Source: an uncultured Gammaproteobacteria bacterium
Lineage (GTDB): Bacteria; Pseudomonadota; Gammaproteobacteria; PS1; Pseudothioglobaceae
Reading direction: 5' to 3'
Length of the DNA stretch: 48,159 nt
Assembly: GCA_937896195.1 (NCBI GenBank)
Contig: CALBNC010000095.1
Span: forward strand, 1-48,159
Shown: in pieces, positions 1 through 48,159 of the stretch
Layout of the letters: every line of letters starts with the position of its first letter
How positions within the stretch are numbered: the stretch's first letter is position 1
Notes under the pieces: generated by a model
What the model saw: the letters and a program-made list of their open reading frames with translations, nothing else
Told to the model about the DNA's origin: nothing
The model's database searches: none
Made by a program: the position numbers and the translations under genes

Positions 1-54
1 AGAGAAGGTGGTCGTACTGTAGGTGCGGGTGTTGTTTCTAAGGTTACGGATTAA
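1..54 (+). CDS. tuf: Elongation factor Tu, C-terminal end (partial)
   Basis: Only the last 17 codons and a TAA stop are present; the gene begins before the window. The translated tail, with GGRTVGAGVVSKV near the end, matches the conserved C-terminal beta-barrel of EF-Tu, the GTPase that delivers aminoacyl-tRNA to the ribosome. The position just before tRNA-Trp and secE fits the tufB locus of gammaproteobacteria. The identification rests on a short segment plus context. Confidence 0.9.
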   Translation, partial: REGGRTVGAGVVSKVTD

Positions 55-93
55 TATTAAGCTAAAAGCTTAATAAGAACTAATAAAAAATTT

Positions 94-120
94 GGCTCGG
101 ACCTAGGTCCGAGCCTTTGA
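94..120 (+). terminator. Probable terminator after tuf
   Basis: Positions 94-115 form a perfect 22-base self-complementary GC-rich hairpin, followed by a short and imperfect T-rich stretch. It lies between the tuf stop and the tRNA-Trp gene. The weak T-tract suggests partial termination or a processing site, so tRNA-Trp and secE may also receive read-through from tuf. Confidence 0.6.
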
Positions 121-127
121 AGTTTAT

Positions 128-203
128 AGGCGAGTGGCTCAATTGGTAGAGTGGCGGTTTCCAAAACCGTTGGTTGGGGGTTCGAGTCCCTCCTCGCCTG
201 CCA
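128..203 (+). tRNA. tRNA-Trp (anticodon CCA)
   Basis: A full 76-nt cloverleaf is visible. The 7-bp acceptor stem pairs AGGCGAG (128-134) with CTCGCCT (193-199), followed by discriminator G and an encoded CCA end (201-203). The D-arm contains TGGCTCAATTGGTAGAG, the anticodon loop is TTCCAAA, and the T-loop is GTTCGAGTCC. Anticodon CCA decodes UGG (tryptophan). A tRNA-Trp gene between tuf and secE is a common gammaproteobacterial arrangement. Confidence 0.97.
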
Positions 204-219
204 TGTTAAAAGGTGTAAT

Positions 220-591
220 GTGAGTAAAACAATAGAAGGTCAGACAAAAGAGTCATCACTAGGAATGAATTTATCAATCCTTATAGTGATCGCATCTCTT
301 GTTGTGTTTTATTTAGACCCTTTGGGATTGGTAACAACACTATATAAAGTATTGCTTTTATTAGTAGGGTTGGTAATTGCTGGTTTGATATTTTTCAAAT
401 CACCCCAAGGTAAACGGTTAAGCACTTTTATTAACGAAACCAAAATTGAATTACGTAAGGTTGTATGGCCTACGCGTGATGAAACTGTTAAGACGACAGG
501 TATGATTATGGTGGCTGTTGTAATTGTTGCTATATTCTTATGGATAGTTGATGCATTCTTTTCATGGATGGTTCAATTATTAACAAATTAA
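220..591 (+). CDS. secE: Preprotein translocase subunit SecE
   Basis: SecE is the small subunit that clamps the SecYEG protein-export channel in the inner membrane. The 123-aa product has three hydrophobic segments (about residues 15-33, 38-57 and 93-118). Before the last one is the conserved amphipathic region with the VVWPTRDE signature of SecE. I chose the GTG at 220, preceded by AAAGG, because a longer reading would run into the tRNA gene; an internal ATG at 265 is possible but would remove the N-terminal tail. nusG follows 11 bp later, as in most bacteria, and the two are probably co-transcribed. Confidence 0.93.
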   Translation: MSKTIEGQTKESSLGMNLSILIVIASLVVFYLDPLGLVTTLYKVLLLLVGLVIAGLIFFKSPQGKRLSTFINETKIELRKVVWPTRDETVKTTGMIMVAVVIVAIFLWIVDAFFSWMVQLLTN

Positions 592-602
592 GAGAGTTAT
601 AG

Positions 603-1136
603 ATGGCAAAAAGATGGTACGTACTTCATGCTAGAAGCGGATATGAAGCTAAGGTAAAAATCGCAATCGAAGATGCTGTTGTTAGAGAGGGTCTTGAAGA
701 CCTAATCAGCGAAGTGATGGTTCCGACTGAGCAAGTTGTCGAGCTGAAAGATGGTCAGAAAAAAATGGCTGAGCGTAAATTTTTCCCTGGCTATATGTTA
801 ATCAGTATGGAACTCACAGAGCCAAGTTGGTTGCTAGTCAAAAATACGAATAACGTAATTGGCTTTATTGGTGGATCTTCAGGTAAGCCTTCACCGATTA
901 CGCAGCGCGAAGCAGACCGTATTATGGCTCGTGTTCAAGAGGGTGCTGATAAGCCTAAACCTAAGGTTGCTTACCAGCCTGGTGAGGAAATTTTGATTGT
1001 AGATGGTCCGTTTAACGAATTTAACGGAACCGTTGAAGCTGTAGATTACGATAAGAGTATTCTTAAGATTGAAGTATTGATCTTTGGTCGTGCTACTACG
1101 GTTGAGCTTGAATTTTCTCAAGTAAGCAAAACATAA
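603..1136 (+). CDS. nusG: Transcription termination/antitermination factor NusG
   Basis: NusG binds RNA polymerase at the clamp helices, suppresses pausing, and links polymerase to Rho or to the ribosome through S10. The 177-aa length is typical. The N-terminal NGN domain begins with KRWYVLHARSGYE and includes the FFPGYMLI segment near residues 60-67. The C-terminal KOW domain (about 125-177) contains the GPFNEFNGTV motif. A weak purine-rich site (AGAGAG) precedes the ATG. The position between secE and rplK is the standard one. Confidence 0.97.
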   Translation: MAKRWYVLHARSGYEAKVKIAIEDAVVREGLEDLISEVMVPTEQVVELKDGQKKMAERKFFPGYMLISMELTEPSWLLVKNTNNVIGFIGGSSGKPSPITQREADRIMARVQEGADKPKPKVAYQPGEEILIVDGPFNEFNGTVEAVDYDKSILKIEVLIFGRATTVELEFSQVSKT

Positions 1137-1156
1137 TAATAACGACTTTAAGTCGT

Positions 1157-1220
1157 CAGTTGAACGGGGAGCTTAATAGGCGCTTGTACCCAAATGAGGA
1201 AACCCCTCAAGGAAGTTAGA
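1157..1220 (+). promoter_or_regulatory. Putative rplK leader with L1-binding-like structure
   Basis: The 84-bp gap between nusG and rplK starts with a perfect inverted repeat (ACGACTT, T, AAGTCGT at 1142-1156). It then has a G-rich strand around 1166 and GAGG-AAA-CCCCTC just before the rplK ribosome-binding site. In many bacteria the L11-L1 operon is repressed by L1 binding a leader that mimics its 23S rRNA site; the ATGAGGAAACCC element here looks like that mimic. This is a reading by eye without a covariance search. Confidence 0.5.
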
Positions 1221-1649
1221 ATGGCTAAAAAAATTGTATCATATATTAAGCTTCAGGTGCCTGCACAAGAAGCTAATCCTTCACCTCCAGTTGGTCCTGC
1301 ACTCGGTCAACACGGTGTAAACATCATGGAGTTTTGTAAGGCGTTTAACGCTCAAACTCAAGAAATTGATAAAGGTATGAAGGTGCCTGTAATCATTACA
1401 GTCTACAGTGACCGTAGTTTCACATTCATCACTAAGACGCCACCTGCAGCATTGTTAATCTTAAAAGTAACAGGAATCAAAAAAGGCTCAAGCGCTCCTC
1501 ATACTGATAAAGTTGGCAATATTACACGTGCTCAATTAGAAGAAGTTGCAGCGATCAAAATGAAAGATCTTAATGCAAATGATATGGAAGCAGCAGTCAC
1601 TATTATTGCTGGTACAGCCCGTTCTATGGGTATTACGGTGGAGGGTTAA
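1221..1649 (+). CDS. rplK: 50S ribosomal protein L11
   Basis: L11 forms the base of the ribosomal stalk on 23S rRNA and takes part in factor-dependent GTP hydrolysis and RelA activation. The 142-aa product has the classic proline-rich N-terminal signature ([18 protein letters not shown]) and a C-terminal rRNA-binding domain with the [13 protein letters not shown] helix and GTARSMGI. I chose the ATG at 1221, preceded by GGAAG, because it gives the usual family length; an upstream in-frame ATG at 1194 lies inside the leader structure. rplA starts 4 bp after the stop. Confidence 0.97.
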
Positions 1650-1653
1650 TCAG

Positions 1654-2349
1654 ATGGCTAACTTAACTAAAAAACAAAAAGACATTGCTTCTAAAGTAGA
1701 AATTGGTAAGCGTTACGCAATTAAAGATGCTTTGGCATTGATTAAAGACTGTGCAACTGCTAAATTTGATGAGTCTATTGATGTAAGTGTAAACCTTGGT
1801 GTTGATGCTAAGAAATCTGACCAAAATGTACGTGGTGCAGTCGTACTTCCAAATGGTACTGGTAAAATAGTTCGTGTTGCGGTATTTACGCAAGGTGAAA
1901 ACGTTGCAAAAGCGCAAGCAGCTGGTGCTGATATTGTTGGTATGGAAGACTTAATGAAATCTATGCAAGACGGCGATTTAAACTATGATGTCGTTATCGC
2001 TTCACCTGATGCAATGGGTGTTGTTGGTCGATTAGGTCAATTATTAGGTCCTCGTGGTTTGATGCCTAATCCTAAGGTTGGCACAGTAACTCAAGATGTT
2101 GCAACAGCTGTTAACAATGCTAAAGCGGGTCAAGTGCGTTATCGTAATGATAAGTCTGGTATTGTTCATGCAGGTATTGGTAAAGCATCATTCGATGTTA
2201 AGTCATTAACTGAAAATATTTCAGCGCTAGTTGATGCTTTGAAAAAAGCTAAACCTAGTTCAGCTAAAGGTATTTACTTTAAAAAAATAAGTGTCTCTTC
2301 AACTATGGGCGCTGGCATCTCTATTGACTTAACATCACTTGATATTTAA
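1654..2349 (+). CDS. rplA: 50S ribosomal protein L1
   Basis: L1 binds 23S rRNA at the mobile L1 stalk near the exit site and usually represses its own operon. The 231-aa product has the expected length, starts MANLTKKQK, and contains the family signature [14 protein letters not shown] near residues 127-140 and the C-terminal [12 protein letters not shown] segment. The ATG at 1654 sits 8 bases after a GGAGGG ribosome-binding site that overlaps the end of rplK, implying translational coupling. Confidence 0.97.
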
Positions 2350-2364
2350 TAGATTAAAGTAGAA

Positions 2365-2545
2365 AGAATTCTTTGGGTCGCAGGATGAAAATCTTGCGTT
2401 CCTCAAAGACCATAGGTGTAAATTCTCCTCCTGGAGTTTTTACATAAATGACTGATAACACAGTCGGCCTATGTAGAGGGTGCGCAAGTACTCTGTGGCG
2501 AAAGTTGTAATAATATGACTTTCTTTTTTAAACTGTTCAGGAGAG
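2365..2545 (+). promoter_or_regulatory. L10 leader: autoregulatory region before rplJ
   Basis: A 200-bp gap separates rplA from rplJ and contains no gene. It is rich in complementary segments, for example TCTTTGGG (2370-2377) with a CCTCAAAGA stretch near 2401-2409. The GGAGAGG ribosome-binding site lies just before the rplJ ATG. Position and size match the known L10 leader, where the L10-L7/L12 complex binds to repress rplJL translation. The exact fold was not computed. Confidence 0.7.
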
Positions 2546-2549
2546 GCAA

Positions 2550-3068
2550 ATGGCTCTAAATCTTGAAGCAAAAAAAGTTGTTGTCGAACAAGTTAATGCA
2601 TTGGCAAATAATGCAATTTCTGTCGGCGTAGCTGAATATCGCGGATTAACAGTTGATCAAATGACTATGCTTCGTGCAAGTGCCTTAGATGCAGGTGTAT
2701 CTTTACGAGTTGTAAAGAACTCATTAGCAAAATTGGCATTTAACGAAACAACATGTGAATGTGTGTTACCGGTTCTTAGTGGGCCAGTAATTCTTGGGTT
2801 TTCTCAGGAAGATCCAGGTGCAGTTGCTCGTGTGTTTAATAACTTCGTTAAAGATAACGAAGATTTAGTTGTTAAGGGTTTGGGTGTTTCAGGTGAGTTT
2901 GTGCAAGCAGACCAACTTAAACGTATCGCAAACTTACCAACTAAAGATCAAGCGATTAGTACAGTTATGGCATTAATGTTAGCACCAGTTGAGAAGCTAG
3001 TTAGAACTTTGAACGAAGTTCCAACAAAAGTAACCCGCGTCGTGTCAGCAGTAGCGCAACAAAAATAA
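2550..3068 (+). CDS. rplJ: 50S ribosomal protein L10
   Basis: L10 anchors L7/L12 dimers on the ribosomal stalk. The 172-aa product has the typical N-terminal rRNA-binding domain (conserved [12 protein letters not shown] near residues 28-39 and [12 protein letters not shown] near 51-62) and a C-terminal helix for L7/L12 binding. A strong GGAGAGG ribosome-binding site precedes the ATG. rplL follows 30 bp later. Expression is probably controlled through the upstream leader. Confidence 0.97.
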
Positions 3069-3098
3069 TAAACAAATAATATAAAAGGAGTAAATATC

Positions 3099-3470
3099 AT
3101 GGCATTATCAAATGAAGATATTTTAAATGCAATTGCAGATATGTCTGTAATGGATGTTGTTGAATTAGTTTCAGCAATGGAAGAGAAGTTCGGTGTAAGT
3201 GCAGCAGCAGTAGCAGCAGCACCTGTAGCAGCAGTAGCTGGTGAAGCAGCAGCTGAGCAAGATGAGTTTGATGTTGTAATGACATCTTTCGGTGAGAAGA
3301 AAGTTGCTGTTATTAAAGCAGTACGTGGTCTTACTGGCTTAGGTCTTAAAGAAGCGAAAGATATGGTTGAATCAGTTCCTGTTTCAATCAAAGAAGGCGC
3401 ATCTAAAGCTGAAGCTGAAGATGTTAAAAAGCAGCTTGAAGAAGCTGGTGCTACTGCTGAACTTAAGTAA
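3099..3470 (+). CDS. rplL: 50S ribosomal protein L7/L12
   Basis: L7/L12 is the multicopy stalk protein that recruits elongation factors and stimulates their GTPase activity. The 123-aa product has the N-terminal dimerisation domain, an alanine-rich hinge (about residues 34-52) encoded by near-repeats of GCA and GTA at 3199-3255, and the conserved C-terminal domain with [21 protein letters not shown] strong AAAAGGAG ribosome-binding site precedes the ATG. L7/L12 is made in excess over other ribosomal proteins; the hairpins that follow fit partial termination before rpoB. Confidence 0.98.
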
Positions 3471-3492
3471 TAAGTTTAGCGTAAAGCTCCAG

Positions 3493-3582
3493 AATCCCCA
3501 CTAGGGGATTTTGGTGTTTATTGCATAAGCACTCTTTATTGAGTGCTATTTCAACCTATTACTTTAATTAAAGAAATAGGTT
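3493..3582 (+). promoter_or_regulatory. Attenuator/processing hairpins between rplL and rpoB
   Basis: Three consecutive hairpins fill the 172-bp gap. They are AATCCCC/GGGGATT at 3493-3510 followed by TTGG, GCACTC/GAGTGC at 3529-3546, and AACCTATT/AATAGGTT at 3553-3582 with a smaller inner stem. None is followed by a long T-tract. In E. coli the same gap holds a partial terminator and an RNase III site that lower rpoBC output relative to rplL; these structures are likely equivalents by position. Confidence 0.6.
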
Positions 3583-3642
3583 GGTTTTATGTTAAGAAGA
3601 AAAACTTCTTATACGAATTAGATCGACTAATACGAGGTATTT

Positions 3643-6600
3643 ATGGCTTATTCATTTACGGAAAAAAAGCGCATTAGAAATAATTTTGGTTCAAGAGTAT
3701 CAATCTTGAAAGAGCCAGATTTATTAGCAATTCAAATTGATTCTTTTAACGGCTTTATTCAAGCTGGAAAAGATAGCAAAGATGTTGGCTTGCAATCAGT
3801 GTTTCAATCTGTTTTTCCTATTACAGCAGTTAACGGCTATGCCGAAATTGAATATGTAGATTATGAATTACAAGAGCCTAAGTTTAACGTAGAAGAATGT
3901 AAGTTACGTGGTGTAACTTTTGCTTCTACATTACGCGTTAAACTTAACCTAGTATTGTTTGATAAAAATGGCTCTACGCTAAAGAAAAAACGTAAAGTTA
4001 AGCAAATCATTGAAGAAGATGTTTATTTAGGTCAACTGCCATTGATGACTGACACAGGTACGTTTGTTATTAATGGTACTGAGCGTGTTGTGGTTTCACA
4101 GCTACATAGATCGCCAGGTGTTATTTTTGAACATGATAAAGGCAAGACTCATTCATCGGGCAAGATTTTATTCTCGTCACGTGTCATCCCTTACCGTGGT
4201 TCATGGCTAGATTTTGAGTTTGATCATCATGAGCATTTATATGTTCGAATAGATCGTCGTCGTAAACTTCCAGTTACAACATTGCTACGTGCAATGGGCC
4301 TATCTAGTAGTGAAATTCTGAGTACTTTCTTTGATAGTTCAACGATTAAAATGAAAGCTAAATCTTGTGATTTAGGTATTAAGCCATCACTCCTTCGTGG
4401 CAAGATCGCTGAATTTGATATCTTATCTGGTAAAGATATTGTGGTTGAAAAGAATCGCCGCATTACTGCTAAGCATGTAGAGATTTTAGAAGCTGCAGGT
4501 GTTAAAGTAATTAATGCGCCGTTTGAATCTTTAATTGATAAAGTAATCTCTAATGATATCGTCGATACAGAAACTGGTGAAATTCTGATTGCAACTAATA
4601 CAGTTGTTTCTGAAGAAATTCTTAAAGCTCTTATTGTAAATAAAGTTAAGAAGTTTGATGTCTTACATATTAATGAATCTGAAACGGGTGCTTATATTTC
4701 AGATACATTACGTTTAGATAATACTGAAACTGAAATTCAAGCACGCATGAGTATTTATCATGTTATGCGTCCTGGCGAGCCTGCTACTGAAGATGCAGTA
4801 AACTTATTATTTAATAACTTATTCTTTAAGAATGATCGTTATGATCTATCTAAAGTTGGACGTATGAAGCTTAATCGTCGTTTAGGTGTTGAGTCTGAAA
4901 CTGGCGAGCATGTATTAACAAACGATGATATTTTGAGTGTTATTAAACTATTAATCAACATTAAAGATGGTAATGATTCTGTTGATGATGTTGATACATT
5001 GGCAAACCGCCGTGTTCGAGCGATTGGTGAAATGATTGAAAACCAATTTAGAATTGGTTTAGTTCGTGTTGAAAAATCTGTAAGAGAAGGTTTAAATTTA
5101 GCAGAAACTGATGAGCTAACGCCACAAGACTTGATTAACTCTAAGCCAGTATCTGCTGCAGTTAGAGAGTTTTTCGGATCATCACAGTTGTCACAATTTA
5201 TGGATCAAGTGAATCCTTTATCAGGTGTCACTCATAAGCGTCGTATTTCGGCCTTAGGCCCCGGTGGTTTAACGCGTGAACGTGCTGGTTTTGAAGTGCG
5301 TGACGTGCATCCATCGCATTACGGTCGTTTGTGTCCGATTGAAACACCTGAAGGGCCAAACATTGGTCTAATCAATACGCTTGCTGTTTATGCAAAAACA
5401 AACGATTACGGTTTCCTTGAAACACCCTACCAAATTGTTAAAAATGGTAAAGTGACAGAAGAAATTATTTACGTTTCAGCTATTGATGAAATTGCCCATA
5501 CTATTGCACAGGCTAATGCCGCTGTAGATAGCAAAGGTCAGTTGGAAGGTAACTTAATTTCATGTCGTCATAAGAATGAATTTGTTTTAGTTGATTCTAG
5601 TGAAGTGACATTAATCGACGTTGACTCTAAGCAAATTTCATCAGTGGCAGCGTCATTGATTCCATTCCTTGAGCATGATGATGCAAACCGTGCATTAATG
5701 GGTTCAAACATGCAGCGTCAGGCTGTACCAACACTGCGCGCTGAAAAACCTTTAGTAGGCACAGGTATTGAGCGTGTTGTTGCAACAGACTCACGAGTTT
5801 GTGTTACTGCAAAGCATGGTGGAGTCGTTGAAGCAGTTGATGCATCACGTATCGTAATTCGTGTTGACTCAAAGCAAGCCAAAGCGGGTGAGTTAGGTGT
5901 AGATATTTACAACTTAACTAAATACTCTCGTTCAAATCAAAATACTTGTATTAATCAAAAACCATTAGTTAAAGTTGGTGATAAGATTACAGAAGGCGAT
6001 GTATTGGCAGATGGACCATCAACAGATTTAGGTGAATTGGCGTTAGGTCAAAATATGAAGATCGCATTTATGCCTTGGAATGGCTATAACTTTGAAGACT
6101 CAATTCTAATTTCAGAGAAAGTTGTTCAAGAGGATCGTTATACAACAATCCACATTGAAGAGTTAACAGCTTACTCTCGAGACACTAAGTTAGGTCCTGA
6201 AGAAATTACAGCAGATATTCCAAATGTTAGCGAATCAGCTCTAGCAAAACTTGATGAAGTGGGTGTTGTTTATGTTGGCGCACGAGTTAAAGGCGGCGAT
6301 ATTCTAGTGGGTAAAGTTACACCTAAGAGTGAAACAGTGCTATCACCAGAAGAAAAACTATTGAGAGCTATCTTTGGTGAAAAAGCCAATAACGTTAAAG
6401 ATACATCGTTGCGTGTTGGTGCTTCTAAATCAGGTGTTGTTATTGATGTTCAAGTCTTTACTCGCGACCGTGTAGAGAAGGACTCAAGAGCATTAAGTAT
6501 TGATGCTGAACGTATAGAAAAGATCAAGAAAGATATTGATGATGAGTTTGGTATTATTGATGGTGATATTTTCCGTCGTATACGTCTTAAGTTGTCAGGA

Positions 6601-7722
6601 AATGTTATTACGAAAGCAGTCGGTGACATTAAAGCAGGTGAAAAACTAAACTCTAAATTAATGAAAAAACTTGACAATCAAGATATTGCCAAGATTAAAG
6701 TTGAAGATGCTGCTGTTAATAAAGAAGTAGCAGTATTAGTTAAACAAGCTAAAGCTAAGCAAGTTGAGTTTGATAAGTTTTTTGAAGAAGAAAAAGCTAA
6801 GATCAGTGAAGGCGCAGAATTACCACCAGGCGTTATGAAGATGGTTAAAGTTTACGTGGCAACACGCAAAACCCTTCAAGTTGGTGACAAGATGGCGGGA
6901 CGTCATGGTAACAAAGGTGTTATTTCACGTGTATCTCCAGTAGAAGACATGCCTTATTTAGCAGATGGTTCAACAGTTGATGTGGTTCTTAACCCATTAG
7001 GTGTTCCATCACGTATGAATGTTGGTCAGGTTCTTGAAGTTCATTTGGGTTATGCGGCAAAAGGCTTAGGCTTTAAGATTGCAGATATTCTGGATGAGAA
7101 ACGAACTGAAATGATCGCTGAAATTAGAGCTTTCTTAAACGAAATCTATAACTCTCATGGCAAGCAAGAAGATTTAGACGCCTTCAATGATGAAGAAATT
7201 ATTGAATTAGCTAAAAATCTAAAAGAAGGCGTACCAATGGCAACGCCAGTATTTGATGGTATTAAAGAGAAAGAGATTAAATCTTTACTTAAATTAGCCG
7301 GCCTACCAGAGTCTGGTCAAGAGCAATTGTATGATGGTCGAACTGGTGAAGCGTTTGATCGTCCAGTTACGGTTGGTTACATGTATATGCTGAAGCTAAA
7401 TCACTTAGTGGATGATAAGATGCATGCACGTTCTACAGGTCCTTATTCATTAGTCACGCAACAACCATTGAGTGGTAAAGCTCAATTTGGTGGTCAGCGC
7501 TTCGGTGAGATGGAAGTTTGGGCATTAGAAGCTTACGGTGCAGCACACACATTACGTGAAATGCTAACTGTGAAGTCCGATGACGTCGCTGGTCGTGCGA
7601 AGATGTATAAGAGTATTGTTGACGGTAAGAATAAGACAGAGTCAGTTATGCCAGAATCATTTAATGTACTTGTTAAAGAGATCAGGTCATTAGGTATTGA
7701 TGTTGAACTTGAACAATACTAA
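3643..7722 (+). CDS. rpoB: DNA-directed RNA polymerase subunit beta
   Basis: RpoB forms one half of the catalytic cleft of RNA polymerase. The 1359-aa product is close to the E. coli length (1342). Visible landmarks are the rifampicin-binding region ([13 protein letters not shown] and [12 protein letters not shown] near residues 508-545), the EGPNIGLI segment, the nucleotide-contacting [12 protein letters not shown] motif near residue 1085, and the C-terminal region that contacts beta prime. A GAGG ribosome-binding site precedes the ATG. In the rifampicin cluster, V replaces the residue equivalent to E. coli N518. Confidence 0.99.
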
Positions 7723-7735
7723 TTAGGAGAGTGAA

Positions 7736-10700
7736 ATGAAGGATTTATTAGCAATATTAAAACAAGAAAATAAAGAGCAAGACTTTGATGCAATTAGAGT
7801 TGGTCTAGCCTCTCCTGAAAAGATTCGTTCATGGTCATATGGTGAAGTTAAAAAGCCAGAAACCATTAACTACCGTACATTTAAGCCAGAAAGAGAAGGA
7901 TTATTCTGTGCTAAAATATTCGGCCCAATAAAAGATTTTGAGTGTTTGTGTGGTAAATACAAGCGCATGAAGTTTCGCAATGTAGTTTGTGAGAAGTGTG
8001 GCGTTGAGGTTACTTTTTCCAAAGTACGTCGTGAGCGTATGGGCCATATTGAGCTGGCTGCACCTGTTGCACATATTTGGTATCTTAAATCCCTGCCATC
8101 ACGTCTAGGCTTGTTAATGGATATGACGCTTAAGGACATTGAGCGCGTTCTATATTTTGAAGCATTTTTAGTCACAGATCCTGGTTTAACGCCTTTAGTA
8201 TATAAGCAGTTACTAACTGAAGAAATGTACTTTGATGCAATCGATGAGTATGGTGAAGATGAGTTTGAAGCAAAAATGGGTGCTGAAGCAATTCAAGATA
8301 TCTTAGCAGAAATGCAACTTGAAAAAGAAGCAGCTAATTTACGTGAAGATAGTATAAACACTAAGTCTCAAACTAAGCTTAAGAAATACAATAAACGTCT
8401 TAAATTAATTGACTCTTTAATCCAATCTGGCAATAAGCCAGAGTGGATGGTTCTTAAAGTATTGCCAATTCTTCCGCCAGATTTACGTCCATTAGTGCCA
8501 CTAGATGGCGGACGTTTTGCTACCTCTGATCTAAATGACCTTTACCGTCGCGTTATTAACCGTAATAATCGTTTAGCTCGTCTATTAGAGCTTGATGCGC
8601 CAGAAATTATTGTGCGTAATGAAAAACGTATGCTTCAAGAAGCGGTAGACTCTTTGATTGACAATGGTCGTCGTGGTCGTGCGGTGATGGGTAATAACCG
8701 TCGCCCATTAAAGTCTATTTCAGACATGATTAAAGGTAAGCAAGGCCGTTTCCGTCAAAACTTATTAGGTAAGCGAGTTGACTATTCTGGTCGTTCGGTT
8801 ATCGTTTGTGGTCCATACCTTAAGTTGCACCAGTGTGGTCTACCTAAGAAGATGGCACTAGAGCTATTTAAACCATTTATTTATAATCGTTTGCAAGCTA
8901 AAGGCTTAGCATCGACTATTAAAGCAGCCAAGAAAATGGTTGAAGCAGAAACACCTGAAGTTTGGGATATTTTAGAGAAAGTGGTGCACCAGCATCCGGT
9001 TCTACTAAACCGTGCTCCTACACTTCACCGTTTAGGTATTCAAGCATTTGAGCCGTTATTAATTGAAGGTAAAGCAATTCAATTGCACCCATTAGTTTGT
9101 GGCGCATTTAACGCTGACTTTGACGGTGACCAAATGGCGGTACACGTTCCTTTATCTGAAGAGGCACAATTAGAAGCAAGAACATTAATGTTAGCCTCTA
9201 ATAACGTCTTACACCTTGCTAGTGGTGAGCCAATTATTGTCCCTTCTCAGGACGTTATTTTGGGCTTATATTATATGACTCGTGATAAGATTAACCAGAA
9301 GGGTGAAGACATGGTTTTCACTTCTCCTTCAGAAGCACTTAATGCTTATGAAGCTGGTTTTACAACGTTACATGCGAAGATTAAATTAAGAATTCAAGAC
9401 TACATTAAAAATGATGCAGGTAAGTTTGAACCAAGCTCAAAACGCATTGTTGATACAACGGTTGGTCGTGCAATTTTTTCAAGAATTTTGCCTAAAGGCT
9501 TGTCGTTTGATTTAATTAATGAGGCTATCTCTAAAAAGGTAGTTTCAAATCTAATTCATGTTTGTTACCGAACTCAAGAATTGAAAGAAACAGTTATGTT
9601 TGCTGACCAGATGATGTACATGGGTTTCCAGTACTCGACTAAGTCAGGTATTTCATTCTGTTCTAACGATATGATTATTCCTGATTCTAAAGCTGACATG
9701 ATTGAAGATGCTGAATTGCAAGTTAAAGCTGTTCAAGATCAATACTCACAAGGTATTGTTACTGATGGTGAGCGATACAATAAAGTTATTGATATTTGGT
9801 CACGTACTTCAGAAACTGTTGCTAAGGCAATGATGGATGAGATCGGCTTTGAAGAGTTTGAAACTAAAGACGGTAAAACAGAAAAACTAGCTTCATTTAA
9901 CTCTGTTTACATGATGGCTGATTCTGGTGCTCGTGGTTCTCCAGCGCAAATGCGTCAGTTAGCAGGTATGCGTGGTCTAATGGCTAAACCAGACGGCTCT
10001 ATTATTGAAACACCGATTATTTCGAATTTCCGCGAAGGCCTGAATAACCTACAATACTTTATTTCAACGCACGGTGCTCGTAAAGGTCTAGCTGATACAG
10101 CACTTAAAACGGCAAACTCAGGTTATTTGACGCGTCGTTTAGTAGATGTTGGTCAAGATTTGGTTATTACTGAAGAAGATTGTGGCACAAATAACGGCTT
10201 GATTATGAAAGCTGTTATTGATGGTGGTAATATTGTACAAACTTTAGGTGAGGCAGTATTAGGTCGTGTTATTGCAGAAGATGTACTAATTCCAGACACT
10301 TATGATGTGTTAATGCCAAAAGGCCACTTAGTGACTTTAGGTGATTCAGATCAGATTAATGAATTAGGTGTTGAAGCAATACAAGTTCGCTCAACAATTA
10401 CCTGTGACACACATTATGGTGTTTGTGCAAGTTGTTATGGTAATGATATGGCACGTGGTCATAAGATTGGTGTTGGTGAGGCAGTAGGTGTTATTGCAGC
10501 ACAATCAATTGGTGAGCCAGGTACACAGCTTACTATGCGTACGTTCCACATTGGTGGCGCTGCATCAGCATCAACAGCAGTTAGTAGTATCAATATTAAC
10601 GTTGATGGTACAGCACATTTTGAAAACCTTAAATCAATCACAAATGACAATAGTGATCTTGTTGTAATTTCTAGATCTGCTGAAGTTACAATTAGAAATA

Positions 10701-11920
10701 CTAAAGGTCAAGATGTTGAACGATACAAAATTCCTTATGGTGCGGTAGTTCATGTTCAAGAAGGCGGCAAGGTTAAAGCAAAAGAAAAAATTGCCAATTG
10801 GGACCCGCACACACATCCAATTATTACTGAGCAATCAGGTCGAGTTGTATTTGTCGACTTTGAAGAAGGTATTACGGTTAACAGAAATACAGACCCATTA
10901 ACAGGTTTGACTTTCTTTGAAATGATTGGTGAAGCAGAGAGATCTGCAGCAGCTAAAGGTCTTAAGCCAATGATTAAGATGGTGAGCGAAAGTGACTCTG
11001 AAGTTACATTGTCAACGCATTACTTACCGTCAATGGTTAAGATTAACTTAGAAGATAATCAAGTCATTTCAGCCGGTGAAGTTTTAGCTAAAATTCCTAA
11101 AGATCAGTCTAAGACTAGTGATATTACAGGTGGCTTACCACGTGTTGCTGACCTATTCGAAGCTCGTAAAGCAAAAGATCATTCAATTCTTGCGGAAGAG
11201 TCTGGTGTCATTAGCTTTGGTAGTCCTACTAAGAGTAAAGATCGTTTGATTATTACTTCAGCTGAAGGTGAGCCAACTGAAATGATGATTCATAAATGGC
11301 GTCAGATTAATGTTTTCGATGGTGAAACGGTTGAAAAAGGTGATGTGATTTCTGATGGACCATCAAATCCACATGATATCTTACGTTTATTAGGTGTTGA
11401 AGCACTTGCTAACTATGTTGTTAAAGAAGTTCAAAATGTTTACCGCCTACAAGGTGTGAAAATTTCAGATAAACATATTGAAGTTATTGTGAAGCAAATG
11501 TTACGTAAAGTTGAAGTACTTGATTCAGGTGATTCCAAGTTTGTTAATGGTGAGACTGCCGAGTATGTAAGAGTTATTGAAACTAATAAACAATTAGTGG
11601 CTCAAGGTAAATCTGTAGTTACTTATCAAAGACTGCTAATGGGTATTACTAAAGCTTCATTATCAACTGAGTCATTTATCTCAGCTGCCTCTTTCCAAGA
11701 GACAACTAGAGTACTGACAGAAGCTGCTACAACTGGCCGAGTTGATCCGTTATTAGGTCTAAAAGAGAATGTTATTGTTGGTCGTTTAATTCCAGCAGGA
11801 ACAGGTTTTGTGCATCATCAAGAGAGACGTGCTAAGCGCTCCACTACGATGACTCAAAGTGCCGATGCTGAAATAGCGTTAGCAGAAGAGTTAAGTCAAG
11901 CAGAAAAGGTTGAAGAGTAA
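7736..11920 (+). CDS. rpoC: DNA-directed RNA polymerase subunit beta prime
   Basis: RpoC carries the active-site magnesium. The 1394-aa product has the N-terminal zinc-binding cysteines (CLCGKYKR...CEKCG, residues about 70-88) and the catalytic NADFDGDQ motif at residues 459-466. Further on are the trigger-loop region with [16 protein letters not shown] and a second cysteine cluster ([13 protein letters not shown]) near residue 890. GGAGAG precedes the ATG, 13 bp after rpoB. A strong intrinsic terminator follows, so this is the end of the transcription unit. Confidence 0.99.
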
Positions 11921-11944
11921 TACTATAGCTAATAGCTGAAAATA

Positions 11945-11977
11945 AAACCGCATCTAATTATGGATGCGGTTTTTTTA
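11945..11977 (+). terminator. Intrinsic terminator after rpoC
   Basis: A 7-bp GC-rich stem (CCGCATC at 11948-11954 with GATGCGG at 11963-11969) closes an 8-nt loop and is followed directly by a run of seven T. This is a textbook rho-independent terminator, 25 bp after the rpoC stop. Confidence 0.93.
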
Positions 11978-12003
11978 TGCCTAAAATCCGTTAAAATACC
12001 TAT

Positions 12004-13458
12004 ATGAATAAGACAATTTTTAACGAATATATTGACCAGGGTTATAATCATATACCAGTATTTAGAGAGGTTGTGCTTGATACTGATACCGCATTAGGTC
12101 TATATTTAAAATTAGCAAACAATACCTATAGCTATCTATTTGAATCAGTTCAAGGTGGGGAGAAATGGGGTCGATATTCTATTATCGGACTTCATGCTCA
12201 AACTGTGATCAAAGTGTTTGATTATGAGATTCAAATAGAAAAAGACTCAAATATTATCGAGCGTTTTCAGGTGGAAGATCCTTTAGCGTGGATCGAACAA
12301 TATCAGCAGCAATTTAAGGTACCTGAAATTGCTGATTTACCAGAATTTAATGGCGGGTTAGTCGGATATTTTGGCTATGAAATCATTCGCTATATTGAGC
12401 CTAAGCTCAAAGATATTCAGCTTAAAGATGAGCTTAATATTGCTGATATTTTGTTAATGGTGTCAAATGATTTAGTTGTATTTGATAACTTAGCAAATAA
12501 GGCGTTTTTATTGACACATGTTAATCCTGAAATCCAAAGTTATGATCAGGCAATGGCTTATCTTGATACCATCGAAGCAGATATTGATCGACCGCTTGTT
12601 AAACAAGATTATCAGTCAGACAACCTAACGACACAAGATTTTAGCTCCAGTTTTGGTGAACAAAATTATAAAGATGTTGTTGAGCATATTCAGCGCTATA
12701 TCGTTGCTGGGGATGTTATGCAGGTTGTGCCTTCTCAAAGACTAAGTGCACCTTATAAAGCACCGTCAGTTGAACTTTATCGTCAGCTTAGAAGGCTCAA
12801 TCCTTCTCCTTATATGTATTATTTAAATCTAGGCGATGTTGATATAATCGGCTCATCCCCTGAAATTCTCACACGAGTTGATTCACAAAGGCGTGCTACT
12901 GTTCGTCCAATCGCAGGTACTAGGGCTCGAGGTAAAGACCCAGCACATGATCTAGCACTTGAAAAAGATTTATTAGCTGATGAAAAAGAAATTGCTGAAC
13001 ATTTAATGTTGATTGATCTTGGTCGAAATGACCTTGGAAGAATTGCCAAAACAGGCAGTGTTAAATTAACCGATAAAATGTTTGTTGAGCGCTACTCTCA
13101 TGTCATGCATATTGTTTCTAATGTGGAGTGTGATCTTAAAGATGGTATGAGCGCAATGGATGCACTAAAGGCAACTTTTCCTGCCGGCACACTGAGTGGT
13201 GCACCAAAAGTTCGAGCCATGGAAATTATTAATGAGGTAGAGTCGCTTAAGCGCAATATTTATTCTGGGGCAATTGGCTACCTATCTTGGCATGGTAGCA
13301 TGGACATGGCGATCGCTATTCGTACTGCTATTGTTAAAGATGAGATGCTCTATGTGCAAGCAGGCGCAGGCATTGTGCATGATTCTGTCCCCCAATTGGA
13401 ATGGGATGAAACAATGCATAAAGCACAAGCTTTAATCGCTGCCGCTATAAAAGTATAG
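12004..13458 (+). CDS. trpE: Anthranilate synthase component I
   Basis: TrpE converts chorismate, with ammonia from TrpG, into anthranilate, the first step of tryptophan synthesis. The 484-aa product has the N-terminal regulatory region with FESVQGGEKWGRYSIIG (the tryptophan-feedback area). The C-terminal chorismate-binding domain contains VPSQRLS, SSPEIL, RPIAGTRARG, LIDLGRNDLGR, PAGTLSGAPKVRAMEI and GAIGYLS. The feedback-site motif and length favour TrpE over PabB. No trpG, trpD or trpC is adjacent, so the other trp genes must lie elsewhere. There is no clear ribosome-binding site before the ATG, which lies 27 bp after the rpoC terminator. Confidence 0.93.
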   Translation: MNKTIFNEYIDQGYNHIPVFREVVLDTDTALGLYLKLANNTYSYLFESVQGGEKWGRYSIIGLHAQTVIKVFDYEIQIEKDSNIIERFQVEDPLAWIEQYQQQFKVPEIADLPEFNGGLVGYFGYEIIRYIEPKLKDIQLKDELNIADILLMVSNDLVVFDNLANKAFLLTHVNPEIQSYDQAMAYLDTIEADIDRPLVKQDYQSDNLTTQDFSSSFGEQNYKDVVEHIQRYIVAGDVMQVVPSQRLSAPYKAPSVELYRQLRRLNPSPYMYYLNLGDVDIIGSSPEILTRVDSQRRATVRPIAGTRARGKDPAHDLALEKDLLADEKEIAEHLMLIDLGRNDLGRIAKTGSVKLTDKMFVERYSHVMHIVSNVECDLKDGMSAMDALKATFPAGTLSGAPKVRAMEIINEVESLKRNIYSGAIGYLSWHGSMDMAIAIRTAIVKDEMLYVQAGAGIVHDSVPQLEWDETMHKAQALIAAAIKV

Positions 13459-13532
13459 GCGCAATATAAACATTTAATAATGTAGTTGCATTTACGTTAA
13501 AAATGTATAACATAGGTTAATTAGTAGGGTTT

Positions 13533-13560
13533 AACCCCTGTTATGGGGTTTATTTTTTTA
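13533..13560 (+). terminator. Hairpin with T-tract in the sox leader
   Basis: AACCCC (13533-13538) pairs with GGGGTT (13545-13550) around a 6-nt loop, followed by TATTTTTTTA. This looks like a rho-independent terminator. It ends only about 6 bases before the soxX ribosome-binding site, leaving no room for a promoter between them. It may end trpE transcription, attenuate sox transcription, or both. Confidence 0.75.
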
Positions 13561-13578
13561 TATAAAGAGGAGAGAAAC

Positions 13579-13926
13579 ATGAAGAGAACTATTTCTTCCA
13601 TTTCAGCAGTAGCCGCTCTAGCCGCATTATTTGTAATGCCGTTACAAGCTGGTGCTAAAGAAATGACAGACGAAGAGGTTACTTTTGGTCGTAAAGCGGG
13701 TAATTGTTTAGCATGCCATATGATTCCAGGCGGAAACCTGCCAGGTAACATTGGTCCACCACTTCTTGCAATGAAAGCAAGATTTCCAAATAAAGCTGAT
13801 TTAAGAGCTCAAATTTGGGATGCAACAGCAAAAAACCCAAATACAATCATGCCTCCTTTTGGAAAGCATGGTGTTTTGTCTGATAAGCAAATCGATCAAG
13901 TGACTAACTATATTTACACAAAATAA
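13579..13926 (+). CDS. soxX: Sulfur-oxidation c-type cytochrome SoxX
   Basis: SoxX is the small cytochrome of SoxXA, the periplasmic enzyme that oxidatively couples thiosulfate to the SoxY carrier cysteine. The 115-aa product has a signal peptide (about residues 1-26), one heme-binding motif CLACH (C43, C46, H47) and a likely axial methionine, M91, in IMPPFGKHG. The C-terminal helix LSDKQIDQVTNYIYT is typical of class I cytochromes. I chose the ATG at 13579 because it follows a strong AGAGGAGAG site; the in-frame upstream codon would lie in the hairpin. It starts the soxXYZA-K cassette. Confidence 0.93.
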   Translation: MKRTISSISAVAALAALFVMPLQAGAKEMTDEEVTFGRKAGNCLACHMIPGGNLPGNIGPPLLAMKARFPNKADLRAQIWDATAKNPNTIMPPFGKHGVLSDKQIDQVTNYIYTK

Positions 13927-13936
13927 GGAGAATAAG

Positions 13937-14383
13937 ATGCAAAGAAGATTATTTCTAAAAAGCGCAATGGCAGGTTCTGCAGTTGCAACAGCAGTAGGCG
14001 CAGGCTTACTAACACCTTCAATGGTATTTGCAAACACTGCAGATTTTAAAGCGAAATCAGATGCAGCAACTGCATCTATAGCGGCAGCAGGCAAGGGTTC
14101 ATTTCAATTTAAAGCGCCTAAAATCGCTGAGAACGGTGCAGTAGTTCCAGTAACTGTAGATGCGTCTAAGATGGAAGGCGTGACAAACATCTCTATCTCT
14201 GTTACTAAAAACGGTACACCTTTAGCAGCTTCTTTTAATATATCTGGTAGCGCTCAAGGTTATGTTTCTACTCGTATTAAAATGGGTACAACATCTCCAG
14301 TGGTAGCATTAGTTACTGCAGGTGGAGTAACTACTCAAGTTACTCAAGAAGTTAAAGTAACAATTGGCGGCTGTGGCGGTTAA
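13937..14383 (+). CDS. soxY: Sulfur carrier protein SoxY
   Basis: SoxY carries sulfur intermediates as a covalent adduct on a C-terminal cysteine while Sox enzymes act on them. The 148-aa product has a twin-arginine signal (RRLFLK at residues 3-8, hydrophobic stretch to about 32), consistent with folding with SoxZ before Tat export. It ends with the GGCGG swinging arm, its cysteine at residue 146. A TAAGGAG site precedes the ATG, 10 bp after soxX. All catalytic features are intact. Confidence 0.96.
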   Translation: MQRRLFLKSAMAGSAVATAVGAGLLTPSMVFANTADFKAKSDAATASIAAAGKGSFQFKAPKIAENGAVVPVTVDASKMEGVTNISISVTKNGTPLAASFNISGSAQGYVSTRIKMGTTSPVVALVTAGGVTTQVTQEVKVTIGGCGG

Positions 14384-14420
14384 TTCGGTAACCGAATCAA
14401 ACAAATAAGGAGAATATAAG

Positions 14421-14723
14421 ATGGGATCAATTAAATTAAAACCAAAAGCAATAAAAGGTGTAATCGGTATTAAGGCGCTTATTAAGCACCCTATGGAAAC
14501 TGGTTTACGTAAAAATAAAGGTAAATTAGTACCTGCAAATCATATTGTACATATGGTAGTTTCTCATAACGGTACAGTTGTGGTAGATGCAGATATTGGT
14601 AGTACTATTTCTAAAGATCCGTATTTTAAGTTTGATGTTGCTGGCGCTAAAGGCGACACAATCGAACTTAAGTACAAAGACAACAACGGTAAGACCGGTT
14701 CTGAGACTGCAAAGTCTTCGTAA
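14421..14723 (+). CDS. soxZ: Sulfur carrier partner SoxZ
   Basis: SoxZ forms a heterodimer with SoxY and presents the SoxY arm to SoxXA and SoxB. The 100-aa product has no signal peptide, as expected of a protein exported with SoxY through Tat. It has the family's immunoglobulin-like beta pattern, including KALIKHPMETGLRK and VVSHNGTVVVDAD near residues 16-62. A TAAGGAG site precedes the ATG, 37 bp after soxY. Confidence 0.95.
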   Translation: MGSIKLKPKAIKGVIGIKALIKHPMETGLRKNKGKLVPANHIVHMVVSHNGTVVVDADIGSTISKDPYFKFDVAGAKGDTIELKYKDNNGKTGSETAKSS

Positions 14724-14749
14724 TCTCTTACTAAAGAGGAGAGAGAGAA

Positions 14750-15565
14750 ATGAAAAAACTAATAACAATGGTAGCCGGTATTGGCTTTTTAGTTGGAGCG
14801 GCATCAGCAGATGTGGCTTCTGACCAAAAAGATTTGATCGGTTATTTTAAAGCACTTAAGCCTAATGTTGAGTTTGCAGACTACACCAATGGTGTTTATG
14901 CATACGATGAAGGTTCAAGAGATCAATTTGAAGAAATTTTAGATGGTATTCCTCCATATGAGGAAGCTGTTGAAAAAGGCGGAAAAGAGTTTGTTGAGTA
15001 CGGTCTTAATAAGTGTGCTGCACTTAAAGATCCTGCTGCAGCTCGTGTGAAGCACCCTTACTTTGATAATGCAACTCAAAAAGTTGTAACTCTTGAAGCG
15101 GTTCTTAAAGCGTGCTACCTAGAACAAACGGGTAAGAAGCTAGGCTCTAAGAAAGGAAAAATCGCGCGCATTAGTGCATGGATTTCTGATCAAGCGGCTG
15201 GCGAAAAAGTCAATGTAAAAGTTGAAGGTGCTGGCGCAAATGCTGCTTACAACCAAGGTAAAGCTTACTTCTATGGAAAGCGTGGTGAATTCAATATGTC
15301 ATGTGCAGATTGTCATGTATACAATGCTGGTAAAAAAGCTCGTGCTGACATCTTGTCACCTGCGTTAGGTCATGCAACACACGTTCCAATGTATCGTGCT
15401 AAGTGGGCTGGTTTAGGTACTATGCAACGTCGTTATGGTGGTTGTTTGAGCAATATGCGTGCTAAGCCAATCAGTGCTCAATCTGAGTTAATGAATAACT
15501 TAGAGTATTTCCATCAAGCAATGAGTAACGGTCTAGAAATTACTGCCAATCGTTACAGAAAATAG
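14750..15565 (+). CDS. soxA: Sulfur-oxidation cytochrome SoxA (single-heme type)
   Basis: SoxA holds the catalytic heme of SoxXA, where thiosulfate is joined to SoxY. The 271-aa product has a signal peptide (cleavage near residue 20), one heme motif CADCH (C185, C188, H189) and a cysteine at 232 in RRYGGCLSNMRAKP. That last cysteine corresponds to the persulfide-modified catalytic ligand of the family. The N-terminal half has lost the second heme motif seen in diheme SoxA but keeps two cysteines (C89, C122) that probably form a disulfide. A GAGGAGAG site precedes the ATG. Confidence 0.93.
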   Translation: MKKLITMVAGIGFLVGAASADVASDQKDLIGYFKALKPNVEFADYTNGVYAYDEGSRDQFEEILDGIPPYEEAVEKGGKEFVEYGLNKCAALKDPAAARVKHPYFDNATQKVVTLEAVLKACYLEQTGKKLGSKKGKIARISAWISDQAAGEKVNVKVEGAGANAAYNQGKAYFYGKRGEFNMSCADCHVYNAGKKARADILSPALGHATHVPMYRAKWAGLGTMQRRYGGCLSNMRAKPISAQSELMNNLEYFHQAMSNGLEITANRYRK

Positions 15566-15574
15566 GAGAATAAT

Positions 15575-15895
15575 ATGAAAAAGATACTAATAACAGCTCT
15601 ATCAGTATTCGCCTTAACAGCTCAAGCTGATTTTTTAGGCGCTTCACATGACTGGAACAATGGTTCTTCTGATCCGTTCAAGTCTGCTATTTCTGCTGCT
15701 GAAACTGGCTATAAAGCCAACTTAGCAGTAAATATGGCTTGGCGTGATACAGAAGAGATGATTAAGGATGCTAAAAAACTAAATGCTGCAGGTAAAACTG
15801 CTGCTGCAGTTAAGTTAGCAAACGAAGCTCATCATCAGACAGTACAAGCTACTGCTCAAGTTGATGCGGCTTTAACTGCTGATCTTCGCTTATAA
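15575..15895 (+). CDS. soxK: Probable SoxXA-binding protein SoxK
   Basis: The 106-aa product has a signal peptide ending near residue 18 (LTAQA). The mature part is helical with an alanine-rich C-terminal half and conserved-looking SDPFKSAISAAE and AWRDTEEMIKDAKKLNAAGK segments. It has no cysteine or heme motif. Its size, export signal and position 9 bp after soxA match SoxK/SAXB, a small protein that binds SoxXA and raises its activity in other sulfur oxidisers. A TAGGAG site precedes the ATG and a terminator follows. The name is inferred mainly from context and helix pattern. Confidence 0.72.
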   Translation: MKKILITALSVFALTAQADFLGASHDWNNGSSDPFKSAISAAETGYKANLAVNMAWRDTEEMIKDAKKLNAAGKTAAAVKLANEAHHQTVQATAQVDAALTADLRL

Positions 15896-15915
15896 TATAA
15901 GCTAAGATTTTTATA

Positions 15916-15944
15916 AAAATACCCCTTAGTTGGGGTATTTTTTT
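15916..15944 (+). terminator. Intrinsic terminator of the sox cassette
   Basis: ATACCCC pairs with GGGGTAT around a 6-nt loop (15926-15931), flanked by an A-run upstream and a long T-run downstream. It lies 20 bp after the last sox gene and before dnaE, giving the sox unit a sharp end. Confidence 0.92.
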
Positions 15945-16017
15945 GTCTGAAATAAAGTTAATCATTTTCTAAAATTGATGGATAATTAATTGCTATATTA
16001 TTTTTAAAACCCTTTTT

Positions 16018-19000
16018 ATGCCCAGCTCCAGTTTTTGCCATCTACACTGTCAAAGTGAGTTTTCAGTTGTTAACTCTCTAATACGTATACCTAAATTAAT
16101 CGATAAAGCGGTTGAATTAGGCATGGATAGCGTGGCATTAACGGATGAATCTAACTTATATGCTGCGGTTAAGTTTTATCAAAAAGCAATCATAGCTAAT
16201 ATTAAGCCAATTTTTGGCGCACGTATTAATATTGCAGATGAAGAGGGTGAGTTTTATTCTGTCTTATTACTATGTCAAAACCACCAAGGTTTTTTAAATT
16301 TATCAGAACTTATTTCTTTGTCTTATATGCAAGAGCAGTCTATAGAGGGTGTCTGTATTAGTGAAGCACAATTAGAAACATATAATGAGGGTTTGATTCT
16401 AATTGCTAGCCCTGTTTATAGTGATGTTGCAAAAAATTTACTCAGTAATAAAATTTTAGAAGCACAGCAAAAAGCCAGTCATTGGAAAAATATTTTTGAT
16501 AGTCGTTATTATCTTAGTGTGCAAAGAACATCTAGAGAGTTTGATGAGCGCCACCTGCATTTGTGTATTAATTTAGCATTGGAATTAGATATTGCTGTTG
16601 TTGCAACTAACGATGTCCAATTTCTTGTTAAGGATGATTTTGATGCCCATGAGGCGCGTATTTGTATCTCACAAGGTGGCTTATTAGATGACGCACGTCG
16701 TGTGAGTCACTTTTCCAATCAACAGTATTTAAAGTCAGATGCACAAATGCAAGAGTTGTTTTCTGACTTACCTGAGGTTCTTGAAAATACAGTGCAAGTT
16801 GCCCAACGTTGCAATGTTCACTTTGAGCTTCATCAAAAAAATTATTTGCCAGATTTCCCAGTTCCAGAAGGTCTAAGTATTACTGAGTTTTTTACGCTTG
16901 AATCTGAGCGTGGCCTAGATTCTCGCCTACAAGGGCTTGAGGTGGATAAGGCGGAGTATGAAGCTAGGCTTAAATTCGAGCTAGACGTTATTATTCAAAT
17001 GGATTTTCCGGGTTATTTTCTTATTGTGGCAGACTTTATTCAGTGGTCAAAAGATAATGATATTCCAGTCGGCCCTGGTCGAGGTTCGGGTGCAGGCTCT
17101 TTAGTGGCTTATGTATTAGGTATTACCAATGTTGACCCTATCAAACATGAATTACTCTTTGAGCGATTTTTAAACCCTGAACGCGTTTCAATGCCAGATT
17201 TTGACATTGACTTTTGCACAGATCGACGTGATGAAGTTATTGATTATGTGGCTAAAAAATATGGCCGCGAAAAGGTGTCACAAATTATTACTTATGGCAC
17301 CATGGCCGCCAAGGGAGTTGTGCGCGATGTCGGCCGTGTACTCGGCCACCCTTATGGTTTTAGTGATAGATTATCTAAGCTTATTCCAAACGATTTAAAA
17401 ATGACATTAGATAAAGCGCTAATGCCAGAATCTGAAGGTGGCTCGGACGATTTACTTGCACGCTACGGCTCGGAAGAGGCGGTCACTAATTTAATTAATC
17501 TATCTAAAAAATTAGAAGGTGTAGTAAGAAATGTTGGCACACACGCTGGTGGTGTTGTTATTGCGCCGAGTAAGATTAGTGATTTCTGTCCTGTTTATAA
17601 AGGCCCGGGTGAAGATGATGGCGTGGTTTCACAGTTTGATAAAGATGATGTCGAAGCAGTTGGCTTAGTAAAGTTTGACTTTTTAGGTTTGTCTAATTTA
17701 ACAGTTATCCATAAGACTATCAAAATGATTGAGGCCAAAGGCTTAAGTGATGAGAAAATTGACCTTGATAGACTGCCACTCGATGATAAAAAAGTTTATG
17801 AGCTTTTACAACGTTGTGATACCACTGGAATTTTCCAGCTGGAATCTGATGGTATGCGTAGTTATTTGAAAAAACTCCAGGCGGATAATTTTGAAGATAT
17901 TGTTGCCATGCTAGCCCTATATCGCCCAGGTCCACTGGATGCTGGCATGGTAGATGACTACATTAATGTAAAGCACGGTGCTCAAGTTAAATACCCACAC
18001 CCAATGTTAAAAGAGATTCTTGCACCAACTAATGGCGTGTTTTTATACCAAGAACAAGTGATGAAATCTGCTCAAGTTATGGCAGGCTATTCACTGGGTG
18101 GTGCGGACTTATTGCGTCGTGCTATGGGTAAAAAGAAAGTAGAAGAGATGGATCGTCAGCGTAGTGTTTTTGTGGAAGGTGCTGCTGAAAAAAATATTGA
18201 TGAGAAAAAAGCAAATGAAATTTTTGATCTGATTGATAAATTCTCAGGGTATGGATTTAACAAATCACACTCAGTTGCTTACGCTTATGTGTCTTACCAT
18301 ACAGCTTGGTTGAAATCTCACTATCCAGCACCTTTTATGGCTGCAGTTTTATCAGGCATGATGGATGACACGGATCGAGTATCGTTTACAGTGAGTGAAA
18401 TTCTTAAAATGGGGTTAAAAGTGAATAGCCCTAATGTGTGTGAATCCGATTATCAATTTAGCATTGCAGATGACAAAACAGTTGTTTATGGTTTGGGCGC
18501 TATTAAAGGCGTAGGTGAGGCTTTAGTTGAAAGAGTTATGGCAGAGCGTCAGGCTAATGGTGTTTTTAAAGATTTGTTTGATTTTTGTTTTAGAATCGAA
18601 AAGCGCTATTTGAATAAACGCGCACTAGAGGCATTAATTTATAGTGGTGCATTAGATGTATTTGACGTTTCAAGAGCAAGTTTGATTAAGACTTACCCAG
18701 TAGCTGTCAAACAGGCAGAACAACGTCAAAATGATCATTCTAGTGGCCAGAGTGGTTTGTTTTCTATTGTTGAGGAGCATGTAGAATATGAGGCTCATTA
18801 TTCGAATGCACCTGATTTTTCTTTCCGACAACGCCTGCAACTAGAAAAAATGGTCATGGGTTATTATTTTTATGACCATCCAACCGATGAATATAAGGCA
18901 GATGCCAAACATATAAATGCCACATTACCTTCTGAAATACGCTTTAGGAACAATAAAGATGTGCGTGTACTGGCGCTAATTTCTGAGCTACGCTATCGCC

Positions 19001-19455
19001 CTACTCGTAAAGGAGGACAGATCGCTATTGTTACTGTTGAAGATGGCCATACTTTACTCAATGCTGTTGTTTTTTCAAAATCTCTTGGTGAAGTTAGCGA
19101 TAAATTGATTGTGGACAATGTGGTGATTATTTCAGGCAAGATTCAGCGAGATGATTATCGAGATGGTTGGCAGGTTATTGTTGATAAGATTGAAGATATT
19201 AATGAAGTGAAAGTGAATTATGCTAAAGGCTTTGAAGTTAAGCTTGATGAGCGCCACCAATCAATATTCCCTAAACTATATCAAGTATTAGCAGAGCACA
19301 AGGGAATATGCCCAGTTAAAATTTCTTATAGTACCAAACGATTAAAAGGCAGTGCGCCATTAATCAAAGAAGTTAGTGTTAATCCAGAGCAATCTTTAAT
19401 AGATGCGATTAATGCATTAACTCTGACACAGGCTAGCAAGATTCACTATCATTGA
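16018..19455 (+). CDS. dnaE: DNA polymerase III subunit alpha
   Basis: DnaE is the replicative polymerase catalytic subunit. The 1145-aa product is near the E. coli length (1160). It starts with a PHP domain (FCHLHCQSEFSVVNSLI). It contains the palm motifs GPGRGSGAGSLVAY and PDFDIDF (residues 393-399, with the catalytic aspartates), the ALYRPGPLDAGM segment and GYGFNKSHSVAYA. A C-terminal OB-fold region follows (about 960-1060). There is no clear ribosome-binding site before the ATG. It converges on comEC with a 34-bp gap. Confidence 0.98.
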   Translation: MPSSSFCHLHCQSEFSVVNSLIRIPKLIDKAVELGMDSVALTDESNLYAAVKFYQKAIIANIKPIFGARINIADEEGEFYSVLLLCQNHQGFLNLSELISLSYMQEQSIEGVCISEAQLETYNEGLILIASPVYSDVAKNLLSNKILEAQQKASHWKNIFDSRYYLSVQRTSREFDERHLHLCINLALELDIAVVATNDVQFLVKDDFDAHEARICISQGGLLDDARRVSHFSNQQYLKSDAQMQELFSDLPEVLENTVQVAQRCNVHFELHQKNYLPDFPVPEGLSITEFFTLESERGLDSRLQGLEVDKAEYEARLKFELDVIIQMDFPGYFLIVADFIQWSKDNDIPVGPGRGSGAGSLVAYVLGITNVDPIKHELLFERFLNPERVSMPDFDIDFCTDRRDEVIDYVAKKYGREKVSQIITYGTMAAKGVVRDVGRVLGHPYGFSDRLSKLIPNDLKMTLDKALMPESEGGSDDLLARYGSEEAVTNLINLSKKLEGVVRNVGTHAGGVVIAPSKISDFCPVYKGPGEDDGVVSQFDKDDVEAVGLVKFDFLGLSNLTVIHKTIKMIEAKGLSDEKIDLDRLPLDDKKVYELLQRCDTTGIFQLESDGMRSYLKKLQADNFEDIVAMLALYRPGPLDAGMVDDYINVKHGAQVKYPHPMLKEILAPTNGVFLYQEQVMKSAQVMAGYSLGGADLLRRAMGKKKVEEMDRQRSVFVEGAAEKNIDEKKANEIFDLIDKFSGYGFNKSHSVAYAYVSYHTAWLKSHYPAPFMAAVLSGMMDDTDRVSFTVSEILKMGLKVNSPNVCESDYQFSIADDKTVVYGLGAIKGVGEALVERVMAERQANGVFKDLFDFCFRIEKRYLNKRALEALIYSGALDVFDVSRASLIKTYPVAVKQAEQRQNDHSSGQSGLFSIVEEHVEYEAHYSNAPDFSFRQRLQLEKMVMGYYFYDHPTDEYKADAKHINATLPSEIRFRNNKDVRVLALISELRYRPTRKGGQIAIVTVEDGHTLLNAVVFSKSLGEVSDKLIVDNVVIISGKIQRDDYRDGWQVIVDKIEDINEVKVNYAKGFEVKLDERHQSIFPKLYQVLAEHKGICPVKISYSTKRLKGSAPLIKEVSVNPEQSLIDAINALTLTQASKIHYH

Positions 19456-19489
19456 TTAATTTTAGACTTCTCAATACTCAATAAATTCA

Positions 19490-21766
19490 TTAAGGACAAG
19501 TACGCTGGTAATAGCGCTTATGAGCCGCCCTATAAGGTATAAAACTTATATTGCTACCTATTTGAATATCAATTTGTCCTGTGCAGTTAGTATTTAATGT
19601 TTTGATTTTATGCTCTTGATAGCGAGTCACTACAGCCTTAGCAGGATGGTTGAATCGATTTTTATAGCCACTAGAAATGACTACCCATTTAGGCTTTACA
19701 ACAGTTAAAAATTGTTCACTCGATGAGGTTTTACTACCATGATGAGGGCTGATCAGAATGTCAGATTGAAGTTGATCACCCCAAATATCAATCAAATGGA
19801 GTTCTGCTTTTTTCTCAATATCGCCTGTTAGCATGATGGAATGTTTTTGATTAGATATTTTAAGTACACAAGAAGCATTGTTACCTGTGAAGTTGTGATC
19901 TAGGTTTAACATCTGAAAAGTTATTCCATCCCATTGCCAAGAAGGTTGAGATTGGCACAAACTGGCCATTTCGGGTATTTTCCCAGGAATGGAGGTGAGT
20001 ATTTTCTGACTATTATTATTCTTTAAAATACTAGTCAATCCACCAATATGATCGTTATCACCATGAGATATTACAATGATATCAAGTAAGTCAATTTGTT
20101 GAGAATCTAGATAAGGGTTGATCACCGCATCGCCCATGTTAAATCCAGAAGGGTATTTTGCACCTGTATCAAAAAGAAGCGTATGGTTTTTTGTGCGAAC
20201 AACCTGTGATAGGCCTTGACCTACGTCTAATATAGTGACTAACACCTCCCCATGCTTGATCTTTTCAATAGGATGAAACCAAATAATAAGTATTAATAGA
20301 AGGGATATTTTTCTAAGCTTTAAAGCGCCAGGTAATAAAGTAAATAATACGGCTATTATTAATAAAATCAGGTCAATGCTTGAATTTTGGGTGTGGTGCC
20401 ATAGGTTGAAGTCAATTTCTTTTAAGAATTGAAGTAATATTGATAAATACACCAATGATTGATTGGCAATGGAAAAACTAAGCCCGCTTAAAAATTCCAG
20501 ATCAAGATATAAAAACAAGACGCCCAATAACGAGAGCGGTGTAGTAATAAAGCTAAAAACTGGAATTGCTATTAAATTAGCAACGGGAGAAAGTGTTGAG
20601 CCAGAATGAAAGAACCAGGCAATCAAAGGTAGAGTGGCAAGACTAATTAATAGTTGAATGTAGAGTAGGCGTAAAAACCAGTGTCTATCTTTGTGCTGAC
20701 CTGCGCCGTAAATAATAACAGCAACCACATAAAAAGATAACCAAAAACCAACACTGAAAACACTAAGTGGATTAAAAAATAAAACCGATATGAGTGCTAT
20801 ACCATAGAGTTGCCATGCGCTATGTTGACGCCTTAAAATGATTGACAAGAAAACCACGCCAGCCATAATAAAAGCTCGCTGTGTTGGAACTGAAAATCCA
20901 GCAATCAAAGCATATAGAAAAGCACTCAACATTCCAAAGTAGGCGCCCAGAACCATGGCCGGCAATCGTGAAACGCAACTGATACAACGTCGCCATAAAA
21001 AACTAGAAAGTACAAATATTAAGCCAGAAATTAAGCCAATGTGTAAACCTGAAATAACACTAAGATGAGTGGTATTGGTAGATTTGAATAAATCCCAATG
21101 ATCACGATTGATGAGTGATCGATCTCCAATGACCAATGCATTAATAACGCCTAAAAATGGAAGTTCAGCTAAATGAGTAGACAGCGTATTGCGAATATTT
21201 TGTCTGATCGAGTTGATTGATAAGCTAGAACTTTTGAGTATAAGTTTGTTATTGTCACTATGCCTAACATAGCCGGTTGCGTCAAATTGTTGGTAAAAAA
21301 GCCATTTTTCATAATCAAAGCCGCCTTTGTTTTGATAGCTATTTTTGTGTTTTATTTTTACAAGCAGTTTCCAGGTGTCATTGCTTCGAAGGTTATTAGG
21401 GGTGTCGCCATACCAAGATAGTTTAAGTTTTGCCTGAAAAGGTTCAGACACTTGAAAGCTAAAGCTTGATTTTTGACTAGATTTCTCAGGTAGACCATGA
21501 ATTGTTCCCACAACACTAATCGGCTTATTAAAGAATTTTTCATCGATGTCTGGGTGCAGTATAAGTGTGGAAAACACACCCATCCAGGTAAATCCAATGA
21601 TAAAGAATATTAAATTGATAGAAAAGGGTTTGTATCGCTTAAAGGTAGTAAAAACAACCAATAATAGGGTAACAAGCAGAGCTATTTCTAACGTGGACAA
21701 TGCGAGGGTATTTTTAAGCGAAAATACCAGAATTCCAAAGAGAAAATTTAGCGCAAAAATGATCAT
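19490..21766 (-). CDS. comEC: ComEC/Rec2 family DNA-uptake channel
   Basis: ComEC carries single-stranded DNA across the inner membrane during natural transformation. The 758-aa product has an N-terminal membrane region and an OB-like periplasmic segment (about 70-190). The competence domain has several transmembrane helices and the HLSVISGLHIGLISGL motif. A C-terminal metallo-beta-lactamase-like domain has HGDNDHIGG and a later SPHHGSKTS motif. All three expected domains are present and intact, so the gene looks functional. No ribosome-binding site is evident before the ATG. Other competence genes are not in the window. Confidence 0.93.
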   Translation of the reverse strand: MIIFALNFLFGILVFSLKNTLALSTLEIALLVTLLLVVFTTFKRYKPFSINLIFFIIGFTWMGVFSTLILHPDIDEKFFNKPISVVGTIHGLPEKSSQKSSFSFQVSEPFQAKLKLSWYGDTPNNLRSNDTWKLLVKIKHKNSYQNKGGFDYEKWLFYQQFDATGYVRHSDNNKLILKSSSLSINSIRQNIRNTLSTHLAELPFLGVINALVIGDRSLINRDHWDLFKSTNTTHLSVISGLHIGLISGLIFVLSSFLWRRCISCVSRLPAMVLGAYFGMLSAFLYALIAGFSVPTQRAFIMAGVVFLSIILRRQHSAWQLYGIALISVLFFNPLSVFSVGFWLSFYVVAVIIYGAGQHKDRHWFLRLLYIQLLISLATLPLIAWFFHSGSTLSPVANLIAIPVFSFITTPLSLLGVLFLYLDLEFLSGLSFSIANQSLVYLSILLQFLKEIDFNLWHHTQNSSIDLILLIIAVLFTLLPGALKLRKISLLLILIIWFHPIEKIKHGEVLVTILDVGQGLSQVVRTKNHTLLFDTGAKYPSGFNMGDAVINPYLDSQQIDLLDIIVISHGDNDHIGGLTSILKNNNSQKILTSIPGKIPEMASLCQSQPSWQWDGITFQMLNLDHNFTGNNASCVLKISNQKHSIMLTGDIEKKAELHLIDIWGDQLQSDILISPHHGSKTSSSEQFLTVVKPKWVVISSGYKNRFNHPAKAVVTRYQEHKIKTLNTNCTGQIDIQIGSNISFIPYRAAHKRYYQRTCP

Positions 21767-22110
21767 AATTATAGGTTAAATTTTCAATTTTTTTTAGTTT
21801 GCATATTTTTAAGTTTATGATTATCTAATATAACGTGAAACCCTTGATTTAAGGCGTGAAACACATTGAGTTTTCCTCCAATATGTTTTTAAAATGATTA
21901 ATGAGTATTTTCTAATATTATAGTTTTAATTATTTTTATATAACTAATTGATTTTTAACGATAAATTTTAACTGATTAGTTTTTATTCAAAACCATAAAA
22001 AAGGGCAATCTATCAACGTTTTTGATACTTTTCGAGGAGATATTAACAGAGTTATCCACAGCTTTGTGAGTAACTTTAATGGGTGTTGATTTAACGGTGT
22101 TTTTTGGCGT
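21767..22110. other. AT-rich gap with a DnaA box, upstream of comEC
   Basis: This 344-bp stretch holds no credible gene. It is very AT-rich with several T-tracts. It contains two direct CGTGAAAC copies 21 bp apart (21834-21841 and 21855-21862), a perfect DnaA-box sequence TTATCCACA (22052-22060), and a one-mismatch box on the opposite strand (22065-22073). It lies upstream of comEC and downstream of coaBC, so it must carry the comEC promoter and possibly a coaBC terminator, although no clear terminator hairpin is visible. Confidence 0.6.
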
Positions 22111-23307
22111 TTATAAGAACTCTTTAATGAAGATAGTAAGGATATTTTTTGCAATCTTTGTTTTACTATTTTTAGCGATATTTTTTTGCTGTTTTTGACT
22201 GATAAAAATCACTTGATTTTCGTCAGAATTAAAGCCAATTTCTGCATTTGAAACATCATTTAAAATAATGACCTCGCAACCCTTGTTTTTTAGCTTTAAT
22301 TGAGCATTTTCGAGAGTATTTTGCGTCTCAGCAGCAAAGCCAATACATAAAGGTTTTTTCTCAAGATTACAAACATTGGCAAGGATGTCCTTATTGGGAA
22401 TTAGCTCTAAAATAAGATTGTCGCCATTTTTTTTGATTTTTTGATTAGAGGGCTCTTTAACAGAATAATCACAAACAGCTGCACAAGAGATAAAGATATC
22501 GCAATGATGAATGTCTTGCATGACACAATCATACATTTGCTGAGCACTCAGTGTTTGGATGTTATTCGCTTTATCATTAAGCGGTATGTTGATACTTCCA
22601 TAAACACAAGTTACTTGAGCGCCCATTTCAATACAGGTATCAACCAAAGCCATCCCCATCTTGCCACTTGAATGATTAGAGATAAATCGAACAGGATCAA
22701 TCGGCTCAAGCGTTGCACCAAGAGTAATAATAATATGCTTACCACTAAGCTGCGTAGTTTGGAATTGCTTAGCAATTTGGTTGGCAATATCGATAGATTC
22801 TGGCAATCTACCTTGACCTATATCACCACAAGCTTGAGAGCCTGAGTCTGGAGTAATAACACCAGCGCCACGAGACTTTAATAAACCTAGATTACTTTGT
22901 AAGGCGCCAGATTTGTACATTTGTTGGTTCATAGCAGGTGCAATCATAAGTATCGCATCACTGGCTAAAATGACACTGCTGAGTAAGTCAGATGCCTTGC
23001 CAGATGCCATATTTGAAATCATGTTGGCACTTGCTGGAGCGATAAGTATGCAGTCAGCCCATTTTGCTAACTCTATATGTCCCATGGATAGCTCGGCTTC
23101 TTTATCCCATAAATTATGATGAACTTTATTTTTTGAAATAGATTGAAGTGAGAGTTCGGTGATAAATTTTGATCCACCAGAAGTAAGAATAACCCGAACA
23201 TCAGCACCAAGATCTTGTAGGCGTCTGACAACATCAGGCGCCTTATAGGCAGATATCGATCCACTAACACCTAGTAGAATTCGTTTATTGGTTAAACTTT
23301 TAATCAT
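22111..23307 (-). CDS. coaBC: Bifunctional phosphopantothenoylcysteine decarboxylase/synthetase
   Basis: CoaBC joins cysteine to 4'-phosphopantothenate (CoaB) and decarboxylates the product (CoaC) in coenzyme A synthesis. The 398-aa product has the flavin-binding decarboxylase domain with GSISAYKAPDVVRRL, catalytic H77 in GHIELAKWAD, the PAMNQQMY loop and the lid cysteine C160 in ACGDIGQGRLPE. The synthetase domain starts near residue 190 and includes SNHSSGKMG, VKEPSNQKIKK and IGFAAET. Its ATG overlaps the ribD stop by 4 bp (ATGA), so the two are translationally coupled. Confidence 0.96.
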   Translation of the reverse strand: MIKSLTNKRILLGVSGSISAYKAPDVVRRLQDLGADVRVILTSGGSKFITELSLQSISKNKVHHNLWDKEAELSMGHIELAKWADCILIAPASANMISNMASGKASDLLSSVILASDAILMIAPAMNQQMYKSGALQSNLGLLKSRGAGVITPDSGSQACGDIGQGRLPESIDIANQIAKQFQTTQLSGKHIIITLGATLEPIDPVRFISNHSSGKMGMALVDTCIEMGAQVTCVYGSINIPLNDKANNIQTLSAQQMYDCVMQDIHHCDIFISCAAVCDYSVKEPSNQKIKKNGDNLILELIPNKDILANVCNLEKKPLCIGFAAETQNTLENAQLKLKNKGCEVIILNDVSNAEIGFNSDENQVIFISQKQQKNIAKNSKTKIAKNILTIFIKEFL

Positions 23308-24350
23308 TTTATTGAAGCGGTTATGCGAATATCTTGATCTATCATACGCACATCACTAATAGCTAGGTTAATTTTATCCGCCATGCTGGCTATGGATAAG
23401 TGCGCCATTGAATTAGCATCACTGCCCATTAGAACTGGCGCAGTATAGATAATAAATTCATCAACGAAATTACTTTGAATCATTGCACCCGTTAAGCCTG
23501 GACCCGCCTCTAGTAAGACAGTATTAATACCCTGACCGCCAAGCTGTAATAAAACATCTTCAAGGTCAATTTTTCCTGCTGAGTTAAGCTTAGCATTGTT
23601 AGTGTTGAATATTTGAGTCGGCGCATCTATTGAAAAAATATTAAGTGTTTTATCAATAATCTGATTTCGTGAATCAATAATGATGCGAACAGGAGGGGTA
23701 TCTACGCCATTGAGACGAACAGTCATAGAAGGATTATCTGAAAGAATTGTTCCAGAGCCAGTCATAATAGCTTGGTTTTGAGATCGAAGCTTTTGTACAT
23801 CAACTCGAGCACTGGGGCCTGTAATCCACTTACTTTCACCAGAGTGCATGGAAGTTTTTCCGTCAAGACTCATGGCAATTTTACAAGTGACAAAAGGAAT
23901 ACCTGTTTTCATGCGCTTGATAAAGCCACGATTAAGCTGTTGTGCTTGTTGTTCTAGTAAGCCAACTTCAACTTCAATACCTGAATTTCTAAGCATGGCT
24001 ACACCTTTGCCACTAACTAGTGGATTAGGATCGAGCGTTGCAATGATTACTTTACTAACACCAGAATTAATAACAGCTTGTGCACAAGGTGGAGTTTTTC
24101 CCCGGTGTGAGCAAGGCTCTAAAGTAACATAAAGGGTTGCATCTTTAGCCTGATGGTTAATTTGTTCAAGAGCATTAATTTCCCCGTGAGCTTCACCAAA
24201 GGTTTGATGATAGCCCTGAGCAATAATATCACCTTCTTTTTCAATCACACAGCCCACCATAGGATTGGCGCCAACACCTTGCATTCCTTGGCGTGCAAGT
24301 TTGAGCGCCAAGTCCATATTTTGAGTGTCATTTAATGAAAAAGTTGTCAC
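23304..24350 (-). CDS. ribD: Bifunctional riboflavin deaminase/reductase RibD
   Basis: RibD deaminates the pyrimidine made from GTP and then reduces its ribosyl side chain in riboflavin synthesis. The 348-aa product has the zinc deaminase motif (H55-x-E57 in EAHGEIN; C80 and C89 in EPCSHRGKTPPC). The C-terminal reductase domain follows (CKIAMSLDGKTS onward). The longest start is GTG at 24350; an ATG at 24317 (residue 12) fits the family N-terminus equally well. Pairing with coaBC is unusual for ribD, which often sits with ribE and ribH; no other riboflavin gene is nearby. The promoter region is shared with divergent recA. Confidence 0.95.
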   Translation of the reverse strand: MTTFSLNDTQNMDLALKLARQGMQGVGANPMVGCVIEKEGDIIAQGYHQTFGEAHGEINALEQINHQAKDATLYVTLEPCSHRGKTPPCAQAVINSGVSKVIIATLDPNPLVSGKGVAMLRNSGIEVEVGLLEQQAQQLNRGFIKRMKTGIPFVTCKIAMSLDGKTSMHSGESKWITGPSARVDVQKLRSQNQAIMTGSGTILSDNPSMTVRLNGVDTPPVRIIIDSRNQIIDKTLNIFSIDAPTQIFNTNNAKLNSAGKIDLEDVLLQLGGQGINTVLLEAGPGLTGAMIQSNFVDEFIIYTAPVLMGSDANSMAHLSIASMADKINLAISDVRMIDQDIRITASIK

Positions 24351-24361
24351 AATATTTCGGA

Positions 24362-24385
24362 TATAATTGTTTAATTAATTAAACA
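24362..24385 (+). promoter_or_regulatory. recA promoter -10 and adjoining palindrome
   Basis: A perfect TATAAT (24362-24367) is followed immediately by an 18-bp perfect palindrome, TGTTTAATTAATTAAACA (24368-24385), about where transcription would start. No good -35 box is visible at 16-18 bp. No LexA-type CTGT-N8-ACAG box is present in the ribD-recA gap. The palindrome could be an operator controlling recA; this is inference. Confidence 0.5.
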
Positions 24386-24407
24386 TATTTTACCTAGGAG
24401 AAGTGAC

Positions 24408-25415
24408 ATGGATGAACAGAAAAAACAAGCGCTAAAGGTGGCTCTATCGCAAATTGATAAGCAGTTTGGCAAGGGTTCGGTCATGTTTTTAGGTGATGAA
24501 GGTGCTCAAACAGATATTGAAGCTGTTTCAACAGGTAGTTTAAGTTTAGATATAGCACTTGGCATTGGTGGCTTACCAAGAGGTCGAGTGGTTGAAATTT
24601 ATGGCCCAGAGTCTTCTGGAAAAACAACACTAACATTACATGTTATTGCTGAAATGCAAAAGTTAGGTGGTACTGCTGCCTTTATTGATGCTGAGCATGC
24701 ACTAGATCCACAATATGCTAAGCGTTTAGGTGTTAACACTGATGATTTACTAATCTCTCAACCAGACACAGGTGAGCAGGCATTGGAAATTACCGATATG
24801 CTAGTTCGATCAGGCAGTGTTGATATCGTGGTGATAGATTCAGTTGCAGCATTAACACCTAAAGCTGAAATTGAAGGAGAGATGGGTGCATCACACATGG
24901 GTTTACAAGCTCGATTAATGTCTCAAGCGCTAAGAAAGCTTACCTCAAACATCAAGAAAACAAACACCATGGTCATCTTTATTAACCAATTACGTATGAA
25001 AATTGGCGTCATGTTTGGTAATCCTGAAACGACAACAGGCGGTAATGCTTTAAAGTTTTACGCTTCAGTACGTCTTGATATTCGTCGTATCGGCGCTATT
25101 AAAAAAGGCGACGAAATCTTGGGTAATGAAACCCGTGTTAAGGTAGTAAAAAACAAAGTAGCACCTCCATTTAAGCAAGCAGAGTTTCAAATTCTCTACA
25201 ATGAAGGAATTTCACTAGAAAGTGAAATCATTGATTTGGGCGTGAAGTTGGGCTTTGTTGAAAAAGCAGGTGCTTGGTACAGTGTAGAAGGTGAAAGAAT
25301 CGGTCAAGGTAAGGATAACTCACGTGACTATCTAAAAGAACATCCAAAGTTAAGTAAAAGTATTGAAACTAAAATTCGCGACAAGCTGATGAATGACAAC
25401 ACTGAGAAAAAGTAG
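24408..25415 (+). CDS. recA: Recombinase RecA
   Basis: RecA forms filaments on single-stranded DNA, drives strand exchange and stimulates LexA-type self-cleavage. The 335-aa product has the Walker A motif GPESSGKT (66-73), the MAW signature region [14 protein letters not shown], the L1/L2 loop segments ([24 protein letters not shown]) and a short acidic C-terminus. A strong TAGGAG site precedes the ATG. recX overlaps its end. All catalytic elements are intact. Confidence 0.99.
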
Positions 25416-25830
25416 AGAAGAATGTTATTCTGGTGCGATGCGTATGCTTGTCAGGCGCGAGCATTCAACGCTTGAACTAAGTCATAAACTAAAAAACAAA
25501 GATTTTGATCAAGACGATATTGATTCTGTTATTGCTTCGTTGATACAAAAAGATTATCAAAGTAATGAGCGTTTTACCACTGAATTCATTCAAATGCGTT
25601 TTAACCAAGGCAAAGGCCCGATTAAAATTAGGCTTGATTTAAAGCAACGAGGGATTGATCAATTTGATTTATCTGGGTTTGATTTTTATGCGTTAGCACA
25701 TAAGATTCGAGAGCGAAAATTTGGACAGTCAGTGCCAAGTGATTTTAAAGAAAAAGCTAAGCAGCAGCGGTTTTTACAGTCAAGAGGATTTAGTTTTGAG
25801 CACATCAACCAGTCATTTAAAAACGCATAA
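25393..25830 (+). CDS. recX: Regulatory protein RecX
   Basis: RecX binds RecA filaments and limits their extension. The 145-aa product has the three-helix repeat pattern of the family: [19 protein letters not shown] near residues 15-33, then [29 protein letters not shown], then [14 protein letters not shown]. The longest start overlaps recA by 23 bp in another frame; an ATG at 25438 (residue 16) would remove the overlap. Placement directly after recA is typical. Confidence 0.92.
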
Positions 25831-25840
25831 ATTACTCTCC

Positions 25841-26200
25841 ATGCGCTCACCTTTGTACATCAAGTATCCAAATGGAGAGGTGAGGGTGATTGAGAATTTA
25901 TTCGAACATCCAAAAGGCGTGCTGTATTTTGAATTGTTTTGGGAAAAGGATCCTCAATATTGTATTCACTTGATTGAGGGTAGTATTACTGGAGATGGAC
26001 CGTGGAGAGTGGGAGAATGCTCTTTCCATATTTTAGGCTGCAACCATACGCATCCAACCATGTGTGAAATGCATTCTTTTTGGCAGCAACAACTACTCCA
26101 AGACCCTGCACAGTTTCGATCTACAGAAGTAGTTGAAATTGCTTTAGAAAAAGGCGCTATTGTGCCTGAAGATCACCCAATGAATGATGAACGCTACTAA
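25841..26200 (+). CDS. Unrecognised Cys/His-rich small protein
   Basis: I do not recognise this 119-aa product. It starts MRSPLYIKYPNGEVRVIENL with no signal peptide or membrane segment. It carries C41, C60, C67, H69, H71, C75 and H78, the last five within GCNHTHPTMCEMH, which could bind a metal or FeS cluster. The ATG at 25841 is chosen because an earlier in-frame codon lies inside recX. No clear ribosome-binding site is seen. Its end overlaps the next gene by 17 bp in another frame, so it is probably coupled to the Atm1-type exporter. Confidence 0.65.
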   Translation: MRSPLYIKYPNGEVRVIENLFEHPKGVLYFELFWEKDPQYCIHLIEGSITGDGPWRVGECSFHILGCNHTHPTMCEMHSFWQQQLLQDPAQFRSTEVVEIALEKGAIVPEDHPMNDERY

Positions 26201-27989
26201 AAAGCAAACACAAGCTTACGATTTCAAAACCCAAGATATTAAAGTTTTAAAAAAACTTTTGCCGTATTTACTGGCGATGCGAACTCGTGTCATTCTAGCG
26301 ACGCTATTTTTAATATCAGCTAAGCTGGCAAATGTAGCTGTTCCAATTATTCTCAAAGAGATTGTTGATTCATTGGATCAAACCAATATCGTGCTAGTTT
26401 TACCTTTAGGTCTGTTATTTGCTTATGGATTATTGAAATTATCTAGCTCATTTTTTAATGAACTTAGAGATGCGATTTTTGCTAAAGTGCGTTACCACGC
26501 CATGCATCTAATTGCACTGGGAGTCTTTAAGCATCTACATACATTGGATTTATCATTTCACTTGGATCGACGCATTGGTGGCATTACTCGTGACATTGAT
26601 CGAGGTACGCAAAGTGTCTCCACTTTGTTGTCTATTTTTGTCTTTAATATCTTGCCCTCATTTTTTGAAATTTGTTTAGTTATTGGCGTATTGTGGATTA
26701 ATTACGATGTATTTTTTGCTGGAATTTCTCTAGCGACTGTTGTGTTTTATATTGGCTTGACGCTTGCAATTACAACTTGGAGAATGAAGTATCGTTATCA
26801 AATGAATGACATGCAATCTGAAGCTAATACCAATGCAGTGGATAGTTTGATTAACTATGAAACAGTTAAATATTTCAATAGAGAAGAATTTGAAGTAAGT
26901 CGTTATCAAGATACCATGGGTCGATGGGAAGATGTGGCCACCAAGAGTTTCACCTCCATGACAGCGCTTAATTTTATTCAAGGGGCGGTTATTGCCGTTG
27001 GCGTAACAATAGTGCTCATTATGGCCGCACAAGGCGTAGTAGATCAGTCATTAAGTTTGGGCGACATGATTATGATTCAGGCTTTGCTACTACAACTATT
27101 TATGCCACTAGGATCATTGGGAATTGTTTATCGACAAATTAAGCACAATTTTATCGATATGAATAATATGTTTAATCTATTAGATAAACGGCCTTTGGTT
27201 GCCAGTGCTAAGGATGCGCCAGTGCTTAAATTTAATGAGGGTAAAATTGAGTTTAAGGATATTTCATTTGCCTATCCAGGTAAAAATCCAGTGCTGAAAA
27301 ATATAAGTTTTGATATTAATCCTGGGCAAAAAGTTGCTATTGTAGGATCTTCAGGATCAGGAAAATCAACCTTAGCCAAATTATTATTTAGATTTTATGA
27401 TGTGACTTCCGGTGAGATATTGATTGATGGTCAAAATATAAAAGATTTAAACCAGCACTCTGTTCACTCTGCAATGGGTGTGGTTCCTCAAGATACCGTT
27501 ATGTTTAATGAAAGTATTTACTATAATATTGCTTACGGAAAGCAAGATGCAAGTGAAGAGGAAATTAAAACAGCGGCTAAACTTGCCTTTATCGATAAAT
27601 TTATTGAACAATTGCCCGATCAATATAATACATTGGTCGGTGAGCGAGGTCTGAAACTATCCGGTGGTGAAAAGCAACGTTTAGCAATTGCACGCGTTTT
27701 GTTAAAAAACCCGCCAATTTTAATTTTTGATGAAGCGACTTCTGCGCTAGATTCTTATTCAGAAAAGATGGTGCAAAAGGCTTTAAACTCTTTAAGTAAG
27801 CAGCATACAACTTTGCTTATCGCACATCGATTATCAACCATTGTCGATGCAGATAAAATTATTGTTTTGGGCCAAGGTGGTATTTTAGAAAGTGGCTCTC
27901 ATCAACAATTATTAAAAGTTCAAGGAGAGTATGCCAAGCTCTGGAAACTTCAAAGCGATGTTCAGCAATCCAATGATATCAATACTTAG
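26184..27989 (+). CDS. ABC exporter, Atm1/heavy-metal type
   Basis: This 601-aa half-transporter fuses a six-helix membrane domain (about residues 25-320) to an ATPase domain. It has Walker A GSSGSGKST (388-396), signature LSGGEKQR (492-499), Walker B LIFDEATSALD (513-523) and the switch histidine in AHRLST. The membrane domain has NAVDSLINYETVKYFNRE and SLGDMIMIQALLLQLFMPLGSL patterns characteristic of the Atm1/HMT1 group. That group exports glutathione-linked sulfur or metal species. Its substrate here is unknown, although a sulfur-oxidising host makes glutathione persulfide plausible. A second ATG one codon later is an alternative start. Confidence 0.88.
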   Translation: MMNATKKQTQAYDFKTQDIKVLKKLLPYLLAMRTRVILATLFLISAKLANVAVPIILKEIVDSLDQTNIVLVLPLGLLFAYGLLKLSSSFFNELRDAIFAKVRYHAMHLIALGVFKHLHTLDLSFHLDRRIGGITRDIDRGTQSVSTLLSIFVFNILPSFFEICLVIGVLWINYDVFFAGISLATVVFYIGLTLAITTWRMKYRYQMNDMQSEANTNAVDSLINYETVKYFNREEFEVSRYQDTMGRWEDVATKSFTSMTALNFIQGAVIAVGVTIVLIMAAQGVVDQSLSLGDMIMIQALLLQLFMPLGSLGIVYRQIKHNFIDMNNMFNLLDKRPLVASAKDAPVLKFNEGKIEFKDISFAYPGKNPVLKNISFDINPGQKVAIVGSSGSGKSTLAKLLFRFYDVTSGEILIDGQNIKDLNQHSVHSAMGVVPQDTVMFNESIYYNIAYGKQDASEEEIKTAAKLAFIDKFIEQLPDQYNTLVGERGLKLSGGEKQRLAIARVLLKNPPILIFDEATSALDSYSEKMVQKALNSLSKQHTTLLIAHRLSTIVDADKIIVLGQGGILESGSHQQLLKVQGEYAKLWKLQSDVQQSNDINT

Positions 27990-28000
27990 AATTTTAATAA

Positions 28001-29457
<1,457 letters not shown>

Positions 29458-29481
<24 letters not shown>

Positions 29482-31308
29482 ATGTTTATTAAAATAAACA
29501 TCTAGTACTTGGCGTGCTAATGGTGCAGCTTTTGAGCTACCGCTACCTGCATTTTCAACCACAACAGCAATGGCTATTTCTGGATTTTCGATTGGTGCAA
29601 AGCCTGTAAACAAAGCATGATCTCTTAATTTTTCCTCAAGATTCTCTGCAATATAGACTTCTTCAGCATCCAGACCAAATACTTGAGCTGTGCCTGTTTT
29701 ACCTGCTAGTGTGTAAGTAAGTTTGTTGTTTAACCTTCTAGCGGTACCTTTGGGCGAATAGACCACTTGCCTCATGCCATCAATAACAGTTTCCCAATTT
29801 TTGATATTATTAATAGGTATTTGCCTGCTGTCAGATTTTTTAAATTCAGTTATGGATTGCCCAGGTAGTTGGGTATTTTTCAATAAAGTAGGCTGAAATA
29901 ACTGACCTTTATTAGCTACCGCCGCAGTTGTAACAGCTAGTTGAAGAGGGCTAGATGTCATAAAGCCCTGACCAATACCAGCATTAAGAGTTTCACCTTT
30001 GTACCAAGGTTCATTTTTATTAATTTTTTTCCAAGATTTAGAGGGTAGGATTCCTCCTTGTTCACCAGGGATATCAATACCAGTTTTTTGGCCAAAGCGA
30101 AAAAGCTTTAAGCCATCGTGTAAATTATCAATCCCCATCTTATTAGCCAAACTGTAGAAAAATACATCATTTGATTGGGCAATGGCATCTTCTACATTAA
30201 CACTACCGTGGCCATTTCTATCCCAATTATGAAACTTACGGTTGACTCCGGGTAGCTGAAAGTAGCCTCTGTCAAATATGGTAGTTTTGATATCAATGGT
30301 ACCTTGCTCGAGTCCAGCAAGTGCCACCATAGGCTTGATGGTAGATGCAGGTGGGTACAAGCCTTGTATAGTTCGGTTTAGTTGAGGAATGTCTTTTGAG
30401 GACTGTAGAGAGTTATAGTTGGCGTGAGAAATGCCATTAACAAACCAGTTAGGGTTGTAGATTGGGGTGCTAACTAACGTAAGAACCTCTCCGTTTCTAG
30501 TGTCAACAACAACAATAGCACCGCGTTTTCCTTTGAGTAATTCTTCTGCCTTTTTTTGCATATCTAAATCTAAGCTAAGATATAGATCTTGCCCAGGCAT
30601 TGCAGGTTTTATAATTTGAGTGTCAACGACACGTCCACTGACATTACGCTCTATTTGCTTTAATCCTGTTTGACCATGAAGTAAAGATTCATATTGCTTT
30701 TCAATGCCTACCTTGCCAACAAACAAAGTTCCAGAGTAGTTGTCTTTATCGTACAAAGCTGTGTCTTTTTTATTCATCCTCGAGACATATCCAATTGCAT
30801 GCACACTAGAGGCGCCATGAGGATAAACACGATTAAAGTAAGGTTCAATATCGACACCTGGAAATTGATTACTGACCAAAAACTCTGCAACCTGGGCATC
30901 ACTCAAATTAGTCTTAATGGGGATATTATGAAATTTTTGAAAACGCTTTCTATTCTTATGATATAACTTAATATCATCTTCATTAATAATGCCAGTTTTT
31001 TTAAGACTTAATAAAGTTGTGCTAATATTACCAGCCTTTTCAGGGGTGAGTGTAAGCTGATATGTCAGCTTATTGGATGCTAGTACTTGACCATTTCTAT
31101 CAAAAATTTTACCTCGATTGGGCGTAATGGGCAGGGTTCGCATTTGATTGCCAAAGGACTCTTCTTGATAGTACTCATAATTAACCACTTGGAGGTTGTA
31201 GATACGAGTTAATAATAGAAGGGTTAGCAACAAGATAAAAATAAGTGCTAACTTTAATCGAGATGAGAGTAGTTTATTTTCCAGCCGAGTATTGCTAATA
31301 CTTTCCAT
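29458..31308 (-). CDS. mrdA: Penicillin-binding protein 2 (elongation transpeptidase)
   Basis: PBP2 crosslinks peptidoglycan during cell elongation with MreBCD and RodA. The 616-aa product has one N-terminal membrane helix (about 18-38), a dimerisation/pedestal region containing RGKIFDRNG, and a transpeptidase domain. That domain has S322-T-I-K325 (active serine), SND and KTGTAQ motifs. The ATG starts 2 bp after the mreD stop. rodA does not follow it, as it does in many gammaproteobacteria; the next gene is convergent. Confidence 0.96.
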
Positions 31309-31310
31309 GA

Positions 31311-31781
31311 TTACTGATGCTTACATTTGAATAGAAAGAATCGAACAACTGGCCAAATAAGCGCACTAGTGAGTGGCGCTAAGAGTAAATAATAGTTATC
31401 AGTAAGGCCGTGAATTAAAAAGTGCGAAAGAAAGAAAAATGCCAAATAAAGACAGCTAGATAAAAATACATAGATTTGTTGAGTACTTAGATTGGATACA
31501 TAAAAAGACTGTTTAACGCTATTAATAAAAATACTAGCCACAATAAGTGCCAATGCATTTTGACCCAAAAGATCTCCTTGCAAAACATCAAGCAATACAC
31601 CTAATATTAGAGCAATAAATAAACTACCTTTAACGGGAAAATGAATCAGCCAATAAGTGTAAAGCAGTAACATCCAAAAAGGAGAGCTATCCAAAACAGC
31701 ATCATTAAAGGGCAGGGCGCTAAGGATGAATGCAAATAGCGTTATTTTGAGTAAAAAGACATAAGGGCGTTGAATATTCAT
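31311..31781 (-). CDS. mreD: Rod shape-determining protein MreD
   Basis: MreD is a small inner-membrane protein of the elongasome. The 156-aa product has about five hydrophobic helices and the family's typical central stretch LFIALILGVLLDVLQGDLLGQNALAL. Sequence conservation in MreD is low, so the position between mreC and mrdA is strong support. Its ATG overlaps the mreC stop (ATGA). Confidence 0.92.
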   Translation of the reverse strand: MNIQRPYVFLLKITLFAFILSALPFNDAVLDSSPFWMLLLYTYWLIHFPVKGSLFIALILGVLLDVLQGDLLGQNALALIVASIFINSVKQSFYVSNLSTQQIYVFLSSCLYLAFFFLSHFLIHGLTDNYYLLLAPLTSALIWPVVRFFLFKCKHQ

Positions 31782-32575
31782 AAGTTATTCAAGATAACAA
31801 CAAACTCTAAGTTATGAATTTGCTGAATAGGTTCAAGCGTGATATACATAAAAGACTCATTTTTACGTTGCTCTGCATGAGTCACACGACCTACAGGGTA
31901 GCCATTTGGAAATTTAGAACCAAGAGCGCTACTGACAAAAACATCATTAATTTTAATATCTGAATCAGGCTCAATGAATTTGACCAGTAGCTGATGTTTA
32001 TTTTCAGCCACACCTTGGCTCATACCTTGAATACCATTACGAGCATTTTTAATAGGCACGAACTGCGTTGGATCACTTGCGATTAAGATACTGGCATTGA
32101 TTGGTGTGATTTGTGTGATTTGCCCTAGCACACCATTTGATCCTAGTGCTACTTGGCCAACTTTAAGATTATCATTACTACCTTTGTTAATGACAATTTG
32201 TTTTTTTAATCGAGATCGAGCGACACTTTCAATACGAGCAACAGTAAAGCTGTTTTTTTGTAAGGCATAACTAGATTCTAGCAAAGAATTGAGTTTTTTA
32301 TTTTCCAGTGCTAGTGCGTCTACTTGTTGAAACCTAACTTTAAGCTTTAGCAGTTCGCTATTAAGGCTTTGATTATCATTAAGAAGTTGATCTTTAGAGG
32401 TGCCTTGTTCGTTAATCCATGTATAAAGCTTGCTAGGCAGGCTAACAACTAAATAAATAGGAGAGATTAGGGCGGCGACACTTTGTCTTAGATTATTAAG
32501 ATAAGAAAACTTATAATCAAAAATAATCAAAAAAATAGCAATAGCAATTGGGGTAAAAATTTTAAGAAAGTACAT
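31778..32575 (-). CDS. mreC: Rod shape-determining protein MreC
   Basis: MreC is a bitopic protein that links cytoplasmic MreB filaments to periplasmic PBP2. The 265-aa product has an N-terminal membrane helix (about 5-20), a coiled coil (about 60-105, LNDNQSLNSELLKLKVRFQQV onward) and a periplasmic beta-barrel region with NKGSNDNLKVGQVALGSNGVLGQI. It starts 30 bp after the mreB stop and overlaps mreD by 4 bp. Confidence 0.95.
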   Translation of the reverse strand: MYFLKIFTPIAIAIFLIIFDYKFSYLNNLRQSVAALISPIYLVVSLPSKLYTWINEQGTSKDQLLNDNQSLNSELLKLKVRFQQVDALALENKKLNSLLESSYALQKNSFTVARIESVARSRLKKQIVINKGSNDNLKVGQVALGSNGVLGQITQITPINASILIASDPTQFVPIKNARNGIQGMSQGVAENKHQLLVKFIEPDSDIKINDVFVSSALGSKFPNGYPVGRVTHAEQRKNESFMYITLEPIQQIHNLEFVVILNNL

Positions 32576-32605
32576 TTTCTCTACCCCAGTTGAGCAATGG
32601 TTGGC

Positions 32606-33637
32606 TTATTCAGCAGCCAAAAACCCCATGTTGTGCTTACTGATCATATCAAGTGCAACACCACCACCACGAGCAACACAAGTTAAAGGATCATCAGCGA
32701 TGCGAACAGGTAAGTTGGTTTCTTGATGAATCAGTTTATCAAGCCCATCTAGTAATGCACCACCACCAGTAAGTACTAGGCCATTTTCAGCAATGTCTGA
32801 ACTCAGTTCTGGTGGCGTTTTTTCTAGTGCCGTTCTAACAGAGCTTACAATTGTTTTAAGTGGCTCTTGAAGTGCTGCAAGGATTTCAGTATTAGTAATC
32901 TCAAAGGTCACTGGGATGCCTTTGGCAACATCTCTACCCCTGTATTCCATTTTTTTAACAACGTTAGTTTTAAATGCAGATCCAACTTCTTCTTTAATTC
33001 TTTCAGCTGTTGCAGGGCCAATAATAACGCCATGATTTCTACGTACGAATTTTACGATCGTATCATCAAATACGTCACCACCAACTCGTAGAGAATCAGA
33101 ATACACAATGCCGTTAAGTGACATGATGGCAATCTCAGTTGTACCCCCACCGATGTCAATAACCATAGCACCTGATGCTTCTTCAATCGCCATACCAGCG
33201 CCTAATGCTGCTGCCATTGGCTCTTCAATAAGATACACATTTCGTGCACCGGCACCAATAGCACTTTCTTTAATAGCGCGGCGCTCAACTTGAGTGGCAC
33301 CACAAGGGACACAAATAAGAACTTTTGGGCTTGGTGAGAAAAATCCAGAACGCAAAACCTTGCGAATGAAGTGCTGTAGCATTTTTTCAGTGACTTTAAA
33401 GTCAGCAATAACGCCATCCTTCATTGGACGAATTGCTTCAATTGAACCAGGCGTTCTACCCAGCATGCTTTTAGCATCTTGACCCACTGCAATAACAGTA
33501 GCTTCCATTGAGCCTCTATCTTGGCGAATCGCCACTACTGAAGGCTCGTTTAAAACAATCTGACCACCCATATAAATGAGTGTGTTAGCGGTACCCAGAT
33601 CAATTGAAAGACTTTGAGCTTTGAAAAAATCAAACAT
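32606..33637 (-). CDS. mreB: Rod shape-determining protein MreB
   Basis: MreB is the bacterial actin that guides lateral cell-wall synthesis. The 343-aa product has the phosphate-binding loops [15 protein letters not shown] near the N-terminus and [13 protein letters not shown] in the middle, and the adenosine-binding [11 protein letters not shown] near residue 290. An AGGA site precedes the ATG. It heads the mreB-mreC-mreD-mrdA operon and is divergent from the fumarase gene across a 90-bp AT-rich gap that contains TATAAT at 33674-33679. Confidence 0.98.
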
Positions 33638-33727
33638 AAAAATTCCTGATTAATTATTAGTAAAATAAAAAGATATAATACTATAAATGATTAGTAAAAA
33701 TACAAAAATCCTAAAGGTAGAGTAAAT

Positions 33728-35218
33728 ATGAAAATTCAGCAAAAACACGTAATTGAAAGCGTCTTTAATGCGTTGCAATATATTTCTTATTATCATTCGC
33801 CTGATTTTATTCAAGCCTTGGTAAAAGCCTATGAAAAAGAAACGCATGACTCTTCTAAAAATGCTATTGCTCAAATACTAATTAACTCAAAAATGGCTGC
33901 ACTTGGTCAAAGACCTTTATGCCAAGATACTGGCATTGTGAATGTTTTTGTTGAAGTTGGAATGGATGTAACTTGGGATGCAGAGCTTTCATTGGATGAT
34001 ATGATTAATGAAGGTGTGAGACGTGCTTTTACTTTCGAGAAAAATCCATTGCGTGCTTCAATTGTTAAAGATCCTTTGTTCTCAAGAGAAAATACCAAAG
34101 ACAATACGCCTGCTGTTATTCATTCAAAAATAGTTAAAGGTGATAAATTAAGCTTTACAGTTGCTGCCAAAGGTTGTGGCTCTGAGAATAAGGCTAAATT
34201 TACAGTGCTTAATCCCTCTGACAATATTGCTGACTGGGTGCTAAGTATGATTCCAACGATGGGAGCAGGTTGGTGCCCACCCGGAATTATTGGTATTGGT
34301 GTTGGTGGTACGGCAGAAAAAGCCATGTTAATGGCTAAAGAATGCCTTATGGAGCCGATTGATATTGCTGATATTGCACAAAAAACTAACCCAACAAACA
34401 TTGAAAAACTTCGCCTGGAATTACTAGAAAGTATTAATAATCTTGGTATTGGTGCGCAAGGTTTGGGTGGATTAACCACCGTGCTAGATGTTAAGATTAA
34501 AGATTATCCAACGCACGCCGCCTCTCAGGCGGTTGCCATAATTCCTAATTGTGCTGCGACACGTCATTTGCATTTTTCTATGGATGGCACAGGTGCTGCC
34601 AAACTACCAGAAGTTGATATGAGTATCTATCCAGATTTAGAAATGGATTATTCTCAGTATAAGCATGTTGACTTAAAGTCGCTAACACGCGAGCAAATGA
34701 ATGACTGGAAAATTGGTGATACTTTATTATTAACAGGTACTATTATCACGGGTCGTGATGCAGCTCATGCACGCCTTAAAAAGATGCTGGATAATGGCGA
34801 AGGTCTACCAAAAGGTGTTAATTTTGACAATAAATTTATTTATTATGTGGGTCCAGTTGACGCAGTCGGTGACGAAGTTATTGGTCCTGCAGGCCCGACG
34901 ACAGCCACAAGAATGGATAAATATACCGATATGATGCTTGAAAATACTAACATCTTAGGCATGATTGGTAAAGCTGAGCGTGGCGATAAAACTGTTCAAA
35001 GTATTAAAGAGCATAAAGCCAGCTATTTGATTGCTGTCGGCGGTGCGGCATATTTAATTTCTAAATCAATTAAAAAAGCGAAAAAAATTGCATTTGAAGA
35101 AATGGGTATGGAAGCAATGTATGAATTTGAAGTCAATAACATGCCTGTTACAGTTGCGGTAGACAGTCAAGGTGAAAATATTCATGATGTTTTTAAAAAT
35201 CTTCAAACGTTGAAATAG
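33728..35218 (+). CDS. Fumarate hydratase, class I (iron-sulfur type)
   Basis: This enzyme interconverts fumarate and malate in the TCA cycle using an oxygen-sensitive [4Fe-4S] cluster. The 496-aa product has the fused alpha and beta domains of single-chain class I fumarases. Cysteines C65 (LCQDTG), C183 (GWCPPG) and C275 (PNCAATRH) have the spacing expected for cluster ligands. Also visible are GTGAAKLPE, GRDAAHARLK and GPVDAVGDEVIGPAGPTTATRMD. A weak AAAGG site precedes the ATG. The gene is monocistronic as far as visible, ahead of rnpB. Confidence 0.96.
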   Translation: MKIQQKHVIESVFNALQYISYYHSPDFIQALVKAYEKETHDSSKNAIAQILINSKMAALGQRPLCQDTGIVNVFVEVGMDVTWDAELSLDDMINEGVRRAFTFEKNPLRASIVKDPLFSRENTKDNTPAVIHSKIVKGDKLSFTVAAKGCGSENKAKFTVLNPSDNIADWVLSMIPTMGAGWCPPGIIGIGVGGTAEKAMLMAKECLMEPIDIADIAQKTNPTNIEKLRLELLESINNLGIGAQGLGGLTTVLDVKIKDYPTHAASQAVAIIPNCAATRHLHFSMDGTGAAKLPEVDMSIYPDLEMDYSQYKHVDLKSLTREQMNDWKIGDTLLLTGTIITGRDAAHARLKKMLDNGEGLPKGVNFDNKFIYYVGPVDAVGDEVIGPAGPTTATRMDKYTDMMLENTNILGMIGKAERGDKTVQSIKEHKASYLIAVGGAAYLISKSIKKAKKIAFEEMGMEAMYEFEVNNMPVTVAVDSQGENIHDVFKNLQTLK

Positions 35219-35298
35219 CAAAACATTTTAGGTTTTATTAGTTAGCACTTAGACGATTGATATATTGCGCGAATACAACCATCATAATACTTAGCTAG

Positions 35299-35304
35299 TA
35301 TAAT
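35299..35304 (+). promoter_or_regulatory. Likely -10 box of rnpB
   Basis: A perfect TATAAT lies 7 bp before the predicted rnpB 5' end, the spacing expected for a transcription start at that end. The -35 region at 17 bp upstream (CAACCA) is poor, so strength may depend on flanking sequence. Confidence 0.6.
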
Positions 35305-35311
35305 AACCCTC

Positions 35312-35653
35312 GAAGTTGGTCGGATGGTCGCTGGTAGGTTTACTTATCAGAGGAAAGTCCGGGCTCCATAGAGCAAAGTGCTAGCTAACAGCTAGGTAGG
35401 GTGACCTAATGGAAAGTGCTGCAGAGATTTAAACCGCCTATTTATAGGTAAGGGTGAGAAGGTGCGGTAAGAGCGCACCGCGCGGGAGGCAACAACCGTG
35501 GCAAGGTAAACCCCACTTGGAGCAAGCTCAAATAGGCTACCATTGATGCGGCTCGCATAAGGTAGCGGGTAGAGTGCTAAAGCATATTGGTGACGATATG
35601 CGTAGATGAATGACCATCTATTACAGAACCCGGCTTATAGACTAACTTCACTT
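35312..35653 (+). ncRNA. rnpB: RNase P RNA (bacterial type A)
   Basis: RNase P RNA is the catalytic subunit that trims tRNA 5' leaders. The conserved core is visible: GAGGAAAGTCCGGGCTCC near 35351, the GGTAAGGGTGAGAAGGTGCGGTAAGAGCGCACCG region (35447-35480), GCGGGAGGCAACAACCGTGGCAAGGTAAACCCC split around 35481-35514, and ACAGAACCCGGCTTA near the 3' end. The terminal P1 helix pairs GAAGTTGGTC (35312-35321) with GACTAACTTC (35640-35649). No strong intrinsic terminator follows. The rest of the 35219-35783 gap holds only its promoter and an AT-rich stretch. Confidence 0.97.
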
Positions 35654-35783
35654 CTTTCACGTTATCTTTTGTCTCTTCATCCTTTAACGGAGTGCTGATC
35701 ACAGTATGGCAATTGATTTTTCAACATTTTTTCATAAAAATAGTATTTTTTACTTATCGCATTTTTTGTTGTAGAATAACTCT

Positions 35784-36047
35784 ATGAGAAAAATTAAGAG
35801 AATATTAATAATATGTTTGGTCGCATCAGCTAATGTTTTTGCAGATAAAGATATACTATATTCTGACAAAAATATCACTATTTATACAGATAATACAATG
35901 ACTTATACTGGTAAAAAAACAGTACCAGTATTTAAAACTTCAAACTCTTGGGTAGAGGAAGATTTCTTTACTCAGCAAGAAAAATATTGCGAAGTAGACT
36001 CTATTTATGGCAATAAACTAAAACAAAGCCTTATTGAGAATCGTTAA
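35784..36047 (+). CDS. Small secreted protein of unknown function
   Basis: I do not recognise this 87-aa product. It has a clear signal peptide (MRKIKRILIICLVASANVFA, cleavage near residue 20). The short mature part is polar and threonine/tyrosine-rich (ILYSDKNITIYTDNTMTYTG), with one cysteine (C69). The start lacks a clear ribosome-binding site. It converges on prmC with a 6-bp gap and stands alone after rnpB. It may be a real small periplasmic protein; the signal peptide is the main support. Confidence 0.6.
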   Translation: MRKIKRILIICLVASANVFADKDILYSDKNITIYTDNTMTYTGKKTVPVFKTSNSWVEEDFFTQQEKYCEVDSIYGNKLKQSLIENR

Positions 36048-36053
36048 ATAGGG

Positions 36054-36839
36054 TTATTTGCATTGCGCCAAAATAGCGCGATCTTTACTATTGTAGTCTT
36101 TGAAAGTTTGAATATTATTAAACTTTTGTTTTAGTAATTCAACAATTCTGTCTTGCTGATCATGCCCATGCTCTAATAATAAAAAGCCATTTTTTTCAAG
36201 ATACTCAGGCGCTTGATCAACAATAATTCTAATATCATCCAGTCCATCTTTTCCTGCCGTAAGTGCGCAGATCGGTTCAAAGCTTAGATCATCAAGGTGG
36301 GCGTCGTTTTCTTCGATATAAGGTGGATTAGATATAATTAAATCAAAAGATTGATTGGTAACCGGCTCAAACCAGCTACCCTGTAAAAATTCAATCTGAG
36401 TAGTTGCATTAGATCTAGCTACTTCAAGTGCTTTATTAGAAAAGTCAGTTGCACTGACTTGCCAATGAGGATTTTTATCCTTTAAAGTAACAGCAATAAT
36501 GCCGCTTCCTGTGCCTAAATCTAGCACTTTTAATGCTTTATTTGCATTAGATAATTCTAGCGCAATGTCGATTAATAGCTCTGTTTCAGGCCTTGGAATG
36601 AGTGTGTCTGGTGTGACTTTAAAATCAAGATGATAAAAACCGCGACTACCACTTAAGTATGCAAAAGGCACCCCTTTTTCTCGCTGGAGGACGAGACTAT
36701 CTATGCAAGATTTTTCATCAAAAGTAAGCTGATAGTTATTATTTAAAATAAGTTCAGCACTACTTTTATCTAATACTAAAGACAAAAATGGCGCAATATC
36801 AATCGCACCATTTTCGAGGTAATCTTGGATGGTTTTCAA
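36054..36839 (-). CDS. prmC: Release factor glutamine methyltransferase
   Basis: PrmC methylates the glutamine of the GGQ motif in peptide release factors. The 261-aa product has the SAM-binding loop DLGTGSG (107-113), the catalytic NPPY (171-174) and the N-terminal helical substrate domain with IPRPETELL (81-89). The only reasonable start is a TTG at 36839, 3 bp after the rhodanese stop and without a clear ribosome-binding site, suggesting reinitiation after the upstream gene. prfA, its common partner, is not adjacent. Confidence 0.95.
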   Translation of the reverse strand: MKTIQDYLENGAIDIAPFLSLVLDKSSAELILNNNYQLTFDEKSCIDSLVLQREKGVPFAYLSGSRGFYHLDFKVTPDTLIPRPETELLIDIALELSNANKALKVLDLGTGSGIIAVTLKDKNPHWQVSATDFSNKALEVARSNATTQIEFLQGSWFEPVTNQSFDLIISNPPYIEENDAHLDDLSFEPICALTAGKDGLDDIRIIVDQAPEYLEKNGFLLLEHGHDQQDRIVELLKQKFNNIQTFKDYNSKDRAILAQCK

Positions 36840-36842
36840 GAT

Positions 36843-37469
36843 TTATAATTTGACAGTTGTCAATCCTAAAGCTTTCCAGTTTTGCATGCCGCCACGGAAA
36901 TACTTGATTTTTGCCGCAGGATAGCCATAGCTTAATAAAGCTTTAACAGCCGTTGGGGTTTGTCCACACCAGATACCATTACAATACATCACCAAAGTTT
37001 TAGCATAGGTGAAGTCAAATACGTCATCCACTTGAACGCCAAGCTGATTTTCCATAATTTCCAAGGCTCTGTCTTTTTTCTTAAACAGAGTGTAAGGAAT
37101 ATTAACAGCACTTGGTATGCCACCTGAGATAGTCACCCAGTTAGGGGTACGTGTGTCAATCACGACGATTGAATCATCACCTTCTGATTTTAATTTGACA
37201 TAATTAATCATCTCAAGCTCGCCAATTGTTTCAACCAAGTGCGGTGCAAATGGATGCATCGGCTGGATTTTGCCACGGGCTGTTTTAAGATAAAAATCAG
37301 AAATTTCATTATCTTGATCTTGTTCGCGTTGTAGCTTGATAGTTTTACCGTTGTGTACGACGTCAATTGAAATCACACCGGGTGATATAAACACTTGTTT
37401 GGTTTTTTCACCTTCAGCAATAGCCATAAAGGGTAATACAGTTATTAATAAAATCGCTAATTTTTTCAT
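36843..37469 (-). CDS. Secreted rhodanese-domain protein
   Basis: Rhodanese domains transfer sulfane sulfur through a cysteine persulfide. The 208-aa product has a signal peptide (cleavage near residue 18) and a 70-80-residue N-terminal region of unknown role. A rhodanese domain follows, with VVIDTRTP (102-109), GGIPSAVNIPYT and the active loop C163-NGIW-C168, ending in FRGGMQNWKALGL. The paired cysteines in the loop could form a disulfide. A strong AGGAGA site precedes the ATG. It lies between rsxE (13 bp upstream) and prmC. A periplasmic sulfur-handling role is inferred from the fold, signal peptide and sox genes in the genome. Confidence 0.88.
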   Translation of the reverse strand: MKKLAILLITVLPFMAIAEGEKTKQVFISPGVISIDVVHNGKTIKLQREQDQDNEISDFYLKTARGKIQPMHPFAPHLVETIGELEMINYVKLKSEGDDSIVVIDTRTPNWVTISGGIPSAVNIPYTLFKKKDRALEIMENQLGVQVDDVFDFTYAKTLVMYCNGIWCGQTPTAVKALLSYGYPAAKIKYFRGGMQNWKALGLTTVKL

Positions 37470-37482
37470 TTTTCTCCTTTTG

Positions 37483-38118
37483 TTAAACTTTCTTTAAATC
37501 AAAATAATTCTTAACAGCCACAATCAATCCTAGACCGATAAAGGCACCAGGTGGTAAAACAGCCAGCAAAGTGCCTTGATAATCGTTAAATACAGTAACA
37601 CTCAATGTGTCACCTAAGCTACCTAATATGAGGCTGGATTGGTCAAATAAAGTACCAGAGCCGATTAACTCTCGCATGGCGCCTAAAAGAATAAGTATCA
37701 ATGAAAAGCCAATACCCATCATTAATCCGTCCAGTGCAGATTTATCCCAACTATTCTTGCTGGCAAATGCTTCTGCACGAGCTAGAATGGCGCAGTTGGT
37801 TACAATTAAAGGCACGAAAATACCTAAAATCAAATATAAGTCATAAAAATATGACTGCATCAGTAGCTCTACAATGGTGACGAATGATGCAATTAGCAAT
37901 ACAAAAATAGGAATACGAACTTCTTTTGAAATTTGATTGCGAAAAATAGAGACTGTAACGTTAGAGGCGACCAATACAAAGGTTGTGGCTAATCCCAGGC
38001 CAATAGCATTAACAATGTTATTGGTGACGGCCAAAAGTGGGCACAAACCAAGCAATGCAACCAATGCTTGATTGTTGGTCCATAGCCCATTTTTGGCAAT
38101 TTTAATATAATCATTCAT
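37483..38118 (-). CDS. rsxE: Electron transport complex subunit RsxE/RnfE
   Basis: RsxE/RnfE is a membrane subunit of the Rnf complex, which couples ferredoxin-NADH electron flow to ion transport. In E. coli the related Rsx complex keeps SoxR reduced. The 211-aa product has about six membrane helices, the family signature [23 protein letters not shown] (split across about 100-122) and [14 protein letters not shown]. NqrD is a close relative, but the overall pattern fits RsxE better. No other Rnf subunit is adjacent. Confidence 0.88.
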
Positions 38119-38256
38119 AAGTCTTGATTATATCAACAACAGCGCAGTAAACACTCTAAAAGTCTTTGATTATTGAAATTTGTCAAATTTATTAAAAGCC
38201 ATTTGTGTCAATGTATAAAAGGCGGTATTTAGATCAAAATAGGATTTTTTATGCAT
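38119..38256. other. Gene-free region upstream of rsxE
   Basis: No gene is visible between rsxE and the clpB terminator. The region must carry the rsxE-rhodanese-prmC promoter on the minus strand. It contains a near-perfect palindrome, AAATTTG-T-CAAATTT (38176-38190), which includes a TTGACA on the minus strand. I find no convincing -10 box at the right distance. Confidence 0.45.
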
Positions 38257-38283
38257 AAAAAAACCCCGATAAACGGGGTTTTT
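38257..38283 (-). terminator. Intrinsic terminator of clpB
   Basis: AAAAACCCCG (38259-38268) pairs with CGGGGTTTTT (38274-38283) around a 5-nt loop. On the minus strand, the direction of clpB, the stem is followed by a long T-run. It lies about 63 bp after the clpB stop. Confidence 0.92.
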
Positions 38284-38345
38284 AATAACTTTAACGCATA
38301 ATTTGGCTTATTTTTGCGTCATTTTCATTTTTTCCAATATTTTTC

Positions 38346-40904
38346 TTAAGAAAAAACAATCTCATTGTTACCTATCTCGCCTTTGATGGTTGATCCTGGA
38401 AGAAACTCACCCGCCAGTATCTTTTGAGACAATGGATTTTCCAGTAGTTTCTGAATGGTGCGTTTTAGTGGTCTTGCACCAAATACTGGGTCATATCCTT
38501 GATCAACAATCATCTCTACCGCTTTTTCACTTAACTCAAGCTTCAGGTTAAGTGCAGCTAAGCGTGAAGATAAAATTTCAATTTGCAGAGTTGCAATGCC
38601 TTTAATCTGATCTTTTCCGAGGCTATCAAAAGTAACGATTTCATCAATACGATTAACAAACTCAGGGCGAAAATGCTCTCCAACCAGCTTAGTTAGCTCG
38701 GCTGACATATCTTTACCTGGATTATCTTGAATCAGATGTGATCCTAAATTCGAAGTCATGACAATCACGGTGTTTTTAAAATCAACCGTACGCCCTTGTC
38801 CATCGGTTAAACGACCATCATCTAACACTTGCAATAGGATGTTAAATACATCAGGGTGTGCTTTTTCAACTTCATCAAGTAAGATAATTGAATAAGGTTT
38901 GCGTCGTACAGCCTCGGTTAAAACACCACCTTGTTCATATCCTACATAACCCGGAGGTGCGCCAATTAAGCGTGAGACTGAGTGTTTTTCCATAAATTCA
39001 CTCATATCCACGCGAACAATGGCCTGCTCAGTGTCAAACAAGAAGTCAGCCAAAGCTTTGGTTAACTCTGTTTTACCAACACCTGTAGGCCCCATAAACA
39101 TAAACGAACCATCAGGACGATTAGGATCTGACAGTCCGGCACGAGAACGACGAACTGCATCAGAAATAACTTTAACTGCCTTATCTTGGCCTACCAATCT
39201 TTTGTGAATAATACTTTCCATTTGTAGAAGTTTTTCTTTTTCACCTTCTAGCATTTTGTCCACAGGGATGCCAGTCCATCGAGCGACAATATGAGCGATT
39301 TCATCTTCGGTAACTTTATTTCTAAGCAGGGTCATTTCTACAGTATCTGCATTTTCTGCTTGAGTTATTTTTTTCTCTAACTCTGGAATAACGCCGTATT
39401 GCAGCTCACTCATCTTAGCCAAATCGTTGTTACGATGTGCACTTTCCAAGTCTAATTTAGCTTGCTCTAGCTCTTCTTTTAAGTGTTGAGCACCTTGAAC
39501 AACCAGTTTCTCTTTTTTCCAAATTTCATCAAAATCTGCATACTCTTTTTCTAAGCTTTTAATGACTGACTCTAATTCTTTAAGGCGCTCTTTAGAGGCT
39601 TTATCTTTTTCTTTTTTAAGCGCCATACGCTCGATCTTAAGCTGTACTAATTTTCGATCAAGCTTGTCCATTGATTCTGGTTTTGAATCAATCTCCATGC
39701 GAATTTGTGAGGCGGCTTCATCGATTAAATCAATGGCTTTATCTGGCAGTTGTCTGTCAGTGATGTATCTGGTTGAATAGGTAACTGCTGCAATAATAGC
39801 CGGATCAGTGATTTCTACACCGTGATGGACTTCGTATTTTTCCTTAAGTCCGCGCAAGATGGCGATTGTGTCTTCTTCAGTTGGTTCATCGACTAATACT
39901 TTTTGAAAACGTCGCTCCATCGCAGAGTCTTTTTCAATGTATTCGCGATATTCGTTGAGTGTGGTTGCACCCATACAGTGAAGATCGCCACGTGCTAGTG
40001 CTGGTTTAAGCATGTTTCCAGCATCCATAGATCCTTCACCTTTTCCTGCGCCCATCATAGTATGCAATTCATCGATAAATAAAATTACCTGACCTTGCTC
40101 TGCTTCCAGATCTTTGAGGACAGCTTTCATTCTTTCTTCGAATTCACCCTTGTATTTTGCGCCTGCAACCAAGGATGCCATATCTAGCGACAATAAGCGC
40201 TTGCCTTTAACACCCTCAGGCACTTCATTGTTAATAATGCGCTGAGCCAAACCTTCAGCAATGGCAGTTTTACCCACACCAGGCTCGCCAATAAGGACGG
40301 GGTTGTTTTTGGTACGACGCTGCAATACTTGGATTGCACGACGAATTTCTCCATCACGACCGATGACAGGATCAAGCTTGCCATCAATGGCCATTTGGGT
40401 TAAATCAGTTGTGTATTTGTTTAGAGCGTCTCTTTGTGTTTCTGCATTTTGTTCGTTCACGTTTTGTCCTCCTCTAAGGGTTTCAATAGCTTTAGCAAGT
40501 GTGTCTTTATTAGCACCTGCATCTTTTAATAGTTTTGTCGTTGCATCAGACCCTTGAATAATGGCCAACAAGAATAATTCTGTTGATACATAAGTGTCAC
40601 CCATGTCTGTGGCTAATTTTTGCGTAGCAGTCAGCAGGCGCAGTAAATTTTGAGAGATACCTATATCAGTATTAGGATTATTAACAACGGCTAGATTTTG
40701 TATTTGTTGATCAACATGATTCTTAAGTTTAACTGTGTCTGCCTTAATGCTTTTTAATGTATTACTCACACTTGAGCTGACATCAGACAGCATTGCACTT
40801 AGCACGTGAAGCCCTTCAATAGCGCTATTATTATGACTAATTGCAATGGATTGAGCAGTACCAAGATCTTGTTGAAATTGAGAAGTTAGTTTTTCAATAT
40901 TCAT
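38346..40904 (-). CDS. clpB: Disaggregating chaperone ClpB
   Basis: ClpB is an AAA+ hexamer that threads aggregated proteins together with DnaK. The 852-aa product has the N-terminal Clp repeat domain (1-145) and the first ATPase with GEPGVGKT (206-213). The coiled-coil middle domain, which separates ClpB from ClpA and ClpC, spans about 400-525. The second ATPase has GPTGVGKT near 605 and [10 protein letters not shown] sigma-32-type promoter precedes it and a terminator follows, so it is a single-gene heat-shock unit. No ribosome-binding site is evident before the ATG. Confidence 0.98.
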
Positions 40905-40942
40905 AAGTTTTATTGTTGTTTTTTGTTTAAGTTAGACTCTAT

Positions 40943-40969
40943 ATATGGGATGATTAACGTTTATTCAAG
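40943..40969 (-). promoter_or_regulatory. Sigma-32 (heat-shock) promoter of clpB
   Basis: Read on the minus strand, CTTGAAT (40969-40963) and CCCATAT (40949-40943) are separated by 13 bp. This closely matches the RpoH consensus CTTGAAA-N13/14-CCCATNT. The predicted start would leave a leader of about 30 nt before the clpB ATG. The match is direct; the assignment of RpoH follows from the known control of clpB. Confidence 0.85.
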
Positions 40970-40986
40970 GTCCAAAATAAAATATT

Positions 40987-41448
40987 ATGTTAAATTTAGT
41001 ATTATTCGAGCCAGAGATTCCAAACAATACGGGCAGTCTTATTCGTCTGTCAGCCAATATGGGTGCAAATTTGCATTTAATTAAACCCTTTGGGTTTGAA
41101 ATTACGGATAAGCGCTTGAGACGGGCCGGTTTAGATTATAAAGAACTAGCGAATGTGACGGAATATGAAAATTTTGAAGATTATTTAGCTAAAGCTAAGC
41201 CAGATCGCTTGTTTGCAGTGAGTTCAAAAGTGGATCAAATTTATACTAATCCAACTTATCAAAGCGGCGATAGTTTTTTATTTGGCCCGGAAACTCGCGG
41301 CTTACCACAAGAAATCTTGGATCAATATGAGGGCATCACGTTACCGATGCAGTCAGGTTCAAGAAGTCTGAATTTGTCTAATTGTGTATCAATTGTTGCT
41401 TACGAAGCTTGGCGTCAGATTGGTTTTTTAGGCAAAGTTTCAAAATAG
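40987..41448 (+). CDS. trmL: tRNA (cytidine(34)-2'-O)-methyltransferase TrmL
   Basis: TrmL methylates the ribose of the wobble base in two leucine tRNAs. The 153-aa product is a minimal SPOUT methyltransferase: LVLFEPEIPNNTGSLIRL near the N-terminus, the knot motif FGPETRGLP near residue 100, and LPMQSGSRSLNLSNCVSIVAYEAWRQ at about 119-144, split here by loop boundaries. It has no clear ribosome-binding site. It is divergent from clpB, and its last 9 bases overlap the convergent permease gene. Confidence 0.95.
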   Translation: MLNLVLFEPEIPNNTGSLIRLSANMGANLHLIKPFGFEITDKRLRRAGLDYKELANVTEYENFEDYLAKAKPDRLFAVSSKVDQIYTNPTYQSGDSFLFGPETRGLPQEILDQYEGITLPMQSGSRSLNLSNCVSIVAYEAWRQIGFLGKVSK

Positions 41449-42645
41449 CAAGTAGAAAGCAATAAAGCCTGTATTGGTTATAAGTCCAATCAGCGGCAAG
41501 CTGAAATGATAGCGCCTGATATTTTCGCTGGGTTTAGGCTGCTTTTTTTTGATGACCAGCAACGCAAGATGCATGAGTGAAAAAATAATTAAGATAAATA
41601 AACTGGTCAATTCTGCCAGTGTCATAATTGGCAACCAAAGTGCTAGAATATAAATAATAAGTACAACAATTAAAGTAGCATAAATAGGGGTTTTGGTTTT
41701 TTTGTTAATGTTACTCAATATACTAGGTAGCCATTTTTGCTTACTCATGCCATAGAGAACACGAGAGGCCATAATAATTTGTATGAGTGCGCCGTTAATA
41801 ATGGCAAGCATACCAATAACTGCAATTAAATTAGGTGAAAATCCACTAAGTTTCTCGTAAATAAGCGCTAGTGGCGCTTTGTGTGCAGATAGACTCTCTA
41901 GTGGTACAGCGTTAACAGCCACTAGTGACACCAATATGTAAATAATACTGGCAATAGCAAGAGACAAAATAATGGCTTTTGGCATATTTTTTTCTGGCTC
42001 AATGACTTCTTCAGCCACGTTAACCATATCTTCAAAGCCGATAAATGCATAAAATGCTAAAAAAGAACCTGCAAATACGCCACTCCAAATAGCCAAATCC
42101 TCAAATTGAAAAACCGTTAAATATGCTTGAGTATCGATGTTATGGAGATAATCACGGCCGAACCAAATAATAATCAGTAATCCTGTAACTTCTATTAAGG
42201 TTAAAAATGCAGCCACTTGGACAGATTCTTTAATACCCCAAATAGCTAAAACCCCTAATATTGTCAATAGTAATGTAATGGTGATAAGGCTGGATAAATC
42301 AACAAAAATATCCAAATAACCAATAAAGCCAACTGTGATAGTAGCGGCAGATAAGACGCCAGTTATAACAATCATAATACCGACTATAAAGGATAGGTGT
42401 CGATTTCCAAACGCCTTGAACAGATAAACCGCTTCACCGGCGCTCACAGGATAACGCGACGACAGCTCGCTATAAGTAAACGCTGTTGTAACAACCAGTA
42501 ATGATGCTACAAAAAATGATAACGGCGCCATCATCCCCGCTACACCCGAGACTTTGCCAATTAAGACGTAAATACCAGCACCTAAAATATTACCTAACCC
42601 GTAAAGTGTGAGTAATGGCAAGGTTAAGGTGCGCTTAAGAGGCAT
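41440..42645 (-). CDS. APC-family amino acid permease
   Basis: The 401-aa product is an integral membrane protein with about eleven hydrophobic helices. It starts with the APC signature helix GLGNILGAGIYVLIGKVSG and has a central AFYAFIGFEDMVNVAEEVIEPEKNMPKAI segment typical of amino acid/polyamine/organocation transporters. The substrate cannot be read from sequence. The gene starts 2 bp after the fmt stop in an argH-fmt-permease run, so it is probably co-transcribed. It is slightly shorter than many relatives (about 430-480 aa), mainly at the C-terminus. Confidence 0.88.
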   Translation of the reverse strand: MPLKRTLTLPLLTLYGLGNILGAGIYVLIGKVSGVAGMMAPLSFFVASLLVVTTAFTYSELSSRYPVSAGEAVYLFKAFGNRHLSFIVGIMIVITGVLSAATITVGFIGYLDIFVDLSSLITITLLLTILGVLAIWGIKESVQVAAFLTLIEVTGLLIIIWFGRDYLHNIDTQAYLTVFQFEDLAIWSGVFAGSFLAFYAFIGFEDMVNVAEEVIEPEKNMPKAIILSLAIASIIYILVSLVAVNAVPLESLSAHKAPLALIYEKLSGFSPNLIAVIGMLAIINGALIQIIMASRVLYGMSKQKWLPSILSNINKKTKTPIYATLIVVLIIYILALWLPIMTLAELTSLFILIIFSLMHLALLVIKKKQPKPSENIRRYHFSLPLIGLITNTGFIAFYLLF

Positions 42646-42647
42646 TA

Positions 42648-43577
42648 TTATTTCAGTATTGTTAGCGTGTAAGCATTTGTGAAATCTTTAATGTCGACGG
42701 CTTTTTTGCCAGCAAGCTGTACTTTTTCCAAACTTAGTGCGCCATCACCCGTTGCGACAATACAAACTCCTTTGCTGTATTCAATGATTTCACCAGGTTT
42801 TTGGTGATAATTTTCACCCATGACGCAAGCAGATAAAATGCGCAACACTTTTGATTCGAATTTGTCGCTGCTTGCATTTGCCTGGGCAATCGGATAAGGG
42901 TTAAAAGCTCTAATTTGTTGGTTGATTTCTACTGCTGTTTTATTCCAGTCAATCCAGGCTTCGTCTTTACTGAGTTTTTTGGCGTAAGTCGCGCCATCTT
43001 CATTTTGAACGATTGGTAATAAAGTGTTGAGATTAGTTAAAGCAGTAGTAATGCCTTGTGCGCCAAGTATTGCTAATTTGTTATGCAAAGATTGGGCGGT
43101 ATCAGACTCAAGAATATCGCAAGTTTTTTCCAGCAAAATATCGCCCGTATCCAGGCCTTCATTCATTTGCATGATACCGATACCTGTTTGCTTATCACCA
43201 GAAATAATAGCACGCTGAATGGGCGCTGCACCACGCCAACGAGGCAATAGTGAAGCGTGAATATTTAGGCAGCCGTATTTAGGAGTATCTAGTACCGCCT
43301 TAGGCAGGATTTGACCATAAGCCACCACTACCATCACATCAGCATTTAAAGCGCTTAATTGTTGTTGAACTGTTTTATCTTTTAGACTTTCAGGTTGAAA
43401 GACGGGTAAGTTGAGCTCAAGCGCTTTTTGCTTAACAGGGCAGGCGGTTAGTACGCGACCGCGACCCTTGGGGCGGTCGGGTTGGCAGTATATACCAACT
43501 AATTCATGCTCGGCTTGATTGAGCGCTTCGAGTATGCCAACTGAGAATTCAGGCGTACCCGCAAAAATAACCCGCAT
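42648..43577 (-). CDS. fmt: Methionyl-tRNA formyltransferase
   Basis: Fmt formylates initiator methionyl-tRNA. The 309-aa product has FAGTPEFSVGILEAL at the N-terminus, the folate-binding NIHASLLPRWRGAAPI loop near 107-122 and the catalytic LDTGDIL near 144-150. A C-terminal OB-like domain follows. The ATG overlaps the argH stop by one base (TAATG). The usual neighbour def (peptide deformylase) is absent here. Confidence 0.97.
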   Translation of the reverse strand: MRVIFAGTPEFSVGILEALNQAEHELVGIYCQPDRPKGRGRVLTACPVKQKALELNLPVFQPESLKDKTVQQQLSALNADVMVVVAYGQILPKAVLDTPKYGCLNIHASLLPRWRGAAPIQRAIISGDKQTGIGIMQMNEGLDTGDILLEKTCDILESDTAQSLHNKLAILGAQGITTALTNLNTLLPIVQNEDGATYAKKLSKDEAWIDWNKTAVEINQQIRAFNPYPIAQANASSDKFESKVLRILSACVMGENYHQKPGEIIEYSKGVCIVATGDGALSLEKVQLAGKKAVDIKDFTNAYTLTILK

Positions 43578-44986
43578 TAGATGAGTTTTTTTCTGGCAGC
43601 TTTAATCGCTTTTTTAACTTGATTAGGCGAAGTTGCGCCTAGGTGGTCACGCGCGCAAAGAGAGCCCTCTAAAGATAAAATATCAAACACATCATTTTCA
43701 ATACGATCATCAAACAATTGAAGTTCTTCTAGGCTAAGTTCTGCCAAGTCTTTTTGGTGTTCAATGCCGTAAGAAACAGACTTGCCAACTACTTCGTGAG
43801 CATCCCTAAATGCTAGGCCTTTGTTAACCAAATAATCGGCTAAGTCAGTTGCTGTTGTATAACCTTTTTTGCATGAGTTATACATAGTATCACGCTGTGC
43901 TTCAATGGTTGGAACCATATCGGCAAATACACGTAAACAAGCTTTTAAGGTGTCAACCGTGTCAAATAAAGGCTCTTTATCTTCTTGGTTGTCTTTGTTG
44001 TAAGCTAAAGGTTGAGACTTCATAATGGTGAGCATAGAAGTTAAATTTCCATATACGCGACCGGTTTTACCGCGGACTAATTCAGGCACGTCAGGATTTT
44101 TCTTCTGCGGCATAATCGATGAGCCTGTACAAAAACTATCAGGCAATTCGATAAAATGAAATTGAGCAGAAGACCATAAAATCAATTCTTCTGAAAAACG
44201 CGACAGGTGCATCATAATGATGCTCGCTGCTGATAAGAATTCAATGGCAAAATCTCGGTCACTAACACCATCTAATGAATTTAGACAAATACGCTCAAAG
44301 CCCAAAAGTTGAGCTGTTCTTTCGCGATTAATTGGATACGTTGTTCCCGCTAATGCAGCAGATCCTAATGGCATAGAGTTCATGCGCTTTCTAGTGTCTA
44401 CCAAGCGCTCGGCATCGCGAGACAGCATTTCAAAATAAGCCATCATATGATGGCCAAAGCTAATTGGTTGCGCTGCTTGAAGATGAGTAAAACCCGGCAA
44501 AATAGTACTTGCTTCTTGTTCAGCTAGATCTAGTAGGGCAATTTGCAATCGATTAATTTCAGCTAATATGTCATCTACTTGATCACGAAGGTAAAGACGA
44601 ATATCAGTAGCAACCTGGTCGTTACGAGAGCGCCCTGTATGTAGTTTTTTGCCAGCATTACCAATGAGCTTGGTCAAACGTGATTCAATATTCATGTGCA
44701 CATCTTCAAGTGCTACCGACCATTCAAATTCATCCGCGTTGATCTCAGCTAAAATTTGCTCCAGACCTTTGATAATTTGGTTTTTTTCATCTTCCGTGAG
44801 TAGTCCGACTTCTTGCAGCATAGTGGCATGTGCGATAGAGCCCTGGATATCGTAGGGCGCTAAAATTTTGTCAAAAAATACAGAGGCACCAAAAATCTTT
44901 ACAAATTCATCAGTTGGTTCGCTAAATCGTCCGCCCCATGATTGATTTGCTTGAGTTTGGTTTGAGTTTTGAGTGTTGTTGGTCAT
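43577..44986 (-). CDS. argH: Argininosuccinate lyase
   Basis: ArgH cleaves argininosuccinate to arginine and fumarate. The 469-aa product has the family signature [10 protein letters not shown] (288-297) with the catalytic serine loop, the [12 protein letters not shown] segment (117-128) and the catalytic THLQAAQP (167-174). It has a short Asn/Gln-rich N-terminal tail before WGGRF. It overlaps the upstream thioredoxin-fold gene by 4 bp (ATGA) and the downstream fmt by 1 bp, so translation is coupled across all three. Confidence 0.98.
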
Positions 44987-45462
44987 AATTTTGCACTAAG
45001 TTGTTTGTTAATTTTTATAATAGACTTGTCGATTAGCTTATCAAGATCAGTCCAGTAATATTCTTCATTGGTAATCCCTAATACTTTTTCCAATACAACG
45101 CCATAGTTATCTACCAGCATAACAGTTGGAAAAAAATTAACTGCATATTTAAAGGCTAATTCATTGTGAGAAATGGTTTCGTTGTAAAAATCATTAATTT
45201 CATTAAAGCTATTGGCATTGACATGACGAATGATAACTTTGTCGTCATATTCCTTAAGATCTGCCATAGGGCCAATGGTATCTTCTTTAACTATTTTGCA
45301 ATATCCACAGTCAGGAATGGAAAACATTATTAAAATAGGAGTCTTTTTCTTCCAGACTTGCTGTGAGTCTAAAAAGAAATTTTTAGCGCCCGGCAGGTTT
45401 AGTTCTTGCGCAAAAGCAAAATTTGATAAAAAGACAGTAATTAATAGATAAAATCTAAACAT
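44983..45462 (-). CDS. Secreted thioredoxin-fold protein
   Basis: The 159-aa product has a signal peptide ([18 protein letters not shown], cleavage near residue 18) and a thioredoxin fold. The redox motif is C52-G-Y-C55 after LIMFSIPD, and the cis-proline is in FFPTVMLVD. It probably reduces or exchanges disulfides in the periplasm; relatives include SoxW-like and DsbE-like proteins. I chose the ATG at 45462 because it begins the signal peptide. A longer reading from 45495 would overlap divergent hemC. It is coupled to argH by an ATGA overlap, which has no obvious functional reason. Confidence 0.85.
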
Positions 45463-45493
45463 TAGCACTATTTTAATACAAACTCCTTGAAGC

Positions 45494-46414
45494 ATGAATA
45501 AAACCCTAAAAATTGCAACACGAAAATCTCCATTGGCACTTTGGCAAGCTGAGCATGTTAAAGCTAGGCTGGAAGCGATTCATCCACATTTGAACGTGGA
45601 GCTAATCAAAATGACAACCAAGGGTGATCAAATTTTAAATTCACCTTTATCAAAAATTGGCGGCAAAGGTCTGTTTATTAAAGAACTAGAAGTGGGCATT
45701 ATAGAAGGTGTGGCTGATATTGCCGTACATTCTATGAAAGACGTACCTTATGAGATTCCTAAAGGGTTTGAACTGGGCGCTATTTTAGCGCGTGAAAATC
45801 CATTTGATGCCTTTGTATCAAACAAGTTTGATAGTATTAGTGATTTACCAAAAAATGCCAAAGTAGGTACATGTTCGATGCGTCGTATTGTTCAACTTAA
45901 GGCGCAGAGACCAGATTTAGAAATCCTAGATTTACGTGGCAATGTTAATACGCGTTTACAAAAATTAGACGATGGCGAGTTTGATGCGATTATCTTAGCT
46001 TGTGCTGGCTTGATTCGCCTTAAGTTTGAGGACCGAATTAAGCAAGAGATTTCAGCAATAGAATCTTTACCTGCAGTTGGACAGGGTGCGGTGGGTATTG
46101 AAATTCGTGAAAATGACCAAGAGATTCTAGACTTAATCAAGCCTTTAATCGACCAAGATTCTACTTATAGAGTGAGTGCTGAACGTGCGATGAATGCCCG
46201 TCTAGAAGGTGGCTGCTCTGTGCCGATTGCGGGCTATGCAACATTGGATGGTGACCAAATAAGCCTGACAGGTTTAGTGGGTAACGTAGAGTCTGGCGTC
46301 ATATTAAAACACCAGGTATCTGGTCATATTCATCAGGCAGAGGCATTGGGTGAGATGCTAGGTGATCAGTTGATCAAAATGGGCGCTAAAGATATCTTGA
46401 AAGTTCAGTCATGA
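45494..46414 (+). CDS. hemC: Hydroxymethylbilane synthase
   Basis: HemC joins four porphobilinogen units into the linear tetrapyrrole used for heme. The 306-aa product has [33 protein letters not shown] and AVHSMKDVP near the N-terminus and the cofactor-attachment cysteine C241 in [12 protein letters not shown]. It overlaps the next gene by 4 bp (ATGA). hemD does not follow, unlike in many gammaproteobacteria. Its promoter must lie in or near the 31-bp gap to the divergent thioredoxin-fold gene. Confidence 0.97.
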
Positions 46415-46692
46415 CTGATTCAGAAATTTTAATACAATTGCCAAAATGGTCAATTGTTAATCAAAAACTATCGAGACAGTTTGTTTTTAATGACTTTATT
46501 CAGGCTTTTGGCTTTATGACTCAAGCTGGCATCATAGCTGAAAAAATGAATCACCATCCAGAATGGTCCAATGTATATAACACTGTTAATGTTGAGTTAA
46601 TAACGCATTCTCAAGGATGTATTAGCCAATTGGATATCGAATTAGCAACTCATATGAATAACATTTTTGAAAATAGCATAACAAAGGAATAG
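46411..46692 (+). CDS. Pterin-4a-carbinolamine dehydratase family protein
   Basis: The 93-aa product is a complete member of the PCD/DCoH family. It has the [13 protein letters not shown] segment and the active-site motif NHHPEW (residues 46-51) with [12 protein letters not shown]. The classical role is recycling pterin for phenylalanine hydroxylase; in bacteria lacking that enzyme it may serve other pterin cofactors. No hydroxylase gene is visible here. Its ATG overlaps the hemC stop. Confidence 0.92.
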
Positions 46693-46695
46693 CAC

Positions 46696-47373
46696 ATGTT
46701 TAAATTTATTGAAAACAACTTCTTTCTCATTGTGCATCGTATTGGCTTTTTATTTGCATTGATTTCACTAGCTTTAATTGTCTTTTTAGGTGTGTTTAGC
46801 TATGAAAAACTCAGCAGTAGGGCGACTGATGAAATTAGTGCGCCCAGCATTGAATTAGCCAAATACCAAAATCCAATCAGCCTGCAAGTGGAGCCTGAAA
46901 AAGCCTCTCAAGCAGTTAGCGTTGTTGAAGATGATTCTCAGGTAATTTTTAATCAAAAGTTCGATGCTCAAATAGAACAGATTATTACTAATTTACAGGC
47001 ACTACCTAACGAAGTGCTTGATGAAAATGACCTACAGTTCCAAATTAAAGTGATGATTAAGATTAAGTCTAATGCTTATTCTCCAGAGCTTAAGTTAAGC
47101 TATGTGGAATCTTTATCAAGATTGACTAAGCAATTAGTTAATGTGGGTGGAGATCAAGTTAATATTGATGAATTTTTGCATTGGCATGATCAAGAGTTTG
47201 CCTACCAAGTCAATGAGCAAACTCAGCAAAATTTAATGAAAATGGGTACCGCTAGAACCGATCAAATGACAGGCTTTATTTCTCTAGGTATGCTAGGTGC
47301 AGCACTTGGATTTTTTATTATGTTTGTCATGATGTTAGTAATGTTGCGTATTGAAAGAAATACACGAAGATAA
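46696..47373 (+). CDS. Two-helix membrane protein of unknown function
   Basis: I do not recognise this 225-aa product. It has an N-terminal membrane helix (about 11-35), a soluble and mainly acidic middle region of about 155 residues, and a C-terminal helix (about 195-218) followed by a basic tail RIERNTRR. This topology places both ends in the cytoplasm and the middle in the periplasm. An AAAGGAA site precedes the ATG, 3 bp after the pterin dehydratase stop, so it is in the hemC transcription unit. Confidence 0.75.
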   Translation: MFKFIENNFFLIVHRIGFLFALISLALIVFLGVFSYEKLSSRATDEISAPSIELAKYQNPISLQVEPEKASQAVSVVEDDSQVIFNQKFDAQIEQIITNLQALPNEVLDENDLQFQIKVMIKIKSNAYSPELKLSYVESLSRLTKQLVNVGGDQVNIDEFLHWHDQEFAYQVNEQTQQNLMKMGTARTDQMTGFISLGMLGAALGFFIMFVMMLVMLRIERNTRR

Positions 47374-47374
47374 C

Positions 47375-48159
47375 ATGCAAGCAATTGGTTATAACGGTAG
47401 TGAATTTATAGAATTTGAGAAAACTCTAAATAATCCTACAGGCCGAGATCTACTGGTAGAAATAAAAGCTATTTCTGTCAACCCAATTGATACCAAAGTT
47501 AAGCATACTGTCGCCAAAGATGGCGCTGTAAAAATTTTAGGCTATGACGCTTCAGGTATTGTGAGTGCAGTGGGTGAACAAGTATCGCTTTTTAAAGTTG
47601 GTGATGAAGTTTTTTATGCAGGCGATGTATCGCGTGATGGTTCGAATACAGCTTACCAACTTGTCGATGAACGTATTGTCGGTCGTAAGCCAAAATCACT
47701 CAACTTTGAGCAAGCTGCAGCACTTCCTTTAACCAGTATTACCGCTTGGGAATCTTTATTTGATCGTTTAAAAATCACCCAATCAGACAAAGATAAATCT
47801 TTATTATTGATTGGCGCTGCTGGCGGCGTGGGTTCGATGGCCATTCAATTTGCCAAGCAAATAATCGGCATGAAAGTAATAGCTACCGCTTCACGTGATG
47901 AATCTAGATCTTGGTGCAAGCAAATGGGTGCTGATATTGTGCTTGACCATCAGCATCTTGCTCAACAATTTAAAGACAACAACTTAGATACCCCAAAATA
48001 TATTCTTTGCATGGGTGTGCCTGATGATTACTTTGATCAAATGATTCAAGTAATCGCGCCTCAAGGTAGTATTTGCTTACTGGCTAATACTCAACAAGCT
48101 TACGATCTTAACTTACTAAAAGCTAAAAGTATCACTTTGGTTTGGGAGATGATGTTTAC
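47375..48159 (+). CDS. Zinc-type alcohol dehydrogenase/quinone oxidoreductase family protein (partial)
   Basis: The reading frame is open from the ATG at 47375 to the window end, giving 261 residues of an incomplete medium-chain dehydrogenase/reductase. It has the GroES-like N-terminal domain (AISVNPIDTKVKH, ILGYDASGIVSAVG, FKVGDEVFYAG) and a Rossmann domain with LLLIGAAGGVGSMAIQFAK. The residues that bind catalytic zinc in true alcohol dehydrogenases are not evident, so a quinone-oxidoreductase-like NADPH enzyme is likely. It starts 1 bp after the preceding stop. Confidence 0.9.
   Translation, partial: MQAIGYNGSEFIEFEKTLNNPTGRDLLVEIKAISVNPIDTKVKHTVAKDGAVKILGYDASGIVSAVGEQVSLFKVGDEVFYAGDVSRDGSNTAYQLVDERIVGRKPKSLNFEQAAALPLTSITAWESLFDRLKITQSDKDKSLLLIGAAGGVGSMAIQFAKQIIGMKVIATASRDESRSWCKQMGADIVLDHQHLAQQFKDNNLDTPKYILCMGVPDDYFDQMIQVIAPQGSICLLANTQQAYDLNLLKAKSITLVWEMMF

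Follow-up and report, generated by a model that had tools for sequence, protein, structure and literature searches.

Competing hairpins in the sox operon leader of SUP05-type bacteria, a plausible candidate for an attenuator-like arrangement

The closest described counterparts of the leader studied here are attenuators of the 5' terminator class, the subject of a 2010 survey by Naville and Gautheret (PMC2965389); in the available text of that survey 5' terminators average -16.5 kcal/mol and 7.0 bp, and 'sox' is absent from its main text. The sox leader resembles these attenuators in carrying a terminator-like hairpin with a T run (hairpin H2), oriented as the gene is, and an overlapping alternative hairpin (H1). 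It differs from them in being very short, with ~30 bases before the T run, in its weak stem, and in that no sensor domain was seen in it; an Rfam search of the leader gave no match, and no leader peptide was seen in it by eye. E. coli ompA is the type case of a 5'-terminal stabilising stem-loop. Several mRNAs are stabilised by 5' stem-loops, according to the available part of PMC7509114, and H1 likewise lies a few bases from the predicted transcription start; it differs in that, within the window's genus, part of it is shared with the terminator-like H2. In E. coli, A/U-rich enhancers act jointly with strong Shine-Dalgarno sequences (PMC2176067, in the portion available). The sox leader has a comparable U-rich stretch directly 5' of a strong AGGAG, with the difference that a G+C-rich stem abuts it. 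Finally, SoxR-type repressors control sox transcription in other proteobacteria (PMC10451225, in the portion available). These act on DNA; the candidate DNA element of the window lies 5' of the -35 box, and the window's own genome holds three ArsR-type HTH_5 matches. Our literature searches, mostly without full texts, found no paper on sox attenuation and no description of the control of sox in SUP05-type bacteria.

SUP05-type bacteria are important sulfur oxidisers in low-oxygen seas and in mussel and clam symbioses. The window, i.e., the whole 48,159-nucleotide stretch of DNA analysed, comes from an uncultured gammaproteobacterium of the Pseudothioglobaceae. NCBIfam models scored above cut-off for trpE, soxX, soxY, soxZ, soxA and dnaE, while the match of the SoxK-like SoxAX-binding protein was under its cut-off (53.6 vs 95 bits). 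The best named SoxX relatives, the first three of them at 91-95%, come from Candidatus Thioglobus and further genomes of SUP05 type. The features of the locus are as follows:

12004-13458, + strand, trpE, the upstream gene (TIGR00564, 560 bits, cut-off 517.7)
13464-13485, + strand, AT-rich element, a possible UP element or regulator site, with columns conserved in divergent leaders
13486-13491, + strand, candidate -35 box TTGCAT; its TTGC was required by the search, and it recurs across soxX loci
13508-13513, + strand, candidate -10 box TAACAT, spacing 16, aligned with TATTAT, TATCAT or TATGAT of relatives
13522-13543, + strand, hairpin H1, TAGTAGGG-TTTAAC-CCCTGTTA, 8 pairs, two of them G-U
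13533-13550, + strand, terminator-like hairpin H2, AACCCC-TGTTAT-GGGGTT, 6 pairs, 4 of them G-C, loop of 6
13551-13559, + strand, T tract TATTTTTTT (T-A-T7), 3' of H2, with the T run at 13553-13559
13564-13572, + strand, soxX ribosome-binding site AAAGAGGAG, seen in the sequence and conserved in the alignment of relatives; AGGAG is 13568-13572
13579-13926, + strand, soxX, first of soxXYZA plus the SoxK-like gene (TIGR04485, 99.3 bits, cut-off 61); its start codon ATG is 13579-13581

Of 83 genomes of the family, 48 have soxX, the window's included, and we examined the leaders of all 47 others. Their groups include g1 (the window's genus), g6 (judged to hold the clam symbionts Ruthia and Vesicomyosocius), g9 and g10. 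A second soxX copy (L130), which lacks trpE and in which no promoter was found, was excluded before counting. All 47 other loci have trpE in front of soxX and in the same orientation, at a distance of 123 to 367 bases where the match begins at the first residue. In sox-less genomes of group g5 (L178-L182) dnaE directly follows trpE, the sox operon being a block gained or lost between the two. In 44 of the 47, soxX is preceded by a TTGC box paired with a -10-like one (no TTGC promoter was found in L089, L113 and L115), hence in 45 of 48 genomes with the window's own, and a T tract precedes the ribosome-binding site in 40 of these 45 leaders (all except L105-L108 and L128). The 40 leaders with both features were reduced to 33 representatives of <75% identity, and the combined p and z values given below treat these as independent, though they are still partly related.

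The original prediction placed a sox promoter before or inside the hairpin, so that the leader would carry a terminator; the relatives support a place before it. Besides the boxes found upstream in 45/48 genomes, the distance from the -35 box to the ATG is 83-99 bases in all but one of the 33 representatives (leaders pre-selected for promoter and T tract), as against 1.6% of shuffles. A box spacing of 16 occurs in 26 of them and one of 17 in the other seven, and the -10 box reads TANNAT in all but one. The search required TTGC and gave preference to TANNNT, so the presence of these letters proves nothing; the evidence for a promoter is its fixed place and its conserved neighbours. Within the 22 bases before the -35 box (-22 to -1), several columns are common to 31-33 of the 33 divergent leaders, giving the family consensus ATATTA-N3-TTT-N-AT-N-A-N-AG, the first block of which reads ATATAA in the window. 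Conservation of this element (13464-13485) exceeds that of the hairpin, and sox may in fact be controlled here, through an UP element or a site for a regulator; a search for it elsewhere in the genome was matched by its reversed control (14 vs 15 hits). As for the boxes originally proposed, TTGCAT at 13486 was retained, while TATAAC at 13506, which is present, would leave a spacing of only 14. TAACAT at 13508-13513 is the better -10 candidate, because of its spacing of 16 and its alignment with the relatives' boxes. From these boxes we infer a transcription start at about 13519-13521, near 13520, which would place the hairpin inside the sox transcript. As in leader attenuators, a terminator-like hairpin then stands between promoter-like boxes and the first gene.

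The predicted hairpin and T-rich tract next to the soxX ribosome-binding site were confirmed. The arms AACCCC (13533-13538) and GGGGTT (13545-13550) form a stem followed by TATTTTTTTA, and the tract ends eight bases before AGGAG; in keeping with the sequence pattern of intrinsic terminators, the stem is G+C-rich and a T7 begins 2 bases beyond it. A scan of 12500-14600 returned five terminator-like sites, one hairpin accounting for two of these, where shuffled sequence would yield 1.5. When the window's leader was shuffled, an equally stable stem against the T tract arose with p 0.073 in a first test and mid-p 0.065 in a later one, which superseded the first after a misplaced T-tract anchor in L088, L090 and L092. 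In the window's sequence alone H2 is thus near chance and suggestive only, and its weight comes from the relatives. With -9.2 kcal/mol and 6 pairs, less stable and shorter than the average that the available text of PMC2965389 gives for 5' terminators, H2 would be a weak terminator.

The attenuation originally proposed would need an alternative pairing, and a competing hairpin was indeed found: H1, which begins a few bases from the predicted 5' end of the transcript. Both hairpins use CCC 13536-13538, making them mutually exclusive. We compared the pairing energy of native arms with that of chimeras whose arms come from different genomes; this arm-swap test replaced the counting of pairs on an alignment, because MAFFT puts the arms one or two columns off wherever the loops are of unequal length. 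Over the 33 leaders, native H1 arms paired on average at -8.65 kcal/mol and chimeras at -5.89 (p 5e-5), with p 5e-5 in g1/g10 and 0.007 in g9; the test does not fix the exact position of H1, given that splits elsewhere also reached p 0.0002-0.0004. The corresponding values for H2 were -4.22 and -3.33 kcal/mol (p 0.0035), with p 0.018 in g1/g10 and a non-significant 0.15 in g9. The two exclusive pairings are thus kept by paired changes, H2 with the exception of g9. In shuffle tests H2 gave a combined z of 4.32 over the 33 representatives (3.56 in the seven g1 leaders, 2.43 in g10, 1.98 in g9), and the fold formed ahead of the T tract, which is chiefly H1, gave z 7.18 over all 33 and z 1.55 (p 0.06) in the seven g1 leaders. 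The window's own H1 is not better than its shuffles (mid-p 0.661).

Of the two pairings, that of H1 is the more widely kept. H2 is convincing chiefly in the window's own genus, where it is strong, and in certain neighbouring groups; many other relatives have a weak H2 or none, and a contiguous-stem test gives 14 of the 33 representatives a score of zero. Judged by these comparisons, H1 characterises the family at large, and H2 the genus of the window together with part of g10. A leader at a contig end (L177, genome G075), which stands outside all tests, has H2 directly against a T8.

Fold sampling, an equilibrium rather than a kinetic calculation from the predicted start, covered 20 chosen leaders of the 40. 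In the window, H1 occupied 0.99 of the sampled folds before the G run was made, and H2 1.00 once the T tract was reached. H1 formed first in all 20 leaders (0.59-1.00). By mid-T-tract H2 had replaced it in L129 (0.93), and likewise (0.80-1.00) in seven of the nine further leaders of g1/g10 whose H2 is clear; it did not in the remaining two, L086 (0.22) and L088 (0.07). H1 stayed dominant to the end (1.00) in the vesicomyid L098 and L099 and in L121 and L122 of g9. When upstream RNA was added to the folds of 13 leaders, H2 changed irregularly among relatives. A longer antiterminator reaching into the promoter region (fold of 13486-13600) was set aside on this account and because it uses bases 5' of the predicted start. 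H1 might instead be a DNA operator, which seems less likely: a change in one arm is matched in the other, and the loop varies by eye between ~5 and 12 bases, as would be more natural for RNA.

The reading we favour, and to which we give a little under an even chance, is that of a bistable leader in which, in the window's genus, H2 would partly end sox transcripts. The sigma-70-type promoter (TTGCAT 13486, TAACAT 13508) would give soxXYZA-K a leader of ~59 bases, in which H1 would form first as the RNA leaves RNA polymerase. The emerging GGGG strand (13545-13548) would then pull the shared CCC from H1, setting H2 against the T tract as a weak intrinsic terminator, at which part of the transcripts would stop near 13557. 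The remaining transcripts, held in H1, would read through, such that H1 would act as the antiterminator and the balance between the two hairpins would set sox output. The T tract is probably also a U-rich aid to translation, and the conserved leader as a whole probably helps to set the amount of sox message. The Rfam search and the inspection by eye for a leader peptide brought up no trigger for the switch.

If sox transcription began inside the hairpin, as the original prediction also allowed, or after it, the hairpin would not be part of the leader; a TATAAA-like string at about 13561-13566 could serve such a start. We consider this highly improbable, for g9 leaders do not retain the string, in contrast to the promoter further upstream, which relatives retain, and RNA begun after the hairpin would lack part of the ribosome-binding site (13564-13572). 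It was also suggested that the hairpin merely ends trpE transcription; H2 would then overlap the sox leader by chance and insulate sox from trpE. This fits the constant place of trpE directly upstream, the lack of any other terminator-like site between the trpE stop and soxX in the window, and three vesicomyid loci with long gaps (L096, L099 and L101) in which a separate site precedes the promoter and H2 is weak or absent. We nevertheless regard it as unlikely. Among the 35 genomes in which soxX was not found, we sampled 11: five, all of g5, have trpE followed by dnaE, L183 also has dnaE directly after trpE, L177 carries a sox leader at its contig end, L176 ends inside the promoter, and three yielded just a distant TrpE relative. 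None of the five g5 trpE-dnaE gaps holds a terminator-like site, so that trpE needs none there and the hairpin appears to come with sox instead of simply belonging to trpE. Moreover, many g9 leaders with a short gap have a weak H2 or none and no other strong site, and with the promoter lying upstream, sox RNA would cross the hairpin regardless.

A more serious alternative, which may quite possibly be correct, is a leader that does not terminate: H1 would protect the mRNA from decay, the T tract would enhance translation, and H2 would be a by-product of the G and T runs. Both roles have precedents in the 5' stem-loops and A/U-rich enhancers introduced above (available portions of PMC7509114 and PMC2176067), and H1 is conserved more widely than H2. 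The T tract persists in vesicomyid leaders with a decayed H2, and in the four Vesicomyosocius-type leaders L105-L108 the G run and T tract are gone, with the promoter and H1 still in place. A search of the window's own genome for T6 before AGGAG and ATG returned, besides soxX, atpE-, rplJ-, csp-, ahcY- and nitrate-transporter-like genes (named by eye), and since these other T tracts mostly come without such a hairpin, the non-terminating leader remains a strong rival. Taken together, these observations fit an mRNA that is stabilised and well translated nearly as well as they fit attenuation. It would predict the opposite of what the window's genus presents, where H2 lies above shuffles and H1 not clearly so, and where H2 abuts the T tract even with changed letters that still pair (e.g., AGTTCC/GGGGCT in L088). 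Because it is H2, not H1, that stands out in this genus, we lean slightly towards partial termination.

The sox leader is therefore a new candidate, plausible though modest, for a known attenuator-like arrangement, and an ordinary rival follows it closely. If partial termination is real, the stop built into the leader would offer a simple point at which to control sox. A broader version, in which competing 5' and terminator hairpins form a family-wide cis-acting RNA that would set sox expression of SUP05-type bacteria after initiation and was lost in the most reduced clam symbionts, appears to us rather doubtful; decay of the switch in the smallest symbiont genomes would fit a loss of regulation.

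Terminator-like sites beside ribosome-binding sites are uncommon, not unique. Among 189 gene starts with ATG and a Shine-Dalgarno sequence in ~448 kb, eight have such a site within 75 bases upstream (one at the edge of its DNA stretch), and in about four of the eight it is close to the ribosome-binding site: sox and argD-, metK- and rplY-like genes (by eye). At about 1485-1699 of L144 (G000:C3), near a contig end, the sox promoter is almost duplicated, as TTGCAA-N16-TATCAT together with the element in front of it; the stretch that follows showed no ORF >60 aa within reach and no Rfam match. In a related genome, argD-, rplY- and metK-like genes (L157, L165 and L171) have terminator-like hairpins immediately before their ribosome-binding sites. 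Within the window itself, at 2490-2552, an A+T-rich hairpin, GAAAGTTGTA-ATAA-TATGACTTTC, and a T6 (near 2524) stand close before the ribosome-binding site of the rplJ-like gene.
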